Assembly: GCF_000478985.1 (NCBI RefSeq)
Contig: NZ_AWXB01000041.1
Coordinates: 91,976-155,975, forward strand
Direction: 5' to 3'
DNA length: 64,000 nt
DNA from: Peptoniphilus sp. BV3C26
Lineage (GTDB): Bacteria; Bacillota; Clostridia; Tissierellales; Peptoniphilaceae
Positions 1 through 64,000 of this stretch are shown here, in pieces. Positions within the stretch are counted from its first letter, which is position 1, and each line of letters begins with the position of its first letter. The translations under genes were made by a program, and so were the position numbers. The notes under the pieces are model-generated. The model was not told the DNA's origin. It ran no database searches and worked only from the letters and a program-made list of their open reading frames with translations.

Positions 1-732
1 ATTTTTTTAAGACAAATTGCAAGTCAATGTGAAAAAAATAAAAGTATAAATCCTCAAGATATAATTATTGCCATGGGAAAGTTAGACGAATTTGAAGGCA
101 ACGCAACAATTTTAGAATCTCCCTATGAACTTAAAGAAGGACTTGTTTATGGACTTGATCCAGGAAATAATCTTTTAAAAATAAAAAATGCCTTAAAAGG
201 AGGCATGGATATTTATCAAATAAGAGATAAGGAAGCTGACGATGAAACCCTTGGAAAAAAAGTCTTAAAAATTCGTGAAATAATGAAAGACTTTCCCTGT
301 CTTTTAGTTATGAACGACAACTTAAAAGTTGCAAAAAAATATGATCTTGCAGTCCATTTAGGACAAGAAGATGAACTTATTTCAACAGCAAGAAAAGAAC
401 TTGGAAGAAATAAAATAATAGGGGCAACTGCAAAAAATCTTAAAGAAGCCATAATAGCAGAAAATATGGGAGCATCTTACATCGGATCTGGAGCATTTTT
501 TAAAACTCAAACAAAAGATGACGCACAAATAATAAGCCTCGAGGACTTAAAAGATATTATTGACGGAGTAACAATCCCCGTATATCCCATTGGCGGAATC
601 AACTTAAAAAATCTAAGCTACTTCAAAGAGATAAAGTTATCAGGAGTCTGTATGTCCAGTGCCATATTTTCAGAAGATCAAAATAAAATCGAAAATATAG
701 TAAAAAATATAAGAAAAAAATTGAAAAAGTAA
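1..732 (+). CDS. thiE: Thiamine-phosphate synthase (ThiE-like), 5' end outside window
   Basis: ThiE condenses HMP-pyrophosphate with thiazole phosphate to give thiamine monophosphate in the cytoplasm. Counting from the ATG at 73, the TIM-barrel motifs are visible: QIRDKE (phosphate/HMP-PP site), HLGQED, GATA, the GSGAFFKTQTK loop, PIGGI and a C-terminal GVCMSSAI. The frame is open without a stop from base 1, adding 24 codons upstream of ATG 73, and that ATG has no ribosome site. ThiE homology starts only at about residue 20 after ATG 73 (GLVYGLD), so at least 45 residues precede the barrel. The gene therefore probably starts outside the window, either with an N-terminal extension or as a fusion to another domain I cannot identify. 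A strong terminator follows. Confidence 0.85.
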   Translation: MFLRQIASQCEKNKSINPQDIIIAMGKLDEFEGNATILESPYELKEGLVYGLDPGNNLLKIKNALKGGMDIYQIRDKEADDETLGKKVLKIREIMKDFPCLLVMNDNLKVAKKYDLAVHLGQEDELISTARKELGRNKIIGATAKNLKEAIIAENMGASYIGSGAFFKTQTKDDAQIISLEDLKDIIDGVTIPVYPIGGINLKNLSYFKEIKLSGVCMSSAIFSEDQNKIENIVKNIRKKLKK

Positions 733-765
733 AATCCAGAAAAATATTTGCCATATTTTTCCCAT

Positions 766-797
766 AGAGGCAGGAACAAAATCCTGTCTCTTTTTTA
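766..797 (+). terminator. Rho-independent terminator after thiE
   Basis: A 10-bp stem (AGAGGCAGGA paired with TCCTGTCTCT, one G-T pair) around an ACAAAA loop is followed by six Ts on the plus strand, 34 bases after the thiE stop. Confidence 0.85.
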
Positions 798-876
798 TTT
801 GCTCAAAACCTTAAAAAAAATATATAAAACTTTATCTTTTTAATATTAGTGTAACTTTTAAAAAATTTTTTTAGTT

Positions 877-882
877 TATAAT
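877..882 (+). promoter_or_regulatory. -10 box immediately before the lipoprotein start
   Basis: A perfect TATAAT lies only six bases before the ATG at 889, and no Shine-Dalgarno sequence lies between. A start point about 7 bases downstream would coincide with the ATG, giving a leaderless mRNA. The -35 region (about 854-860) is poor. Confidence 0.4.
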
Positions 883-888
883 AAAAAT

Positions 889-1671
889 ATGAAAAAGATA
901 ATTATATTTATAGTTTTAAGCCTTAGCTTAATTGCCTGTGGAAGCTCTGAACCTAAGTATTCAAACCTTGGCGATGAAAATAGTAAAGAAATACTAAGTA
1001 AACTTTTTGAAAAAAATAAACTTGATAATTTTGAAATACTTTTAAAAAATATTGAAGCTTTCAACTCAACAAATGAAAAAAATATTGTAACTTCTTGGAA
1101 AAAATTAAAGTTTGGACCCACTGACCCATCACAATTCAATGAAGATTACACAAAAACAAACAATCACTTGAATTGCAGAGAAAGTGTCGCCCTTTCAATT
1201 TTAAACTCCATTGAAGTTAAAGAAGAATCTGAAAAAGGAACCTACTTAATGTTTGACAGTCAAGAAATTAAATCCTTTCCTGAACTTAAAAATATAAATC
1301 CCTGTAAATTTTTTGGACTTTTCAATGAAATTGACGCAAAAAACATTGAAGAAAAAGATTTAAAAACTTTTTTACAAAAAGCCCTTGACTCTAAAAATAT
1401 TCATTTTAAAAATACAAATGTTAAAACCGTTTTTGCCTATATTTACGACAAGTATGACCAAGTTTTATTTGTTGGCCATGCCGGTATTCTTATGGAAGAT
1501 CAAAACTCAAAGGGATTTTATTTTTTTGAAAAACTTTCCTACTATGAACCCTATCAACTCACCTATTTCAAAAATAAAAGTCAACTAATAAAGCTCCTAA
1601 AATCTCGCTATACCTTTAATGATGACGTAAAAGAACCTATTATTGTAATGGATGGACAAGTTTTGGAATAA
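889..1671 (+). CDS. Secreted lipoprotein, DUF4300-like
   Basis: The N-terminus is a lipoprotein signal peptide: lysines at 2-3, a hydrophobic stretch, and the lipobox LIAC with the lipidated Cys at about residue 17. The mature protein should be anchored to the outer face of the membrane. The body (YSNLGDENSKE start, a conserved NCRESVALSILN segment near residue 100, a GHAGILM segment near 200) resembles the DUF4300 lipoproteins of Firmicutes, whose function is unknown. It is monocistronic, between two terminators, and has no visible ribosome site. Family assignment is from memory of sequence style; secretion is certain, function unknown. Confidence 0.75.
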   Translation: MKKIIIFIVLSLSLIACGSSEPKYSNLGDENSKEILSKLFEKNKLDNFEILLKNIEAFNSTNEKNIVTSWKKLKFGPTDPSQFNEDYTKTNNHLNCRESVALSILNSIEVKEESEKGTYLMFDSQEIKSFPELKNINPCKFFGLFNEIDAKNIEEKDLKTFLQKALDSKNIHFKNTNVKTVFAYIYDKYDQVLFVGHAGILMEDQNSKGFYFFEKLSYYEPYQLTYFKNKSQLIKLLKSRYTFNDDVKEPIIVMDGQVLE

Positions 1672-1676
1672 AAATA

Positions 1677-1704
1677 GACACACAAAATTTGTGTGTCCTT
1701 TTTT
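1677..1704. terminator. Bidirectional terminator between lipoprotein gene and xth
   Basis: A near-perfect palindrome (GACACACAAA / TTTGTGTGTC) at 1677-1697 is flanked by T-runs when read on either strand, and lies between two convergent genes. Confidence 0.85.
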
Positions 1705-1711
1705 TATAAAT

Positions 1712-2539
1712 TTAAAGTCCTATTTCAAGAAGAATCGGAGCGTGATCTTGCCTTTCTCCGGAATCCACCACTTCCGATTTTTTTATTAAATCTTTTATTT
1801 TATCGCTCACTAAAAAATAATCTATTCTCCAGCCGGAATTATTTATTTTTGAAGTTTTAACCCTTTGAGCCCACCAAGTATAAGCCCCCTCAACATCTCC
1901 GTGAAGATATCTGAAAGTATCAACAAAACCTCTATTTAAAAGATTTGTAAATCCTTCCCTTTCCTGGTCTGTAAAACCTGCAGACATATGGTTGGAATCA
2001 GGACTAGCCAAATCAATTTCCTTATGAGCCACATTAAAATCTCCACAAGCAACAATAGGCTTATTTTTATCTAAAGCCTCTAAATAATCACCGTACTTTA
2101 TATCCCAAACCTGTCTTTCCTTTAGTCTTTTTAAACCATCTCCCGCATTAGGAGTATAAACTTGAGTAAAATAAAAATTTTCAAACTCTAAAGTTATTAT
2201 TCTTCCTTCCAAATCCATTGTATCCGGAGCACCAATTTTGGGAAAAGATGCCTTCACCTGTAAATCTTTTTTGTAAAAAACCATATTTCCCGCATAACCC
2301 TTCCTTGCCGGAGGACAAGAAGAAACAAAATAAAAATTGTATTCAGATAATTTTTCTTCTAAAATTTCCAAATGTTTTTTAGTTGGACCCTTATCAGAAA
2401 GTTTTGTTTCCTGTATAGCAATAATATCCGGATCCTCATCTTTTATTGTTTTTAAAACTTGCCTTGAAAGTGAAGCCCTGGGGGATTCTCCCGTAAGAGC
2501 CGCATTTAAAGAATCTATATTCCAAGAAATAAATTTCAT
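1712..2539 (-). CDS. xth: Exodeoxyribonuclease III / AP endonuclease
   Basis: Exonuclease III cleaves DNA at abasic sites and degrades 3' ends during base excision repair. The EEP-fold motifs are all present: FISWNIDSLNA at the N-terminus, IQETKL with the metal-binding Glu, YTPNAG, CGDFNVAH with the catalytic Asp/Asn, WRIDYFLVS and a C-terminal RQDHAPI with the catalytic His. Length (275 aa) is normal. Two adjacent ATG codons exist; the second (2539) is preferred because it sits six bases after AGGAG, while the first is only three bases away. The gene converges on the DUF4300-like gene and shares its terminator. Confidence 0.93.
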   Translation of the reverse strand: MKFISWNIDSLNAALTGESPRASLSRQVLKTIKDEDPDIIAIQETKLSDKGPTKKHLEILEEKLSEYNFYFVSSCPPARKGYAGNMVFYKKDLQVKASFPKIGAPDTMDLEGRIITLEFENFYFTQVYTPNAGDGLKRLKERQVWDIKYGDYLEALDKNKPIVACGDFNVAHKEIDLASPDSNHMSAGFTDQEREGFTNLLNRGFVDTFRYLHGDVEGAYTWWAQRVKTSKINNSGWRIDYFLVSDKIKDLIKKSEVVDSGERQDHAPILLEIGL

Positions 2540-2735
2540 CATTCACTCCTTTTTTTATTTTTTGTTAAATATCCTTACAATTAAAAATTGTAACAAAGAA
2601 GCTTTTTTATTTCAAACCATAATAATTATCAAGAATTTTCTTTTAAGGTAAATTAAAAACATAAAAATGCATATTTAAAAAATCTTAGAAATTTTAAAAA
2701 TTTTTATTTCTTTTTTTGTTTATCAAATATTTCTG

Positions 2736-3038
2736 TTATTCCTTTTGCATTTTTGAATTTTCTTTTAAATACTCAATTCCCTTTGATGTAATTTTTATCT
2801 CATCAAAGTCCGACAACAAAATATAATCTCCACCCCAGGCTTTTTTTACCACTAAATTTTTTATATAACCATCTTCTTGCATCATTAATAACACTTCTAT
2901 GAAATATTCTTCAGAAATGTCATTAATACCTATAACTTTATCAAAAGTCATCTTTTCAAATGAAATTTTTCGTTTTAGAACAGCGTAATAGTACAAAAGA
3001 ACCTTAAATACTATTACATCATAATCATCTTTAGCTAT
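2736..3038 (-). pseudogene. YjcQ-family phage protein with ATA in place of its start codon
   Basis: This resembles YjcQ, a small winged-helix-like protein common in Firmicute prophages: AKDDYDVIVFKVLLYYYAV, then NDISEEYF, MMQEDGYI, a YILLSD strand and a KITSKGIEYLKENS end. The family normally begins M-A-K-D-D-Y. Here GGAGG at 3044-3048 is followed after five bases by ATA GCT AAA GAT GAT, so the expected ATG has become ATA. An in-frame ATG exists upstream at 3071 but has no ribosome site. Either ATA is used weakly or the gene is decaying. It is the last gene of a phage remnant that also holds the 52-aa gene and a broken minor head gene. Confidence 0.6.
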
Positions 3039-3089
3039 ATTTGCCTCCAATAAAAAAAGCACATCTAACATTTTGTCGTCAGTGTGCTG

Positions 3090-3248
3090 TTAATCTTCTA
3101 TAATTTCAAATTTTTCTGGATCATATAAATAATCTTCACCCGTGTCATCGATTATCCTTATAAATCCTTTTTCAAATCCTAAAGATTCATAAATTTTATT
3201 TTTTGTAAGTGAGATTCCCTCACTCTTCCCCAAATATTTAACTTTCAT
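3090..3248 (-). CDS. Small phage-type conserved protein, 52 aa
   Basis: This short gene starts with ATG at 3248 preceded by AGAGGA nine bases upstream, and encodes 52 residues beginning MKVKYLGKSEGISLTKNKIY, with a conserved RIIDDTGEDYLYDPEKFEI core. I recognise the pattern (YLGK, LTxxKIYE, RIIDDTGEDYLYxPxxFE) as a small family of unknown function often found beside phage head genes. Its start overlaps the end of the upstream broken phage gene by a few bases, as in an intact phage operon. It appears intact although both neighbours are damaged. Confidence 0.6.
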   Translation of the reverse strand: MKVKYLGKSEGISLTKNKIYESLGFEKGFIRIIDDTGEDYLYDPEKFEIIED

Positions 3249-3851
3249 CTTCAAAAATCCTCTTTAATTTAATTTCTTCTCTTTGACCATTTGCCTCATA
3301 CCAATGTATTTCTGCCTTTAATGATTTTCCTTTAAATTTTATTTTTGTAGTACCACTAATTTTTTACCATTTATTTTTGGGATGCTTATAAAAACTTTCT
3401 AATCTTGGAGCTTCTCTTATTGGAGTTTTTACCTATAACAATAACATTTTCAACTTTCTGACTATCAAATTTAACATGATCTGAACCAATAAATTTTATA
3501 GGATAATTTTTCCCCGAACCTTTTTTAAACCCATCTCTAGACAAGACACCTTTAATCAAAGTTTTGGGATTTTCAGAAAAATCTATCCTTTTGCTTTTAA
3601 CACTTGTATTATCATCAGTCCATTTTTTAGACCAAACATCTTGCTTCTTACCATCTCCTGGTAAATAGTCAACTGTGCAGTTGCATCTCTGGTGTCTTCT
3701 ATAAACGTCTTTTGGAACATTAGTGTATTCGTATACACCAACAACTTCTTTACACCAGTCACAACAACTTCCAACTTCTTTTCTTACAATTTTAGGAGTC
3801 AGACCCGAGTTATATTGAAAGTCTGCATTGGTTTTAATAGTATCATCAAAA
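3238..3851 (-). pseudogene. Phage minor head / head-morphogenesis protein, 3' part, frameshifted
   Basis: Read on the minus strand, 3851 down to about 3440 encodes SCCDWCKEVVGVYEY, then DVYRRHQRCNCTVDY and PGDGKKQDVWSKKW. This is the cysteine-rich C-terminal part of phage minor capsid/head-morphogenesis proteins. Near 3430 the frame is lost and continues one frame over as REAPRLESFYKHPKNKW, then an in-frame TAA at the next codon, then KISGTTKIKFKGKS to the end FEDES at 3238. So there is at least one frameshift plus one nonsense change. The 5' part of the gene is missing: a stop lies just upstream of 3851 and the CRISPR array begins 30 bases further on. Clearly a dead remnant. Confidence 0.75.
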
Positions 3852-3881
3852 TGTTAGACTCTTTATTTAAAACGTCTTACT

Positions 3882-5692
3882 ATTTCAATACATCTTATGT
3901 TGTTGTTCAAGTTCTGTTAATCCAAGGTTATACAATTTTACATTCCTATTTCAATACATCTTATGTTGTTGTTCAAGGTGATAGTGAGCTTGATAGCTTT
4001 CACTAAGGCTACACCATTTCAATACATCTTATGTTGTTGTTCAAGTTTAAGGCTTGTAGATACCATAGCGTTTTTAAAATCATTTCAATACATCTTATGT
4101 TGTTGTTCAAGCTGAATATACATTGCCGTCGCTGTCTACTGCTACATTTCAATACATCTTATGTTGTTGTTCAAGGCAGATCCTTTTTTGTCTATAACTT
4201 CTGCAACTATATTTCAATACATCTTATGTTGTTGTTCAAGCCATCTCCATAAATTGACCATCTTTTCCCAAAAAAAATTTCAATACATCTTATGTTGTTG
4301 TTCAAGAAATGCCATGGCAAACGCAACAGTATTAACAGTCGCATTTCAATACATCTTATGTTGTTGTTCAAGCTATGCTACTTTTAATTTTAATGCTCGC
4401 CATCGTAGGATTTCAATACATCTTATGTTGTTGTTCAAGAGAATTGAGGGTAAGAAACTATAAGAGTTTTAACTGATTTCAATACATCTTATGTTGTTGT
4501 TCAAGCTAGAACTAGAAAATATTCAGTTATTCCAAACACATTTCAATACATCTTATGTTGTTGTTCAAGTAGTAGATGCAAGCATAACTTTAACCGCGCT
4601 TGAGTATTTCAATACATCTTATGTTGTTGTTCAAGAATTAAAAGTGATTTTAGTTTAAATCAATTTATCATATTTCAATACATCTTATGTTGTTGTTCAA
4701 GCAACGTGTATATTCATCCACTCCTGTTGTTCCGTAATTTCAATACATCTTATGTTGTTGTTCAAGGAACTCAATTTCTCTACTATTCATAGTCTTCACC
4801 CGATTTCAATACATCTTATGTTGTTGTTCAAGTGCTGCTCCATACAGTCCATCAAAAATTAATCTTCCATTTCAATACATCTTATGTTGTTGTTCAAGAT
4901 TTGATGATTTAAAAATTAATTTACAAGTTGGATCCATATTTCAATACATCTTATGTTGTTGTTCAAGATAGAAGAAAGTGCCAAGATTTTAAAAGCTAAG
5001 TTATTTCAATACATCTTATGTTGTTGTTCAAGCAAAAAAAGAATATCAAGAGGAAGTTGGCAATCGATATTTCAATACATCTTATGTTGTTGTTCAAGAG
5101 ACGTTGTTACAGAGATGGAAATTTACAAAAGGCTATTTCAATACATCTTATGTTGTTGTTCAAGAAAAATTCTTATGATGTTTGGAATAACTTCAGAGTA
5201 ATTTCAATACATCTTATGTTGTTGTTCAAGTTGAACGTCTTCGTATCTTTCAAAAAGCATTCCGTCATTTCAATACATCTTATGTTGTTGTTCAAGAATT
5301 CCGTTACACATCCTTTTTTGTCACTTAGTCCTAATTTCAATACATCTTATGTTGTTGTTCAAGACCAAAATAACCAAGCAGATGTGAGATAATATAAGTG
5401 ATTTCAATACATCTTATGTTGTTGTTCAAGTTTTAAGAGCATATATGTAGAAGTTTACAATCCAGATTTCAATACATCTTATGTTGTTGTTCAAGTTAGG
5501 TAAATATGCTAAAAACAAAAACATCATAATAAATTTCAATACATCTTATGTTGTTGTTCAAGACTTTCTTTTTATGTTTCTTTGGATCTAGTACGTATTT
5601 CAATACATCTTATGTTGTTGTTCAAGCTATTCTTGGTGGTTCTTGTGCCACTACACCTATTGATTTCAATACATCTTATGTTGTTGTTCAAG
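3882..5692 (-). CRISPR. Type I-B CRISPR array, 28 repeats and 27 spacers
   Basis: I count 28 copies of a 30-nt repeat starting at 3882, 3948, 4016, 4082, 4146 and so on to 5663, with no variant noticed by eye. Spacers are 34-39 nt, mostly 36. Plus-strand copies begin ATTTCAATACATC and end TTGTTGTTCAAG. Read on the minus strand the repeat ends in ATTGAAAT, the usual 8-nt 5' handle of type I-B crRNAs, and contains a small ACAT-AAG-ATGT stem-loop just before the handle, a plausible Cas6 site. The array is therefore transcribed on the minus strand, in the same direction as and directly downstream of cas2. The newest spacers should be near 5692. Several spacers read as open protein-coding frames, as expected for phage-derived DNA. 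I saw no spacer matching the phage remnants in this window, but this was only an eye check. Confidence 0.98.
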
Positions 5693-5827
5693 GATTGTAA
5701 ATAAGCCTTTTTATTTTTATACTTTGTCTGCATTTGGCTTTTTTACGTTTTTTTTATTTTTTTACCAAGCTTTTTATTTTTTTTATTTTCTCTATTTTTA
5801 GGGAGTTTTTTTATTCGCCTGGTACTT
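5693..5827 (-). promoter_or_regulatory. CRISPR leader
   Basis: This AT-rich, non-coding 135-bp stretch lies between the cas2 stop and the first (leader-proximal) repeat. Position, composition and orientation fit a CRISPR leader with the array promoter and the spacer-integration site. A TATAAA is present near the repeat-proximal end on the minus strand, but I cannot assign a convincing -35. Confidence 0.65.
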
Positions 5828-6112
5828 TTATATTATATCATCTTTGTCAGTGTCTATTTTATTTGGTTTTCCTATATTTTCTTCTTCAAAATAATTTTTG
5901 CTGTACAATTTTATAAGTGTTACAAAATCCTCTTCTTTAATGATAGCTTTTAATTCTCTTTTTAATGCCATTATTTTTGATGGTGTGATTTCACCTTTAA
6001 AAACTGATTTCTGATGATGGTTTAAATATTTTTTGCAAATTTTAAATATTTTGCCAACTCTTTTTTCTGACACATCATAAAATAAGAAAATATAATTAAA
6101 GTTTTTTGACAT
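5828..6112 (-). CDS. cas2: Cas2
   Basis: Cas2 is the dimeric ferredoxin-fold subunit of the Cas1-Cas2 integrase that inserts new spacers. The protein is 94 aa, typical length. It starts with the first beta strand YIFLFYDVSEKRVGKIFKIC, including the conserved Asp of the YDV motif, and contains NHHQKSVFKGEI, the family's usual QxSVFxGxL segment. Its ATG overlaps the cas1 stop by one base (positions around 6112), so the two are translationally coupled. It is the last gene before the leader and array. Confidence 0.95.
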   Translation of the reverse strand: MSKNFNYIFLFYDVSEKRVGKIFKICKKYLNHHQKSVFKGEITPSKIMALKRELKAIIKEEDFVTLIKLYSKNYFEEENIGKPNKIDTDKDDII

Positions 6113-7110
6113 TAGTATTTGCTCCTTAGAGAAAAAGGAATGAAATTTTCACCTTCTAATATAAATTTTATAAGTTTGTAGCAGTCCAGTTTAATTTGAG
6201 TTCTATAACTTACGTTTCTTTTTAGTTTTTCATTTTTAAATTTGCTCTCTATTCGTTCTTCAAAGGCTTGCAAGAAAATTTTTCTGCCTCCTTCATTAAG
6301 TAGACAATAATTTAAATTAGATTCAAAGTGTTTTTCCACTTTTATTCTTTTGTTGTTTATTAGATCGAATATGGTTTTAAATACTATTACAGGTTTAAAA
6401 ACTTCACATATGTCTAAAGACAAGCTGAATCTGGATTCACTTGGTTCGTGTAAATAACTTATGCTTTGATTTAAATGGGTTCTATATATGGCTGAAATTG
6501 TCTTTGTGTATAAAATTGAGTTGCCAAAAGAAATAAGGGCGTTTATTGGGTTGTCTGGAGGTCTTTTTACTCTTTTGCTCATTACAAAATCTTGATCTAA
6601 AAAATATTTAAAATTCGAATAAAATCTTTGCCACAATTCTCCTTCGTAACTCATAAGTTCAAAGATGTTTTCAGATTTTTCTATTTTTAAAATTAATTCG
6701 TTTTTTATATAGTCTAAAAAAGGTTTCACTTCTTTTTTGTCATGTTTATAGTAATGGTAGACCACTTCATAAATATTTATTAAAATACCTTTTACTATAG
6801 GGATTGCAATTTCCAATCTTTTATTTTTATAAGCTTCAACTTGAGATATTAAAAGTCTTCCACTTATATAGGTATCTCTTGGATAATATGTTCCGCTATA
6901 ATTTCCATAATAGTTAAAAAAGTGTAAAATTACTTGATTTTGCGAAAGAAAATCTAATAATTTCGTATTTATACTTGTTTCATTAAGTAGATAAATTTCT
7001 TTTACATTTTCTATTGGAATATAAATGTTTTTATTATCTTTTCTAAAGCATAGAGAGTTGTCTTTTCTCTTTATCTCTCCTTCTGAAAGAATATATTTTG
7101 TAGTTCCCAT
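6112..7110 (-). CDS. cas1: Cas1 integrase (type I-B)
   Basis: Cas1 is the metal-dependent integrase that joins new spacers at the leader end of the array. The 332-aa length is normal. Visible landmarks are the N-terminal KYILSEGEIKRKDNSLCF beta domain, SYEGELWQRFY with the first metal-binding Glu, LHEPSESRFSLSLDICE with the conserved His, and the following DICEVFKP acidic cluster. It lies seven bases after cas4 and overlaps cas2. Nothing suggests damage. Confidence 0.96.
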   Translation of the reverse strand: MGTTKYILSEGEIKRKDNSLCFRKDNKNIYIPIENVKEIYLLNETSINTKLLDFLSQNQVILHFFNYYGNYSGTYYPRDTYISGRLLISQVEAYKNKRLEIAIPIVKGILINIYEVVYHYYKHDKKEVKPFLDYIKNELILKIEKSENIFELMSYEGELWQRFYSNFKYFLDQDFVMSKRVKRPPDNPINALISFGNSILYTKTISAIYRTHLNQSISYLHEPSESRFSLSLDICEVFKPVIVFKTIFDLINNKRIKVEKHFESNLNYCLLNEGGRKIFLQAFEERIESKFKNEKLKRNVSYRTQIKLDCYKLIKFILEGENFIPFSLRSKY

Positions 7111-7117
7111 AAATCAC

Positions 7118-7603
7118 CTAAATTTTACAATATTCATAATAGGCACATTTACTGCAACCTTTAATTTTTTTAAATTTTGGAATTTCTTTAGATTTTATCA
7201 AAAGCTCAATTTTAGATATTAAATTTAAAATTTCTTTTTCTATATCTTCACTCAGTTCAAAATATTCTATTTTCTTTCCGCAACTATTTTCTACAAATTC
7301 TAATTTACCTTTTCTTTTTATTCCCTTATTTTTTAAAACATATAGATAATAATAAAGTTGCCATTTTGCAGCTTCTTTATCTGCGTCTGATTTTTTGGTT
7401 TCTGTTATATATTTAGATGTAATTTTATCAATTGCTATGTTTTCTATTTTTATTTCTGCATTTTCATCATTGATAGCTTTATCTTCATGAATTTCTCTTC
7501 CTATTTTTACAAGTTCGCTATTATCTTCAAAGTTCAATTTGTTGGCAAATAAATAGCATTGCCTTTTACAATGAAAATAATAATTAATTATTGTTCCATT
7601 CAT
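7118..7603 (-). CDS. cas4: Cas4 Fe-S exonuclease
   Basis: Cas4 is a RecB-type nuclease that trims prespacers and helps select the PAM. The 161-aa protein has the N-terminal Cys in HCKRQCYLF and a C-terminal cluster CSKCAYYEYC (C-x2-C-x5-C), together the four ligands of a 4Fe-4S cluster. The nuclease core is visible as EIKIENIAIDKI and TETKKSDADKEAAKWQLYYY, the latter with the conserved Lys and the QxxxY motif. The start overlaps the cas3 stop (ATGA type). Presence of cas4 supports the I-B assignment. Confidence 0.93.
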   Translation of the reverse strand: MNGTIINYYFHCKRQCYLFANKLNFEDNSELVKIGREIHEDKAINDENAEIKIENIAIDKITSKYITETKKSDADKEAAKWQLYYYLYVLKNKGIKRKGKLEFVENSCGKKIEYFELSEDIEKEILNLISKIELLIKSKEIPKFKKIKGCSKCAYYEYCKI

Positions 7604-10152
7604 AAAAAATCACCGCAAAAATTTAAATTTAAACGTCCATTTTCAAGATAAGCTTCTCCATCTTCTATATAAAATATATTTCCTCTGTGTTCGTTATATT
7701 GTCCAAAATATTTTTCAAATTCCATTTTTGTAACTTTATAAAGAAAATAGGACATGTCTAATTTGAGTTCTGAAAGTTTTACTATTTTTTCACTATAATC
7801 CATTTCATTATTTTCAAGTAGTGAACAATATTCTTTCCAAATTTTTCTTCCATCAATTTTTCTTTCTTCTGTTTTCGATCCATTATTCTCTTTTTTACAT
7901 TTTATTTTTTGAGCTAAAAAAACTTCAATTTTCTCATCATTGTCAATAAGCTTCATATGTTTCGAAATTTTTTCAAATTTATTATTTGTTAAAGCTTCTT
8001 CAAATTCATCGTATGATAGGCTTTCTTTTCTTTCTTTTGATTTTTCAAGTTTAATTTCAAAATAATTTGAAAAATCTTTGTCTAATAAATTTGTTCTTCT
8101 CTCAGGATTTCTTAAAGTCAATTCGTTGTCTATGTGACCATAAATTTTATTTTCATCTGCCATGTCAAAAAAATAAGCTGTTGAATTTTTCTTATGAGCT
8201 GACCTATTTATTCTACCTAAAAACTGCTCTTCATTTTCAAGCTTTGATATGTCCTTGTAGCCGATGTCCATGTCAATATCAACTCCTGCTTCTATAACTT
8301 GAGTTGCAACCAATATTATATTTTTGTCTTTTCCTATTTCTTCTATCACATCATTTTTAGTTTTTAAATTGTCTTGACCTGTTAAAATTAAAATTTCATA
8401 TTCTTTAAAGTTTTCATTTTTGTTTATTTCTTTGTAAAAATCTTCTGCATCTTTTCTCTTTATAAATTCCAATAAAATTTTTTTATGATTTTTTACATGA
8501 TCCTTCATATGATTAATCAAATCTGTATAAAAAATCTTGCCTTTATCTAAAAGTCCATAGTCAAGTCTTACTCTATTTTTAAATAATTTATTTTCAAAAA
8601 ATTTTTTTGGATTTTCAATTAATTTTACAACTTTATTTCTTTCTTTTTCTTCTAAAAGTTTAGATAAGTCTGGTAAAGTTGCAGACATAATTATAATTCT
8701 AAAATTTAAAGTTTCAGCATATGCATCAAGCATTTCAATAATTTCATTCCAAATTTTTTCTTTATAGGCTTGAATTTCATCTAAGACAATTACAGAGTCT
8801 ATAAGTTGGTACAAGCCAAAAATTGATTCTCTATTTGAGCTGAATAATGTATTAAAGAATCCTACGTTTGAAGTGACGATAAATGGTGAATGTAAAAACT
8901 GTCTGTCTAAAAGAGATTTAATATAGTATTCCCATTCTTCCATAAGTTTTTCTTGATATTTATTCCCTATAGGGGAAAGAGAATTTATGACAGCAATATT
9001 ATTTTGAACTTCAGTTCCTTTATAAAATTTATCTAAGGTATTTTTATTTTGCTCTACCAATGTATTAAAAGGATATACATAAAAAATTTTATTAATATTG
9101 CCCTTTAGCATTTTAAAAGATAAATTCATGGCAATATTGCTTTTTCCTGATCCTGTTGGGCTTTCTAAAAAATAAATATTTTTGCCTATTTCGTTTTTGC
9201 TTATTTTTTCAAAGTTTTTTTCTACTTGCAAAAATATTTCCGTTCGCAAATCATTTATTTCTTGCCTTTTTTTATAAGAGCCAGATTTTTCTTTATCTCT
9301 TATGCTTTCTAATAAAGTGGAATTATTATAAATTTTTATTAGTTCATCTTTTTGAAGATTTTCTAATTTTGTTTTAAATCCTTTAATATAATTTGTAGTT
9401 GAATAAAAATCCCCTGCAACTAATAATGAGTACATTAGTTTTACATAAATATAAAAAATTTTATTTTTATCTTTTCTTATCTTATTAAATGATAAGTCAT
9501 CTTCCATTTCATAAAGTAAGTCTAAGATATCTTCTATTTTTTTATCAAAGTCTTCAAAAAATTTATCTTCCAATATTTTTAAATCACTTACCTTTTTTAA
9601 GGCTTTCATAAGGGGTGATTTTTTTTCTAAAAAATTGGATATAAAATTTTTCCCTTCATAAGAAAAATTGTTTAATGGAGAATGATGCCTTGAAATTACA
9701 TAAGAATTAAGAATTATAAAATAAGTTAATAGATACTTTGTTTGTTCATCAATTTTTAAATTATTTATTTTATCTCCATAGTAATAAAAATATATGGCGG
9801 AGGAAACTATTGAATGTTCGCTTTTTATTCCTAAATCAAAAGAAGAGTCATATGTTTTAAAATTATTGTTATTAAGTCTTTCCCATTGAAATTTTCCGTT
9901 AATTTTTCCTATATCATGAAAATCTACAAGACTGTCGGCTAATTCCATAAAGATATTTAGATAGTCATCAGTTTTGAAAAGGACTTTATAAATCCTTTTC
10001 AAAACTGCATTAACATTTTTAAAATCTTTTATTTTTCTATAATATTGTCCACAAAGTTTTGTGTGTTCTTGTAAAGTTTCAAACTCTTTATTTTTACCTC
10101 CTATATGACCGTAATATTTTTCAGAGTTTTTAACTAAATCTTTAATTTCCAT
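7600..10152 (-). CDS. cas3: Cas3 HD nuclease-helicase
   Basis: Cas3 is recruited by target-bound Cascade to nick and degrade DNA. The N-terminal HD nuclease occupies about residues 1-250: LQEHTKLC, DFHDIGKINGKFQWE with the HD pair, KSEHSIV and SRHHSPL. The helicase follows: ESPTGSGKSN (Walker A), VLDEIQAYK (motif II, DEIQ), IIMSATLP (motif III), VATQVIEAGVDIDMDIG (motif V) and QFLGRINRSA (motif VI). Length (850 aa) is normal and no motif is missing. It overlaps cas5 upstream by eleven bases and cas4 downstream by four. Confidence 0.97.
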   Translation of the reverse strand: MEIKDLVKNSEKYYGHIGGKNKEFETLQEHTKLCGQYYRKIKDFKNVNAVLKRIYKVLFKTDDYLNIFMELADSLVDFHDIGKINGKFQWERLNNNNFKTYDSSFDLGIKSEHSIVSSAIYFYYYGDKINNLKIDEQTKYLLTYFIILNSYVISRHHSPLNNFSYEGKNFISNFLEKKSPLMKALKKVSDLKILEDKFFEDFDKKIEDILDLLYEMEDDLSFNKIRKDKNKIFYIYVKLMYSLLVAGDFYSTTNYIKGFKTKLENLQKDELIKIYNNSTLLESIRDKEKSGSYKKRQEINDLRTEIFLQVEKNFEKISKNEIGKNIYFLESPTGSGKSNIAMNLSFKMLKGNINKIFYVYPFNTLVEQNKNTLDKFYKGTEVQNNIAVINSLSPIGNKYQEKLMEEWEYYIKSLLDRQFLHSPFIVTSNVGFFNTLFSSNRESIFGLYQLIDSVIVLDEIQAYKEKIWNEIIEMLDAYAETLNFRIIIMSATLPDLSKLLEEKERNKVVKLIENPKKFFENKLFKNRVRLDYGLLDKGKIFYTDLINHMKDHVKNHKKILLEFIKRKDAEDFYKEINKNENFKEYEILILTGQDNLKTKNDVIEEIGKDKNIILVATQVIEAGVDIDMDIGYKDISKLENEEQFLGRINRSAHKKNSTAYFFDMADENKIYGHIDNELTLRNPERRTNLLDKDFSNYFEIKLEKSKERKESLSYDEFEEALTNNKFEKISKHMKLIDNDEKIEVFLAQKIKCKKENNGSKTEERKIDGRKIWKEYCSLLENNEMDYSEKIVKLSELKLDMSYFLYKVTKMEFEKYFGQYNEHRGNIFYIEDGEAYLENGRLNLNFCGDFL

Positions 10153-10870
10153 AAAGACCTTCTTCTGAATAAAAAACTAAACTTTTATCATTTTCTTTAT
10201 CAAGGTAGGTTATTTCTTCTTCAATTAATTTTTGGTCTGTAAAAATAGTTTTTTCAACGATATATCTATCTGTATCTTTTTCTAATTTAAAAGGCAAAAA
10301 TTCTTGATATCTGAAAGTATTTCGTCCGGATTTAGTTTTAAAATCTCCTTCTAAAAACATAGAATTTATTGAATTTACATTTTCTTTTTTTAAATCTATA
10401 TAAGCTGGGTTTAAAATATCGGCAAAATGATCATTTGTGCCAAGATATGGTATATAGCTAGCTTTATAATTTATTATTCTTTGTGACAATTTTTCAGCTT
10501 CTTCGTTGTCAATTAAAAAATATATTGTCCAGGAAACATCTTCAAGCCAAACTTGCTTTACTATTAAATTTCCTCCTTCTTCTCTTGAGGCAAAAGCTGT
10601 GGAATTATTAAACCTTTGTATTTTTCTATTAAAAATACCGTCATTTGTATTTGGAATAACAGCAATTTTTAAATCCATAAATTTTTTATAGAACTCAGGG
10701 TATTCTTTTCTATTATTTTGTGAATATCCTGAATATCCCATAATCGCTCCAAAAATTCCTAAAAGAGCGATTCTATGAATTTGTCCGTAAGAAAAATATA
10801 AATAGGTATTTACATCAGGTTGTTTAAAAAAGGCTGTTTTTCCCTTTAAATCAAATTTAAAAGCCTTCAT
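10142..10870 (-). CDS. cas5: Cas5 (type I-B Cascade subunit)
   Basis: Cas5 binds the 5' handle of the crRNA at the foot of Cascade. The 242-aa protein starts with AFKFDLKGKTAFFKQPDVNT, the N-terminal Cas5 strand, followed by the helix ALLGIFGAIMGYSGY. A C-terminal EEEITYLDKENDKSLVFY region fits the RAMP fold. Start codon and cas7 stop overlap at 10870. Family assignment rests on these motifs and position between cas7 and cas3. Confidence 0.93.
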   Translation of the reverse strand: MKAFKFDLKGKTAFFKQPDVNTYLYFSYGQIHRIALLGIFGAIMGYSGYSQNNRKEYPEFYKKFMDLKIAVIPNTNDGIFNRKIQRFNNSTAFASREEGGNLIVKQVWLEDVSWTIYFLIDNEEAEKLSQRIINYKASYIPYLGTNDHFADILNPAYIDLKKENVNSINSMFLEGDFKTKSGRNTFRYQEFLPFKLEKDTDRYIVEKTIFTDQKLIEEEITYLDKENDKSLVFYSEEGLYGN

Positions 10871-11832
10871 TATTTAACCTCTATTTTTTCACCTGTGAAG
10901 ATATTATAAAAATCTGCGTTTTTAGGAAAATCAATTAAATCTAAATATTTATCATTGAAGTATATTTCAATTTTCTTTATTTCTCCTCTATTTTCTAAAA
11001 TATTCGAATCTGTGAAATATAATTTGTCTTTTGAATTTTCATCAACTTTTTCAAATCTTATAAGTTCAGCTAAGTTTGGTAAATATAAATCTAAATCCGT
11101 TTCTACAAACATAGCAAATTCATTTTCTGCTCCAACTTTTGAATTGGTAGCAAAACTTGTTGCTGAATCTATGGCTGCTGATTTAAATTTTTTGTAATCT
11201 TCTTCTTCATAACCTTCTGTTACTCCCAATTCTTCATAAGCGTTATAGGCAAGAGGATTTACTACAAAAGAATAATAATAATGAGCTTCTTCTGAAACTA
11301 TTTTTGTCCCAAGAGTTGATGATTTTGCTTCTTCATTATTTTCAGATTTTTCTTTAGCCTTGGGATCTCTAAAAGGTGATAAAATATTTTGTTCACAAAC
11401 TTTTGCTCCTTCATATTTATTTAAACCTTGAGATATTTGGACTGCTCCGGTTATGGATATATTATTTCCGGCTTCTGCAAAAGTTGCTCCGAAATTCTTA
11501 ACATCGATGGCCGAAAAAAGATTTGTCAAGACTTTTTCAGATTCTCCCTTTTTAGAATTAGTAAGCTCAGTTTTAAAAATTTTTTCATATCTTTCTTTTA
11601 AAGTTCTTGGAATTAAAAATCCACTATCTGAAATTAAATAACTTTTTATATATAAAACTTTTTCTCCATTATTTTGCCATTTAACTTTCATTGGATATTT
11701 TAAAGCTTTATCTGATGCAAAAAATTGTCCATTGCTTAAACTTTTCGGATATCCTGTAAAATCTGCATTCCAGTTTGCCATAATTGCTCTAACTCCGCAA
11801 ACTCCATATACTCTATAATTTAACTTACTCAT
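10870..11832 (-). CDS. cas7: Cas7 (type I-B backbone subunit)
   Basis: Cas7 subunits polymerise along the crRNA spacer to form the Cascade backbone. The 320-aa protein begins YRVYGVCGVRAIMANWNADF, continues with a lysine-rich thumb region (EKSENNEEAKSST, about residues 160-175), and has HYYYSFVVNPLAY and an ATSFATNSKVGAENEFAMFV segment typical of the family. GGGG ribosome site eight bases before the ATG. It overlaps the 3' end of cas8b, so if cas8b translation terminates early at its frameshift, coupling to cas7 may suffer. Confidence 0.9.
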   Translation of the reverse strand: MSKLNYRVYGVCGVRAIMANWNADFTGYPKSLSNGQFFASDKALKYPMKVKWQNNGEKVLYIKSYLISDSGFLIPRTLKERYEKIFKTELTNSKKGESEKVLTNLFSAIDVKNFGATFAEAGNNISITGAVQISQGLNKYEGAKVCEQNILSPFRDPKAKEKSENNEEAKSSTLGTKIVSEEAHYYYSFVVNPLAYNAYEELGVTEGYEEEDYKKFKSAAIDSATSFATNSKVGAENEFAMFVETDLDLYLPNLAELIRFEKVDENSKDKLYFTDSNILENRGEIKKIEIYFNDKYLDLIDFPKNADFYNIFTGEKIEVK

Positions 11833-13749
11833 TTATATTCCCCTTTTCTTCAGAATTATTTTTTTTATTATAAATATAAACTTCATCTAAAAAACCACAA
11901 ATTATATACTTATCATCAACTTTTTTTCCCTTGTATTCATAGCTTAAAACTTTGCTGATTAGTCCATTTAAATTTGAATTTTTAATAACTTTTATATTAT
12001 GCCCATATCTAACAATCAGTCTTTTTAACTTTTCTACTATTTTTTTGGGATTATCGTTATCTAAATATTCTCTAATAAAAGTAAGATTTTTATCTCCTAT
12101 ATTACTTTTGTCTAAAAGATATCTTAAAATTTGACCAATTCCGAATAAAAATTCTTCGTCGCTTTCAAATTCAAAATTTCCTCCCGACCTTATTTTTTCT
12201 TTCATATCTTTTTGTAAAGTCATAAACAAACCTCCTATATTTTTTTCAAAATAGTCTTTAAAAGAAAGATAATAATTGAATTGAGCGATGGCCTTATTAA
12301 AATAATTATTAGAAAGTGAATATTTAATAGAATCAAACATTAAGCTGTCCAAATTTTTTTCAAAATATTTTTCTTTTCCGTTTAAAATAAAATTCAAAGC
12401 ATTTTGACCATGATTAATAATGATTAATTTTAAATTTCCATCTTTTATATTTAAATTTTCGAGACTATCTCTGTTTTTATAAAAATAATTATAAAAATAA
12501 ACCCAATCAACATTTTTCATTACGTCTGATCTTTTTGTCATGTAAGAGTATTTACTTTTTTGTTTTTTTATATCATCTTCTTTTGCATCTTTTCCATAAT
12601 TCTCTTTTATATACTCTTTAAAAGTAATATCAATATCAAATAAGTTTTTAGTATATTGTTTATACGATAAAATGGCAGCTTCATTCTTGTCCGGATATAA
12701 GAGAAGTTCATATCCCTTAAAGTCTTCATTTAAATCAAAATCATTTTCTAAAATTTTTTCTCTTTTGATGTCAAAATATACTCTATAAATTTGTCTTCTA
12801 ACAAGGTTATCCAAATAATCAAAAAATGTTTTTTGAATTTCTGCATCTTCCGTACTTATTAAATATGGCTCATTTATTATTCTGTCAAAATTGCTGAGAT
12901 AGGGTTTTTTTCGTTTAGACCCATATTATTATTTGATAAGCCAAAAATTTTCCCGTCAATTTCTTTATTATACTTATTTTTATTAAAAGAGTTGCTTCTT
13001 AGATAACGCTCTTGTTCTCGCTTATATGCTCTTTTTGTTTTTTCTTTATCTTCATATACAAAAAATATTTTAAAATAAGTTTTATTGTCAGGATTTAGGT
13101 TAAATTTATCTAAATTTTTTATCAACCAATTTCTAATTTTTTCTACTTCTTCTGTATTGACAATCCCTAAAATATTCTCATTTTCTTCATATAAGACTTT
13201 TGATTCTTTATCTTTATATTTAGTGTATGGATCTTTTAAAGTATCAAAATACCTTAAAATTGAAGAAAAAAATTTTTTGAATTTTTCAACATCTTCAAAA
13301 TCTAAGCCAGCATAAATTTCTTCTTTAAAAATACTTTTCTCTTCATCGATTTTATCCAAAGAGAATTTTCCCGAATCTAAAAGTTCATAAATTCGGCTTA
13401 AAATAATTTTTGCACTTTCTTCTTTAGGATAAATATTTTCTTTAAAAAAGATACTGTAATAATTGGAGCTTTGTATAAGTTTTTTGAAATCCATACTCTT
13501 ATTGGAATCTAAGATGTTGGAATGGTAATCTAAATACTTTATAAAATCATAATTTAAAGAATTTTCCCCATCAATTATTTTTGTCTTTTTATCATATTTA
13601 ATTGTAAGAGGTTCACTAAGAGCCCAATCTTCATTTTCTTTCATGGTAACTAATATATATTTACCATCCTTTGGCAAGTAGCTTTTTAAAATTAGATTTG
13701 GGTCTTTTTTAAGCTCCTCTTGAAAAATTTCTATGCACTCTTTAATCAC
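11825..13749 (-). pseudogene. cas8b: Cas8b (type I-B large subunit), frameshifted at an A7 tract
   Basis: Cas8b recognises the PAM and recruits Cas3. Translation from ATG 13749 runs through MIKECIEIFQEELKKDP and FDGKIFGL-like sequence (here IDGKIFGLSNNNMGLNEK), then shifts out of frame at seven As (plus-strand T7, 12905-12911) and ends at 12877. Adding one A gives an uninterrupted join to PYLSNFDRIINEPYLISTED and the downstream 329-codon frame starting LDNLVRRQ, with a combined length near 640 aa, the usual size of Cas8b/Csh1. The downstream frame has no start with a ribosome site, so it is not a separate gene. Real mutation, slippage, or a sequencing error are all possible. Family call is from position, size and Csh1-like N-terminus. 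Confidence 0.85.
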
Positions 13750-13751
13750 CG

Positions 13752-14444
13752 TTAACTCCTTTCCATAAGTTTATAGCCTTCAAATCCGAACCCATAAGAA
13801 TTGTTTTCACTAAAAGTAACCCCTAAAGAAAAATATGCAATTTCTTGAGAAAATTTGTCAGGCTTAATGTTAAGTTCAATTTTGTCTCCTAAAAGAGTGA
13901 TATTTTTAAATTTACATGGAATTGGACCTGAATTTAAAAATTTTATACAATCATAAAAATCTTTTTCTTCGATTTCGTTTTTCGTGAAATATTTATATTT
14001 TTTAAAAATATTTTCTTTAATACGTTTCTCAAATTCATCAACACTTAAATTGTTTCTCCAATATCCCTCATCTGATTTTAAAATCAGGCTATTTAAGGTG
14101 TAAATCTTGTCAATTAAATCTTGTTTTATAACTTTAGGTTTAATAAGTAAATTTTTAAAATTATAATTTTTATAATTTTCAAAGCCATTTAACAAATAAT
14201 TTACAAAATCTTTATCTATAGATCTTATTCTAAATTGGCAAAGTTTTTCCTTGACATAAAAATTTTTTATTGGATATAAACTGTCAAAGCAATATGGTTT
14301 ATAATTTTTTTCTTCGTGAAAAGCTAAAAATTTTTCATTTAAAGCTAAATATCCATTGATAAGCTTCGCTAATTCTTTTTGTACATCCTCCTTTTTTAAA
14401 TCTTCTAACAAAAATGTCTTTACGTTTAATTCATAAACTTTCAA
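13752..14444 (-). CDS. cas6: Cas6 crRNA endoribonuclease
   Basis: Cas6 cuts the precursor crRNA within each repeat, leaving the 8-nt handle ATTGAAAT. The 230-aa protein ends with the glycine-rich loop SLGVTFSENNSYGFGFEG, the signature of the family; YWRNNLSVDEFEKRI and the PIPCKFKNITL segment fit the second RAMP domain. The start is a TTG at 14444, seven bases after a strong GGAGG. It is the first gene of the cas operon and is followed two bases later by cas8b. The promoter lies about 45-70 bases upstream and overlaps the proposed CreR target. Confidence 0.92.
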   Translation of the reverse strand: MKVYELNVKTFLLEDLKKEDVQKELAKLINGYLALNEKFLAFHEEKNYKPYCFDSLYPIKNFYVKEKLCQFRIRSIDKDFVNYLLNGFENYKNYNFKNLLIKPKVIKQDLIDKIYTLNSLILKSDEGYWRNNLSVDEFEKRIKENIFKKYKYFTKNEIEEKDFYDCIKFLNSGPIPCKFKNITLLGDKIELNIKPDKFSQEIAYFSLGVTFSENNSYGFGFEGYKLMERS

Positions 14445-14463
14445 ATAATCACCTCCATATAAT

Positions 14464-14477
14464 TATCATTTGCTTGA
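14464..14477 (-). promoter_or_regulatory. Proposed CreR-Cascade binding site in the cas leader (PAM TCA + seed)
   Basis: On the minus strand the bases 14477-14475 read TCA, a PAM accepted by several clostridial type I-B systems, and are followed at 14474-14464 by AGCAAATGATA. These 11 bases are identical to the first 11 bases of the pseudo-spacer of the mini-array at 14531-14616. After one mismatch three more positions (TTA) match, and then pairing is lost. The site lies between the predicted transcription start (about 14481) and the cas6 ribosome site. Direct sequence match; function inferred. Confidence 0.7.
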
Positions 14478-14487
14478 TTACAAATTA

Positions 14488-14516
14488 ATAATAAAACTTT
14501 TTATATTAAATTACAA
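14488..14516 (-). promoter_or_regulatory. Promoter of the cas operon
   Basis: Read on the minus strand: -35 TTGTAA (14516-14511), a 17-base spacer, and -10 TATTAT (14493-14488). Predicted start about 14481. This is the best sigma-70-type match between the mini-array and cas6. Confidence 0.7.
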
Positions 14517-14530
14517 GCACATTTTTAAAA

Positions 14531-14617
14531 AATTTTTTACATCTCATGTTGGCGTTCAAATTAGAATTAACTAAATATCATTTGCTATTTCAATACATCT
14601 TATGTTTTTGTTCAATT
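14531..14617 (-). ncRNA. creR: Degenerate CRISPR mini-array, proposed CreR-type cas-regulating RNA
   Basis: Two degenerate copies of the array repeat flank a 26-nt pseudo-spacer. On the minus strand the first copy (14616-14587) matches 28/30 bases and keeps the 3' handle ATTGAAAT intact. The second (14560-14531) matches 22/30; it keeps the ACAT-NAG-ATGT stem needed for Cas6 cleavage, but four of its eight changes fall in the handle part, which the upstream RNA does not need. The pseudo-spacer (14586-14561) is shorter than the 34-39 nt spacers of the real array. A TATAAT promoter places the start at the first base of the first repeat, and six Ts follow the second. The first 11 pseudo-spacer bases match the cas leader next to a TCA PAM. 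This is the known layout of CreR guides that let Cascade repress its own operon. Assignment is inferred from sequence only. Confidence 0.75.
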
Positions 14618-14624
14618 TAATCCT

Positions 14625-14655
14625 ATTATAAACTATTTTTATAAATTTATAGCAA
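14625..14655 (-). promoter_or_regulatory. Promoter of the mini-array RNA
   Basis: On the minus strand a perfect -10 TATAAT occupies 14630-14625 and a -35-like TTGCTA occupies 14655-14650, with a rather long 19-base spacer. Start point expected at about 14618-14617, exactly where the first degenerate repeat begins. Confidence 0.6.
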
Positions 14656-14678
14656 ATTATTTTTAGTCTTATAAAATT

Positions 14679-15710
14679 TTAAATTTCAAATTTTTTAGGG
14701 CAATTAAATGATATAGTGTGGAAAGGAATTGCCATTTTGAAATTATTGTTTTCAAGAATTTCTCTATATTGATTGAAATTTAAGTGTGTTGGAACAATTA
14801 CTTGAGACATTTTATTTTTATTTAAAAGTTTCATGGCCTTCGATTTTTTTTCCAATGTTCCTGTAGAAATTCCTCTTCCACCATTTTCAATTATTTTTAT
14901 TGCTGTTTTATAGCTTTCTTTATTTTCTAATTGTGGGTCTTGTAAAAATATAAAGCCTTTCATTTTATTTTTAATGGGAAAAAGGTCTAATTTTACTTTT
15001 TCATTTTGCCAAAAGTTGTTAAATCCACAAGAGAATGCTTTTCTTATTTTTTTATCTCCATAAATTTTATAGTCAAAATTTTCTTCAAGAATTTTTAAAA
15101 TTTCAAGTCCTCTTCCATATTCAGGGACTGGAAAAAATATTTTATCTGTAATTTTTAAATATTCTTTTATTTTTTTTATTAATTTTTCTTTTTGTTTTTC
15201 AAAACTATTTTCGTTAAATCCATAAGCTGCATCAATTATTGCAAAATCGGCTTTTTGATCTTCTATTAGGTCATATTTATAGACTTTTGTTTGAAAGTTT
15301 ACATCTCCTGAATAAAAAATCTTTTTATTTTCAAATTCCAAATTAAAATATACCGCCCCTTTGGCATGGCCACTTCTTCCCCACTGGATTTTCATGCCGT
15401 CAACTTTTTCATCTATGTCTTCAAGATATATTGTAGGATAAACTTTTTTAAGCATTTTAAAAGTTTCATAGCTTGTTATAAGCGTACAGTTTCTATTATT
15501 TTGAAAAATTAAATCTAAAGCTCCGCTGTGATCTTTATGAATGTGGGATAAAAAAACATATTTAATTTTTTTTATCTCTTTTTTACTTAAATCAGGCAAT
15601 AAGGTTTTATTTTTTATGCCTGCATCAAATAAAATTGAAAATTTTTCACCTTCAAAGTAAAAAGAATTTCTTCCGTGTTCTCCCACTCCTCCTGCAATTT
15701 TAAATTTCAT
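14679..15710 (-). CDS. MBL-fold metallo-hydrolase (RNase J/exonuclease-like)
   Basis: The 343-aa protein has the metallo-beta-lactamase motif FLSHIHKDHSGA (HxHxDH, about residues 54-65), an earlier LFDAG strand, a later GRSGHAKGAVYF His and a YSGDVNF Asp, so two metal ions can be bound. The C-terminal region VPTHLNF and IPFHTISF resembles the beta-CASP-type nucleases loosely (final His motif), but I see no full beta-CASP domain with certainty. Substrate unknown. The start overlaps the ABC permease stop by four bases, so it is the fourth gene of the transporter operon. No obvious terminator separates it from the CRISPR mini-array downstream, so read-through into the cas region is possible. Confidence 0.8.
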   Translation of the reverse strand: MKFKIAGGVGEHGRNSFYFEGEKFSILFDAGIKNKTLLPDLSKKEIKKIKYVFLSHIHKDHSGALDLIFQNNRNCTLITSYETFKMLKKVYPTIYLEDIDEKVDGMKIQWGRSGHAKGAVYFNLEFENKKIFYSGDVNFQTKVYKYDLIEDQKADFAIIDAAYGFNENSFEKQKEKLIKKIKEYLKITDKIFFPVPEYGRGLEILKILEENFDYKIYGDKKIRKAFSCGFNNFWQNEKVKLDLFPIKNKMKGFIFLQDPQLENKESYKTAIKIIENGGRGISTGTLEKKSKAMKLLNKNKMSQVIVPTHLNFNQYREILENNNFKMAIPFHTISFNCPKKFEI

Positions 15711-17364
15711 ATCTTTTTCCTTTCTAAGAATAATCTGACTAAAATTAAACTTGTGGTTGTTATTAAAACAGTTATCAATGCCATTGCCATTCCTAAAGAT
15801 ATGGATCCTTGTTCAAATTCACGAACTATAAATGTGGATATTACAAGCTTATTTGGCGGTGAAATTAATGATGCTGTGACAAGTTCTCTTAAGCCTATTA
15901 TAAAGGTCATCATCCATGCTGAAAAAACTGATTTTAATATTAGGGGTAAATTTATCTTTCTAAAAATATATAGGGGACTTGCTCCGAAAACTTTTCCTGC
16001 CGCTACTAAATTTTCAGAAATTTGTGTATATCCGCTTGTTACATAGGATATTGTATATGGCAAGAATAAAATTACATAAGCTAAAACCATTATTCCCATG
16101 GTGTTGTATAGGGGTAAAATTTTATATAAACGGTTCCAAAAAATCATTATTCCTATTACTATTACTATACCTGGAAGCATTTCAGGTAAAAGTCCTATTC
16201 CTTCTATAGTTTTTCCAAGTTTATTTTTACTATAAAATATCATTGTAACTATTAAAGTTCCAAAAATTACGCAAATTGTAGCTGAGCAAAATGCCAATAA
16301 AAATGAATTTTTAATGGCCTCCATTCCCTTTTGAGATTCAAAAAAAAGTTCATGGTAGTTTGCCGTTGTGAAATTTCCCATTTTAAATCCAATTCCCCTC
16401 AATTTTATAAGAGATGATGAAATTATAGAAAAGTATGGAATTATAATTGAAATAAATATAACTAAAAAAATATACAGATAGGCTAAAAATTTTTTTCCTT
16501 TTTCAAGTTTTATAAGAGATACTTTTAAACCTTTACCTCCAACTAAATTATAGCTGGCTTTTTTTGTTATGATATTTTGCATAAGCCACATAAAAATACA
16601 AATACCCATAAGTAAGCTTGCAAGAGCTGCTGATTTTCCGAAATCCACCGGTGCAATACTTGCATATTTATGAATATCTGTGGTAAATACACTAAAGCCT
16701 ATTCGCTTTCCTAATGTAGATGGAGTTCCATACTCACTTAAAGTTTTTACAAAAACTAAAAGACCTCCTATGGCAAAATTTGAGTATAAAAGTGGCAAAA
16801 AAATTTTTATCATTCTTATTTTTGAATTTGCTCCAAAAACTTTCGCCGCTTCTAAAAGAGAGTTTGGTATGTTTGCCATTGCGTTTTTTAAAATAGTAAG
16901 CATAAATGGAAATATATGCAAACTCATAACAAGAACAAGGCCTGCTAATGTGAAAAACCAATTTTCACTTCCCTTAAACATGGGAACTATCTGTTGTAAA
17001 AGTCCATTTTTTTGCATAAACAATATCCAACCCATAGAAGCGATATATGGAGGCGTCATAAAAGGTATAAGAAATAAAATTTCAAAGATTTTTTTATTTG
17101 CCAGTTCCGTTCTTGAAAACAAAAATGCTAAGGGTCCTGCAATAAGTGTGGAAACTATTACGACTAAAATTCCCAAAAGCAAAGAGTTTAAAATCATTTG
17201 CAAATTTTCATTTTTTTGAAAAAAACTTCAAGAGAAAAGCTTAAATTTAATTTTCCGTCAATTATTACTGCTTTTAAAAAAACAGATAAAAGAGGAGCGA
17301 TAATTAAAAATATTAAAATCACTCCTATAATTATCAAATTTAAATTTTTTTTAAAAAATTTCAT
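15707..17364 (-). pseudogene. ABC transporter permease (Fe/AEP/thiamine type), N-terminal frameshift
   Basis: This is a double-domain permease of the FbpB/ThiP style, with about 12 membrane helices and two EAA-type loops (ANIPNSLLEAAKVFGAN and QISENLVAAGKVFGAS). The long open frame begins near 17203 at a TTG without ribosome site. Upstream, ATG 17364 (in a TAATG overlap with the substrate-binding gene) opens a frame encoding MKFFKKNLNLIIIGVILIF and the first membrane helix, which runs into a T7/A7 pair at 17211-17225 and goes out of frame. One extra base there gives one continuous 552-aa protein of normal length. Sequencing error is likely; if real, the first helix is lost. Confidence 0.82.
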
Positions 17365-18386
17365 TACTTGGCAACAAGAGAGTTTAATTTTTTAGCTGAA
17401 TCTGTTGCTATTTTCATCATATTTTCCCAATTTGTAGGAATTTGTTTTATATCTTTAAGACCTGCTCTATTGTCCATTTCAATGTCGCTTCTTCCTGGAA
17501 TAAGAAAAGCTTCTGCCACCATCTTTTGAGCCTTATCTGAATAAAGAAAGTCTATAAATTTTTTAGCTCCTTCAGGATTAGGTGCTGATTTTAAAATTAA
17601 AGCTGGACGAGGATTTACAACAGTTCCGCTCTTAGGATAATAAATGTCTATGGGTTCACCCTTCTTTTTTGAAGTGTAGGCATTGTAATCAACTCCTGCA
17701 ACTAAAATTCCAGTTTCCCCTGTTGTTACAGATTCAAGGGCAGCTTTATTTGCTCCTGGAACAATTAAACCGTTTTTAGCCATGTTTTCAAAATCATCCC
17801 AACCGAAATTATCTATATATGCTGCAAGAAAGTCTTTACAAGCTCCGGATTTTTCAGGGTCTGGAATTGCAATTTGGCCTTTATATTTAGGATCTGACAG
17901 TTCGCTCCAATCTGCATTTAAATCTTTAAAGGCATTTGTATTATAAATAATTCCAACTGCAGAGGCACAGTAACCGAAAAGTTCATTGTCTTCATCAATC
18001 CATCCCTCTACACTTTTATCTTTATTTTTTATTTCGTAGGACATTAACATGTCTTGAGATTTTAAGCTTAAACCGTCAGACCATGATGCAAGACCTACAA
18101 CATCTGCAATAGGATTTGCCTTTTCAGCTTCCAGTCTTGCTAAAATTTCTCCTGTAGTGCCTTGGAAAACTTCAACTTCAATTCCACTTTCTTCTTTAAA
18201 GGCTTCAGTTAATTTTTCTGTAAGTTTTGCTGGAGAAGGCATATAAACGGTAATTTTTTTATTATCTGACACATTTTCACCCTTATTTTCAGAGTTAGCC
18301 TTAGAGTTTTCTTTTGAATTTCCGTTAGCACAAGCACTTAAAAGTAAAATTGAGCAAAGTAAAATTCCAATAATAGATTTTTTCAT
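17364..18386 (-). CDS. ABC transporter substrate-binding lipoprotein (Fe/AEP/polyamine type)
   Basis: The protein captures a solute outside the cell and delivers it to the permease. The signal peptide ends in the lipobox LLSAC (Cys at about residue 19), followed by a Lys/Asn/Glu linker. The body matches class II extracellular solute-binding proteins: ITVYMPSP start, ADVVGLASW, LSDPKYKGQIAIPDP and NPEGAKKFIDFLYS. I do not see the paired tyrosines of classical FbpA clearly enough to claim iron; phosphonate, polyamine and thiamine remain possible. Eight bases separate it from the ATPase gene upstream, and its stop overlaps the permease start. Confidence 0.88.
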   Translation of the reverse strand: MKKSIIGILLCSILLLSACANGNSKENSKANSENKGENVSDNKKITVYMPSPAKLTEKLTEAFKEESGIEVEVFQGTTGEILARLEAEKANPIADVVGLASWSDGLSLKSQDMLMSYEIKNKDKSVEGWIDEDNELFGYCASAVGIIYNTNAFKDLNADWSELSDPKYKGQIAIPDPEKSGACKDFLAAYIDNFGWDDFENMAKNGLIVPGANKAALESVTTGETGILVAGVDYNAYTSKKKGEPIDIYYPKSGTVVNPRPALILKSAPNPEGAKKFIDFLYSDKAQKMVAEAFLIPGRSDIEMDNRAGLKDIKQIPTNWENMMKIATDSAKKLNSLVAK

Positions 18387-18394
18387 AATTCCTC

Positions 18395-19348
18395 CTAAAT
18401 CTTAATAAAGTTTTTTTCATCAATATGAATAGTCAACTTATCCCCCACATCTAATCTTTCATTAGAAAAAATACTCCAAGTTTTTTCGTTATGATTAACG
18501 TTTAAAAGATAAGAGTTCCCTAAAAACTGCACTTTTGAAACAATTGTGTTGAAAGTTTTTGCACCTTCAAAGTCATTCAAACTTGCTACTTCAGGCCTAA
18601 ACATAAGATCATCCTTAATCCAATTTCCAAGTCCTATAAAACTTGCAACAAATTCATTATTAGGATGATTGTATATATTGTAAGGAGTATCGTACTGTTC
18701 TAAGAAACCATTATGAAAAACCGCAATTTTTTCACTCATACTCATTGCCTCAGTTTGGTCATGGGTCACAAATATTCCTGTGATTGAAAGTTCATTTATA
18801 AGTTCCCTAAGTTCAAGACGCATTTGCTTTCTTAAAATTGCATCAAGAGCAGATAAGGGCTCATCAAACAAAATACATCCCGGCATTATGACTATGGCTC
18901 TTGCAAAAGAAACTCTCTGTTGTTCCCCACCAGAAAGCATTGATGGATATCTTTTTTCATATCCTTCAAGCCTTACTTTTTTCAAAGCAGATTTAACTTT
19001 TTTATCAATATTTTTAAAATCTCCTTTAACTTTTAAACCGAAGGCAACATTGTCATAAACAGTCATATGAGGCCAAAGTGAGAAATCTTGAAATACAAAT
19101 CCCAACCCTCTTTTTTCCGTTGGAAGATCTATATTTTCATCTTTAGAAAAAACACAAACATCATCAAAAAATATTCTCCCTCTATCAGGTTTTTCAAGAC
19201 CTGCTATAATTCTTAAAAGAGTTGTCTTGCCACAACCTGAAGGTCCTAAAAAACTTGTAAGTTTTCCGGATTCAATTTCAAGATTTATATTTTTTAAGAC
19301 ATCTTTTTTCCCGAAAGATTTACAAATGTTTTCAAGTTTAAGTCTCAA
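18395..19348 (-). CDS. ABC transporter ATP-binding protein (Fe/AEP/polyamine type)
   Basis: This ATPase drives the importer encoded downstream. Walker A GPSGCGKTT, Q-loop FVFQDFSLWPH, signature LSGGEQQR, Walker B CILFDEPLSALD and the H-loop FVTHD are present; a short C-terminal TOBE-like part follows (VQFLGNSYLL). I place the start at TTG 19348, nine bases after AGGAG; a GTG at 19357 abuts the ribosome site and is unlikely. First gene of a four-gene operon (ATPase, binding protein, permease, MBL hydrolase). Confidence 0.9.
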   Translation of the reverse strand: MRLKLENICKSFGKKDVLKNINLEIESGKLTSFLGPSGCGKTTLLRIIAGLEKPDRGRIFFDDVCVFSKDENIDLPTEKRGLGFVFQDFSLWPHMTVYDNVAFGLKVKGDFKNIDKKVKSALKKVRLEGYEKRYPSMLSGGEQQRVSFARAIVIMPGCILFDEPLSALDAILRKQMRLELRELINELSITGIFVTHDQTEAMSMSEKIAVFHNGFLEQYDTPYNIYNHPNNEFVASFIGLGNWIKDDLMFRPEVASLNDFEGAKTFNTIVSKVQFLGNSYLLNVNHNEKTWSIFSNERLDVGDKLTIHIDEKNFIKI

Positions 19349-19446
19349 TTCATACACACTCCTCTTTTTTTAAGTTTACAATAGAGATGTAACTTGAAAT
19401 TTTATAAAATGTAAGGAAATTGTAAAAATAAAAGCGGCTTTTCACA

Positions 19447-19484
19447 AAAAAATCTCCTTAAAGTTATTTCCTTAAGGAGATTTT
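19447..19484 (-). terminator. Terminator of the dnaJ-clpB operon
   Basis: On the minus strand an AATCTCCTTAAGG / CTTTAAGGAGATT stem (one bulged base) is followed by seven Ts, 20 bases after the clpB stop. Confidence 0.85.
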
Positions 19485-19502
19485 ATAATTTTTTAATTTT
19501 TA

Positions 19503-22079
19503 TTATTTTACTTGAAGATCAAGGGAATTGTCTTTTACAACTATTTCAACTTTACTTTTTTCTATTACTTTTCCTGCTATTATAAGTCTTGAAAGTTTTG
19601 TTTCAATTTGTGATTGAATATATCTTTTTACAGGTCTTGCTCCATATTGAATGTTGTAAGAATTTTTCAAAATATATTCTTTTGCTTCTTCTGTTGCTTT
19701 TAAGCTTATTTCCCTTTCTTTTAAACGGTCTTCTATTTCTTTTATTGAAGCTTCTATTATTTTAAATATTTGATCTTTCATAAGAGGCTTAAATAAAACT
19801 ATTTCGTCTACTCTGTTTAAAAATTCCGGTCTAAATTCTCTTTTTAATTTTTCATTTACAGCGTCTTTTGCTTCTTGAGAAATTTCTCCGTCTTCTTTTA
19901 TTCCTTCAAGTAGGTCTGATGAGCCTAAGTTACTTGTCATTATAATGACAGTATTTTTAAAGTCTACTGTCCTTCCTTGATTGTCTGTAAGTCTTCCGTC
20001 GTCTAATACTTGAAGGAGTATATTAAATACATCTGGATGGGCTTTTTCTATTTCATCAAACAAGACTACTGAATAGGGTTTACGTCTTACAGCTTCTGTA
20101 AGTTGTCCCCCTTCTTCATAGCCTACATATCCTGGTGGCGATCCTATTAGTCTTGATACTGAAAATTTTTCCATATATTCACTCATATCAAGTCTTATAA
20201 GATTTTTTTCATCGTCAAATAAGTCTTCTGTTAAGGCCTTTGCTGTTTCAGTTTTTCCTACTCCTGTGGGTCCTAAAAATATAAATGAACCTATGGGTCT
20301 ATTTTGTGATTTAAGACCTGCTCTTGCTCTTAATACGGCGTCTGATACTGCTTCTACTGCTTGGTCTTGCCCTATTACTCTTTGGTGAAGTCTTTGGTCT
20401 AATTTTAAAAGTTTTTCCTTTTCAGTTTCATTTAATTTTTCAAGAGCTATTCCTGTCCAGCGGCTTATTACTTGTCTGATTTCTTCTTCTCCCACTACTT
20501 CCTTTACCATGGAATGTTCGTCTTTTGTTATTTTTTCTGCTTCTTTTAATTGTTTTTCCAGTTCAGGCAGTTGTCCATATTTTAAAACTGAAAGTTGTTC
20601 CAAATCATATTTTCTTTCGGCTTCTTCTATTTTGTGTTTTATATCTTCTATTTTTTCTTTAAGTTCTTTTACTCTGTCTAAGTCTTTCTTTTCTGCTTCC
20701 CATTTTGCCTTTTGAAGATCATAGCTTTCTTTTTCTTTAGAAAGTTCTTCTTCTATATTTTGAAGACGCTTTAAACTTTGGTCGTCTTTTTCTTTTTTTA
20801 AAGTTTCCCTTTCTATTTCCAATTGAAGAATTTTACGTCTTACTTGGTCTATTTCCGTTGGCATGGAGTCAATTTCAGTTCTTAACATGGCGCAGGCTTC
20901 ATCCATTAAATCAATTGCCTTGTCCGGTAAAAATCTGTCTGAAATATATCTGTCTGAAAGAACTGCTGCAGCTATTACTGCTGAGTCGGAAATCCTTATA
21001 CCATGATAAATTTCGTATTTATTTTTTATTCCACGTAAAATTGAAATGGTTTCTTCTACTGTTGGTTCGCTCACTAAGACTTTTTGAAATCTTCTTTCAA
21101 GGGCTGGGTCTTTTTCTATATATTTTCTAAATTCATCAAGGGTTGTTGCTCCTATTGCATGAAGTTCTCCCCTGGCAAGCATAGGTTTTAAAAGGTTTGA
21201 TGCGTCCATAGCACCATCTGTTTTCCCTGCACCTACAATGTTGTGAATTTCATCTATAAATAATATTATTTGACCTTCGCTTTTTCTTACTTCCCCTAAA
21301 ACAGCCTTTAATCTTTCTTCAAATTCTCCCCTGTATTTTGCTCCTGCTATTAATGAACCCATGTCAAGAGAGAAAATAGTCTTTGTTTTTAAACCTTCAG
21401 GAACATCTCCTGATACTATTCTTTGGGCAAGTCCTTCAACTATGGCAGTTTTACCTACACCAGGTTCTCCAATTAAAACGGGGTTGTTTTTTGTACGTCT
21501 TGATAAAATTCTTATTACATTACGAATTTCTTCATCTTTACCTATAACCGGATCTATTTTTCCGGCACGAGCTTCCATAGTTAAATCTCTACCATATTTA
21601 TTTAAAGCATCAAAAGTATCTTCCGGATTATCACTGGTAACGTGTTGATTGCCTCTTATTTTTTGAAGATTTTCAAGAAAATTTTCCATATTTATGTTAA
21701 ATTTTTTGAAAATTTCTTTAGACTTTCCTCCACGTTTTATCATTGCCATGTAAAGATGTTCAACGGAAGTATAAGAGTCTGCAAATTCATCTCTTATCTT
21801 ATCTGCGTCCCTTATTATTACGGCAAGATCTTGGCTGGGAGATATATTTCCCCCTCTTTGCTTAGGAAGTTTTTCAATTTCCTTTTTCAAATCGTCTTTT
21901 ACTAAATCTGGATTAATTCCCATATATGATAATACTTTGGAAATCAAACCTTCATTATCAGACACTAAAGCCTGATTTAAATGGATATCTTCTATTTGAG
22001 GATTTCCAAATTCATTTGCAAGATTTTGAGCTTTTTGTAAAGCTTCTACGCTTTTTTGCGTCCACTTTTCAAAATTCAT
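19503..22079 (-). CDS. clpB: ClpB protein disaggregase
   Basis: ClpB is a hexameric AAA+ machine that pulls proteins out of aggregates together with the DnaK system. The 858-aa protein has the N-domain repeat ([18 protein letters not shown]), NBD1 with Walker [10 protein letters not shown], the M-domain coiled coil at about residues 400-530 ([19 protein letters not shown]), and NBD2 with [10 protein letters not shown] and Walker [10 protein letters not shown]. It ends with the GARPVKR sensor-2 motif. It follows the dnaJ-like gene by 32 bases and shares its CtsR-controlled promoter. Confidence 0.98.
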
Positions 22080-22111
22080 ATTATCACCTTTTTCTTTTTA
22101 TTTTCTTTTTT

Positions 22112-23038
22112 CTATTTATCTAAATCTCTTAGCTTTTCATATAAATCCTTTTGGTCTTGGCTTAAGCTTTGAGGATTTACAATGTTAAATTCTATATATA
22201 AGTCTCCTTTTTTGCCCTTTAAGTCTTTAAAACCTCTGCCTGCTACACGCATTTTGCTTCCACCCTTAAAACCTGCGGGAAGTTTTAATTTTATTTTTCC
22301 ATTTAAGGTATCTACTAAAAGATCCTTTCCTAAAGCTGCATCCCACGGGAAAATATTAACCTTACTAGTTAAATTTAAGCCATCAAGGGTAAAATTGTGA
22401 TTAGGTATTAATTTTATTTTAAATAAAATATCTCCATTAACTCCGTATTTTTCACCCTTAACTTTGATTTTTTTACTAGGGCCTATACCTGATGGAATTT
22501 TTAAATCAATATCCACAGATTTTGAATTTATATTAAGTTTTAATTTTTTTTCAGTTCCCTTATAAGCTTCCTCTAAAGAAAGACTAATTTCAGTTTCATA
22601 GGATTTTCTTTGAGGTTTTCTGCTTCTTGAAGAAGTCATATCGGAAAAAATATCTCCCATATTAAAACCACCAAAGCTTCCCTTACTAAAACCCCTATCC
22701 TTTGAAGAATCTCTACCGAAAATTAAATCAAAAAAGTCTGAAAAATTTCCTCCACTTCCCCCGCTCGTATAGGTGTAACCATATTGAGAGGGATCGAAGT
22801 TTGTTCCTTGACTGAAATCATAATTTGATCCGAAGGTATCGTATTTTTGTCTTTTATCTTTATCTGAAAGCACTTCATAAGCTTCGTTTATCTCTTTAAA
22901 TTTTTCCTGACTTTTTTTATCACCTTGATTTAAGTCCGGATGATATTTTTTTGCAAGCTTTCTAAAGGCTGATTTAATTTCTTTATCTGATGCGCTTTTT
23001 TCAACGCCTAAAATTTTATAATAATCTTTATACTCCAT
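22112..23038 (-). CDS. DnaJ-family co-chaperone without zinc finger (CbpA type)
   Basis: The J domain (residues 1-70) carries the HPD motif in KKYHPDLNQ and stimulates DnaK ATPase. A G/F-rich linker follows ([18 protein letters not shown]), then two DnaJ C-terminal beta domains ([20 protein letters not shown], then [18 protein letters not shown]). The four CxxCxGxG repeats of true DnaJ are absent, so this is the CbpA/DnaJ2 class. ATG 23038 lies about nine bases after AAGGAAG and is the natural start; a GTG three codons earlier overlaps the ribosome site. The CtsR operator upstream places it in the heat-shock regulon with clpB. Confidence 0.92.
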
Positions 23039-23093
23039 ATATTTCACTTCCTTGTACAGATCAAATTTGTTTTAATATTTTTTCGCTTTTATG

Positions 23094-23110
23094 TTTGACC
23101 TTCTTTGACC
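23094..23110 (-). promoter_or_regulatory. CtsR operator
   Basis: On the minus strand the sequence is GGTCAAAGAAGGTCAAA, a tandem direct repeat of the heptamer GGTCAAA spaced by three bases, an exact match to the CtsR box of Firmicutes. It starts eight bases after the -10 box, over the transcription start, where repressor binding would block dnaJ-clpB transcription. ctsR itself is not in the window. Confidence 0.92.
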
Positions 23111-23118
23111 TTAGCTTT

Positions 23119-23147
23119 ATTATAACATCTATTATTTTTTTTGCAAA
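23119..23147 (-). promoter_or_regulatory. Promoter of the dnaJ-clpB operon
   Basis: On the minus strand: -35-like TTTGCA at 23147-23142, 17 bases, -10 TATAAT at 23124-23119, then the CtsR box. Confidence 0.75.
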
Positions 23148-23226
23148 TATTTTTCAAAAAAATTTTTTATTTTTTTATAAGATATTTTTTACGCTTTATA
23201 TAGAGCATTTTAAAATTTAATTTTTT

Positions 23227-23244
23227 ATGCTTCACGTGAAGCAT
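23227..23244 (+). terminator. Palindrome with plus-strand T-run
   Basis: ATGCTTCACGTGAAGCAT is a perfect 18-bp palindrome followed by T5GT6 on the plus strand. No plus-strand gene precedes it. A near-identical stem (ATGCTTCA..TGAAGCAT) closes the DJ-1 gene near 33040, so this may be a shared terminator-type repeat. Confidence 0.5.
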
Positions 23245-23257
23245 TTTTGTTTTTTAT

Positions 23258-23294
23258 ATTAAAAAAACATGGAAATAAAATTTTCCATGTTTTT
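23258..23294 (-). terminator. Terminator of the murF-ddl-rnr-smpB operon
   Basis: On the minus strand AAAACATGGAAAA / TTTCCATGTTTT forms a stem and is followed by seven Ts, just after the smpB stop at 23308. Confidence 0.85.
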
Positions 23295-23307
23295 AAATTT
23301 TTTATTT

Positions 23308-23763
23308 TTAATTTTTTTCATATTGTTTTATGCGTCTATCTGCATCTCTTTTTGCTATTGCATCTCTTTTGTCGTAAAGTTTTTTACCTCTTGCTAAGGC
23401 TATCTCAACTTTTACCCTGCCTCTTACCAAATAAACTTTTGTTGGAATTATTGTGTAACCTTTTTGAGAAATTGCCCTGTCCAATTTTCTTATTTCACTT
23501 TTATTTAAAAGAAGTTTTCTTTCTCTTATTGGATCCACATTATAAATTCCCCCTTGTTCATAGGGGCTTATGTGCATATTTTCTATAAAAACTTCTCTAT
23601 TTTTTATTTGGCAGTAGGCATCTTTTATATTACATTTTCCTTTTCTTATAGATTTAACTTCCGTTCCTACTAAAACTATTCCAGCTTCGTAAGTTTCATC
23701 TAAAAAATATTCATGTCTTGCTTTTCTATTTTGTGCAAGAAAATTTTCTTGTTCTTTTGCCAT
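23308..23763 (-). CDS. smpB: SsrA-binding protein SmpB
   Basis: SmpB binds tmRNA and loads it on stalled ribosomes in trans-translation. The 151-aa protein has the OB-fold landmarks [33 protein letters not shown] and HISPYEQG, and the basic C-terminal tail [15 protein letters not shown] that mimics mRNA in the decoding channel. It follows rnr by two bases; the rnr-smpB pairing is conserved in many Firmicutes because RNase R degrades trans-translation targets. Last gene of a six-gene operon. Confidence 0.98.
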
Positions 23764-23765
23764 TT

Positions 23766-25850
23766 TTACTCCAATTCAAAGTCTATTGTCCCTGCAATCA
23801 AATCTGCTCCTAGACATTTTACTTTTACCTTATCTCCCATGTGGTAGCTTTTATTACTTTGTGTACTTTTTGCACAAAATTCATTTTCATCATATTCAAA
23901 GTACTCGTCCATGGACTGATAGGACACTAAGCCTTCAATTAAATTTTGAAGTTGGACAAATATTCCGAAGTTTGTAACAGATGAGATTATACCTTCAAAA
24001 GATTCTCCTATGTGATCTTTCATGTATTCAGCCATTTTAACTGCATCCACTTTTCTTTCGGCGCTTTGAGCAACTCTTTCCATCATTGAAGTTTTATCTG
24101 CTATTAAAGGCATTAGGGCTTCAAGACTTTTTATTCTTTTTTCAGAAAGTCTTCCATGAATTATATCTTTTATTACTCTATGAATTGTAAGGTCCGCATA
24201 TCTTCTTATAGGTGATGTGAAGTGACAATAATATTTTGATGCAAGTCCAAAGTGTTTATCATTTACTTCCGAATATCTTGCCTTTTGCAAACTTCTAAGG
24301 GCAAGAGTTGAAACAAAAAGCTCTTCCGGACTTCCTTCCACTTTTTTTATAAGCTTTTGTATTTCTATAGGTTGCAGTTCTTGTGAAACTTTTACTTTTA
24401 AATCTAAATGTCTTATAGCTGCATTTAGGGTATCGATTTTTTCTTCTTCCGGTTCTTCGTGAATTCTGTATAAAAAGGGAACTTGCATCCAATAATAGGT
24501 TTCTGCAACTGTTTCATTGGCAAGTATCATAAATTCTTCTATAAGCTTATTGCCTATTCTTCTTTCGCTTATTTTTACTTCAAGAGGGTGGCCTTCCTCG
24601 TTAATGACAAACTCATTTTCTGGAAAGTCAAAATCTATAGCTCCCCTGTCTTCTCTTTTTTTCATTAAAATTTCAGCAAGTTCTTTTCCTAAATCCAGAC
24701 TTTCATAAAGGCCTTCAAGACTTTCATGTTTTATTCCTTTTTCAAGATAGTCACTTACATTATCGTATACCAGTCTTCTTTTAGATTTTATTACAGATTC
24801 TTTTATTTCCGATTTTATTACTTTTCCTTTTTGATCCACTGTCATTAGACAAGATAAGGTGAGCCTTTCAACTCCTTCATTTAAAGAACAAATGCCATTG
24901 GAAAGTTCAACTGGAAGCATAGGAATTACTTTGTCTATAAGGTAATAGGAATTTCCTCTTTTAAAAGCTTCCTTATCAATATAAGAGGCTTCTTTTACAT
25001 ATTGACTTACATCTGCTATATGAACTCCCAAAAAATATGTCCCGTCTGTGTTTTTACAAACTTCTATAGCATCATCAAAGTCTTTTGAATCTTTTCCGTC
25101 TATTGTATAAATTGTATGGTCCCTAAAATCTGCCCTATCCTTTAAAGATTTTTCAGAAATTTCTTGGGGTATATATTTTGCTTCATTTAAAACTTTTTTC
25201 GGAAATTTTAAAGGTATATCAAAGCTTTGAGCTATGGAAAGTATATCTACTCCCGGCTCCCCCACATAACCTAAGATGCCCTTTATTTTTCCTTCAGGGT
25301 TTTTATTTTTTTCGGCCCATTTTGTTATTTTTACTACTACTTTTTGTCCGTCTTGAGCGCCATTTATTTCTTCTTTTGGTATATAAATATCACTACTATA
25401 TTTAGGATCATCAGGTATTACAAAACCATAGTCTTTTGAGGCTTGAAGTACTCCTATTATTTTTTCTTCCCCTCTTTTTATTATTTTTAAAACTTTTCCT
25501 TCTGGTTTTTTATCTTTCTGATCCTTTTTTATTTTTACAAGGACAATATCCTTATTCATGGCAGAATTCATATCTTCTTTTGCAATATAAATGTCCTTTG
25601 CCATGTCAGATATTAAAAAGCCAAAACCTTTTTCGTTTCCCTGTATTTTTCCTCTTACATATTTAACTCCGTCTACTAAAAAAATCTTTTCATGCTTATC
25701 TATAAAAATCTTTCCATCTTTTTCAAGACCATCAATCATTTTTATAAATTCTTTTCTATTGTATTTATCTACTTGAAAGATTTTAGGAAGTTTTCCCAAA
25801 CCAACGCCAGGATTTTCTTTAATATATTCTAAAATTTTATCTTCAATCAT
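23766..25850 (-). CDS. rnr: Ribonuclease R
   Basis: RNase R is a 3'-5' exoribonuclease able to degrade structured RNA. Order of domains: N-terminal winged helix ([18 protein letters not shown]), two cold-shock domains ([10 protein letters not shown] and [10 protein letters not shown]), the RNB catalytic core with [16 protein letters not shown] (the acidic metal site) and [13 protein letters not shown], and a C-terminal S1 domain ([20 protein letters not shown]). Length 694 aa is normal. Its start overlaps the ddl stop by one base (TAATG). Confidence 0.97.
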
Positions 25851-27022
25851 TATAATTTCGCCCCATAAGTGGTTTTATTAAATAGATCTGAATCATAAGA
25901 ATAAATGTTTTTATTTCTTTGTCCATTTCTTTTCTTTCCAAACTCAATAAGTTTTGTTATGAGGTCTGTCATTTTTATTCCCATAGGTTCAAAAAGATAA
26001 AAAGAAATTGATCCAGGCAGGGTATTGATTTCATTTACATAAACCTTATCCTTATCAACTAAAAAATCCACTCTTGCAACGCCATTTCCGTCTATAGCAC
26101 AAAATGCTTTTTTAGCAAGATTTTCTATTTCTTCCTTCATCTCTTGAGAAATTTTAGCCGGTAGATTTTTTTCTTGATTTTTCATTCCTCCACCGCTTTT
26201 AGTTTTTCCAGATCCCATATATTTATCTTGATAAGATAAAAAGTCCTTCCATCCTAAGGGTTCTTCACAAAGGGAAGTTATAAGGTCATTTTCATAACCT
26301 AAAACAGCACAGTTTATTTCTCTTGGGCTTTCTACAGCTTTTTCAACTAAGATTTTTCTATCATAATTTTTGGCAACTTCTATAGCTTCTATAAAAGAAG
26401 CTCTGTCCTTTGCCTTTGAAATTCCTACACTTGAGCCTAAGTTTGCAGGCTTTACAAAAAGAGGATAGCCTATTTTTTCAGCTTTTTCTATGATTTGGTC
26501 TTCATTAAAACCATCTCTGTAAAAATAAAAATAATCAGTCATGGGAATATTAAAAGAGCCGAAAACTTTTTTCATAAGAACCTTGTCCATACCCACTGCA
26601 GCTGCTGAAACTCCGCAACCTATATAGGGTATTCCAATAAGTTCAAAAAGTCCTTGGATGCATCCATCTTCTCCAAAAGTTCCGTGAAGGGCAATAAATA
26701 CTCCGTCTATTTTTTTATAAATTTGAGTCGATTCAGTCTTTTTACTAAAAAGTCCTCCCTTTTCTTCCACTTGGGTATAAAGATTAAAATCTTTATAAAT
26801 GGGCTTAAAAAATACTTCTTGAGTATTTTCAAATCTCTTATGTTTTATATTTCCGAAATCTTTAAGACCCTCTCCGCTTAAGAATTTACCGTCTTTTGTA
26901 ATCAAAATAGGAATTGGATTAAATTTTGTCCTATCCATATTTTCCACAACTTGCATCCCCGTTATTACGGAAACTTCATGTTCTACGCTTCTTCCCCCAA
27001 AAATAACTGCAATATTTTCCAT
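25850..27022 (-). CDS. ddl: D-alanine-D-alanine ligase
   Basis: Ddl joins two D-alanines for the peptidoglycan stem peptide. The ATP-grasp landmarks are present: FGGRSVEHEVSVITG, HGTFGEDGCIQG, KPANLGSSVGISKA, EVPREIN-type VESPREINCAVLG, and EINTLPGSISFYLFEPMG with metal-binding Glu/Asn. The 390-aa length is slightly long because of an insert near residues 75-95 and a basic C-terminal tail. It follows murF by three bases, so the enzyme making D-Ala-D-Ala and the enzyme using it are made together. Confidence 0.96.
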   Translation of the reverse strand: MENIAVIFGGRSVEHEVSVITGMQVVENMDRTKFNPIPILITKDGKFLSGEGLKDFGNIKHKRFENTQEVFFKPIYKDFNLYTQVEEKGGLFSKKTESTQIYKKIDGVFIALHGTFGEDGCIQGLFELIGIPYIGCGVSAAAVGMDKVLMKKVFGSFNIPMTDYFYFYRDGFNEDQIIEKAEKIGYPLFVKPANLGSSVGISKAKDRASFIEAIEVAKNYDRKILVEKAVESPREINCAVLGYENDLITSLCEEPLGWKDFLSYQDKYMGSGKTKSGGGMKNQEKNLPAKISQEMKEEIENLAKKAFCAIDGNGVARVDFLVDKDKVYVNEINTLPGSISFYLFEPMGIKMTDLITKLIEFGKKRNGQRNKNIYSYDSDLFNKTTYGAKL

Positions 27023-27025
27023 TTT

Positions 27026-28549
27026 TTACTCCTCATAAGTATCCGGCAAATCATTTTCAAAAAGCACAACATCATTTGGTCTTGTGATTTTTGAAAGCTC
27101 AGACATTGCTTGATTTAAATTCTTTACAACTATAATTTTATCACTTTCAACTCCCATTTCCTCGAGACCTCTTTTAATAGGAGCTGTTCTTTTTATACCA
27201 ACAAGAATGGAATAGTCGCAGACATCAGCCATAACTTTTCCTATCTTATAATTTTCCTCTTCTTCCATATCTCCCAGTTCAACCATACCGGGAGTTATAA
27301 TTATCTTTCGTCCATTTTTAAAGGCACCTAAGACTTTTAAAGCGGCACGAAAACCTACAGGGTTTGAATTAAAAGCATCATCTATAACTATTACTCCATT
27401 TCCTCCCCCTTCAATTAAATTAAGTCTATGTTCAACGGGTTCTACTTTTTTTATTCCATTCACAACTTCTTCAAGGCTCATTCCTAAAGTAAGAGCGGCT
27501 CCTGCAGCTCCCAGTAAATTTTGAATTGAATGTTCTCCCAAAAGTTTTGTTGTGCAAGGAAGAGATTTACCTTCATAGCTTAAATCAAAGCTTGAACCCC
27601 TTTCATCCAGGACTATATTTTCAGCCTTTAAACTTAATTTTTCATTGTCTTTTAAACCGTATCTTATAGTCTTTTTTAAAGTTTTATCTGCAAGAGGCTT
27701 TACATAGTCGTTGTCATAATTAAAAATTGCAGTCCCATCTTCCGGAAGATTTTCAATTAATTCATACTTTGTCTTTTGTATATTTTCAATGGTCTTGAAA
27801 GATTGCATGTGAGTAGGCCCTACTGCAGTTAAAATTCCAATATCAGGCATAACAAGTTTTGCACACTCATCTATTTCTCCAGGTTTATAGGCTCCCATTT
27901 CAGCAATAAAAATCTGACTTTCCTCTTCTAGGTCATTATTTATAACCTTTGAAAGTCCCATGGGGGTGTTGTAAGAAGAAGGTGAATTTTGTACCTTAAA
28001 CTTTTCCCTTAAAATTGTTTCCAAATAAAATTTTACACTGGTCTTTCCAAAAGAACCTGTGATGCCCACTACTTTAAGACCATTTTTTTTATATTTTATT
28101 ATTTTTTCCTGAGCGGATTTATAAAATCCCATATTAATTTTCTTTTCTAAAGGACTTCTTATTCCATTGGCAATTAAAAGAATTAAGGGTTGAATAAGAG
28201 CTATCAATAAAACAAGAACAATTATTACAAGACCTAAGTCATTGAATTTTGCAAATAAAAGACCCAAAACTCCTGCAAAAAGAACTGAATTTATAAATAA
28301 AAATAGTTTATATAACCTCTTTGCCCTGTCAGTCATCACAAGGGGAGTTTTTGCATCTGTAGTATTTGTAAAAGAAAAAACCTTATTTAAATTTTCTTTA
28401 AGCCATATAGCAAATTTAGAATTGTTATATTCTTCAATTTGCAACATATTAAGCATGTATCTTCCCCTTGCCAGGCATAATAAATAACCTAAAAAAACAT
28501 ATACCAAGTAAAGAGTAAGACGTAATATATCTAAAATTCCAAAATTCAT
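27026..28549 (-). CDS. murF: MurF-type ligase with N-terminal membrane region
   Basis: MurF adds D-Ala-D-Ala to UDP-MurNAc-tripeptide. The central domain has the P-loop GITGSFGKTSVK (about residue 163), AEMGAYKPGEID and VGPTHMQSFKTIENI; the C-terminal domain has HRLNLIEGG and DDAFNSNPVGFRAAL. Instead of the normal soluble UDP-binding N-domain, the first 140 residues hold a start helix (LRLTLYLVYVFLGYLLCLA) and two adjacent membrane helices (80-125). So this is a membrane-anchored variant. The partner genes ddl downstream and the hydrolase upstream overlap or abut it. Substrate could differ from canonical MurF, but ddl linkage argues for D-Ala-D-Ala. Confidence 0.85.
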   Translation of the reverse strand: MNFGILDILRLTLYLVYVFLGYLLCLARGRYMLNMLQIEEYNNSKFAIWLKENLNKVFSFTNTTDAKTPLVMTDRAKRLYKLFLFINSVLFAGVLGLLFAKFNDLGLVIIVLVLLIALIQPLILLIANGIRSPLEKKINMGFYKSAQEKIIKYKKNGLKVVGITGSFGKTSVKFYLETILREKFKVQNSPSSYNTPMGLSKVINNDLEEESQIFIAEMGAYKPGEIDECAKLVMPDIGILTAVGPTHMQSFKTIENIQKTKYELIENLPEDGTAIFNYDNDYVKPLADKTLKKTIRYGLKDNEKLSLKAENIVLDERGSSFDLSYEGKSLPCTTKLLGEHSIQNLLGAAGAALTLGMSLEEVVNGIKKVEPVEHRLNLIEGGGNGVIVIDDAFNSNPVGFRAALKVLGAFKNGRKIIITPGMVELGDMEEEENYKIGKVMADVCDYSILVGIKRTAPIKRGLEEMGVESDKIIVVKNLNQAMSELSKITRPNDVVLFENDLPDTYEE

Positions 28550-29322
28550 TTAATTTCTCCTAAATAAGATCTAAGAACAGGACCGAAAGAATTAAAATCA
28601 TCAAGATAAGAGTAGTGCCCCCCATCTAAAACCACAAGTCCTGAATTTTTTATTTTTTTATTAAAAACCTCCCCCATATAAAGAGGAGTTGCATCGTCAT
28701 TTTTGCCCCATATTAAAAGAGTATCTGCCTTAATTTTTTCAAAATAAGACTCCGTAGACTCATTTACAACTTTTACAAAAATTTTTCTCATTATTCCCTG
28801 AGCCGCATTATAATCATCGGAACCGCGAGATTTTTTAAAACTTTCCAGTTTTTTTTCTCCAATAAAGGGTTTAAAAATCCTGTAAATATTTTTCATAAGC
28901 TTATAGGAATAAACTTTAAAATAATAGTCAAAAGTTCTCTTAGGTAAAACCCCTGAAGCATCAATTAAAACCAGCCCCTTAACTTTTTCCGGATACTTTG
29001 CGGCAAAAATGCTTAAAGTTTTTCCGCCAAAGGAATGACCTATAAAACTTGCAGATTTTAAATTTAACTTATCTAAAATTTTTTTTAAAAATTCACTATA
29101 TTCATAAGTGCCCCAGACTTCATTAGGCGCATCAGAAGCCCCAAATCCAGGTGCATCATAAGCAAAGACATATCTATCTTCAATTAAATTAAAAATTGGC
29201 ATTATAGACTCGATATAGGCGCCCCAGCCATGTAAAATTATAAGGGCATCATCTTTATTTTTATCTCCCTTATCAATATAGGCAATATTTATATCATCTA
29301 TTTTTAAATTTTTCTTAATCAT
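28546..29322 (-). CDS. Alpha/beta hydrolase
   Basis: A 258-aa alpha/beta-hydrolase fold protein: oxyanion HGWGAY, nucleophile elbow GHSFGGK (Ser about 95), late Asp in WGKNDDATP and His in DGGHYSY. The lid region (residues 135-195) is rich in basic and aromatic residues. No signal peptide. It overlaps the murF start by four bases and the 136-aa gene by four, so it belongs to a cell-wall operon, but its substrate cannot be read from the sequence. Confidence 0.85.
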   Translation of the reverse strand: MIKKNLKIDDINIAYIDKGDKNKDDALIILHGWGAYIESIMPIFNLIEDRYVFAYDAPGFGASDAPNEVWGTYEYSEFLKKILDKLNLKSASFIGHSFGGKTLSIFAAKYPEKVKGLVLIDASGVLPKRTFDYYFKVYSYKLMKNIYRIFKPFIGEKKLESFKKSRGSDDYNAAQGIMRKIFVKVVNESTESYFEKIKADTLLIWGKNDDATPLYMGEVFNKKIKNSGLVVLDGGHYSYLDDFNSFGPVLRSYLGEIK

Positions 29323-29729
29323 TTCAAATCTTCTTCATCAATGTAGATGTAGCTTTCTCTTTTATTTTCCTTATTGTAATTTTCTTCAAAGTGTTTGGAA
29401 TTAACATCTAAGTTGTCGTCACTTATATCTGATTCCTGCATTGCCAATTTTAAAGAATTTTCAAGAGCCATTATTCTCGCAAGAATAGGTTCAATTTTAA
29501 GGGCAAGACCATCAAGATCAACTTCTTTATTATTATAAAACTTATCATAATAAAGTCTTCCCAATTCTTCATATGTATCTTTCAGTTTTTTTTCTTCTTT
29601 AACAATTTCCAAACGAATTTTACCGGTTTTCTTTATTTTTTTTGCATTATTTTTTAAATTCACACTTATTCCTTGAAGACTTTCAGTGATATCTCCCAAA
29701 TTGTTAAAAAGTTCATCTAATAAACCCAT
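29319..29729 (-). CDS. Conserved coiled-coil protein, function unknown
   Basis: The 136-aa protein has no recognisable catalytic motif. Residues 1-30 are amphipathic (GLLDELFNNLGDITESLQG), 30-105 are predicted alpha-helical with heptad-like pattern (EKKLKDTYEELGRLYYDKFY, LARIMALENSLKLAMQE), and the C-terminus is acidic. RBS GAGAGGTG and a TATAAT box (29751-29746) precede it, so this is the first gene of the operon leading to hydrolase-murF-ddl-rnr-smpB. Confidence 0.7.
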   Translation of the reverse strand: MGLLDELFNNLGDITESLQGISVNLKNNAKKIKKTGKIRLEIVKEEKKLKDTYEELGRLYYDKFYNNKEVDLDGLALKIEPILARIMALENSLKLAMQESDISDDNLDVNSKHFEENYNKENKRESYIYIDEEDLK

Positions 29730-29810
29730 AATTCACCTCTCTATCATTATATCAAAAATAAAACTTTTTAAAAATATTTAAGATGGGTATCATTAATTTA
29801 GGAGGTAATT

Positions 29811-30050
29811 ATGGAAAATTTAAGATTATATGTAAGAACAGTTTGTCCTTTTTGCAGAAAGGTAGAAAAATTTCTTGAAGAAAAAAATATAAGTGCAGTT
29901 GAAATAATAAACATTGATGAAGATAAGGAAGCTGAAAAGTTTTTAGTTGAAAAGGGTGGCAAACGCCAAGTGCCTTGTCTTTTCATTGGAGATAAGCCCA
30001 TGTATGAATCCATGGACATTATAAATTATTTAAAAGAAACTTTTGCTTAA
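29811..30050 (+). CDS. Glutaredoxin-like protein
   Basis: A 79-aa thioredoxin-fold protein with the dithiol active site CPFC (residues 12-15), the cis-Pro segment RQVPCLFIG and the C-terminal glutathione-binding-like MYESMDIINYL. It would reduce disulfides; NrdH-like and glutaredoxin-like roles cannot be separated from sequence alone. Good ribosome site (AGGAGG) seven bases before the ATG. Monocistronic, divergent from the murF operon, followed by a terminator. Confidence 0.88.
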   Translation: MENLRLYVRTVCPFCRKVEKFLEEKNISAVEIINIDEDKEAEKFLVEKGGKRQVPCLFIGDKPMYESMDIINYLKETFA

Positions 30051-30055
30051 TTAAA

Positions 30056-30090
30056 AAACCCTAAAATACTAAAAAAATTTTAGGGTTTTT
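30056..30090. terminator. Bidirectional terminator after glutaredoxin gene
   Basis: AAACCCTAAAAT / ATTTTAGGGTTT stem with T-run on the plus strand and A-run before it, giving a T-run on the minus strand too; it separates two convergent genes. Confidence 0.85.
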
Positions 30091-30091
30091 T

Positions 30092-31084
30092 TTAATTACT
30101 TTTTATTATGGGAGAATAAAATTTTACATCTAATTTTTCTGGGATTATCTCATTTAATTTTGCCAAGGTGTGGGCTGAATATTTTATTAAAATCGTGTCA
30201 TTATAAGTTATTAATCCTACATGGGAAAAATTGTTCCAATATACAACTGAACCTTCCACTGCAAGAGATCTGTTTTTTATTAGGCCATGAATATTATTTT
30301 TTTCAAGATATTTAACCAAGCCTGTTTTTTCTCTTCCATAACCTGTAGAAATATAATTTATATGTTGAGGTTTAAAATCCTCATTTTCTTTAAGGCCTCC
30401 TGCAACTAAACATTGGGACACAAAATTTGCACAATCATTTTGGTATTGTGGCTCTCTATTCCAATTTTCTCTACAATATTTTACCGACTTATCCAAATTA
30501 AAGACTGGTTTTTTAAAATAAGCAAAGGATTTTACCGCCCTTTGACCCCTTTTATACAAAATATCATCATCTATTTTCAGATTTGTTATGGGCAGATAAT
30601 CTTTATTTTTCTTAAGTTTTAAATCTTCCACCTTATTTTTTCCATAGGGCAAAAAGAAATTTATACTTGTTTCTTGATTTTTATTATAATTTTTATTTGC
30701 TAAGCTCAGAAGGTATTTTTTTATATTTTAAAAACTGGGGATCTTTTATTTTGCTGTCCTCTAAAGCTTTAAAAAATGGTAAGTCTTCCGGCTTTTTATT
30801 AAGGGTCATTTTAAAGTTTCCAGTAAAACTTATCCCTCCATCTTCTTCTTTTATTTTTTTATTTTTATATTTTTAAGGTCATAATAAGCCTTATAATTTT
30901 CTTTTAAATACTTTTCAAGAGGCTCTTTTAAATCTTTAAGGACTTTATGATTTTCTTTTCCTATATGTAAAAAATTTAAATTTCCTCTTTGTAAAAATCT
31001 TCCAGCATTTAAAATGAGAAAAATTAAAAATATTAAAAAGATTAATCTTATTATTGTTTTAAATATAAATTTTATAAATTTCAT
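30092..31084 (-). pseudogene. Membrane-anchored amidase-domain protein, reading frame disrupted twice
   Basis: The C-terminal part (30092 to about 30700) has the amidase-domain signature YQNDCANFVSQCLVAGG, a VVYWNNFSHVGLI segment and a late His, i.e. the NlpC/P60-like putative amidase domain with Cys nucleophile. The N-terminal part (from ATG 31084, RBS TGGAGG) encodes a membrane anchor KFIFKTIIRLIFLIFLIFLI. Between them about 45 codons (GISFTGNFKMTLNKKPEDL) lie in a different frame. Two compensating indels are needed: one extra A at the A7 tract 30854-30860, and loss of one base (or two added) near 30690-30722, where another T7 occurs. Restored length about 330 aa. Sequencing error or decay. 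Confidence 0.7.
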
Positions 31085-31160
31085 ATTTTCCCTCCACAAA
31101 TAATATAACTTAGAGAATTTAAATATTTGTGAATTAAATCTTAAGAAAATATAAAATCTT

Positions 31161-31196
31161 ATTAAAAAAAAAGAAGGCTTTAAAAAACCTTCTTTT
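31161..31196 (-). terminator. Terminator of arcC
   Basis: On the minus strand AAAAGAAGG / CCTTCTTTT around a T/A-rich loop is followed by a T9 run, shortly after the arcC stop at 31207. Confidence 0.85.
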
Positions 31197-31206
31197 AAAA
31201 ATTATA

Positions 31207-32145
31207 TTAATTATTAACTATTGTTGTTCCTGTCTTGCCAGCAATTCCGTCTTTTGCAGATTCAAGGCTTGTGATTAGTGCCTTGTTTCCTTTTTTAGAG
31301 TTTACAAAGCTTAGTGCTGCTTCTACTTTTGGAAGCATTGAACCAGGTGCAAATTCTCCTGCTTCAATATATTTGTGTGCATCTGCTATTGTAAGTTCGT
31401 TTAACCATTCTTGATCTGGCTTTCCAAATCTTATGGCAACTTTTTCTACTGCTGTTAAAATTACAAGCATATCAGCATCTACAAGTTCTGCAAGTTTTGC
31501 TGATGTGAAGTCTTTGTCTATTACTGCTGCTACTCCTTCAAGTTGTCCGTCTTTTTTAATAACGGGGATTCCTCCTCCGCCACCGGCTATTACTACTTGA
31601 TTTGCTTTTAAAATTGCATTTATTGATGCTTTTTCTACTATATCAACAGGCTTTGGTGATGCTACAACTCTTCTGTAACCTCTTCCTGCGTCTTCTTTAA
31701 AGGTATATCCTTTTTCAGCTACTATTTTATCAGCTTCTTCTTTTGAGTAGAATGATCCTATTGGTTTTGTAGGATTTGAAAAAGCAGGATCCTTTTCATC
31801 TACTAAAACTTGTGTTACTAAAGTTACTACAGATTTATCAACTTTTCTTTTTGCAAGTTCATTTTCAATTGCATTTTGAAGATGATAGCCAATGTATCCT
31901 TGACTCATTGCTCCACATTCAGGGAAAGGCATAGCAGGTGTTTTTGCTGCTGATTCGCTTGCTGCTGTCATTGCAAGATTAATCATACCTACTTGAGGAC
32001 CGTTTCCATGTCCTATTACAACTTCATTTCCTGCTTCAATTAAATCTACTATTGATTCAGCAGTTATTTTTACTGCTTCTTTTTGTTCTTCAGGCGTATT
32101 TCCAAGTGCATTTCCGCCAAGTGCAAGTACTATTCTTTTGCCCAT
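31207..32145 (-). CDS. arcC: Carbamate kinase
   Basis: Carbamate kinase makes ATP from carbamoyl phosphate, the energy-yielding last step of arginine/citrulline (arginine deiminase) or agmatine catabolism. Motifs: VLALGGNALG, VIGHGNGPQVG, GYRRVVASPKP, VIAGGGGGIPV, IDKDFTSAKLA and the C-terminal GSMLPKVEAAL. The ATG at 32145 sits six bases after AGGTG and is preferred to a GTG three codons upstream. No arcA or arcB is adjacent; the gene is monocistronic here. Length 312 aa is standard. Confidence 0.97.
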   Translation of the reverse strand: MGKRIVLALGGNALGNTPEEQKEAVKITAESIVDLIEAGNEVVIGHGNGPQVGMINLAMTAASESAAKTPAMPFPECGAMSQGYIGYHLQNAIENELAKRKVDKSVVTLVTQVLVDEKDPAFSNPTKPIGSFYSKEEADKIVAEKGYTFKEDAGRGYRRVVASPKPVDIVEKASINAILKANQVVIAGGGGGIPVIKKDGQLEGVAAVIDKDFTSAKLAELVDADMLVILTAVEKVAIRFGKPDQEWLNELTIADAHKYIEAGEFAPGSMLPKVEAALSFVNSKKGNKALITSLESAKDGIAGKTGTTIVNN

Positions 32146-32176
32146 TTTATTCACCTCATATTATTTTTTAAAATGT

Positions 32177-32208
32177 AATAAACCGATTGAATTATTAATC
32201 GGTTTATT
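32177..32208. other. Inverted repeat in the arcC leader
   Basis: AATAAACCGATT and AATCGGTTTATT form a 12-bp stem with an 8-base loop about 30 bases upstream of the arcC ribosome site. On the plus strand it is followed by Ts like a terminator, but no plus-strand gene precedes it. It may be an operator or an mRNA leader hairpin. Confidence 0.45.
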
Positions 32209-32444
32209 TTTATGAAAACATTTTAATTATCTTTTTTACATTTATATTATATTAAAAATATTAAAATTTTTCTTTCTTATTCTTTAAAATACTTATTGTT
32301 TGCAATTTTTTGGTATTAAATACAAAAATATTTTATGTTTTTCTCTGATTTTTTATTTTTTCCTAATTTTATTCTTAGGAAATCGTCTTTTTATTTTGTT
32401 TTAATTTTTTATTTTTGGATAAATTTATTACGAAAGGAGTTTTT

Positions 32445-33026
32445 ATGAAAGATTTAATAATTTTACTTGCAGAAGGTTTTGAGGAAGTGGAAGCTCTCAC
32501 TGTTTTAGACATGGCAAGAAGAGCAAATCTTATTTGTGATTTAGTTTCAACGGAAAAGGAACTTCTTGTTTTAAGCTCCCATAATGTTAAAATTAAGGCT
32601 GATAAGTTGTTGGAAGATATAAATCCCAATCATTACAGGGCTCTTTATATTCCTGGCGGTCTTCCTGGAGCTGTGAATTTATCAGAAAATAAAAAGGTCC
32701 TTAACTTAATAAAAGACTTTTATGAAGACGGAAAACTTGTTTGTGCAATTTGTGCCGGCCCTATTGCTTTAGATAAGGCAGGACTTTTAAAAGACAAAAG
32801 TTTTACATGTTTTCCCGGATTTCAAGAAAATTTAAGTATTAAAAATCCAAAAGATCTTCCAATCTGCATTGATGATAATATGGTAACTGCCATGGGCCCC
32901 GGTCTTGCAATTGCCATGGGAATGAAAATTGTTGAGCTTTTAAAAAATAAAGCTGAAATGGAAACGATGGCTCAGGGATTTTTAATTCCAAAGCTCCGTC
33001 AATTTATAAAAGACGATTTAATTTAA
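32445..33026 (+). CDS. DJ-1/PfpI family protein
   Basis: A 193-aa DJ-1-type protein: LAEGFEEVEA at the N-terminus with the conserved Glu, YIPGGLPGA, and the nucleophile elbow AICAGP with Cys at residue 103. Members act as protein/nucleotide deglycases, glyoxalases or redox chaperones; the exact activity here is unknown. ATG 32445 follows AAAGGAG by seven bases and is preferred to in-frame upstream codons that lack a ribosome site. Monocistronic with its own terminator. Confidence 0.9.
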   Translation: MKDLIILLAEGFEEVEALTVLDMARRANLICDLVSTEKELLVLSSHNVKIKADKLLEDINPNHYRALYIPGGLPGAVNLSENKKVLNLIKDFYEDGKLVCAICAGPIALDKAGLLKDKSFTCFPGFQENLSIKNPKDLPICIDDNMVTAMGPGLAIAMGMKIVELLKNKAEMETMAQGFLIPKLRQFIKDDLI

Positions 33027-33036
33027 ATTTAAAAAA

Positions 33037-33065
33037 ATAATGCTTCAAATGAAGCATTATTTTAT
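33037..33065. terminator. Terminator shared by the DJ-1 and lipid kinase genes
   Basis: AATAATGCTTCA / TGAAGCATTATT forms a 12-bp stem followed by Ts on the plus strand; the stop codon of the convergent lipid kinase gene lies inside it. Confidence 0.75.
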
Positions 33066-33968
33066 TTGGTTTTTATTTTTTAAATTTGCAAGGATAGCAA
33101 ATTTTAAATTTTCTTTATTTAATTTTAAATTAAATTCTCTATCTTTTAAAAGCTCTCCATCAATATTTAAATTAATTTCTTCTGGGAGTTCAATTTTTAC
33201 ATTTTCCGCCTTAAAGATTTTAATTTTATCTTCATTAAAAATTTGACCTTTTTTATATTTAGGTATAAGTCTTATAATTTCAGGAACTTTTAAAAATTCC
33301 GCTAAGACTATTTCCATTTTACCGTCATTTAAAATACTATTAGGCGCAGGATTAAATCCTCCTCCATAATAAGATCCGTTACAAAAAGCACAAAGAGTAT
33401 ATGTCCCCTCAATTATTTTTTCATCTATAAACATTTTTATTTTTTGTCCCCTATTGTTAAACAATACTTTTAAAGTTGCAAGGTCATAAATCCTTTTTCC
33501 TAAAAATTTATATTTTTTTGCATATTCCCTTGCATATTCTAAAACTCTTGTATCCAGGCCCGTTGATGCAATATTTATAGATGTATGAGTTTTATTTATT
33601 TCTATTGTGTCTATTTTTTTTATTTGCGGATTTATTAAGTCGTCTAAGGTGAATTTTTCATAATCAAATATTTTCGAAAAATCATTTGCCGTTCCCATTG
33701 GTATAAGTCCCAAGGCTATATTTGTATTTTTTAAAACATTTGCTATTTCAGATAGGGTTCCATCTCCGCCGCAAGCATAAACTATTCCCTCTTTATTTTC
33801 AAGGGCAAATTTTTTTGCCGCCCTTCTTCCATGATTTTCATCTTCTGTAAAAACAAATTGGCAATTTTCTATTAAAGACTTTTTTATAAAAAAATCTTTA
33901 ATTTCTCTATGGAACTTATTAAAATCATTTTTCCCGGCTTTTGTACTATATATAAATAAATATTTCAT
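33057..33968 (-). CDS. Diacylglycerol/lipid kinase family protein (YegS/DgkB-like)
   Basis: The protein phosphorylates diacylglycerol or a related lipid in phospholipid turnover. The catalytic domain has YACGGDGTLSEIAN (GGDGT) and GLIPMGTANDFSK; the C-terminal beta domain has YGGGFNPAPN and LNDGKMEIVL. ATG 33968 gives a natural N-terminus (MKYLFIYSTKAGKN) about 300 aa long. The frame is open further upstream but that stretch is the tRNA-Thr gene. No strong ribosome site is visible. It begins nine bases after the tRNA end, so the two may be co-transcribed. Confidence 0.88.
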   Translation of the reverse strand: MKYLFIYSTKAGKNDFNKFHREIKDFFIKKSLIENCQFVFTEDENHGRRAAKKFALENKEGIVYACGGDGTLSEIANVLKNTNIALGLIPMGTANDFSKIFDYEKFTLDDLINPQIKKIDTIEINKTHTSINIASTGLDTRVLEYAREYAKKYKFLGKRIYDLATLKVLFNNRGQKIKMFIDEKIIEGTYTLCAFCNGSYYGGGFNPAPNSILNDGKMEIVLAEFLKVPEIIRLIPKYKKGQIFNEDKIKIFKAENVKIELPEEINLNIDGELLKDREFNLKLNKENLKFAILANLKNKNQIK

Positions 33969-33976
33969 AACATTTT

Positions 33977-34052
33977 TGGAGCTGATGGGGGGACTCGAAC
34001 CCCCGACCTGTGCATTACGAGTGCACTGCTCTACCATCTGAGCCACATCAGC
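33977..34052 (-). tRNA. tRNA-Thr (anticodon CGT), CCA encoded
   Basis: Acceptor stem GCTGATG pairs perfectly with CATCAGC, the D-arm GCTC..GAGC is normal, anticodon stem GTGCA/TGCAC holds the loop CTCGTAA (anticodon CGT, reads ACG), and the T-arm GGGGG-TTCGAGT-CCCCC is perfect. Discriminator T and CCA are encoded. 76 nt. Confidence 0.96.
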
Positions 34053-34198
34053 ATGTTCTAATTATAACATAAATGGGAGCTTTTATTTATTTTTATTTAA
34101 ATATAACTTTTTGATTGAAATTTACACGTTTCTTTATTTTTGTATATCCAATCATATTTAATCATAATTAGGCTTCGGACAACAAATTGACAACAAAG
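34053..34198. other. Intergenic boundary of the second prophage island
   Basis: No gene is seen in this AT-rich stretch between the tRNA 5' end and the first phage gene. It carries ACAACAAATTGACAACAAAG at 34180-34199, a short direct repeat of GACAACAAA-like sequence that could be an old attachment-site or gene-end remnant, but I cannot support more. Confidence 0.3.
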
Positions 34199-34450
34199 CT
34201 AAAATTTTCTTCTATTAAAATACCTATCTTTTTTATCTAAGGATTTAAATTCTTCTTCAGTTAAAAGTCTTTTGACTGCAATTTTATAATTTTTATTATA
34301 AGGATATACCCAGCGATCAATTAAATTTCTGACTTTTAAAGCTTCTTGTTTTGTTCTCAAATGTGCATGTTGTTTATATTCTCCATCTTCACGGGCGATT
34401 AACCAAGGTCTTTCATCACAACGAGGTTTAAACTTAATTATTAGATTCAT
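34199..34450 (-). CDS. Phage-type conserved hypothetical, 83 aa
   Basis: An 83-aa basic protein (IIKFKPRCDERPWLIARED, HAHLRTKQEALKVRNLID, then YKIAVKRLLTEEEFKSLD). I recognise the style from Firmicute prophages, where it sits near head/tail genes; function unknown. A tiny upstream frame (MFRREIALKRAKENESNN, 34434-34490) overlaps both its start and the previous gene end, as in tightly packed phage operons. The gene seems intact but is stranded in a collapsed prophage. Confidence 0.55.
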   Translation of the reverse strand: MNLIIKFKPRCDERPWLIAREDGEYKQHAHLRTKQEALKVRNLIDRWVYPYNKNYKIAVKRLLTEEEFKSLDKKDRYFNRRKF

Positions 34451-34482
34451 TTTCTTTGGCGCGTTTTAATGCAATTTCTCGT

Positions 34483-34860
34483 CTAAACATTTAAAAGCCT
34501 TATATGGTGATTTAGGGCCCTTACAGACGATATCAGCTTTTTGCCGCCAAAAGTCATCTGTGTTGAGCCTCCACCGTCTAAATTTATCAACCCATCAAAA
34601 GCAATTCGACTATTTAGTAAGCCTTTTCTAAAGTCATCTAATGTAAGACTTTTATCACTTGCTATTAAGTAGACCTTATTTCCTTTAAAGCCTATAGCGG
34701 TATGTTTCGTCGCTCTTAGTACATCGGCATATGCTCCGACAAACCCCTCCGACTTAGGATTATAGAATGGATAAAGTGAAATCCCACTTATTCCCCATTT
34801 GATTGGGTCTTTGATTTCAGTTTTTGCGTTATAGACCATGGCATGGTGTAAAGACTTCCG
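34483..34860 (-). pseudogene. Phage phosphodiester glycosidase-like fragment (3' part)
   Basis: The frame encodes AIGFKGNKVYLIASD and LINLDGGGSTQMTFGG, the DGGGSTQM signature of the NAGPA/phosphodiester-glycosidase (DUF2233) domain found in phage tail-associated proteins. Only about the last 125 residues remain. At about 34855 it is joined, in a different frame, to the start of a capsid gene, so the 5' part was lost by deletion. There is no ribosome site for this frame itself. Confidence 0.65.
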
Positions 34861-34894
34861 CATTAAAATATTTTGCATCAAAAATAGCTGGCAT
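34829..34894 (-). pseudogene. Major capsid protein, first ~14 codons only
   Basis: After the scaffold stop comes a perfect AAGGAGG and ATG 34894, encoding MPAIFDAKYFNAEVF, which I recognise as the start of a phage major capsid protein of the scaffold-dependent type. After about 15 codons the sequence becomes that of the glycosidase fragment read out of frame and stops at 34829. This is a deletion junction that removed almost all of the head and tail genes. Confidence 0.65.
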
Positions 34895-34905
34895 ATTATT
34901 CCTCC

Positions 34906-35406
34906 TTAAATTTTAGCACCTGGATTCTTTTCTAAGTATTCCATCATTTGTGAATAAGTCATATCTTTAACATTAGGTTCATTTACAGAACCAGCACCAC
35001 CTACTGAGCTTCCTTCAACTTCAAATAAATAATCATCTGATTTCTTGAGATTATTAATTTGAGTTTCTAAATCAACATCAAAATTTTTGGAATTCTTTAA
35101 AACTTCCATATCCAATAGTGCTTTAGCCGCTTTAGGATTCTTAACTTTAGATTTCATTAGAGAATTTTCAATAGAATGATTAAGCTTTAAATCAGAAATT
35201 TCATTTTTATATTTTTCTATTTCAGATTTGATTTCATCAACATTAATTTTTTCAAAATCAGAAATTTTATTATTTGCAACTTCGAGTTCAGACTTTAAAT
35301 TGTCTCTTTCTGACTTAATAGAATTAATATCTTGACCATTTAACTTGAAAACTCCTTGAATCTGTTCTTCATTTAATCCTAATTCCAATAGTTCTTCTTT
35401 TTTCAT
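34906..35406 (-). CDS. Phage scaffolding protein (GP20-like)
   Basis: The 166-aa protein is almost entirely coiled coil (SERDNLKSELEVANNKISDF, EIEKYKNEISDLKLNHSIEN) followed by KVKNPKAAKALLDMEVL and a flexible C-terminus, the pattern of Firmicute phage scaffold proteins that help assemble the procapsid. Start MKKEELLELGLNEEQIQ with a GAGGAAA ribosome site. It lies just before the capsid start, the normal phage order. The gene looks intact although its partner is deleted. Confidence 0.8.
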   Translation of the reverse strand: MKKEELLELGLNEEQIQGVFKLNGQDINSIKSERDNLKSELEVANNKISDFEKINVDEIKSEIEKYKNEISDLKLNHSIENSLMKSKVKNPKAAKALLDMEVLKNSKNFDVDLETQINNLKKSDDYLFEVEGSSVGGAGSVNEPNVKDMTYSQMMEYLEKNPGAKI

Positions 35407-35481
35407 TATTTCCTCCTCAGGTTAATTTTAAGTATCACCAATACTAATAGAGTTATGTAGGTTTAGGTCCTACAACCAAAA

Positions 35482-35556
35482 TGGCGGGGATAACAGGATT
35501 TGAACCTGTGTTCATCAATAAAAGTTGATTGCTCTACCTAAATGAGCTATATTCCC
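35482..35556 (-). pseudogene. tRNA-Lys-like relic (TTT) in the prophage
   Basis: The minus strand folds as a tRNA: acceptor GGGAATA/TATCCCC with one A-C mismatch, D-arm GCTC..GAGC, T-arm ACAGG-TTCAAAT-CCTGT and encoded GCCA. The anticodon stem ATCAA/TTGAT encloses only six bases (CTTTTA) where tRNA-Lys has CTTTTAA, so one loop base is missing. It is either a dead tRNA or a phage tRNA with an unusual loop. Confidence 0.6.
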
Positions 35557-35560
35557 ACAC

Positions 35561-35582
35561 AAAAAAGACCTTTTAAAGTCTT
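35561..35582 (-). terminator. Short terminator-like hairpin before the tRNA-like relic
   Basis: AAGAC / GTCTT stem with T6 on the minus strand, between the 83-codon phage gene and the tRNA-like sequence. The stem is only five base pairs. Confidence 0.4.
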
Positions 35583-35617
35583 GTCCAGGACTAAAACAAA
35601 AGAGATTTTAAACAGTT

Positions 35618-35869
35618 TTACGACTTATTTAGGTCATTTAATTTTTTCTTATTGTCGTAACCAAATTTTTCCATTCCAATGGTTAATCGTTTTATTTCGT
35701 CTCCTGCTATAGAATCAGGTAAACTACAAAAATATTTTTCTTCTTCTTTTGATTTAAAATCAACATCATCACAAAATCTCGAATCAGCTAATTCCTTATT
35801 TGTTGCTTCAAATGGGGACTTTAATTTACTTTTTCTTTCAAAAAATTCTTTTACTGTTTCTTTTTTCAT
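35618..35869 (-). CDS. Phage-island hypothetical protein, 83 aa
   Basis: Starts at ATG 35869, ten bases after GAGGAG; an upstream in-frame codon is inside the previous gene. The charged protein (KKETVKEFFERKSKLKSPFE, DDVDFKSKEEEKYFCSLPDS) has no motif I recognise. It follows the minor head ART fragment and precedes the tRNA-like relic. Confidence 0.5.
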   Translation of the reverse strand: MKKETVKEFFERKSKLKSPFEATNKELADSRFCDDVDFKSKEEEKYFCSLPDSIAGDEIKRLTIGMEKFGYDNKKKLNDLNKS

Positions 35870-35873
35870 AAGA

Positions 35874-36482
35874 TCACTCCTCAACTAATATCTTTAATAT
35901 TAAATTATCATTTTCAAACTTAGCTTCTCTTAAATTAAATTTTACTCCAGTATTAAATATAATTTCACTTTCATAGTCATTAGGTGTTGCATAACAATGA
36001 GTTCCTTTTGGAACGTATAATTCTATTTTAATAGGTCTATCTGTAAACACGTTGTCTGTAGGTGTAACACTCGCAGAAATAAATCCTTTTTGTTGTTGTA
36101 CATAACCAACATTCTTATTCAATTCTTCAGCAATATCCTCAAAAGCAATATTAGAATCAATACTTGAATCTGAAATAAAATTTTTGAGCCAATTTCCATC
36201 TACATATCTATCACAAATAAAATCTTTGTGAGTTGTATTAGAATTGATAACGTTCTTTAAAGTATTTATTGTTTTTAAATATTCTTCATCATTACCTTCA
36301 AATACAGATAAATCACCTGTTCTAAGATATTGATTCATTCTAAATGATCTCCAAGTACCAACATATCTAAATTCAGCATCATTAATTATAAAAGATTCCT
36401 CTGCCGAACATTGACCAAAATATTTCTGAGCTTCTTGAATCCCATTTTCAAGGTACTCATACTTATTTATATCATAATTCTT
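35874..36482 (-). pseudogene. Phage minor head protein, ADP-ribosyltransferase-like C-terminal domain, 5' truncated
   Basis: The open frame runs from just after a stop near 36485 and includes FRYVGTWRSFRMNQYLRTGD, ISASVTPTDN and YVPKGTHCYATPNDYESEII, ending in a strand-rich LREAKFENDNLILKILVEE. This is the layout of the ART-type (VIP2-like) domain attached to phage minor head proteins: the R..Y region, an S-T-S-like strand and a late acidic ExE-like segment. The portion before 36482 is missing and no start with a ribosome site is present. It begins about 40 bases from the pcp operon terminator. Confidence 0.6.
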
Positions 36483-36499
36483 TTAAATTTATTAAAAAA

Positions 36500-36528
36500 A
36501 TACCGGAGATACAAGTCTCCGGAATTTT
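36500..36528 (-). terminator. Terminator of the map-pcp operon
   Basis: On the minus strand CCGGAGA / TCTCCGG around a six-base loop, followed by TATTTTTTT, directly after the pcp stop. Confidence 0.88.
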
Positions 36529-37143
36529 TTATTTGTTTTCTTCTATTATTGTTTCAAGAGCTATTTCTATTGATTTTACAATATCTTCTTTGTTCATGAA
36601 AGGTGTTCCTGCAGGTTTATCTATTACTTGTTCTGCAATAAAAGGAACATGAATAAAGCCGCTCTTTAAACCCTTAAATTTTCTTTGACCTAAATATCTT
36701 ATTGAATATAAAACGTCATTACATACATAAGCTCCTGCTGTGAAAGATACATAGGCAGGAAGTCCTGCTTTTTTTATATTTTCAACAATTTTAGGAACTG
36801 GTAGATTTGAAATATATCCGTCTTCTCCATCTTCATGTATCTTTTCATACATAGGTTCGTTTCCTTCGTTGTCAGGTATTCTTGCAACTCTTACGTTTAC
36901 TCCTACATATTCAACGCTTACACAAGATCTACTTCCAGCTTGTCCTATGGATAAAACAACATCCGGATTTATTTCTTCTATCTTTTCTTCTATTTTTTTA
37001 GGTCCTTTACCAAATACTGTAGGTATTTGAAGTTTTACTATTTCAGATCCATTTATTTCATCTCTTACTTTTTTTACAGCTTCCCATGCAGGATTAATTT
37101 TTTCTCCTCCAAAGGGATCAAAGCCTGTTAATAATATTTTCAT
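36529..37143 (-). CDS. pcp: Pyroglutamyl-peptidase I
   Basis: Pcp (C15 peptidase) removes N-terminal 5-oxoproline from peptides. The 204-aa protein starts ILLTGFDPFGGEKINPAW, has GQAGSR with the region of the catalytic Glu, the nucleophile in TAGAYVCNDVLYS and the catalytic His in GFIHVPF. It is the last gene of a ten-gene operon, ten bases after the DUF979 transporter subunit, linking release of 5-oxoproline to its transport. Confidence 0.97.
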   Translation of the reverse strand: MKILLTGFDPFGGEKINPAWEAVKKVRDEINGSEIVKLQIPTVFGKGPKKIEEKIEEINPDVVLSIGQAGSRSCVSVEYVGVNVRVARIPDNEGNEPMYEKIHEDGEDGYISNLPVPKIVENIKKAGLPAYVSFTAGAYVCNDVLYSIRYLGQRKFKGLKSGFIHVPFIAEQVIDKPAGTPFMNKEDIVKSIEIALETIIEENK

Positions 37144-37153
37144 TCTTTTCTCC

Positions 37154-38098
37154 TTAACTAAACATTATCATATAGATAATTTGTACCGTCAGCATAATTA
37201 ATGCAGGTACAACTTGATTTTTTATTACGCCGTTTTTATCTTTCATTTCAAGTATTGCAACTGGAACTATATTAAAGTTTGCAGCCATTGGTGTCATAAG
37301 TGTTCCGCAGTATCCGCAAGTTAGTGCCAACATTCCTATAAGAGTCGGGTTTGCTCCTTGAGCAAGTACAAAGGGAGCTCCTATTCCTACTGTCATAACT
37401 GTTATTGCAGCAAAAGCATTTCCCATTACCATTGTGAATAGTGCCATTCCTATTGCATATACAATTATTCCCACTACTATATTTCCTTCAGGAATTATAT
37501 TTCCAACTATATCTGATACAACTTGTCCTACTCCAGCTTGAGTAAATACTGCTCCTAAAGATGCTAAAAACATAGGAAGCATACTTAGTGGTCCTACAAT
37601 GTCTAAAAATCTTTTTGAGTCTTTTAAATAAATGTTAAGAGTATTGTCTTTGTTCATAAAATACAAAGTTATCATTGCTAAAGCAACTCCAACTCCAACT
37701 CCTACTAAAGCTCCAAGCTTTGTCATTGTTGCAAATATTACTGCTGTAAGTCCAATCATAAAAGCTGGAATAAATATCTTATATCCAAGTTTATCGCTTA
37801 CTGCCTTTGTATATTCTTTTGTAGGTATGTCGTTTGTCTTGTATGAAACTTGATTAAATATTGCAGGAAGAGCCATTAATACTACTAAAACACCTACAAC
37901 TTTTGCCGGTATCCATCTTCCTAGAGCTATTACTATTCCAAGTATTATCCAAAATATGGCTGTACCTATTCTTTTTTCATTTGCCTTGTCATTTAAATTT
38001 CTTATTCCTGTATTTAGAAGCAAAAGTCCAGTTATTATATAAAGGATTTCAAGAAGTTTTGCTCCTGTTGTTACTTCAGTTGATGTGAAAAAACTCAT
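37154..38098 (-). CDS. 5-oxoproline transporter, DUF979 subunit
   Basis: A 314-aa integral membrane protein with about 8-9 helices (e.g. LLEILYIITGLLLLNTGIRN, IVVGIIVYAIGMALFTMVMG) and a conserved CGYCGTLMTPMAANFN loop near residue 250. DUF979 proteins occur as partners of DUF969 proteins next to pcp and have been named 5-oxoproline transporter subunits. Starts inside the DUF969 stop (ATGA overlap). Direction of transport cannot be read from sequence. Confidence 0.85.
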   Translation of the reverse strand: MSFFTSTEVTTGAKLLEILYIITGLLLLNTGIRNLNDKANEKRIGTAIFWIILGIVIALGRWIPAKVVGVLVVLMALPAIFNQVSYKTNDIPTKEYTKAVSDKLGYKIFIPAFMIGLTAVIFATMTKLGALVGVGVGVALAMITLYFMNKDNTLNIYLKDSKRFLDIVGPLSMLPMFLASLGAVFTQAGVGQVVSDIVGNIIPEGNIVVGIIVYAIGMALFTMVMGNAFAAITVMTVGIGAPFVLAQGANPTLIGMLALTCGYCGTLMTPMAANFNIVPVAILEMKDKNGVIKNQVVPALIMLTVQIIYMIMFS

Positions 38099-38772
38099 TT
38101 AATTTCCCCCTTTGCTCCGTTTTTTGAAAGTTTTTTATCTTTCAAAATATAATAAATTATTCCTACAATTGTAGCTATTAAAGCTACTGGTATTTCTACT
38201 TTTGCAAGATCTATAAGTTCTACATTATATCCAAGTTCTTTTAAAGTTCCTTGAACTAAAAGTCCTCCTGATCCACCAACGAAAAGTACTTGTCCGAAGA
38301 ACCATGTTATGTTTTCCATACCTGCTGCCATTCCCTTTACTTCTTCAATGTGTTCTTCATGGTTGTCTGCAGGAACTTCTCTTACTGCCGCTTCAGCCAT
38401 TGGCATTACTACAGGGCGAATAAAACCTGCAACTCCTCCGAAACCTGCGTTAAATGCTGCAAATATTACTCTCATTATTCCGTAAGATGCTATAATTTTT
38501 CCTGCACTTGCATTTTTTATTCTCGAAATAAATTTTGCAGCTGATTCTCTTAAGCCATTCCTTTCAAGAGTTCCCGTTACAAGCATTACTATTACAAATA
38601 TCATCATAGCTCTGTTATTTACAAAGCTGGTACCCAAGGTTTCCAAAAAACCTTCTATACCCAAACCTCCTACAATTGCAGTTGCAATCATGGAAACAAA
38701 TATTATAGCAATTGAGTTAAATTTTAGGGCAAAACCTATAATAAGAATTGCTATACCTATTAGTTTTATCAT
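38095..38772 (-). CDS. 5-oxoproline transporter, DUF969 subunit
   Basis: A 225-aa membrane protein with about five or six helices; the segment GVAGFIRPVVMPMAEAAV and ERNGLRESA are typical of DUF969. It overlaps the M14 peptidase gene upstream and the DUF979 gene downstream by four bases each, so both subunits are translated together. Good GGAGG ribosome site nine bases before the ATG. Confidence 0.85.
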   Translation of the reverse strand: MIKLIGIAILIIGFALKFNSIAIIFVSMIATAIVGGLGIEGFLETLGTSFVNNRAMMIFVIVMLVTGTLERNGLRESAAKFISRIKNASAGKIIASYGIMRVIFAAFNAGFGGVAGFIRPVVMPMAEAAVREVPADNHEEHIEEVKGMAAGMENITWFFGQVLFVGGSGGLLVQGTLKELGYNVELIDLAKVEIPVALIATIVGIIYYILKDKKLSKNGAKGEIK

Positions 38773-41700
38773 TGTGTCCTCCTCCTATCGCGGTAAATTC
38801 TTCCTCCGCTTTTTGTGTTAATTTTTCTATCATATAAAATTTCCTTTTGAGAAATGAATTTTATTGTGTCTAAATTATGAGCTGTATGAGCTTTTGAACA
38901 TAATTTTAAAAATTCTCCGTCGGCAGATTCATCTATTACTTCACTGGTAAAACCTACCTTAGTTATTTCCGGATATCTTATAGAAAGATATCTGTGAGCC
39001 CTATTAGTGTCAAAACCTATCCAGTAAAAAATTATATCCTTGTAATAACCTGTAGGGAACATCTTTGGCATAAGGGCGTGAGCATATTTTTCAAATCTGT
39101 CCTGCATATCTAAATTCATTTTATGCATTAAATCATCTTTGTTTATAGAATCTGCAATTACATCTTGAAGTTCTTCACAAAGCTTAAAGTTTTCCTTATA
39201 CTCTTCTTCTTTAGGATACCAAAAATATCCGTATATAAGAGATCTGGGAAGCCAAAAACCCTTATAGGCAGGAGCTGTATATCCTGAAAATGGTTGAGCC
39301 CATTCATGATGAGGTACTCCATGATTATCACAGTATATATCTGGAAGATGTCTATAAAACATTTGCACCATAGCCTCGGCTTCCGTATGAATAGAACCCT
39401 CCTTAAAATATTCCTGAGCAAACTCTTTTCCAAGAGCATTAAATCTTGCAATGTGGAATATCCAATTGGGATGCTCTTTTATAAGAAGGCTGTGAATATA
39501 AGAACCATCAGGATTTTCCATAGGTATTAAAACAACATTTACTTTTTTAAGAAGTTCTTTATCTTTCAAAAGCTTTTCAGTAAGTTCATAACATGAATTG
39601 GATGAAGAAACCTCATTTGCATGATGCCTTTCATTAATATACATAGTAGGCTTTTTCATTGTCCTTTTAAAAGTCGGAGTGAAATCTTCATCTACATTAA
39701 ACTCTATAGACTCAATATCTCTTCCCATAAAACTTTTAGTAATATAATTTATTTTTAAATTTTTATTGGACCTTAAAGAATCATTTAAAGCACAAATATC
39801 TTCGTGATTTAAAACTTTCTCATCAAAAGCTGGTGCCTTTTCATGAAGCTTATATTTTTCTGCCACTTCATACTCTTTACCATTTATTATAAGAGCCTTA
39901 ATATTTAAATCAGAAAATTTACTTAAACCCCTTTTTAAAATCTTAGAATAAATTTCAAGTTCTTCCCTATTTAAATCACATTCAATAATTAATTTTTGAC
40001 CCTTATCATACCTGTAACCCAGTAATTTATAGTTAAGATTCATGTCAAGGTATTCTTTTTTTGAATCCCTTATTATAAAAGGTTTGGTATCTAAAAAGTT
40101 TCTAAGTTCAACTTCAAATTTAACATTACCCTTTCTATTATGGATAAAGGGTAAAATCAGTCCAGGACTGTCAAAAGTTCCGCCCTTCATTTTTTGACCC
40201 AAGGCCTTAAAATAATCAAGACCTACAAAATATAAATCTTCATGGAAGTGATCAATTGATGAAATCCTATCTTGTCTTACATTTAAATTTTTATCAGTTT
40301 CAGAAAGACTTATGTCCATAAAAAGTTCTGCAAAAAATGGTTGCGAATCTTCTTTAAGATTTTTGCCTTCAATGTCTTTTCCAATTTCAGATAAAATATT
40401 TTGATAGGTATCCCAAACATTTTCTAAGTCAGTTTTAAAAGTTTCTACAATCTTTTTGTCTCCACTGGTAATTTCAAAATATCCTGTTTGAGGATGAACA
40501 AGACCCATGCCCTTAAAATCATCTAAGTAAGGTCTTTCAGATAAAATAACCTTATAAGTATCTCTTAAAACTTCCTTGCCCTTTGATTTTGCAATAATTT
40601 CATAAGAATCTTCCATATCCTTGTTGATAAATTTAATTTTGTCCCTATTAATAGAAAGCTCTTTTGCTAAAATGTCATCAATGGGATAAAGCTCTTGTAA
40701 ATATCTTATAGGAAGATCTAAAAATTTATTTTCATCTCCAGCACCTTGATTGCTATAGCTGGGAACTGCACCGGCTTCATCGGAAATATCCGCCCCCTTC
40801 ATATAGGACCAATAAATTTCTATTTCATCAACTTCTTTTCCAATAAGGTCTGGTAAAATGTAATCCTCTATCCAAGAAAAACCGCCTTTATAGGAATCTA
40901 TAACTTGAACTTTTCCCTTTACTGATTTTTTAAGCTCTTTTTCAAGCTCCTTTCTTACTTCAAGAGGTTCACTTATAGCACATCTTATAGAATCGATGTC
41001 TTTATAATTTTTTAATTTTTCCAGTAAAACATCTTTTTCCCAGGGAAATTCATATTCTTCTCTTTTAAAGACTTCCTTATTCTTAAAGCTTTCTATTTTT
41101 AAATCTTTAAACAAATCTTTATAAGCCTTTAAATTTGAATCATAAGTTGAATCTATATAAATTTCCTTTGACCTTGAAGCTCCCTTTGTAAGCTGCATTT
41201 CATAGGAATTTTCTCTAAAAGCTCTATTTGTAATAAATTCAGCTCTTTCTAAATTTTCATCTGTTAAAAGCTTAAAGAAAGTGTCAAAGTCCTTATAAAA
41301 AACTTTTGTCTTTTCTTCAAATAAAATTTCATCAAAATCAGCCTTTTCAAATTCAAAATCATTAGAAGCAAAACTTATATCAAGAGCATTAGTATCCATA
41401 GCTTTTCTTCTTACTATCTCACATAGGATTTTAAATTCTTCAAAACTTAAATCACTTGGATTGCAATTAATCCTTGTATATCTTTTAAGAAATTCATCTC
41501 TGTAGATAGTCTTATCTAAAAACATGGACTCTTCTTTTAAAACTTCTTTTTCTTCAATTTCAAAATCTTCATCTTGGTATGAAAAAATATTCATTGTAAT
41601 CTTATTAAATGCCCTATCATAATCGCCCTCACTAATGGATATTTCTATTTTTTCCTTATTTTTATTAATGTTAAATTCTCCGTCTTCTAAGGAAAATTTC

Positions 41701-41825
41701 TCACAACTTTCAGTAGAAGTAATTATAGGATTTTTAATTGAATCTTCCTCAAGGCCTATAAAAGCTGCAAGTTTAAGGGCAAGTTTTCTAAGATGAATTT
41801 TATCTTCTTTAAGTCTTATTTGCAT
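38769..41825 (-). CDS. M14-family zinc carboxypeptidase-like protein, 1018 aa
   Basis: The zinc site is seen as ERHHANE (HxxE, about residue 732) and CDNHGVPHH (His about 837); the general-base Glu is likely in GFTSEVIDES (about 960). PMENPDGSYIH is the usual substrate-binding strand. The first 700 residues are a large region without a motif I know, charged and with alternating strands and helices; part of it may be a lucerine-like M14 prodomain. No signal peptide, so it should act on imported peptides in the cytoplasm. It overlaps GGCT (ten bases) and DUF969 (four), placing it in the 5-oxoproline operon. Confidence 0.82.
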   Translation of the reverse strand: MQIRLKEDKIHLRKLALKLAAFIGLEEDSIKNPIITSTESCEKFSLEDGEFNINKNKEKIEISISEGDYDRAFNKITMNIFSYQDEDFEIEEKEVLKEESMFLDKTIYRDEFLKRYTRINCNPSDLSFEEFKILCEIVRRKAMDTNALDISFASNDFEFEKADFDEILFEEKTKVFYKDFDTFFKLLTDENLERAEFITNRAFRENSYEMQLTKGASRSKEIYIDSTYDSNLKAYKDLFKDLKIESFKNKEVFKREEYEFPWEKDVLLEKLKNYKDIDSIRCAISEPLEVRKELEKELKKSVKGKVQVIDSYKGGFSWIEDYILPDLIGKEVDEIEIYWSYMKGADISDEAGAVPSYSNQGAGDENKFLDLPIRYLQELYPIDDILAKELSINRDKIKFINKDMEDSYEIIAKSKGKEVLRDTYKVILSERPYLDDFKGMGLVHPQTGYFEITSGDKKIVETFKTDLENVWDTYQNILSEIGKDIEGKNLKEDSQPFFAELFMDISLSETDKNLNVRQDRISSIDHFHEDLYFVGLDYFKALGQKMKGGTFDSPGLILPFIHNRKGNVKFEVELRNFLDTKPFIIRDSKKEYLDMNLNYKLLGYRYDKGQKLIIECDLNREELEIYSKILKRGLSKFSDLNIKALIINGKEYEVAEKYKLHEKAPAFDEKVLNHEDICALNDSLRSNKNLKINYITKSFMGRDIESIEFNVDEDFTPTFKRTMKKPTMYINERHHANEVSSSNSCYELTEKLLKDKELLKKVNVVLIPMENPDGSYIHSLLIKEHPNWIFHIARFNALGKEFAQEYFKEGSIHTEAEAMVQMFYRHLPDIYCDNHGVPHHEWAQPFSGYTAPAYKGFWLPRSLIYGYFWYPKEEEYKENFKLCEELQDVIADSINKDDLMHKMNLDMQDRFEKYAHALMPKMFPTGYYKDIIFYWIGFDTNRAHRYLSIRYPEITKVGFTSEVIDESADGEFLKLCSKAHTAHNLDTIKFISQKEILYDRKINTKSGGRIYRDRRRTQ

Positions 41826-42247
41826 ATTTCCTCCAAAGCATCTTCAACTGGTTTTTTGTCATAAGACATTTGCTCAAAGCCATCTAAAACTCTTTTTACA
41901 TAAAAATCTTCCGGAGCTTTTTTAATGTCCTTAAACTCATCAGTCATAACATAAACCATGCCTTCTTCTATGCCCTTATCACCTAAAACTAAAATATTTT
42001 TTTTAACATAATAAGAAGGATATTCTTCATAATTATCAAGGGCCCTTTCATTTTCTTCACTTATGTTCCAAATGCTTACAGGAACTTTTCCATATCCCGG
42101 TCCCAGGACAAGATTTAAATAACCCTTACCTCTAAATAATAGCTTTGCATTTAATATATAACCGCTGCCTAATAATTCTGAACCAGGACAAGTTTCCTTC
42201 ATCCATTCCACATTTATGTTCGAGCCGTAAGCTATATATTTTTTCAT
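41816..42247 (-). CDS. Gamma-glutamylcyclotransferase (GGCT/AIG2-like)
   Basis: GGCT converts gamma-glutamyl amino acids into 5-oxoproline plus the free amino acid. The 143-aa protein begins KKYIAYGSNIN (the YGSN substrate loop), has VSIWNISEENERALDNYEEYP with the catalytic-type acidic residue in NYEEYP and YYVKKNI. It overlaps ppiB upstream and the M14 gene downstream. Together with Pcp and the DUF969/979 transporter it forms a coherent 5-oxoproline module; no 5-oxoprolinase is in the window. Confidence 0.9.
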   Translation of the reverse strand: MKKYIAYGSNINVEWMKETCPGSELLGSGYILNAKLLFRGKGYLNLVLGPGYGKVPVSIWNISEENERALDNYEEYPSYYVKKNILVLGDKGIEEGMVYVMTDEFKDIKKAPEDFYVKRVLDGFEQMSYDKKPVEDALEEICK

Positions 42248-42846
42248 TTGAAAACCTCCAATCTTGCTTCTTTAATAATTACGTCCTCTTGAGGTCTATC
42301 CATAGCATTTGTAGGAAGAGAACTTATTTCATCAACAACTTCCATTCCTTCAAAAACTTGACCAAAAACCGTATGCTTTCCATCAAGCCAATAAGTACCT
42401 CCTAAATTTTCATAAGCATCAACAACTTCATCTGGATAGCCCTTTTCTTTTCCCAAATTTCTCATTTCTTTTATAATTTTTTCTCCAACAGGACCTGCTT
42501 GAACTATAAAAAATTGTGAGCCATTTGTATTCGGACCTGCATTTGCCATGGATAAAGCTCCTCTAAAGTTACGAAAATCTAAGCTGAACTCATCTTCAAA
42601 AGCCTTATCCCAAATGGATTTCCCTCCACGACCGGTTCCTGTAGGATCTCCTCCTTGAATCATAAAATTGTCAATTACTCTATGAAAAATCGTGTTATCA
42701 TAATAGCCTTTTTTGCAAAGTTCCTTAAAATTTTTTCCTGCCTTTGGGGCAACATCTTCAAAAATTCTAAGTTTAATTTGTCCATGGTTTGTATCTAAAA
42801 CTACTATTTCTTCGCCGCTTTTTGGCATTTTAAATTGTTCTAACAT
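42244..42846 (-). CDS. ppiB: Cyclophilin-type peptidyl-prolyl isomerase
   Basis: Catalyses cis-trans isomerisation of Xaa-Pro bonds. The 200-aa protein has NTIFHRVIDNFMIQGGDPTGTGRGG (active-site Arg, Phe, Gln), ALSMANAGPNTNGSQFFI and the Trp-containing LDGKHTVFGQV motif. Strong AGGAGG before ATG 42846. No signal peptide, so cytoplasmic. Inside the operon, overlapping GGCT by four bases. Confidence 0.96.
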   Translation of the reverse strand: MLEQFKMPKSGEEIVVLDTNHGQIKLRIFEDVAPKAGKNFKELCKKGYYDNTIFHRVIDNFMIQGGDPTGTGRGGKSIWDKAFEDEFSLDFRNFRGALSMANAGPNTNGSQFFIVQAGPVGEKIIKEMRNLGKEKGYPDEVVDAYENLGGTYWLDGKHTVFGQVFEGMEVVDEISSLPTNAMDRPQEDVIIKEARLEVFK

Positions 42847-42854
42847 AAGACCTC

Positions 42855-44231
42855 CTAGTGCTTGCTAACATATTTTTCCATATCGTTTCTAAAACCGTCA
42901 GTTTTCTTACATAAATATTTATACCCAATTGTAATAATACTTCCTTTTAAAATTGAAGATAAACTCATTGCCATCCAAATTCCGTTTACTGCAAAAATTG
43001 GCATAAAAATTTTTGCAAAGGGTATTCTTAAAACATTTAATATTAATCCGTTATAGGCAGGAAGTCTTGTAAGACCTAAACCATTTAGCATACCAGTAGT
43101 TCCTATTTCCATAGTCATAAAAATTTCTGAAGGCCCTATTATTAAAAGATAATACATACCCCATTCAATTAGCTTTTCGTCACCTGGAACAAAAATTTTA
43201 AATAATTGCCTTGAAAAAACCATTAAAAATATCGTAGCAAAAAGTCCTATGGAATTTATAATTCTCATGCCGGATTTTCTTGCTTCTTCTATTCTTTCAA
43301 ATCTTTTAGCTCCATAATTTTGTCCGAAAAAAGTTGTAAAAGCACTGGAAAAACCTTCAGCGCTCATCCAGGATATGCTTTCAATTTGAGATCCTATAGA
43401 ATAAACTGCTATGGCAACACTTCCGAAACTTGCAGTATATTTATTTAAAATAAGTCCTACAAAAGCATGAACAAGAGCCTGAATAGAAGTAGGCACTCCC
43501 AAATTCAATATGCCCTTTATACTTTTTAATTTTACTTCTTTAAAATAATTTACCCTTACAAATAACTCCTTGGCCTTTATTCCCGTTATTATTGAAAGTA
43601 AAGTTTGAACTCCCTGAGCTATAACAGTTGCAAGGGCAGCTCCCCTTATGCCCATTTTAGGAAAAATCCAAAATCCAAATATTAATAGAGGGTCTAAAAT
43701 TATATTTGTAAAAAGAGCAATAATTGCAATTTTAAAAGGGGTTACACTGTTACCCCTTGATAGAAAAGTTACAGATAAAATAGGATTTAAAAATGTAAAA
43801 ACTAAACCTATTCCTACAATTTTAAAATAGGCCTTTGCCATGACAAATACTTCTTCTTCAAGCCTAAAAAATCCTAAAATGTTATTCATAAAAGTTAAGT
43901 ATATAAAAATAAGGAGAGCACAAATAGTAAAATTAACTATTACTCCTGCTCTCATTACTTCTTTAAGCATAATCTTATCATTTTTACCATAGGCCTGGGA
44001 AAGCCCCACTCCAACCCCTGTCTTTCCTATAAGACAAAGGCCTTGGGCTATCCATATGAAAAATCCTACTGAGCCTACTGCTGCAACAGCTTCCGTTGAA
44101 AGTTTTCCAAGCCAAATTAAATCTACAAGCTGATAAGCTATTTGAACAAAGGCAGTGCCCATTAAGGGCATACTCATTTTTATCAAGGTTTTCTTTATGG
44201 GACCATCAAGCAAATTATATTCTTTTTTCAT
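42855..44231 (-). CDS. MATE family efflux transporter
   Basis: A 459-aa membrane protein with 12 helices exporting drugs or metabolites by cation antiport. The family pattern is clear: IKKTLIKMSMPLMGTAFVQ start, DLIWLGKLS, SRGNSVTPFK and GFSSAFTTFFGQNYGA. ATG 44231 starts with MKKEYNLLDGP and is the natural N-terminus; the open frame continues upstream only because it overlaps the hemolysin III gene. Eight bases before ppiB. Confidence 0.93.
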   Translation of the reverse strand: MKKEYNLLDGPIKKTLIKMSMPLMGTAFVQIAYQLVDLIWLGKLSTEAVAAVGSVGFFIWIAQGLCLIGKTGVGVGLSQAYGKNDKIMLKEVMRAGVIVNFTICALLIFIYLTFMNNILGFFRLEEEVFVMAKAYFKIVGIGLVFTFLNPILSVTFLSRGNSVTPFKIAIIALFTNIILDPLLIFGFWIFPKMGIRGAALATVIAQGVQTLLSIITGIKAKELFVRVNYFKEVKLKSIKGILNLGVPTSIQALVHAFVGLILNKYTASFGSVAIAVYSIGSQIESISWMSAEGFSSAFTTFFGQNYGAKRFERIEEARKSGMRIINSIGLFATIFLMVFSRQLFKIFVPGDEKLIEWGMYYLLIIGPSEIFMTMEIGTTGMLNGLGLTRLPAYNGLILNVLRIPFAKIFMPIFAVNGIWMAMSLSSILKGSIITIGYKYLCKKTDGFRNDMEKYVSKH

Positions 44232-44233
44232 TT

Positions 44234-44893
44234 TTACCATCCTAAACAATAAGTAAAAAGAAGACCCAAATATTGTAAAACTGCCCCTGCTAAAACAAAT
44301 AAATGCCAAATCCCATGATTAAAGGGAATTTTTTTTATTGCATAAAATATTGAACCTAAAGAGTATGCTAAGCCGCCTAAAACTAAAAATAAAATTAAAG
44401 TGTGAGAAGTATTAAAATAAAGGTGCTTAAGTAAAAATAAAGAAAGCCAACCAAAGCAGAGATAAAAGGCTAAGGAAAGTTTTTTGTACTTTTCAAATTT
44501 TCCATAAGTAAAGATTTTAAAAAGTATTCCACCTAAGACCAAAGCTCCCACTAAAAAGATTAAAATTATTCTCTCTCTTCCATCAAAAGAAAGCATTATT
44601 ATTGGCACATAAGTGCCTCCTATAAAAAGGAAAATCGAAGAGTGATCAAATACCCTTAAAATTGATTTAGCCTTTTTATTTTGAATGGTGTGATAGAGGG
44701 CTGAAGATAAAAACATGGCAATGAAACATCCTCCATAAATAGAAAGAGAAGACATTTTTAAAGCTCCCTTTCCAAGACTTAAAACAATTAAAAATACAAG
44801 ACCAACTATACCTGCAACGACTCCAATCCAATGGCTTATTGAATTCATAAGTTCTTCTGCAAAAGAATATTTAATAATTTCACCATTCTTCAT
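44234..44893 (-). CDS. Hemolysin III / PAQR family membrane protein
   Basis: A 219-aa protein with seven predicted helices. The family motifs are ELMNSISHWIG, SSALYHT and FDHSSIFLFIGGTY, and a C-terminal HGIWHLFVLAG; the conserved Ser/His/Asp positions could bind zinc as in PAQR receptors. Physiological role unknown. ATG 44893 lies six bases after AAGGTG and is preferred to GTG 44902. Overlaps the map gene end by fourteen bases. Confidence 0.9.
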   Translation of the reverse strand: MKNGEIIKYSFAEELMNSISHWIGVVAGIVGLVFLIVLSLGKGALKMSSLSIYGGCFIAMFLSSALYHTIQNKKAKSILRVFDHSSIFLFIGGTYVPIIMLSFDGRERIILIFLVGALVLGGILFKIFTYGKFEKYKKLSLAFYLCFGWLSLFLLKHLYFNTSHTLILFLVLGGLAYSLGSIFYAIKKIPFNHGIWHLFVLAGAVLQYLGLLFTYCLGW

Positions 44894-45647
44894 TATTATC
44901 ACCTTGATCAGTTATTATTATTGGACCGTCTTTTGTAATGGCAAGTTGATGCTCATATTGAGCACTCAATGAACCATCTTTAGTCCTTGCAGTCCATCCA
45001 TTTTTATCAAGGGTAAGCTCATATCCTCCAACATTTATCATAGGTTCAATAGTAAATACCATTCCCTCTTGAATTCTAAGACCCCTTCCCGGTTTACCAA
45101 AATGTAAAACTTGAGGATCTTCGTGCATTTCTTTTCCTATCCCATGACCTACAAAATCACGAACAACAGAATAGCCTTTAGACTCTGCATAAGTTTGAAT
45201 AGCATTACCTATATCTCCCAATCTGTTCCCGATCTTTGCTTCTTTTATTCCAAGATATAGACATTTTTTTGTAACATCCATAAGTTCCTGAGCTTCTTTT
45301 GAAATCTCTCCAACCTTATAAGTCCATGCACTATCTGCAAGCCAACCCTTATAATTTACAACCATGTCAATTGTAATAATATCTCCCTCTTTTAAAACAT
45401 ATTCAGAAGGGAAACCATGACAAATTTCATCATTAACCGATGCACAAATAGAATAGGGGAAACCCTCGTAACCCTTTTGCTCAGGGCTTGCATCATGGTC
45501 CTTTAAAAATTTTTCAACAAATCTATCCAAATCAATTGTTTTTACTCCAGGCTTAACTTGGTCCCTAAGAGCGTGATGGACAGCTGATAAAATTTTTCCA
45601 GCTTCAATCATTTTATTTATTTCTTCTTTTGTTTTTATAATTACCAT
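44880..45647 (-). CDS. map: Methionine aminopeptidase, type I
   Basis: Removes the initiator methionine. The 255-aa protein shows all ligands: ICHGFPSE (catalytic His), ITIDMVVNYKGWLADSAW (two Asp), GHGIGKEMHE (His), FTIEPM (Glu) and QYEHQLAI (Glu). Strong GGAGG ribosome site. The C-terminus extends about eight residues beyond the usual end (ITDQGDNNEEW), over the start of the hemolysin III gene. Confidence 0.97.
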   Translation of the reverse strand: MVIIKTKEEINKMIEAGKILSAVHHALRDQVKPGVKTIDLDRFVEKFLKDHDASPEQKGYEGFPYSICASVNDEICHGFPSEYVLKEGDIITIDMVVNYKGWLADSAWTYKVGEISKEAQELMDVTKKCLYLGIKEAKIGNRLGDIGNAIQTYAESKGYSVVRDFVGHGIGKEMHEDPQVLHFGKPGRGLRIQEGMVFTIEPMINVGGYELTLDKNGWTARTKDGSLSAQYEHQLAITKDGPIIITDQGDNNEEW

Positions 45648-46534
45648 TTTTCCTCCAATACAAGTTTTTTTAAATCTTTATCTTTTTTTGCCCATAAAAG
45701 GGCATCTTTATTTAACTTTATAGCTTCCCTTAAATGTTTCTTAGCATCTTGCCGTCTATTTAAATTTTCAAAAGTACAGGCAAGATTGTAGTGAAGATTT
45801 ACAGAATTTGGATTTTCGCTTACACCTTCAAGAAGAATATCAGCAGATTTTTCAAAGTCCTTATTTTCAATATAAATTACGGAAATATTTAAGTAAATAT
45901 CCTGATCGTTAGAATTATCCAAAGCAAGATAATAAGCCTTTAAAGCTTCTTCTTTATTTTTCATCTTTGAGAATACAACCCCCTTGTTATAGAGGGCTCT
46001 TCCATAAGAATTTGCAATTTCAAGACTTTTATTTATATAGAAAAGAGCTTTTTCATATTCTTTAGATTCTTCGTAAAAAGCTCCCAAGTCGCTATAAGAA
46101 ACATAATCGTAAGGATCCAGTTCAATGCATATTTTAAGCTCCCTTATAGCCTCTTCTCTCATGTTTAAACGATCATAATCACAAGCTAAATAATAATGAG
46201 CCCTGTCATAAAAATAATCTATTTCTATAGCCTTTTTAAAATTTTCAATAGCGGAATTTAAATCATTTTTATAATCAAAACAAATGGCCTTTCCATAATA
46301 TGCCCCTGTTTCCTTTTCATTAAGTTTAATGATTTGACAATATATTTCATAAGCCCTTTGGTATTCTGAATCCATAAGACATATATCAGCAACTTCATAA
46401 AGGGCGTCTATTTTTTCTTTATCAGTAAGAGCATAACAATATGCCTTTTCAAATGACTTTTGTGCAGAATCGTATTTTCCTTTATACAAAAAATCATTTG
46501 CCATTATTAGATAATTATTATACTTGCGGTTCAT
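45641..46534 (-). CDS. TPR repeat protein
   Basis: A 297-aa protein made almost completely of about eight tetratricopeptide repeats (e.g. DLNSAIENFKKAIEIDYFYD, EYEKALFYINKSLEI, NSVNLHYNLACTFENLNRR). Such proteins are scaffolds for protein partners; the partner is not evident. No signal peptide. First gene of the map-pcp operon: a TATAAT on the minus strand lies shortly upstream, divergent from the radical SAM gene. Confidence 0.88.
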   Translation of the reverse strand: MNRKYNNYLIMANDFLYKGKYDSAQKSFEKAYCYALTDKEKIDALYEVADICLMDSEYQRAYEIYCQIIKLNEKETGAYYGKAICFDYKNDLNSAIENFKKAIEIDYFYDRAHYYLACDYDRLNMREEAIRELKICIELDPYDYVSYSDLGAFYEESKEYEKALFYINKSLEIANSYGRALYNKGVVFSKMKNKEEALKAYYLALDNSNDQDIYLNISVIYIENKDFEKSADILLEGVSENPNSVNLHYNLACTFENLNRRQDAKKHLREAIKLNKDALLWAKKDKDLKKLVLEEKW

Positions 46535-46593
46535 TTTATCACCAAAACTATTATAACACAGTTAAATTTGTTACAATAGTTGAGGTGAAATAT

Positions 46594-47502
46594 ATGAAAC
46601 GTTATTTATCCTCTGATAATTTTTTTAAAAAAACTTTCGGAAAAAAGACAATTAGACTCTCTCTTTCTTCAGGCCTGTCCTGTCCCAACAGAGATGGAAA
46701 GCTTTCCTATGAGGGCTGCATTTTTTGCGGTAAGGCAGGAAGCGGAGAATTCGCTGCAGACAAAAATTTATCCATAAAAAAACAAATTGAAGAACAAATT
46801 AAATTTTTAAGCCCAAAATGGAAAACAGATTCTTATATAGCTTATTTTCAAAATTTTACAAATACTTACGCAGATCCCTCTTATCTTAAAAAAATTTTTG
46901 ACCAGGCTATAGCCTATGATGGAGTTAAAGGTCTTGCTATTGCCACCAGGTGCGACTGCTTAAGTCCAGAAATTATTGAACTTTTAAAAGAATATGATAA
47001 AAAAACTTTTTTATTTCTTGAGTTGGGACTTCAATCTGTAAATGAAAATACAATAAATTTTATAAATAGAGGCTATAGTCAAAAATTTTTTGATGAAAAA
47101 GTTAATATTCTTAAAAATGAGGGTATAAGGTTTTTAACTCATATAATATTCGGCCTTCCTTACGAAAATAGAGAGGATTTTTTAAACACTGTAAACTATG
47201 TTTCAAAGATTCACCCTTTTGGAGTGAAGTTTCATTCTTTCTATATTCAAAAGGATGCAAGAATTTACAAAGAATTTCTTAAAAAACCCTTTCCATTATT
47301 GACCAAGGATGAGTATACTGATATTATATGTGACGCTTTGGAGATCTTGCCAAAAGATATTGTGATTCATCGTCTTACAGGTGATCCTAAAAAAGATCTT
47401 TTGTTAGCTCCAAAATGGACGTTAGATAAAGCGAAAGTTCTCTCTGGTATTGATCATGAACTTAAAATGAGAGATCTTCCGCTAATTAAGGAGGAAAAAT
47501 GA
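46594..47502 (+). CDS. Radical SAM protein, YhcC/TIGR01212 family
   Basis: A 302-aa radical SAM enzyme. The cluster motif is CPNRDGKLSYEGCIFCG (first Cys well spaced from the CxxC pair, as in YhcC rather than CxxxCxxC). LELGLQSVNENTINFINRG and GLPYENREDFLNT are shared with Elp3/YhcC-type proteins. The substrate is not established by the sequence. ATG 46594 follows GAGGTG by six bases; a TACAAT box lies at 46572-46577. The stop overlaps the start of the peptide-binding protein gene (ATGA), so it heads the Dpp operon. Confidence 0.88.
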   Translation: MKRYLSSDNFFKKTFGKKTIRLSLSSGLSCPNRDGKLSYEGCIFCGKAGSGEFAADKNLSIKKQIEEQIKFLSPKWKTDSYIAYFQNFTNTYADPSYLKKIFDQAIAYDGVKGLAIATRCDCLSPEIIELLKEYDKKTFLFLELGLQSVNENTINFINRGYSQKFFDEKVNILKNEGIRFLTHIIFGLPYENREDFLNTVNYVSKIHPFGVKFHSFYIQKDARIYKEFLKKPFPLLTKDEYTDIICDALEILPKDIVIHRLTGDPKKDLLLAPKWTLDKAKVLSGIDHELKMRDLPLIKEEK

Positions 47503-49004
47503 AAACAAAAAAATTTTTAGTTGCAGCTCTTGCTTTAAGTTTGTTGACTGCTTGTGGTAACAGTGGAGATAAAAAAACTGCTGCAACTGAAAGTGACACT
47601 GTGCGCTTAGCAATGTATACGGAAATTGATTCACTGAGTCCTTTTAAAATGACTGCTGGTGATACTGAAACCGTAATGGACCAAGTTTTTGATGGTCTTT
47701 TTGATGCAGATGAAAAAGGAAATTTAGTTCCCGATCTTGCAGAATCTTACACCGTTTCCGATGATGGTACAGTTTACACTTTTAAATTAAAAGAAGGTGT
47801 AAAATTTCACAATGGAAAAGATTTTAAGGCTGAAGACGTGGCTTGGACTTATTCCAAACTTGCTGGTTTAGACGGAGAAGATGCTAAAAGCTCAAAATTT
47901 GAAATAATTAAATCTGTAAAAGCTATTGACGATTACACTGTTGAAGTTACTTTAAAGGAACGTAAAAATGAATTTATTTATTTAACTTTAAAGCCTATTA
48001 TGCCTAAAGATTATGATAAGCAAGAAGAAGCACCCGTTGGTACAGGTCCTTTTAAATTTGTTTCTTATAGTCCAGGAGAAAAACTTGTTCTTGAAAGAAA
48101 CGACGACTATCATAAAAAAGATCACACTCCTAAGTATAAAAACTTAGAAGTTATAAGAATCAAAGATACTCAAACAGTTCTTCTTGCAATAAAATCTGGA
48201 GAAATTGACATTGCTCCAAGACTTGCAGCTCAAGATGCAGAACAAATTAAAGACAATGCAAGTTTTATTTCAGGACCTCAAAACCTTGTTCAAACTTTCG
48301 GTCTTAATAATAACTATGGCCCTTTAAAAGACATAAGAGTAAGACAGGCTATTAACTATGCTATTGACAGAAATGCTCTAGTAAGTTCCTGTGCAAATGG
48401 AAAAGCTACAGTTTTGTATTCAAATTTCAGTCCCGCTCTTAAAGAATACTTTGCAGATTTAGGCGAATTTTATCCTCACGACATTGAGAAGGCAAAGGCT
48501 CTTTTGAAAGAAGCAGGCTTTGAAAAAGGTTTTGATTTAACTGTTACAGTTCCTTCAGATTACAAATACCACATGGATACTGCAGAAGTTTTGGAATCTC
48601 AATTAAAAGAAGTGGGAATAAATTTATCTATTGAACCCATTGAATTTTCAACTTGGCTTTCAAAAGTTTATACAGATAGAGATTTCCAATCAACTATTGT
48701 AGGTTTTATAGGCTATCTTGATCCCAACCAAATTTTAGGAAGATACACAAGTGACAACAAGAGAGACTATATTAACTACAAAAATCCTAAATTTGATGAA
48801 GCTATGAAAAAAGCTTCTTCTTCAGCAAGTAAAGAAGAACAAATCTCTTACTATAAAGAAGCACAAAAACTTCTTGCAGAAGATGCAGCCTCAGCATTTT
48901 TAGTTGATCCAGACACTATAACCGCTATGAGAAATGGAGTTGAAGGATTAAAGTTATATCCTATACAAAAATTAAATCTTGAGGATGTTACTTTTACCAA
49001 ATAA
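47499..49004 (+). CDS. Peptide ABC transporter substrate-binding lipoprotein (Dpp/Opp/Ni family 5)
   Basis: Captures peptides (or nickel) outside the cell. Signal peptide with lipobox LLTAC (Cys about residue 19). SBP family 5 landmarks: YTEIDSLSPFK, DGLFDADEKGNLVPDLAESY, FHNGKDFKAEDVAWTY, GTGPFKF, VRQAINYAIDRNALV and a late YYKEAQKLLAEDA. 501 aa, normal. AGGAGG ribosome site. Operon order binding protein, two permeases, two ATPases is classical Dpp. Confidence 0.93.
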   Translation: MKTKKFLVAALALSLLTACGNSGDKKTAATESDTVRLAMYTEIDSLSPFKMTAGDTETVMDQVFDGLFDADEKGNLVPDLAESYTVSDDGTVYTFKLKEGVKFHNGKDFKAEDVAWTYSKLAGLDGEDAKSSKFEIIKSVKAIDDYTVEVTLKERKNEFIYLTLKPIMPKDYDKQEEAPVGTGPFKFVSYSPGEKLVLERNDDYHKKDHTPKYKNLEVIRIKDTQTVLLAIKSGEIDIAPRLAAQDAEQIKDNASFISGPQNLVQTFGLNNNYGPLKDIRVRQAINYAIDRNALVSSCANGKATVLYSNFSPALKEYFADLGEFYPHDIEKAKALLKEAGFEKGFDLTVTVPSDYKYHMDTAEVLESQLKEVGINLSIEPIEFSTWLSKVYTDRDFQSTIVGFIGYLDPNQILGRYTSDNKRDYINYKNPKFDEAMKKASSSASKEEQISYYKEAQKLLAEDAASAFLVDPDTITAMRNGVEGLKLYPIQKLNLEDVTFTK

Positions 49005-49006
49005 CT

Positions 49007-49951
49007 ATGAAAGCTTTATTAAGTAAATTATTATCAGTCATACTCACCTTAATTTTGGTGAGTATGATGATATTTTTGGTTTTTCAAATTTTGCCGGGTA
49101 ATCCCGCTCAAATAATCCTTGGCTCAGAAGCCGATGAAAAACAAGTTAAACAATTGGAAACGGAACTTGGAATTGATAAGCCCATGCCCGAAAGATATTT
49201 AAATTGGATGAAAGATCTTTTAAAGGGTGACATGGGAAAAAGTTTAAAATATAACGTAAATGTAAAAGACTTATTTATGGACAGGCTTCCTGTCACTCTT
49301 TTTTTAACTTCTTATTCTTTAATTCTTACTGTTTTAATAGGCATACCCCTTGGAATTTGGATTGCTTCAAAAGATGACAAATGGTATTCCACAATAATTG
49401 CAGGGATCACTCAACTTGGTATCTCCATACCCTCTTTTTGGCTTGCCTTTATTTTAATCTTAATTTTTTCCGTAAAGCTCAACATTTTTCCAACCTTCGG
49501 CTACAACGTTATGTCAGGAAACTTGTTGGATAAGCTCTACAAATTTTTTATACCTGCTTTTGCAATTTCCCTTTCAAACATTGCAACAATAGTAAGGTAT
49601 TTACGTACGGCAATCTTAGACCAAATAAGAAAAAATTATGTAAGAACGGCAAGAGTAAAAGGTCTTGATATAAACAAAATCCTATACAGACATGTCCTTA
49701 GAAATGCACTTATACCTGTAATAACTATACTGGGAATTATACTTACATCAAGTATAGGGGGAAGTATTATTATTGAAAATGTCTTTGCCCTTCCGGGAAT
49801 AGGCTCTCTTATTGTACAAAGTGTATCAAGTAGAGATTTTCCCCTTATTCAATCGGTTGTAGTAGTAATTGCGGCTATGGTTATTTTTATTAATTTTATA
49901 ATAGACATCTGTTATAGAATAATTGACCCGAGAATAAGAGGTGGTGAATAA
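49007..49951 (+). CDS. dppB: Peptide ABC transporter permease (DppB-like)
   Basis: A 314-aa inner-membrane permease with six helices, start LSKLLSVILTLILVSMMIFLV, FQILPGNPA and the EAA loop RKNYVRTARVKGLDINKIL. The C-terminal region ALPGIGSLIVQSV is typical. Two bases after the binding-protein stop, and its stop overlaps the next permease start. Confidence 0.92.
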   Translation: MKALLSKLLSVILTLILVSMMIFLVFQILPGNPAQIILGSEADEKQVKQLETELGIDKPMPERYLNWMKDLLKGDMGKSLKYNVNVKDLFMDRLPVTLFLTSYSLILTVLIGIPLGIWIASKDDKWYSTIIAGITQLGISIPSFWLAFILILIFSVKLNIFPTFGYNVMSGNLLDKLYKFFIPAFAISLSNIATIVRYLRTAILDQIRKNYVRTARVKGLDINKILYRHVLRNALIPVITILGIILTSSIGGSIIIENVFALPGIGSLIVQSVSSRDFPLIQSVVVVIAAMVIFINFIIDICYRIIDPRIRGGE

Positions 49952-50763
49952 TGAGAGTTAGAACAGTTTCCATGAAAATCGGAAAAATAATCATCTTTTT
50001 ATTTCTTTTGATTTTTATTGTAAGTTTTTTTTGGACTCCCTATGATCCAAACCTTATGAACGAATCTATAAAATTTCAAGCTCCATCAGCAGCCCATTTA
50101 TTTGGAACGGACAACTTTGGTCGAGATATACTCTCTCGCCTTATGGTAGGCTCTCAGACGGCCTTTATTCTATCAATTGGTAGTGTTGGTCTTGCCTTTG
50201 GTTTAGGCCTTATTATAGGGGGGCTGGCAGGCTATAGAGGAGGTCTTGTTGATGAAGTCTTTATGCGTATTATAGATGCCCTTATGGCATTTCCCGGAGT
50301 TTTATTTGCCATTATGCTTGTATCTGTTTTCGGACCGGGAATAAAAAATACAATACTTGCCCTGGGAGTTATGGGCGTTCCCTATTTCTCAAGGGTAACA
50401 AGATCAGGATTTTTGCAAGTGAAAAAAAATGACTTTGTAAGAAGTGCCCTTACAAAAGGTGCTGGAGGTCTACACATTGCAATTCACCATATTATTCCAA
50501 ATATAAAAAATCAACTTATTGTAGCCATCACCCTCTCCATATCCACAACTATTCTTTCTGAGGCTGGTCTTTCCTATTTGGGCTTAGGCGTAAGACCTCC
50601 AAGACCAAGTTGGGGAAGAATGTTAAAAGAAGCCCAAGGATATTTTGTAAATGCACCCTGGTACTTTTTTTCAACAGGTATTGTCCTTTCCCTTATGGTG
50701 TTTGGCTTTACCCTATACGGTGACGGTTTAAGAGATAGACGTGTAAAGGAAACAGGACGATGA
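49951..50763 (+). CDS. dppC: Peptide ABC transporter permease (DppC-like)
   Basis: A 270-aa permease. The signature HLFGTDNFGRDILSRLMVGSQ identifies DppC/OppC; the EAA loop is KNDFVRSALTKGAGGLHIA and YLGLGVRPPRPSWGRML is the usual C-terminal motif. One N-terminal helix precedes the conserved core. Overlaps both neighbours. Confidence 0.93.
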   Translation: MRVRTVSMKIGKIIIFLFLLIFIVSFFWTPYDPNLMNESIKFQAPSAAHLFGTDNFGRDILSRLMVGSQTAFILSIGSVGLAFGLGLIIGGLAGYRGGLVDEVFMRIIDALMAFPGVLFAIMLVSVFGPGIKNTILALGVMGVPYFSRVTRSGFLQVKKNDFVRSALTKGAGGLHIAIHHIIPNIKNQLIVAITLSISTTILSEAGLSYLGLGVRPPRPSWGRMLKEAQGYFVNAPWYFFSTGIVLSLMVFGFTLYGDGLRDRRVKETGR

Positions 50764-51746
50764 AAAAATTACTTGAAGTAAATGATTTAACTGTAAGCTT
50801 TAGCTTTAATGGTCAAAGAAAAAATGCCGTAAATCACATAAGCTTTGATATATTTGAAAGAGATTTCGTAGGCCTTGTAGGAGAATCAGGCTGCGGAAAA
50901 AGTGTGTGTGCTCAAACAATACTGGGAATTGAAAATCCCAATGCAAATGTAGAATCTGGGTCTGTAAAATTGGTAGGAAAAGAAATGATCCACCTAAAAG
51001 AAAAAGAATGGATAAAATTCAGAGGAAGAAATATTTCCATGGTTTTTCAAGAACCTATGAGCGCCCTTAACCCTCTTATGAAAGTGGGCAAGCAAATAGA
51101 AGAAGTGCTTAAAATACACTATAACTTTCCCAAGGAAAAAAATAGGCATTTAGTTCTTGAAACCATGAAAAAATGTGGACTTAAAGACGTAGAAAATTTA
51201 TATGAAAGGTATCCCTATGAACTGTCAGGAGGAATGCAGCAAAGAATAGTAATATGTCTTGCCCTTATTGCAAACCCCAGAGTTTTAATAGCGGACGAAC
51301 CTACCACCGCCCTTGACGCCACTATTCAAATGCAAATTCTATCTCTTTTCAGAGAAATTGAAACAATTTATGACGGAGGCATACTCTTTATAACTCATGA
51401 CCTTACCCTTGTAAGTAGAATATGTAAGAGAATAATAGTTATGTATGCAGGTTGTATTGTTGAAGAAGGTCCCTCCGATGAACTTGTAGAAAATCCCAAA
51501 CATCCCTACACTGTGGGACTTTTAAAAGCAATACCCTCCTATAAAAAACGTGGAGAAAAACTTTACAACATACCTGGTCATGTTCCGCCCCTTAAAATTC
51601 GTTCAAACCAAGGCTGTCCCTTTTTTGACAGATGCCAATACACAAAAGAAATTTGTAAAAAAACCTTTCCCTCAGGAAAAATGATTGAAAACAGGCTCGT
51701 TTACTGCCATCTTTACGATGATTCAGGTGATCTTAAAAATGAATGA
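50760..51746 (+). CDS. dppD: Peptide ABC transporter ATP-binding protein (DppD-like)
   Basis: Walker A GESGCGKSV, Q-loop MVFQEPMSALNP, signature LSGGMQQR, Walker B VLIADEPTTALD and H-loop ITHDL are intact. The C-terminal oligopeptide domain has HPYTVGLLKAIPS and the Cys cluster CPFFDRCQYTKEIC. In several DppD proteins this cluster binds a 4Fe-4S centre. 328 aa, normal. Confidence 0.93.
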   Translation: MKKLLEVNDLTVSFSFNGQRKNAVNHISFDIFERDFVGLVGESGCGKSVCAQTILGIENPNANVESGSVKLVGKEMIHLKEKEWIKFRGRNISMVFQEPMSALNPLMKVGKQIEEVLKIHYNFPKEKNRHLVLETMKKCGLKDVENLYERYPYELSGGMQQRIVICLALIANPRVLIADEPTTALDATIQMQILSLFREIETIYDGGILFITHDLTLVSRICKRIIVMYAGCIVEEGPSDELVENPKHPYTVGLLKAIPSYKKRGEKLYNIPGHVPPLKIRSNQGCPFFDRCQYTKEICKKTFPSGKMIENRLVYCHLYDDSGDLKNE

Positions 51747-52530
51747 TATTTTAAAAATAGAAAATGTATCTAAAAAATTTTATACAAAGCAAAAAAAACT
51801 TTTTGCCCCTAAAAAAGAATTCACCGCCCTTGATAATGTGAGCTTTTCAGTAAAACAAGGAGAAATTTTCGGCCTCGTAGGAGAATCAGGAAGCGGCAAA
51901 TCAACCCTGGGAAAAATTATTTTAAAACTTTTAAAACCCACTGAAGGAAAAGTTTTTTATAAAGACATGGATATTTCCAAATTTACAAAAGATCAGCTTA
52001 ACGACTATAGAAAACAAGTGCAAATGGTCTTTCAAGACCCCTACTCCTCATTAAATCCTCATAAAAAAATTGGCTGGTCCCTAATGGAAATAATGATGAT
52101 CCAAAAAGTTGGCACAAAAGAAGAAAGACTTAAAAGAGCAAAAGATATTTTAAACGATGTAGAAATGACTGAAGATGTCCTTGAACAATTTCCCAGTGAA
52201 CTTTCAGGAGGTCAAAGGCAAAGAATAAGCATAGCCTCTGCCCTAATAATAAATCCACAACTTGTAATAATAGACGAAGGAGTCTCAGCCCTTGATGTTT
52301 CCATTCAAGCGCAAATTTTAAATCTTTTAAACGAATTGCAAGAAAAATATAACTTTACATCAATTTTTATTTCCCACGATTTAAATGTTATAGAATATCT
52401 TTGCGACAGGATTGCAGTCCTTCACAACGGAGTCCTTCAAGAAGTGTTTAAGGCTGAAGACCTCTACCAAGAAGGCAGAAAAGAATATACTAAAAAATTA
52501 TTTAAAAGCGTAAAAGAAAAACTTAGATAA
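51739..52530 (+). CDS. dppF: Peptide ABC transporter ATP-binding protein (DppF-like)
   Basis: Walker A GESGSGKST, MVFQDPYSSLNP, signature LSGGQRQR, Walker B LVIIDEGVSALD and ISHDL. The start MNDILKIENVSKKFY at ATG 51739 overlaps the dppD stop, and an AGGTGA ribosome site lies nine bases upstream. At 263 aa it lacks the C-terminal oligopeptide domain with Cys cluster that most DppF have. Last gene of the operon. Confidence 0.92.
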   Translation: MNDILKIENVSKKFYTKQKKLFAPKKEFTALDNVSFSVKQGEIFGLVGESGSGKSTLGKIILKLLKPTEGKVFYKDMDISKFTKDQLNDYRKQVQMVFQDPYSSLNPHKKIGWSLMEIMMIQKVGTKEERLKRAKDILNDVEMTEDVLEQFPSELSGGQRQRISIASALIINPQLVIIDEGVSALDVSIQAQILNLLNELQEKYNFTSIFISHDLNVIEYLCDRIAVLHNGVLQEVFKAEDLYQEGRKEYTKKLFKSVKEKLR

Positions 52531-52580
52531 ATAAGTTTTAAAATTTAGTGAAAAAATAAAATCAAAAAAATAATTTACCC

Positions 52581-52608
52581 TAGAGAGCATAAGCTCTCTA
52601 TTTTTTTT
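52581..52608 (+). terminator. Terminator of the dpp operon
   Basis: TAGAGAGC / GCTCTCTA stem with a four-base loop (ATAA) followed by eight Ts, about 50 bases after the dppF stop. Confidence 0.9.
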
Positions 52609-52609
52609 A

Positions 52610-52733
52610 TAAAATCAGACCAATTTTTGCAAAAATCACTTGATTTTATAAATTTAAAAAAGTTTTAGAGCCATATTTTTTGTAAAATCAGACCAATTTG
52701 ACAAGCTTTGATAAATTTTACAAATTTAAAAAA
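52610..52733. repeat. Imperfect direct duplication, two ~52-bp copies
   Basis: Both copies begin TAAAATCAGACCAATTT and end AAATTTAAAAAA (52610-52661 and 52683-52733, offset 73 bp). Between those ends they differ. No gene is seen here. Confidence 0.55.
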
Positions 52734-52742
52734 CAAAAAAAA

Positions 52743-52768
52743 AGAGAGACTTAATATTAAGTCTCTCT
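52743..52768 (-). terminator. Terminator of the giant surface protein gene
   Basis: AGAGAGACTTAA / TTAAGTCTCTCT, a near-perfect palindrome, followed on the minus strand by a T-run. Confidence 0.88.
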
Positions 52769-52789
52769 AAAATTTAAGATAACTATAAC

Positions 52790-55700
52790 CTATCTTAGAG
52801 TCCTTTGAAATTTGCTTTGAAGAATTTCAAGTCCATCAATATTAACATTGAAAGTTACCTTATCATCCTTGATTCCATGAGCTCTGTAGTTTTTCTTGTC
52901 ATGGATAAATGTGTTGCTTGCACAAAGAATATCTTGGTAAGCCCACATTGAAGGATTGATGTCCTTATAGTTAATAAGATTCTTATCATTTCTACTTATA
53001 TAAACTCTATCGCAAACTCTGTTAAAAGCCCTATTACTTACAGCGGCAACTTCTTGTCTCGGAATGAACTCGTCAGCCTTAAAGTTTGCAAGACCGTCAG
53101 TATAGATCTTTAACCAACCTTCTTTATAAGCTCCCTCAATTTCTGCTAAAGCCCAATGGTCATTTCTCAAATTCATGTGATTTCCATTAACCTTGTCAAT
53201 ATTTTGGAATCTTCTTAAAGTTGCAATCCATTCAGCCCTTGTTATCTTGTCATAAGGTCTGAAGTAACCGTCGCTATATCCCATAAATACATTAGCTTGA
53301 GTGGTTATCTTAACAGCTTCGGTGTACCATTCATTTCCAATATCCTTATAATTTATCTTATAAGACAAATCATACTTATATCCGTCTTCCTTTAAAGCAT
53401 TGGCAAGAATTTGAGCAGCTTCACATCTTCTTAGACCGTCCTTAGGTCTGAAATATCCTTGGAAGCCTTGCATATATCTTACTTCTTTAAAGAAATTGAT
53501 TTTTGTAGGAACTTCAACAATCTTTTCCTTGTAGATGGTTTCATATCTTACTCCGCCACCAGACCAAATTGGTGGTTGCGGTTCTGGTTGTGGTTCATAT
53601 TTTGCTTGTACAAATACGGTAAAACCTACAACATCTGTTTTGCCATCATCATAAGTTATTTCTACTGTTGCATCTGTAATGCCTGGTTTATCTACATTAG
53701 GTTGTTTGATAACTTTAATACCTTGAATTGTCTTTCCTTGAGGAACAGTAATTCTATCTTTATAATCTTCAGGTCTTGGATAAACTCCAACATCTGTCAT
53801 TATAAGACCTGTACCCGGTGCCCTGTCGAAGTCTGCTACAATTATTGTTTCAGGTTGAGTAAACTTATAATCTTCTCCATTATATTCAGGTCTTGTTCCT
53901 TCTTCAATGTGCCATGCAATAAATTTTGCTCCATTTTGCGGATTTATAGCTGGTAAAGGAATTCCAATTTCCACTTCAGGATTTACATAGTAAATCCTTA
54001 TTTGAGGATCGGCATTTAAAACTGTTGGATTAACTATTACTCTTACATAATTTGCCGGTGTTTCTGAAGTCCTTCCTCCGTCAGTATCTGCCGGATAGAT
54101 ATTAGGATTAACTTTAACAGGAACTTTTATAGTTTTTGTAGTTCCGTTTTTAAATTCTATTGTAACTTCAGCTTCACTCATTCCTGGTGTACTTACATCA
54201 GGCTTCTTTGTAATTTCAAATTTTGAAACATTGTTTTTAAAAGTTATTTCATCTTGTCCCAGTTGCATTTTTATAGCATTTTCATAATCTGAAGGTTCTG
54301 GTTGTCTTCCTGCATAGGTTTCAACAACTTTTGCATCAATTGTAGGTTCTGGTACCTTGCTTTCATATTTTGCCGTAATTATAGTTTCATCTTGGCTGAA
54401 TGAATCAGTTAAAGGACTTGTCCAGCCCGTAAATACCCATTTTACTTCCTTACCAGAAGCATCTGTAACAGGATTTCCATGTTCATCTTTTACAACATCA
54501 CCTGTTGGCGGATTAACTGGTATAGTTACTTGAGTATCTTTCTTAACCCAGAATGTTCTTTCAAATTTTGTAGCATCAGTTGCTTTTTCAATGTCATTTT
54601 CTGTTGTCTTTACAATAACTTTTACGAAGTCTTCTGGTACATCTGGTTTTTTATTTGGATCTGTTTGTTCAACTACATTTGATACATATTGAGCAACAAG
54701 AGTTATATCTTTTTCTACTTTTGACGTAGTTGGATCGAAGTCTTTTCCATCAACTTTCCAACCTGTGAAAGTATAATTTACTTTTTCTGGATTTGCTACT
54801 GCTCCAATTGTTTCATTATGCTTTATTTTCTTTGGTCCTATATAGGTACCACCATCTGTATTGAAATCTACATTGTGATAATCAGTTTCCCATACAGCTA
54901 TTGCTTTTGTGTTTCCATTGATGGTAAATTTTGCACCTGGAGCATATTCTGTGCTATCTATATTCCATCCTTTTAAAACATAATTATCTTTTTTAAGATC
55001 ATTTCCACCAGCTAAAGTGACAACCGTTCCAATGTCATAGGTTAATGCTGCTGGAACTGTTCCAGAAGTTTTATCATCAGCCACATAAGTTAAAGTTACT
55101 TTAGATAGTTTGAATAGCGCAATATATGTCTTATCGCTTTTAACAGGATTTGTTTGGTCAATCTCTGTAAACCATTTGTCAAACATATAATTTGTATTAG
55201 CATTAGTTTCAGGAATTGCTAGTTCAGTTGAACCTACTTTGATATTTTTATTAGGATTTACATAGTAAGTCTTGTTGCCACCAACAATTTGACCATTTTC
55301 TCCCGCTATAAATTCAACTTTCACATATCCTGGGTGATTTGTTGTATCAACAGATTTCAATTCTTTGAACTTATATTTAAAGGTTGCATTTTCTTTAAAA
55401 GTATCATTTAATTTTTTACTATTGTCATTTGACCAGCTTCCACCTATTTCTGTATAACCTAAATTAGGATTCTTGAAAATAGCATCTGCTTTAGATGTTA
55501 AGTCAACAGCTTTATCTGGATTTACATAGTAAGATGTCGTACCTATAAGCTTACCATTACCGTCACTTACAAATTCTACCTTTACATAACCATTAGGTTT
55601 AATTTTGTCACCTTCAATGATATCTTCTAAAGATTTGTATTCAGCCTTTATTGTATAAGTTTCTGAATTTGCAGGTAAGTTAACTGTTAATGAGTGATTC

Positions 55701-58700
55701 CAATTATTAAACTCATATCCTGTATTTGGATTTACTCTAGGTGCTGGCACTGTAACATCAACATCTGGTTTAACCCAGTAAGCTTGTGTTCCAGATAATT
55801 CGCCATGGTCTCCTTTATCAAATACAACTTTTACAAATCCTTGGACTTCTGTAACGCTAATATTATCCTTGTCGTAATATTGTGCTGTAATTCTGTCCTT
55901 ATCTTTGAAAAATGTTTCTTTTTTCAAGTTTACATCCCAACGAGCAAATACATTGTTAGTTTTTGGTGTAATCTTTGGTTCATAACCATCTAAGATAACT
56001 GGTTTATTTGGATTTACATATACAATTTTTTCTGTATTAGTTGTTCCTTCAATAACTCCCTTAGTGGTTGTATCAAAGATAACTTGTACATATCCTGGAA
56101 TTGGTGTTTCAGAAACAGAAGGAAGTTCCTTATATGTTGCTGTAACAGTTTTGTTTTCTTTTATTTGGAAAGTATTTTCTGTATCCCAGCCAGTAATCTT
56201 ATATCCTGTGTCAGCTGTTACTGTTGGTTTTGTTATATCAGCTAAAGTTTTAGCTGGGTCAGCCTTTGGATTTACATAGTAAACTGTTTGACCTTCTATA
56301 GTTTTTCCGCCATTACCTTTTTCAAAGGTTAAGGTTACATAGCCATCTGGTTTAGCATTTGGCTTTCCTTGATCATCAGTTGCTGGAATTATATCATCAA
56401 GTTTATTGAAAGTTCCTTCAATAGTTGTTGGTTTTGTATATTTTTTTCCTACCGTTGGATCTGGTGACCAGGAAGCAAATTCATAACCTACATCAGCACT
56501 TGTTACAGGTGCATCTAGCGTTACATCCCTATTTGGATCAACGTAGTAAGTCCTAGTTTGTCCATCTAATATGGAACCACCTTGGCCTTTAATTACGAAG
56601 TCAACCCTTACATAGCCAGGTTTTTCTACCAATGACACTGCACCTATTTGAGTAAATGTGGCTGTAATTGTTGTGTCTTTCGTGTAATTTGTCTTTTGTG
56701 TAGAATTTTGTGACCATGATGCAAATTCATATCCAGTGTCTCCAATTGTTTTTGGTGGATTAAATGCAACATATTTTGTTGGGTTTACATAGTACTTTAG
56801 AACTCCATCAAGCTTGCCATGATCTACTGCTTCAAAAGTAACTGTTACATAGCCTTTTGGCGGATTTCCATCTGCGGGTATAAATGGGTCGAGTTCTTTA
56901 GATTCTGCTTTTACAACTATATCTGTGTCTTTAATTTCAGTTGTGTCGTCCTTATCCCATTTAACAAATTTATAACCAGTTTCAGCCTTTACTCCTGGTT
57001 TTGCAAGGTCAGTATTGCCAAGTTTTATCCCTGCATTCTTCTTTACATAGTAGTGTTTTACATTCTCTAACTCTAATCCTTTTTCTGCTACAAATGTTAC
57101 CCTTACATATCCATCAGGTCTTGTTGTTGGATCTGTAACAGGATCATAAGGGATAATATTTTGTACTTCAGTATACTCTGCTGTAATAGTTGTATCTTTT
57201 GTAAATTTTCCCTTTATTCCACTTGTCCAAGTTCTTTCAGGATTTTCATTTGATTTCCAATCTTTGAAAGTGTAAGCCTTAGCTTGTTCTGTTTGTGTCT
57301 TTTCAATAGTCTTTCCTATTGGATTTGTAACTGGTATTGTTACTTCCTTATTAGGATTAACCCAGAATGTTTTTGTAAATTCACTTGTAGCCTTGTCTGT
57401 TGTCTTAACGATAACTTCTACATAGTCCTTTGGTACAGGTGGTTTTGTGTTTGGATCTGTTTGCTCAACTAGATCTTTTGTAAATCCTGGTTTGATGGTT
57501 GTTTCTTTATCAGTAAAATTATGACGCTTGTTAAAGTCAAATACACCATTTTCATTTTGCCCAGGCTTATCTGCTGACCAATGAGTGAAACCTAAGTTAG
57601 CTTTTTCTTCATCTGTCAATTTAATTTCAGGAATTTCTACCCAAGCCTTTGGATTTACATAATAAACTTTGCTGTCTTTATTACCTGGTTCTCCTGTTGG
57701 ATTTACTGTAACTTTTACATAGTTTCCAGTTATATCTTTTAAATCTCCCTTTTCAGCTTCAGATAGGAATAATGGTTTTTCTCCTGTTGTTAAAGCTTCA
57801 TAGACATTTTTGTAAACTGTAATTGGGATAGTTAGCTCTTGAGGAGTCTTTCCATCCTTAAATGTGACTTTAGCCTTAACATTTACTGTGCGAACAAGTT
57901 GTTCTTTGTCGGCTTTGTTCTTTTCGTTGACTAAAGCATATACTTGATCGTCTGTTGTTAATTCATTGCCTTCTTCATCAAATAATTGTATTGTAGTACC
58001 TTTTGGAAGATCTTTGACTTGGTCTTTTTCTTTCCATACTAATTGTGCTTTTAATTGATCAATAGTTGGAGCAAAGTTATTTGTCCAAGTGCCCTTCGGA
58101 TCTGTAAAGGCTTCTGTTCTTACTAAGCCTGTTGCACTTAGTCCTGACCATTCGAACTTCGCAGTAAATACATAGAAGTCTTTTGTATCATTATCAACTA
58201 TTGTATTTTTGTTTAATAGTGGCTTTTCATCCCATTTGATAAATTTCTTGCCAGTATCTGGTGTGATATAGTACTTGTCAACTTCTTTTTTGTCATCTTC
58301 TGTAGGATCTCCTGGTACTGGTAGCAAGTCTGATTTTAGTCCCTTTATTACATCGTAATTAAGTTCTGTAATATCTTTGCCATTTTTATCTTTACCAAAG
58401 GATCCGCCTTTTTCTGCCTTGAAAGTTACTCTGACATAGCCTTCTGGTGGGTCTGGAATTTTTTCTCCTTCTTTTGGAGTTGGTATTTCAATTACTCTTA
58501 CGTCCTTATAATAGAAAGTAATTTCATCTTTACCTGTGCCGTTGATACCTTTAAATGCATTTGTATCTTCATCTACATCGAAGAATAGTTGTTGTTGTGG
58601 TTTTTCATCTTTGGCTAAAACCCAACCAGGTATTGGCCTATAGTTTCTTGCGTCAAAGTGACGGTTACCATTTTCAACAAGTTCTTGGTCTATAATAGCT

Positions 58701-61700
58701 CCATCTTTTTCGTTTTCTTTGCCTTTAAATCTTTCATCTATATAGTTAACCTTGTATTGACGGGTTCTAAATTTTTTGTAGAAGAATTTAAATACATTGT
58801 CTTCTACTTTAGGATTTGGAATTAATTTTCCACTGCCATTATCAATTTTTTCTGGCTCTACCTTGAATGTTTGGAAGAAGGAGTTGTTTAAGCCAACTCG
58901 GTTATTATATTCATTGTAGATGCTATAAACATCTGAGTTCTCTTTATGGGCTTCAAGCTCTTCATGTTGAACAAGTGTCCATTTATCATCTTGCTTGTCA
59001 CCTGTTGTAGCAACTAGGTAGCCCGCTCTCTTGTCTGCAAGTGTAACTTTTTTAGGGTTTGGACTTACGCTTGTATCTATGTTAAAGTCCTTATCCAAGA
59101 AACAATGTTCTACTTTTACATTCACTCTGTTGTTTGGAGTCCAAATTGCCTTTAGATAGATAGGTGCTACAACATCGTTGCCAAAGGAATATAGTTCTGG
59201 AACTTTATATGTGTCTCTATAACTTGTGTCTATTTCGTCTGTATAGTCGCCTTTTTGATTCTTCTTATATCTAATTACTTCCCAGCCCATAAAGTCGTAG
59301 CCCTTTCTTGTAGGCTTCTTAGGTTCTACAAGCTTCTGTCTTTGAATAACTGTAAAGATTTGTTTATCGCCATCATTGGCTTCTTTTTTCGCATAGGTAT
59401 TTATCTTTTCTTGACCAATGTCGCCTTCTTGGATTTTCTTGCGACTTTTAGTTAAATCTTCCTCCTTAATATTTCTTAAATTTCCACCGTTTGGATCAAA
59501 AGTTACCTTCCATTTATAATCCGGTTCGCCCCACTTAGCATATAGGTTTACTGGGTGGTTAGGCATGATTTCGCCTGGGTTCTCCCAAATAAGCTTAGTG
59601 CCTGCAGGGTCTAGTGCCCAGCCCTTAAAGACCATTTGGTTTGAAAGGTTGTCGGGACGCCTAACTTTTAATTTGTTATTGTCATTTGGGTCCTTAAAGA
59701 CAAGGTCTGTAAGTTTTAATTTTAGTAAATTTTCTGGATTATCCAATAAGTTGGCTGGATTATCCTTAAAGTATTCTCTATCTGCTTTTGGTGTTTTATT
59801 ATCAACTAAGTCGGGGCTTAGAACCTTTAGTGGAAATTCATAGAAGGTATCTAATGAGTTGGTTTTTCCAAACTCATTATCACCCTTAATCTTTGATGGG
59901 TCGTAGTTAAATCTTAGTGGGTACTTATTACGCTCGTATTCAAATTTAAGGTAGCCATTTGTGCCAAATCCGTCCCAGCCGTCAGGGTCGCCCCATTCAT
60001 CGCCATTATTAAAGAAGGCCTTAATAAATGGCATCTTACCTAAAGGGCGTTCTCCATAAATGTCTGTATTTGTCTTAGCAGGGAATGGAGTTACATCTTT
60101 ACGCTCATCGTTTTTAGCATCTATGCCATCTGAATCAAGATATTCCGGTGTTTCATTACCTCTCTTGCCAGTAAAGCCTTGAACCCTGGGGTATACAGGC
60201 GCATAAGTGTCAGAATTGGTATCTGCCTTATACCTGTATAGGTCGTAGCGGATAATTGTTTCGTCATTCTTAAAGCCATCCATCCAAAAGTCCATGTGGT
60301 GAGGCATAGAGTCTACGTCCTGCTTTATGCCAAAGGAAAGAATTTTATAATCGTACCACTTTAAATCTATCCTCGATCCATCACCCTTATCTATATTTTT
60401 CGTATAGCCGCCCCATTTATCGTAATTTTTTGGCAAGTCTAAGAATTGGTCGGCATTTAATCTATAAGGAGGTGTGTCCAAGTGAAACGGCCAATTTGGA
60501 CTATTATAGTTTGATCCCCAGCCAAAGGATTGCATGTCTTTGCTAAAGCCTTTGGTTTGCATGGCATCGTTTGGCCAGTCTAACATTAGCTGGTTGAACC
60601 TTGCCTTGTAATGGTAAGGATTGCCAGGGCCGCCCTTCTTCACTAACTTGCCTTGACCATCATATCCCCAAATTTCAGGGTAGAAAGTATTTTCTTTAGG
60701 TAGGGCATTCGACTTAGTGAAGTAGAGCTCGTATTCTTGTCTGTCGTAGTAGATATTGTAGACAGTCTTACCTGTTGAATCAACAGGCTTAACTAGGTTT
60801 GCATTATCAGGGTCCTTGTTTTGCTCATGAGTTAGTTTTTGGTTATATACATAGAATTTATTTAGATAAAGATCTTTTCCACGATTAAATCTATCGCCCT
60901 TCCATATCTTGGCTAGACGATCTGGGTCTAAGTCTGGGAAGACTATGTCTTTTACAGGTTCATTATCTATGTCTGGTCTTGAGCCTGTCATTTGATCCTT
61001 ATAGACACGAGTACCTATATAGTCATACTCACCTGCATGGTCTGCCTTTTCTGCCCAAAATTGGACAGCGTAGCCTGCCTTGTCCTTGTCCTTCCACACA
61101 GCTGTGAAAGTAAGATTATTTGCTGGCATAAGCAAATTAGCAGCAAGATTTTTGATAGCTTGACCGGTTCCAACTTTAATTATTTCATTTGCATTATATG
61201 TTTTTCCATCCTTTGTACTTAAATCAACCGATGGCTTCCAGCCTTGGAATTCGCCGCCGACTTTTGTAGGAATATCTGCATCGGCAATTTTAGGAATCAC
61301 TTGTCCATAATAAAGTGTACGAGCCGGAAGGGCTGTGCCACCTGCAGTGTCAAATGTCACATCGTAATGGGCACGGTTGTAACGGTATTCCAATATAAAG
61401 TTCGTGGCATTTTCTGGAACTTGCATTGTGATAGATTCAGCTTCTGGAACAAAGCCTTTTCTATTTGGATGACCTTCAGTTAAAGGACTGACTTCCATGG
61501 TAGACCCAGTATTACCTTGTTGGGTGGTAATAAGCTCTCCTTCTTCTCCAACGCTTCCGTTCGGATTTGTATACTTAGTAAAATCTTCTAAGTCTTGGAA
61601 GACGTGTTTGATTTTAATGCTATTACTTTTAGCAGCGTATTTAAACTCTTGCTCGGCACTGTATCTGTCACCATTAATTTTGTCCTCAGATTTAATGCCT

Positions 61701-62125
61701 GCTTTTGCCTTATTCACAATTGTGTCATAGTCAATTGTAAAATTATCTTGCGGCTCGTCATAACCAGCAAGTTTTGGCATGTCAATAGTCTTATTGACCT
61801 TATCTTTTTCTGCTTGTGTTGCATCTGCACCTACACTTGCGATATAAGGCTGGTAGCTTATATCGTACTTTTCACCCTTTTGGGTTTTAAAGTCTGTGTG
61901 CAGGGTGTAGATGTCCGGCTGAACCGGATTTTTTATAAAATCTGTCGCACTTTGTCCACTGTCCAGTTTTACCGGATTTATGGGTATTTTTTCATTGTTG
62001 ATGAATTTTGCCTTGCTCTCTGATAGGTCATCATGGTTAACTGAAGCAAAAACCTCCAAAGGACCTGATAATAACATGGTTAAAATTAACATCCAAACAC
62101 ATAATTTTTTAAAGCAATCTCTCAT
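52790..62125 (-). CDS. Giant SLH-anchored surface protein with InlB-type, GYVxVxF and Rib-like repeats
   Basis: A 3111-aa secreted protein. It starts with a signal peptide (KKLCVWMLILTMLLSGPLEVFA). InlB-type beta-grasp repeats occur near residues 250-345 (YDVTFDTAGGTALPARTLYY), 870 (WKVTFDPNGGNL) and about 2390-2500. From about 1220 to 2770 I count roughly 14 divergent 65-85 aa units with the pattern GYVxVxF...YYVNP...GYxFxxW...ITAxF. Two Rib/alpha-like units follow (KPDVSTPGMSEAEVTIEF and KQPNVDKPGITDATVEITY). The C-terminal 230 residues hold three S-layer-homology domains (GYFRPKDGLRRCEAAQILAN; GYSDGYFRPYDKITRAEWIA), which bind secondary cell-wall polymer. No LPXTG. Likely an adhesin. RBS AAGGAG is eight bases before ATG. 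Confidence 0.92.
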   Translation of the reverse strand: MRDCFKKLCVWMLILTMLLSGPLEVFASVNHDDLSESKAKFINNEKIPINPVKLDSGQSATDFIKNPVQPDIYTLHTDFKTQKGEKYDISYQPYIASVGADATQAEKDKVNKTIDMPKLAGYDEPQDNFTIDYDTIVNKAKAGIKSEDKINGDRYSAEQEFKYAAKSNSIKIKHVFQDLEDFTKYTNPNGSVGEEGELITTQQGNTGSTMEVSPLTEGHPNRKGFVPEAESITMQVPENATNFILEYRYNRAHYDVTFDTAGGTALPARTLYYGQVIPKIADADIPTKVGGEFQGWKPSVDLSTKDGKTYNANEIIKVGTGQAIKNLAANLLMPANNLTFTAVWKDKDKAGYAVQFWAEKADHAGEYDYIGTRVYKDQMTGSRPDIDNEPVKDIVFPDLDPDRLAKIWKGDRFNRGKDLYLNKFYVYNQKLTHEQNKDPDNANLVKPVDSTGKTVYNIYYDRQEYELYFTKSNALPKENTFYPEIWGYDGQGKLVKKGGPGNPYHYKARFNQLMLDWPNDAMQTKGFSKDMQSFGWGSNYNSPNWPFHLDTPPYRLNADQFLDLPKNYDKWGGYTKNIDKGDGSRIDLKWYDYKILSFGIKQDVDSMPHHMDFWMDGFKNDETIIRYDLYRYKADTNSDTYAPVYPRVQGFTGKRGNETPEYLDSDGIDAKNDERKDVTPFPAKTNTDIYGERPLGKMPFIKAFFNNGDEWGDPDGWDGFGTNGYLKFEYERNKYPLRFNYDPSKIKGDNEFGKTNSLDTFYEFPLKVLSPDLVDNKTPKADREYFKDNPANLLDNPENLLKLKLTDLVFKDPNDNNKLKVRRPDNLSNQMVFKGWALDPAGTKLIWENPGEIMPNHPVNLYAKWGEPDYKWKVTFDPNGGNLRNIKEEDLTKSRKKIQEGDIGQEKINTYAKKEANDGDKQIFTVIQRQKLVEPKKPTRKGYDFMGWEVIRYKKNQKGDYTDEIDTSYRDTYKVPELYSFGNDVVAPIYLKAIWTPNNRVNVKVEHCFLDKDFNIDTSVSPNPKKVTLADKRAGYLVATTGDKQDDKWTLVQHEELEAHKENSDVYSIYNEYNNRVGLNNSFFQTFKVEPEKIDNGSGKLIPNPKVEDNVFKFFYKKFRTRQYKVNYIDERFKGKENEKDGAIIDQELVENGNRHFDARNYRPIPGWVLAKDEKPQQQLFFDVDEDTNAFKGINGTGKDEITFYYKDVRVIEIPTPKEGEKIPDPPEGYVRVTFKAEKGGSFGKDKNGKDITELNYDVIKGLKSDLLPVPGDPTEDDKKEVDKYYITPDTGKKFIKWDEKPLLNKNTIVDNDTKDFYVFTAKFEWSGLSATGLVRTEAFTDPKGTWTNNFAPTIDQLKAQLVWKEKDQVKDLPKGTTIQLFDEEGNELTTDDQVYALVNEKNKADKEQLVRTVNVKAKVTFKDGKTPQELTIPITVYKNVYEALTTGEKPLFLSEAEKGDLKDITGNYVKVTVNPTGEPGNKDSKVYYVNPKAWVEIPEIKLTDEEKANLGFTHWSADKPGQNENGVFDFNKRHNFTDKETTIKPGFTKDLVEQTDPNTKPPVPKDYVEVIVKTTDKATSEFTKTFWVNPNKEVTIPVTNPIGKTIEKTQTEQAKAYTFKDWKSNENPERTWTSGIKGKFTKDTTITAEYTEVQNIIPYDPVTDPTTRPDGYVRVTFVAEKGLELENVKHYYVKKNAGIKLGNTDLAKPGVKAETGYKFVKWDKDDTTEIKDTDIVVKAESKELDPFIPADGNPPKGYVTVTFEAVDHGKLDGVLKYYVNPTKYVAFNPPKTIGDTGYEFASWSQNSTQKTNYTKDTTITATFTQIGAVSLVEKPGYVRVDFVIKGQGGSILDGQTRTYYVDPNRDVTLDAPVTSADVGYEFASWSPDPTVGKKYTKPTTIEGTFNKLDDIIPATDDQGKPNAKPDGYVTLTFEKGNGGKTIEGQTVYYVNPKADPAKTLADITKPTVTADTGYKITGWDTENTFQIKENKTVTATYKELPSVSETPIPGYVQVIFDTTTKGVIEGTTNTEKIVYVNPNKPVILDGYEPKITPKTNNVFARWDVNLKKETFFKDKDRITAQYYDKDNISVTEVQGFVKVVFDKGDHGELSGTQAYWVKPDVDVTVPAPRVNPNTGYEFNNWNHSLTVNLPANSETYTIKAEYKSLEDIIEGDKIKPNGYVKVEFVSDGNGKLIGTTSYYVNPDKAVDLTSKADAIFKNPNLGYTEIGGSWSNDNSKKLNDTFKENATFKYKFKELKSVDTTNHPGYVKVEFIAGENGQIVGGNKTYYVNPNKNIKVGSTELAIPETNANTNYMFDKWFTEIDQTNPVKSDKTYIALFKLSKVTLTYVADDKTSGTVPAALTYDIGTVVTLAGGNDLKKDNYVLKGWNIDSTEYAPGAKFTINGNTKAIAVWETDYHNVDFNTDGGTYIGPKKIKHNETIGAVANPEKVNYTFTGWKVDGKDFDPTTSKVEKDITLVAQYVSNVVEQTDPNKKPDVPEDFVKVIVKTTENDIEKATDATKFERTFWVKKDTQVTIPVNPPTGDVVKDEHGNPVTDASGKEVKWVFTGWTSPLTDSFSQDETIITAKYESKVPEPTIDAKVVETYAGRQPEPSDYENAIKMQLGQDEITFKNNVSKFEITKKPDVSTPGMSEAEVTIEFKNGTTKTIKVPVKVNPNIYPADTDGGRTSETPANYVRVIVNPTVLNADPQIRIYYVNPEVEIGIPLPAINPQNGAKFIAWHIEEGTRPEYNGEDYKFTQPETIIVADFDRAPGTGLIMTDVGVYPRPEDYKDRITVPQGKTIQGIKVIKQPNVDKPGITDATVEITYDDGKTDVVGFTVFVQAKYEPQPEPQPPIWSGGGVRYETIYKEKIVEVPTKINFFKEVRYMQGFQGYFRPKDGLRRCEAAQILANALKEDGYKYDLSYKINYKDIGNEWYTEAVKITTQANVFMGYSDGYFRPYDKITRAEWIATLRRFQNIDKVNGNHMNLRNDHWALAEIEGAYKEGWLKIYTDGLANFKADEFIPRQEVAAVSNRAFNRVCDRVYISRNDKNLINYKDINPSMWAYQDILCASNTFIHDKKNYRAHGIKDDKVTFNVNIDGLEILQSKFQRTLR

Positions 62126-62370
62126 ATTTTTTTCTCCTTACCCCACTTTACTGTTTTATTTCAAGTTTTAAGTCTTCATTTTTTAATTACTAAGTTTATA
62201 CTCTATAAATTTGGTAAAATTTACATAAGACCGTTAATTTTCATACTTCATTATACCATAATAAGTTTGCAAAATCAGCTTAAATAATAATTTAGAGCCC
62301 TTTCTATTATTATATTTTTTTAATTATTATTTATATTTATTCTATTTTTATTTTTTATTTTATTTATTTC
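62126..62370. other. Upstream region of the giant surface gene
   Basis: AT-rich, non-coding. It should contain the promoter of the surface protein gene on the minus strand; several TATAAT-like hexamers occur but none has a convincing -35. Confidence 0.35.
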
Positions 62371-63545
62371 GACTCAGCCTCCGGACCAATAAATTGGTCC
62401 CTACATTGGGTTGTGTTTTCAATTGAAATTTTATTTGTATTTACATTTTTTCATTTTTTGTTTTATTTCACTCGCCTTGCGGCGCTATTTACTGCTACCG
62501 GTCCGTGTGTGCAGGGTGAGAGAAAAAACTCCACATTTTTTATAAAATTTATTTTTCATTTTTGTTTTGTTTCTATTTTTTCAATTCATCTTTTTCTATA
62601 TCAATTTTTTTGTTTTATTTCACTCGCCTTACGCCGCCGGACCAATAAATTGGTCCCTAGATTGGGTTGTGTTTTCAATTGAAATTTTATTTGTATTTAT
62701 TCTATTTTTATTTTTTATTTTATTTATTTCGGCTTCGCCGCCGGACCAATAAATTGGTCCCTACATTGGGTTGTGTTTTCAATTGAAATTTTATTTGTAT
62801 TTACATTTTTTCATTTTTTGTTTTATTTCACTCGCCTTGCGGCGCCGGACCAATAAATTGGTCCCTACATTGGGTTGTGTTTTCAATTGAAATTTTATTT
62901 GTATTTACATTTTTTCATTTTTTGTTTTATTTCACTCGCCTTGCGGCGCTATTTACTGCTACCGGTCCGTGTGTGCAGGGTGGGAGAAAAAACTCCGCAT
63001 TTTTTATAAAATTTATTTTTCATTTTTGTTTTGTTTCTATTTTTTCAATTCATCTTTTTCTATATCAATTTTTTTGTTTTATTTCACTCGCCTTACGCCG
63101 CCGGACCAATAAATTGGTCCCTACATTGGGTTGTGTTTTCAATTAAAATTTTATTTGTATTTACATTTTTTCATTTTTTGTTTTATTTCACTCGCCTTGC
63201 GGCGCCGGACCAATAAATTGGTCCCTACATTTGGTTGTGTTTTCAATTGAAATTTTAGTGAACTGTAGGGACCGGTTTACCGGTCCGTGTGTGCAGGGTG
63301 GGAGAAAAAACTCCGCATTTTTTATAAAATTTATTTTTCATTTTTGTTTTGTTTCTATTTTTTCAATTCATCTTTTTCTATATCAATTTTTTTGTTTTAT
63401 TTCACTCGCCTTACGGCGCCGGACCAATAAATTGGTCCCTACATTGGGTTGTGTTTTCAATTGAAATTTTATTTGTATTTACATTTTTCATTTTTTGTTT
63501 TATTTCACTCGCCTTAGACCGCCGGACCAATAAATTGGTCCCTAG
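62371..63545. repeat. Tandem block of REP-like palindromic elements
   Basis: Eight exact copies of the palindrome GGACCAATAAATTGGTCC start at 62383, 62639, 62743, 62847, 63103, 63207, 63421 and 63524. Spacing is 104 bp (basic unit) or 256 bp (104 plus a 152-bp insert); one spacing is 214. Units share TTGGGTTGTGTTTTCAATT and TTTCACTCGCCTTGCGGCG. Three inserts carry a second palindrome type, complete as GGACCGGTTTACCGGTCC at 63269-63286 and clipped in the other two (about 62497 and 62960), followed by GTGTGTGCAGGGTG. Read on the minus strand, both types begin TGTAGGGACC. Short open frames across the block repeat with the unit and are not genes. Confidence 0.88.
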
Positions 63546-63601
63546 ATTGGGTTGTGTTTTCAATTAAAATTTTATTTGTATTTACATTTTTTATTTTTGC
63601 A

Positions 63602-63634
63602 ATAAAAAAAGCTCTCATAAAATGAGAGCTTTTA
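63602..63634 (-). terminator. Terminator of tuf
   Basis: AAAAGCTCTCAT / ATGAGAGCTTTT stem with a three-base loop; seven Ts follow on the minus strand, just after the tuf stop. Confidence 0.9.
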
Positions 63635-63642
63635 TTTTATTT

Positions 63643-64000
63643 TTAGTCTAATAATTTTGATACAACGCCTGATGCTACTGTTCTTCCACCTTCTCTTATG
63701 GCGAATCTTAATCCTTCATCCATTGCGATTGGTGTTATTAGTTCTACTGTGAATGTTGCGTTGTCTCCTGGCATTACCATTTCTACTCCTTCTGGTAGTT
63801 CAATGTTGCCTGTTACGTCTGTTGTTCTGAAGTAGAATTGTGGTCTGTATCCGTTAAAGAATGGGGTGTGTCTTCCGCCTTCTTCTTTTGTTAGTACGTA
63901 TACTTCTCCTTGGAATTTCTTGTGAGGATGTATTGTGCCTGGTTTTGCTAATACTTGGCCTCTTTCGATTTCGTTTCTTTGTACTCCTCTTAGTAATAGT
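63643..64000 (-). CDS. tuf: Elongation factor Tu, C-terminal part (runs off the window)
   Basis: The minus-strand frame encodes the last ~118 residues of EF-Tu: [74 protein letters not shown] and the end [20 protein letters not shown]. Domains II (end) and III are covered. EF-Tu delivers aminoacyl-tRNA to the ribosome. The start is beyond base 64000. Codon choice is strongly biased, as expected for a highly expressed gene. Confidence 0.98.

Follow-up and report, generated by a model that had tools for sequence, protein, structure and literature searches.

A candidate CreR-type guide RNA upstream of the type I-B cas operon in Peptoniphilus and related clostridia

CreR RNAs are reportedly the subject of Liu et al. 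(Cell Host Microbe 2023), whose abstract is said to name types I-B, I-E and V-A. In the accessible text of the papers that treat it, CreR (cas-regulating RNA) is a mini-CRISPR unit whose crRNA-like guide is directed to the cognate cas promoter, generally toxin-free and found in type I systems (PMC12737573, PMC12948488). A second described system is CreTA of the haloarchaea, with its guide CreA. For CreA of H. hubeiense, the accessible part of PMC8501985 reports that mutation of guide positions 6 or 12 had no effect and that mutation of other seed positions did. Here we argue that a two-repeat mini-array at 14531-14616, just upstream of cas6 in the window, a 64,000-nt stretch of DNA from Peptoniphilus sp. 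BV3C26, very probably encodes a guide RNA of the CreR type that would steer type I-B Cascade to the cas6 leader and repress the cas operon.

The operon lies on the minus strand, as do the two arrays, the predicted promoters and the target described below, and its order, cas6-cas8b-cas7-cas5-cas3-cas4-cas1-cas2 followed by an array, is that of type I-B, with cas8b broken in the assembly. The first gene, cas6 (13752..14444), opens with a TTG start behind a GGAGGTG ribosome site and matches the PADLOC Cas6b model (E 2e-78); the NCBIfam cas6 model scores below its cut-off on the same interval. It is followed by cas8b in two pieces (Cas8b model), the first (12877..13749) in a frame that ends early and the second (11825..12814) in a different frame, and then by cas7 (10870..11832, Cas7b model), a type I-B cas5 (10142..10870, Cas5b model), cas3 (7600..10152), cas4 (7118..7603), a type I-B cas1 (6112..7110, Cas1b model) and cas2 (5828..6112). 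The main CRISPR array (3882..5692) has 28 repeats of 30 nt and 27 spacers. Beside the operon, at 14679-15710, the window encodes a metallo-beta-lactamase-fold protein whose beta-CASP/RNase-like matches fall below curated cut-offs.

The first degenerate repeat of the mini-array (14587..14616) agrees with the array repeat at 28 of 30 positions and carries an intact 8-nt handle, ATTGAAAT, at 14594-14587; the second (14531..14560) agrees at 22 of 30, retaining the stem ACAT-GAG-ATGT and lacking the handle. Between them we read a 26-nt guide, or pseudo-spacer, AGCAAATGATATTTAGTTAATTCTAA (14561..14586), shorter than any of the 27 spacers in the main array, which measure 34-39 nt. This anatomy had been put forward in the initial annotation of the locus, and recomputation returned the same values. 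If Cas6 were to cleave at its usual place in both repeats, the mature RNA predicted from the repeat layout would occupy 14539..14594 and measure about 56 nt, made up of the 8-nt handle, the 26-nt guide and a 22-nt 3' handle; a two-handle form is reported for H. hubeiense CreA in the accessible part of PMC8501985. The predicted -10 of the unit's own promoter is a TATAAT (14625..14630) that ends 8 nt 5' of repeat 1, so that the predicted start is the first repeat base or one adjacent, much as first annotated; this TATAAT has no good -35 and is absent from the list returned by the promoter scan. Rfam CRISPR-DR3 matches repeat 1 below its gathering score (36.8 vs 41, E 0.005) and on the plus strand, opposite to the minus-strand reading adopted here; it is the sole Rfam CRISPR match in the mini-array, repeat 2 having none. 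A snoRNA match in Rfam (E 0.8) was dismissed as chance, and folding of the mini-array RNA, no better than that of shuffled sequences (z +1.2), is uninformative.

The site that the guide would recognize lies in the cas6 leader at 14460..14474, where guide positions 1-11 and 13-15 are identical, that is, 14 of the first 15 positions, with the single mismatch at position 12. Position 12 of the guide is a base left unpaired in Cascade. The initial annotation had placed an 11-nt seed match at 14474-14464 after TCA, with pairing lost after about 15 nt; the site and the later breakdown both hold, as do its 11 matching positions, and only the extent needs correction, position 12 being a permitted mismatch beyond which 13-15 pair again. 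When the 117-nt leader was shuffled 20,000 times with its dinucleotides preserved, TCA together with the ten seed positions (1-5 and 7-11) never arose, and the ten seed positions after any triplet arose in 18 shuffles. A search of the 1.93-Mb draft genome for TCA followed by AGCAANTGATA gives a single site, the cas6-leader target, and as a control none of the 27 main-array spacers gets beyond 6 of the 10 seed positions beside TCA in the leader. The TCA itself (14475..14477) is likely the PAM of the target, an assignment based on the co-variation described below and on the precedent of the C. pasteurianum type I-B system, for which the accessible text of PMC4860712 gives TCA and also TCT. A search for the PAM in 50,697 phage records, made with the array plus short flanks, returned weak matches alone (10 records, E 0.6), and when 4 of the 27 spacers were taken as 22-nt pieces, none had an exact match in viral contigs. 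The predicted cas promoter, TTGTAA-17-TATTAT (14488..14516), comes from the promoter scan and is weak by itself, its score of 9/12 being about what chance gives in an A+T-rich stretch (5 sites on both strands; shuffle mean 3.5). The target begins 14 nt beyond the -10 of this promoter and thus sits between it and the cas6 ribosome site.

The layout of the leader bears directly on whether the unit could instead be a CreA antitoxin. Such an antitoxin would guide Cascade to the promoter of creT, a tiny gene for a toxin RNA, and so make the cell dependent on Cascade. CreA and CreR are anatomically alike, and creT genes are described in the accessible part of PMC8501985 as tiny and poorly conserved, but only 15 nt separate the end of the 15-nt target (14460) from the cas6 start codon (14444), and this gap holds the cas6 ribosome site, which leaves no space for creT. 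In the six matched units of the family, the target starts 30-43 nt before cas6. We therefore consider an antitoxin very unlikely; the separation from CreTA that was first drawn on the lack of a toxin gene stands, since the targeted leader runs straight into cas6.

The CreR reading draws directly on the sequence for the unit itself, its match beside a TCA, their place next to the start of cas6 and the co-variation of guide and target in relatives, and on this basis we propose the following steps. The mini-array would be transcribed from the TATAAT, and the transcript would be cut by Cas6 at both repeats and loaded into Cascade, which would bind the template strand over about 15 bases just past the predicted start and block RNA polymerase. 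Since guide and cas mRNA have the same sense, the guide could pair with the template DNA strand only and never with the mRNA. Because pairing ends after about 15 bases, Cas3 would probably go unlicensed and the site uncut. If Cascade became scarce, or crRNAs competed for it, then the operon would be released.

We surveyed the DNA upstream of cas6 in related genomes. The gene was found in 8 of 130 genomes of the family, in 22 of 249 of the order (those 8 included) and in 27 of 391 of the class (the window's own included; 29 loci beyond the earlier ones), and of 11 named contigs found, 4 more were added. The seven family loci other than the window's belong to Anaerococcus and Peptoniphilus. Of the 54 upstream regions entered, the 51 with at least 600 nt were counted, and 3 with less (L063, L065, L075) were dropped; two loci whose cas6 lies at the edge of a contig (L030, L032), and a match from the class that came without a locus, never entered. 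Duplicates (L017, the same as L009, and L040-L046, the same as L010-L016) were not counted. L049 and L056, apparently one contig of 6,764 bases, were both kept among the 51, neither being a match, and L066, which has stops inside cas6, was also kept. A strict match was defined as a handle-like 8-mer with a guide behind it that agrees at each of positions 1-5 and 7-11 with a TCA-flanked site on the same strand; the register thus tested skips positions 6, 12 and 18, and five shifted registers served as controls. The seed positions and the TCA were chosen after by-eye reading of the family and order loci and were fixed before the 26 class-level regions, which were not read by eye, were scored.

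In the true register, strict matches occur in 15 of the 51 regions, against 1, 1, 1, 1 and 2 in the control registers, at a 10/10 cut-off that was applied only after earlier scores, those of the class regions included, had been looked at. By set, these are 6 of 8 regions in the family, 4 of 13 in the order, 1 of 4 named contigs and 4 of 26 in the class, the last four (L053, L054, L057, L059) being accompanied by none in the other registers with TCA. When any preceding triplet is allowed, 10/10 pairs follow TCA in 15 regions and any other triplet in at most 2 (TCA background 1.3%). A chance match between A+T-rich stretches is thus an explanation to which we give next to no credence: the region is indeed A+T-rich, and control registers with any triplet reach 6-8 of 51 regions, but once TCA is required they fall to the counts just given, the shuffles of the window's leader yield nothing and there is one site per genome. 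A strict match is absent in 36 of the 51 regions, among them L029 and L031, where the upstream DNA appears by eye to be coding.

The 15 strict units have 13 distinct 17-nt guide starts. Of their 15 pairs, 12 are mismatched at position 6 and 8 at position 12, which is what two bases that take no part in pairing should show. This repeated geometry weighs on another possible origin, an ordinary self-targeting spacer taken from the cas leader and used for interference or priming. Such a spacer would account for a guide that matches host DNA beside a PAM functional in clostridia (PMC4860712, accessible text), but the match ends at about 15 nt, the cell would not survive full interference and the identical partial geometry recurs among guides with those 13 different starts; we regard this origin as highly improbable.

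Several lesser candidates fall outside the strict set. With targets on the opposite strand, the true register gives 2 of 51 regions (L055, L058) and the other registers 1, 2, 0, 0 and 0, low counts that place the signal on the cas sense strand. The match in L058 was set aside because it overlaps itself; L055 is a plausible CreR with an opposite-strand target, identical at 16 of 17 positions with position 6 alone mismatched and flanked by TCA. Looser pairs in L020 and L027 (9/10 seed positions, TCA) were left out of the 15 and are weak, since exchanging guides and leaders between loci (see below) also gives 9/10 in 3 of 380 foreign swaps. L023, with 10/10 seed positions flanked by TCT, is likewise outside the 15, and a 10/10 pair after GCA in L014, 345 nt upstream of cas6, was rejected on the chance rate for any triplet.

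The guides fit their own leaders and not foreign ones. Setting 20 guides against 20 leaders, with hand-chosen guide starts for L014 and L015 and a hand-chosen leader cut for L020, we found 10/10 agreement with the own leader in 15 of 20 cases. Of 380 foreign swaps, 4 also reached 10/10, and every one of these paired near-identical Anaerococcus units (L010 with L011, L012 with L013). At their first two bases, guide and target both read GT in L010 and L011 and both read AC in L012 and L013. These comparisons suggest that guide and target evolve together. Co-variation in related genomes had been named in the initial annotation as a check on its CreR reading, and both the register counts and the own-leader matching in relatives come out in favor of that reading.

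Within the family, mini-array and own-leader match are both present in 6 of the 8 cas6 loci, the window included, and the guides differ. In these six matched units, repeat 1 agrees with the array repeat at 22-28 of 30 positions and has 4/4 stem pairs, and in the five matched relatives repeats 1 and 2 differ by 1 or 2 of 30. The remaining two loci, L014 (A. obesiensis) and L015 (A. hydrogenalis), have no good TCA-flanked match, L014 reaching 5/10 and the leader of L015 having no TCA. Relatives that kept the mini-array and lost the seed match would, by the initial annotation, speak against a CreR; in both loci, repeat 1 is degraded, to 12/30 with 1/4 stem pairs in L014, where the repeat 2 stem is retained, and to 6/30 with 2/4 stem pairs in L015, identities that were computed ungapped and that an offset would lower, the L015 guide start being a guess. 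The unit is therefore not kept where the match is lost, and guide unit and target seem, by their sequences, to decay together. The two loci do count against a universal unit, L014 being the more difficult of them; the cas genes of A. obesiensis are open at their usual lengths. In A. hydrogenalis (L038), cas3 lies in two frames, and in A. vaginalis ATCC 51170 (L036), the cas4 frame has 101 codons compared with 164-168 in six other family relatives.

The repeats of the matched units share further features. A paired second stem is present in 14 of the 15 strict units, none of them with an intact handle after it, and L047 (Clostridium homopropionicum) has no trusted second stem. The 5' handle of the predicted RNA in L016 (Peptoniphilus ovalis MSJ-1) and L010 (Anaerococcus jeddahensis SB3) would be ATTGAAAT or ATTTAAAT. 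In the repeat 1 stem, scored over 17 of 20 units (L013, whose repeat is identical to that of L010, L015 and L023 were omitted), 87.9% of cells are paired and 5 have both sides changed, a count that averages 1.1 in shuffles and that none of 500 shuffles reaches. These 5 derive from two lineages, ACAT/ATGT having become ACTT/AAGT in Anaerococcus and ACGA/TCGT in L053. The covariation score is highest in the true register (0.263), with a slide of the stem partner by -3 near it (0.228); that slide has more both-sided cells (6 vs 5, in 3 pairs vs 2) but only 47% of cells paired vs 88%. We give stem co-variation little weight relative to the seed.

A second correction to the initial annotation concerns Cascade in this genome. 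The Cascade genes cas6, cas7 and cas5 are open, and cas8b lies in two overlapping frames with the shift within 12880-12925; the 7 family relatives have a single open cas8b frame of some 600 codons. Cascade may thus be incomplete or fail to assemble here, and the circuit may be dead in this strain. The Cascade large subunit, the product of cas8b, reads the PAM. The split may be a real loss or an assembly error, being a single frameshift in a 69-contig draft. If it is real, the large subunit would be lost and the circuit inoperative in this strain, and the intact seed would point to a recent loss; if it is an assembly error, the CreR reading is unaffected. The break also gives some room to a decayed relic, either a once-active CreR or the remnant of an old array, dead here through the cas8b frameshift. 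Besides the two frames of cas8b, the 22/30 identity of repeat 2 would fit this, as would the lost match in two Anaerococcus relatives, one of them also with cas3 in two frames. On the other side, seed, TCA, handle and both stems are intact here and would not persist long without selection, loss of the repeat 2 handle with the stem kept is the rule among strict units (14 of 15) and the lone frameshift may be a sequencing error. We judge a relic unlikely, and as its first form accepts CreR and so overlaps with our preferred explanation, the likelihoods that we attach to the different readings do not add to one.

Some loci depart from the arrangement in the window. In L018 (within L081), the CreR-like unit is terminal in an array that points to cas6, where a cluster of six repeats stands behind one of twelve and repeat 1 of the unit is the sixth of the six, and in L021 (within L082), such a unit ends a short array behind two further repeats, one of them disrupted. 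The L020 unit is found in the last 130 nt upstream of cas6, on the cas6 side of the cas promoter and downstream of its own possible target (9/10, TCA), so that it would repress itself too. In L057 and L059, a small gene for a winged helix-turn-helix protein (HTH_11/Rrf2-like; 66 and 86 aa) stands between the target and cas6. We found no counterpart in the accessible part of the CreR literature to units at the end of an array (L018, L021), downstream of the target and ahead of cas6 (L020, a weak case) or directed at an operon that opens with a small helix-turn-helix gene (L057, L059). To judge by its sequence, the L018 unit at the end of a longer array looks like a variant of CreR. Much more tentatively, and as a conjecture that we think somewhat doubtful, CreR self-repression may have long served as a general control of clostridial type I-B systems, maintained by continual guide-leader co-evolution in the six-base register of Cascade and arising from domestication of the last, leader-distal spacer (L018; the short array of L021), where it would be made in step with the crRNAs. 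If so, then the circuit in loci of the L018/L021 type would read the supply of Cascade and not the ratio of crRNA to CreR.

If the CreR reading is right, then CRISPR guide-RNA self-control would extend to the anaerobic cocci (Anaerococcus, Peptoniphilus) and to further clostridia, and the 13 distinct guide starts would share one geometry. Self-repression of cas would be predictable purely from sequence, through a handle, a TCA and ten seed positions, the pairs would offer a natural footprint of Cascade's unpaired sixth bases, and the flanking triplet would serve as a pointer to the PAM in systems where the PAM is unknown.

Among the known systems, the scaRNA of Francisella novicida, which works with Cas9, is similar in that an RNA with a degenerate repeat represses transcription through partial pairing, and it differs in having a type II effector and a lipoprotein operon as its target rather than cas genes (PMC9458426, accessible text). 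Haloarchaeal CreTA is closer: in the accessible parts of PMC8501985 and PMC9458426, CreA has two degenerated repeats, pairs through positions 1-5 and 7-11 with 6 and 12 free and acts with a type I-B Cascade. The seed pairing beside a PAM found here is the same, which speaks for shared working and not for membership, since CreTA has a toxin RNA gene under the targeted promoter and the leader targeted here is that of cas6 itself, into which it runs directly with no toxin space. The PAM is TTC in haloarchaeal CreTA, going by the same accessible text, compared with TCA here, and the more diverged repeat is the first in CreTA and the second in the window (22/30 vs 28/30). With CreR, the unit has in common a mini-CRISPR form, a crRNA-like guide aimed at the cognate cas promoter, the lack of a toxin gene and a type I host; the window accordingly holds a degenerate-repeat unit by the cas operon, a PAM-flanked partial match in the leader and no toxin gene. 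It differs in its hosts (Peptoniphilaceae and other clostridia), in a TCA site placed in the leader just past the predicted start, in the L018 unit that ends a longer array and in being known here from sequence alone. Among the matches listed in a literature search that left most subscription journals outside its range, we found no report of CreR in Peptoniphilaceae or Anaerococcus. The unit in this lineage most likely works as the CreR class does and is a further member of that class, which is itself already known.
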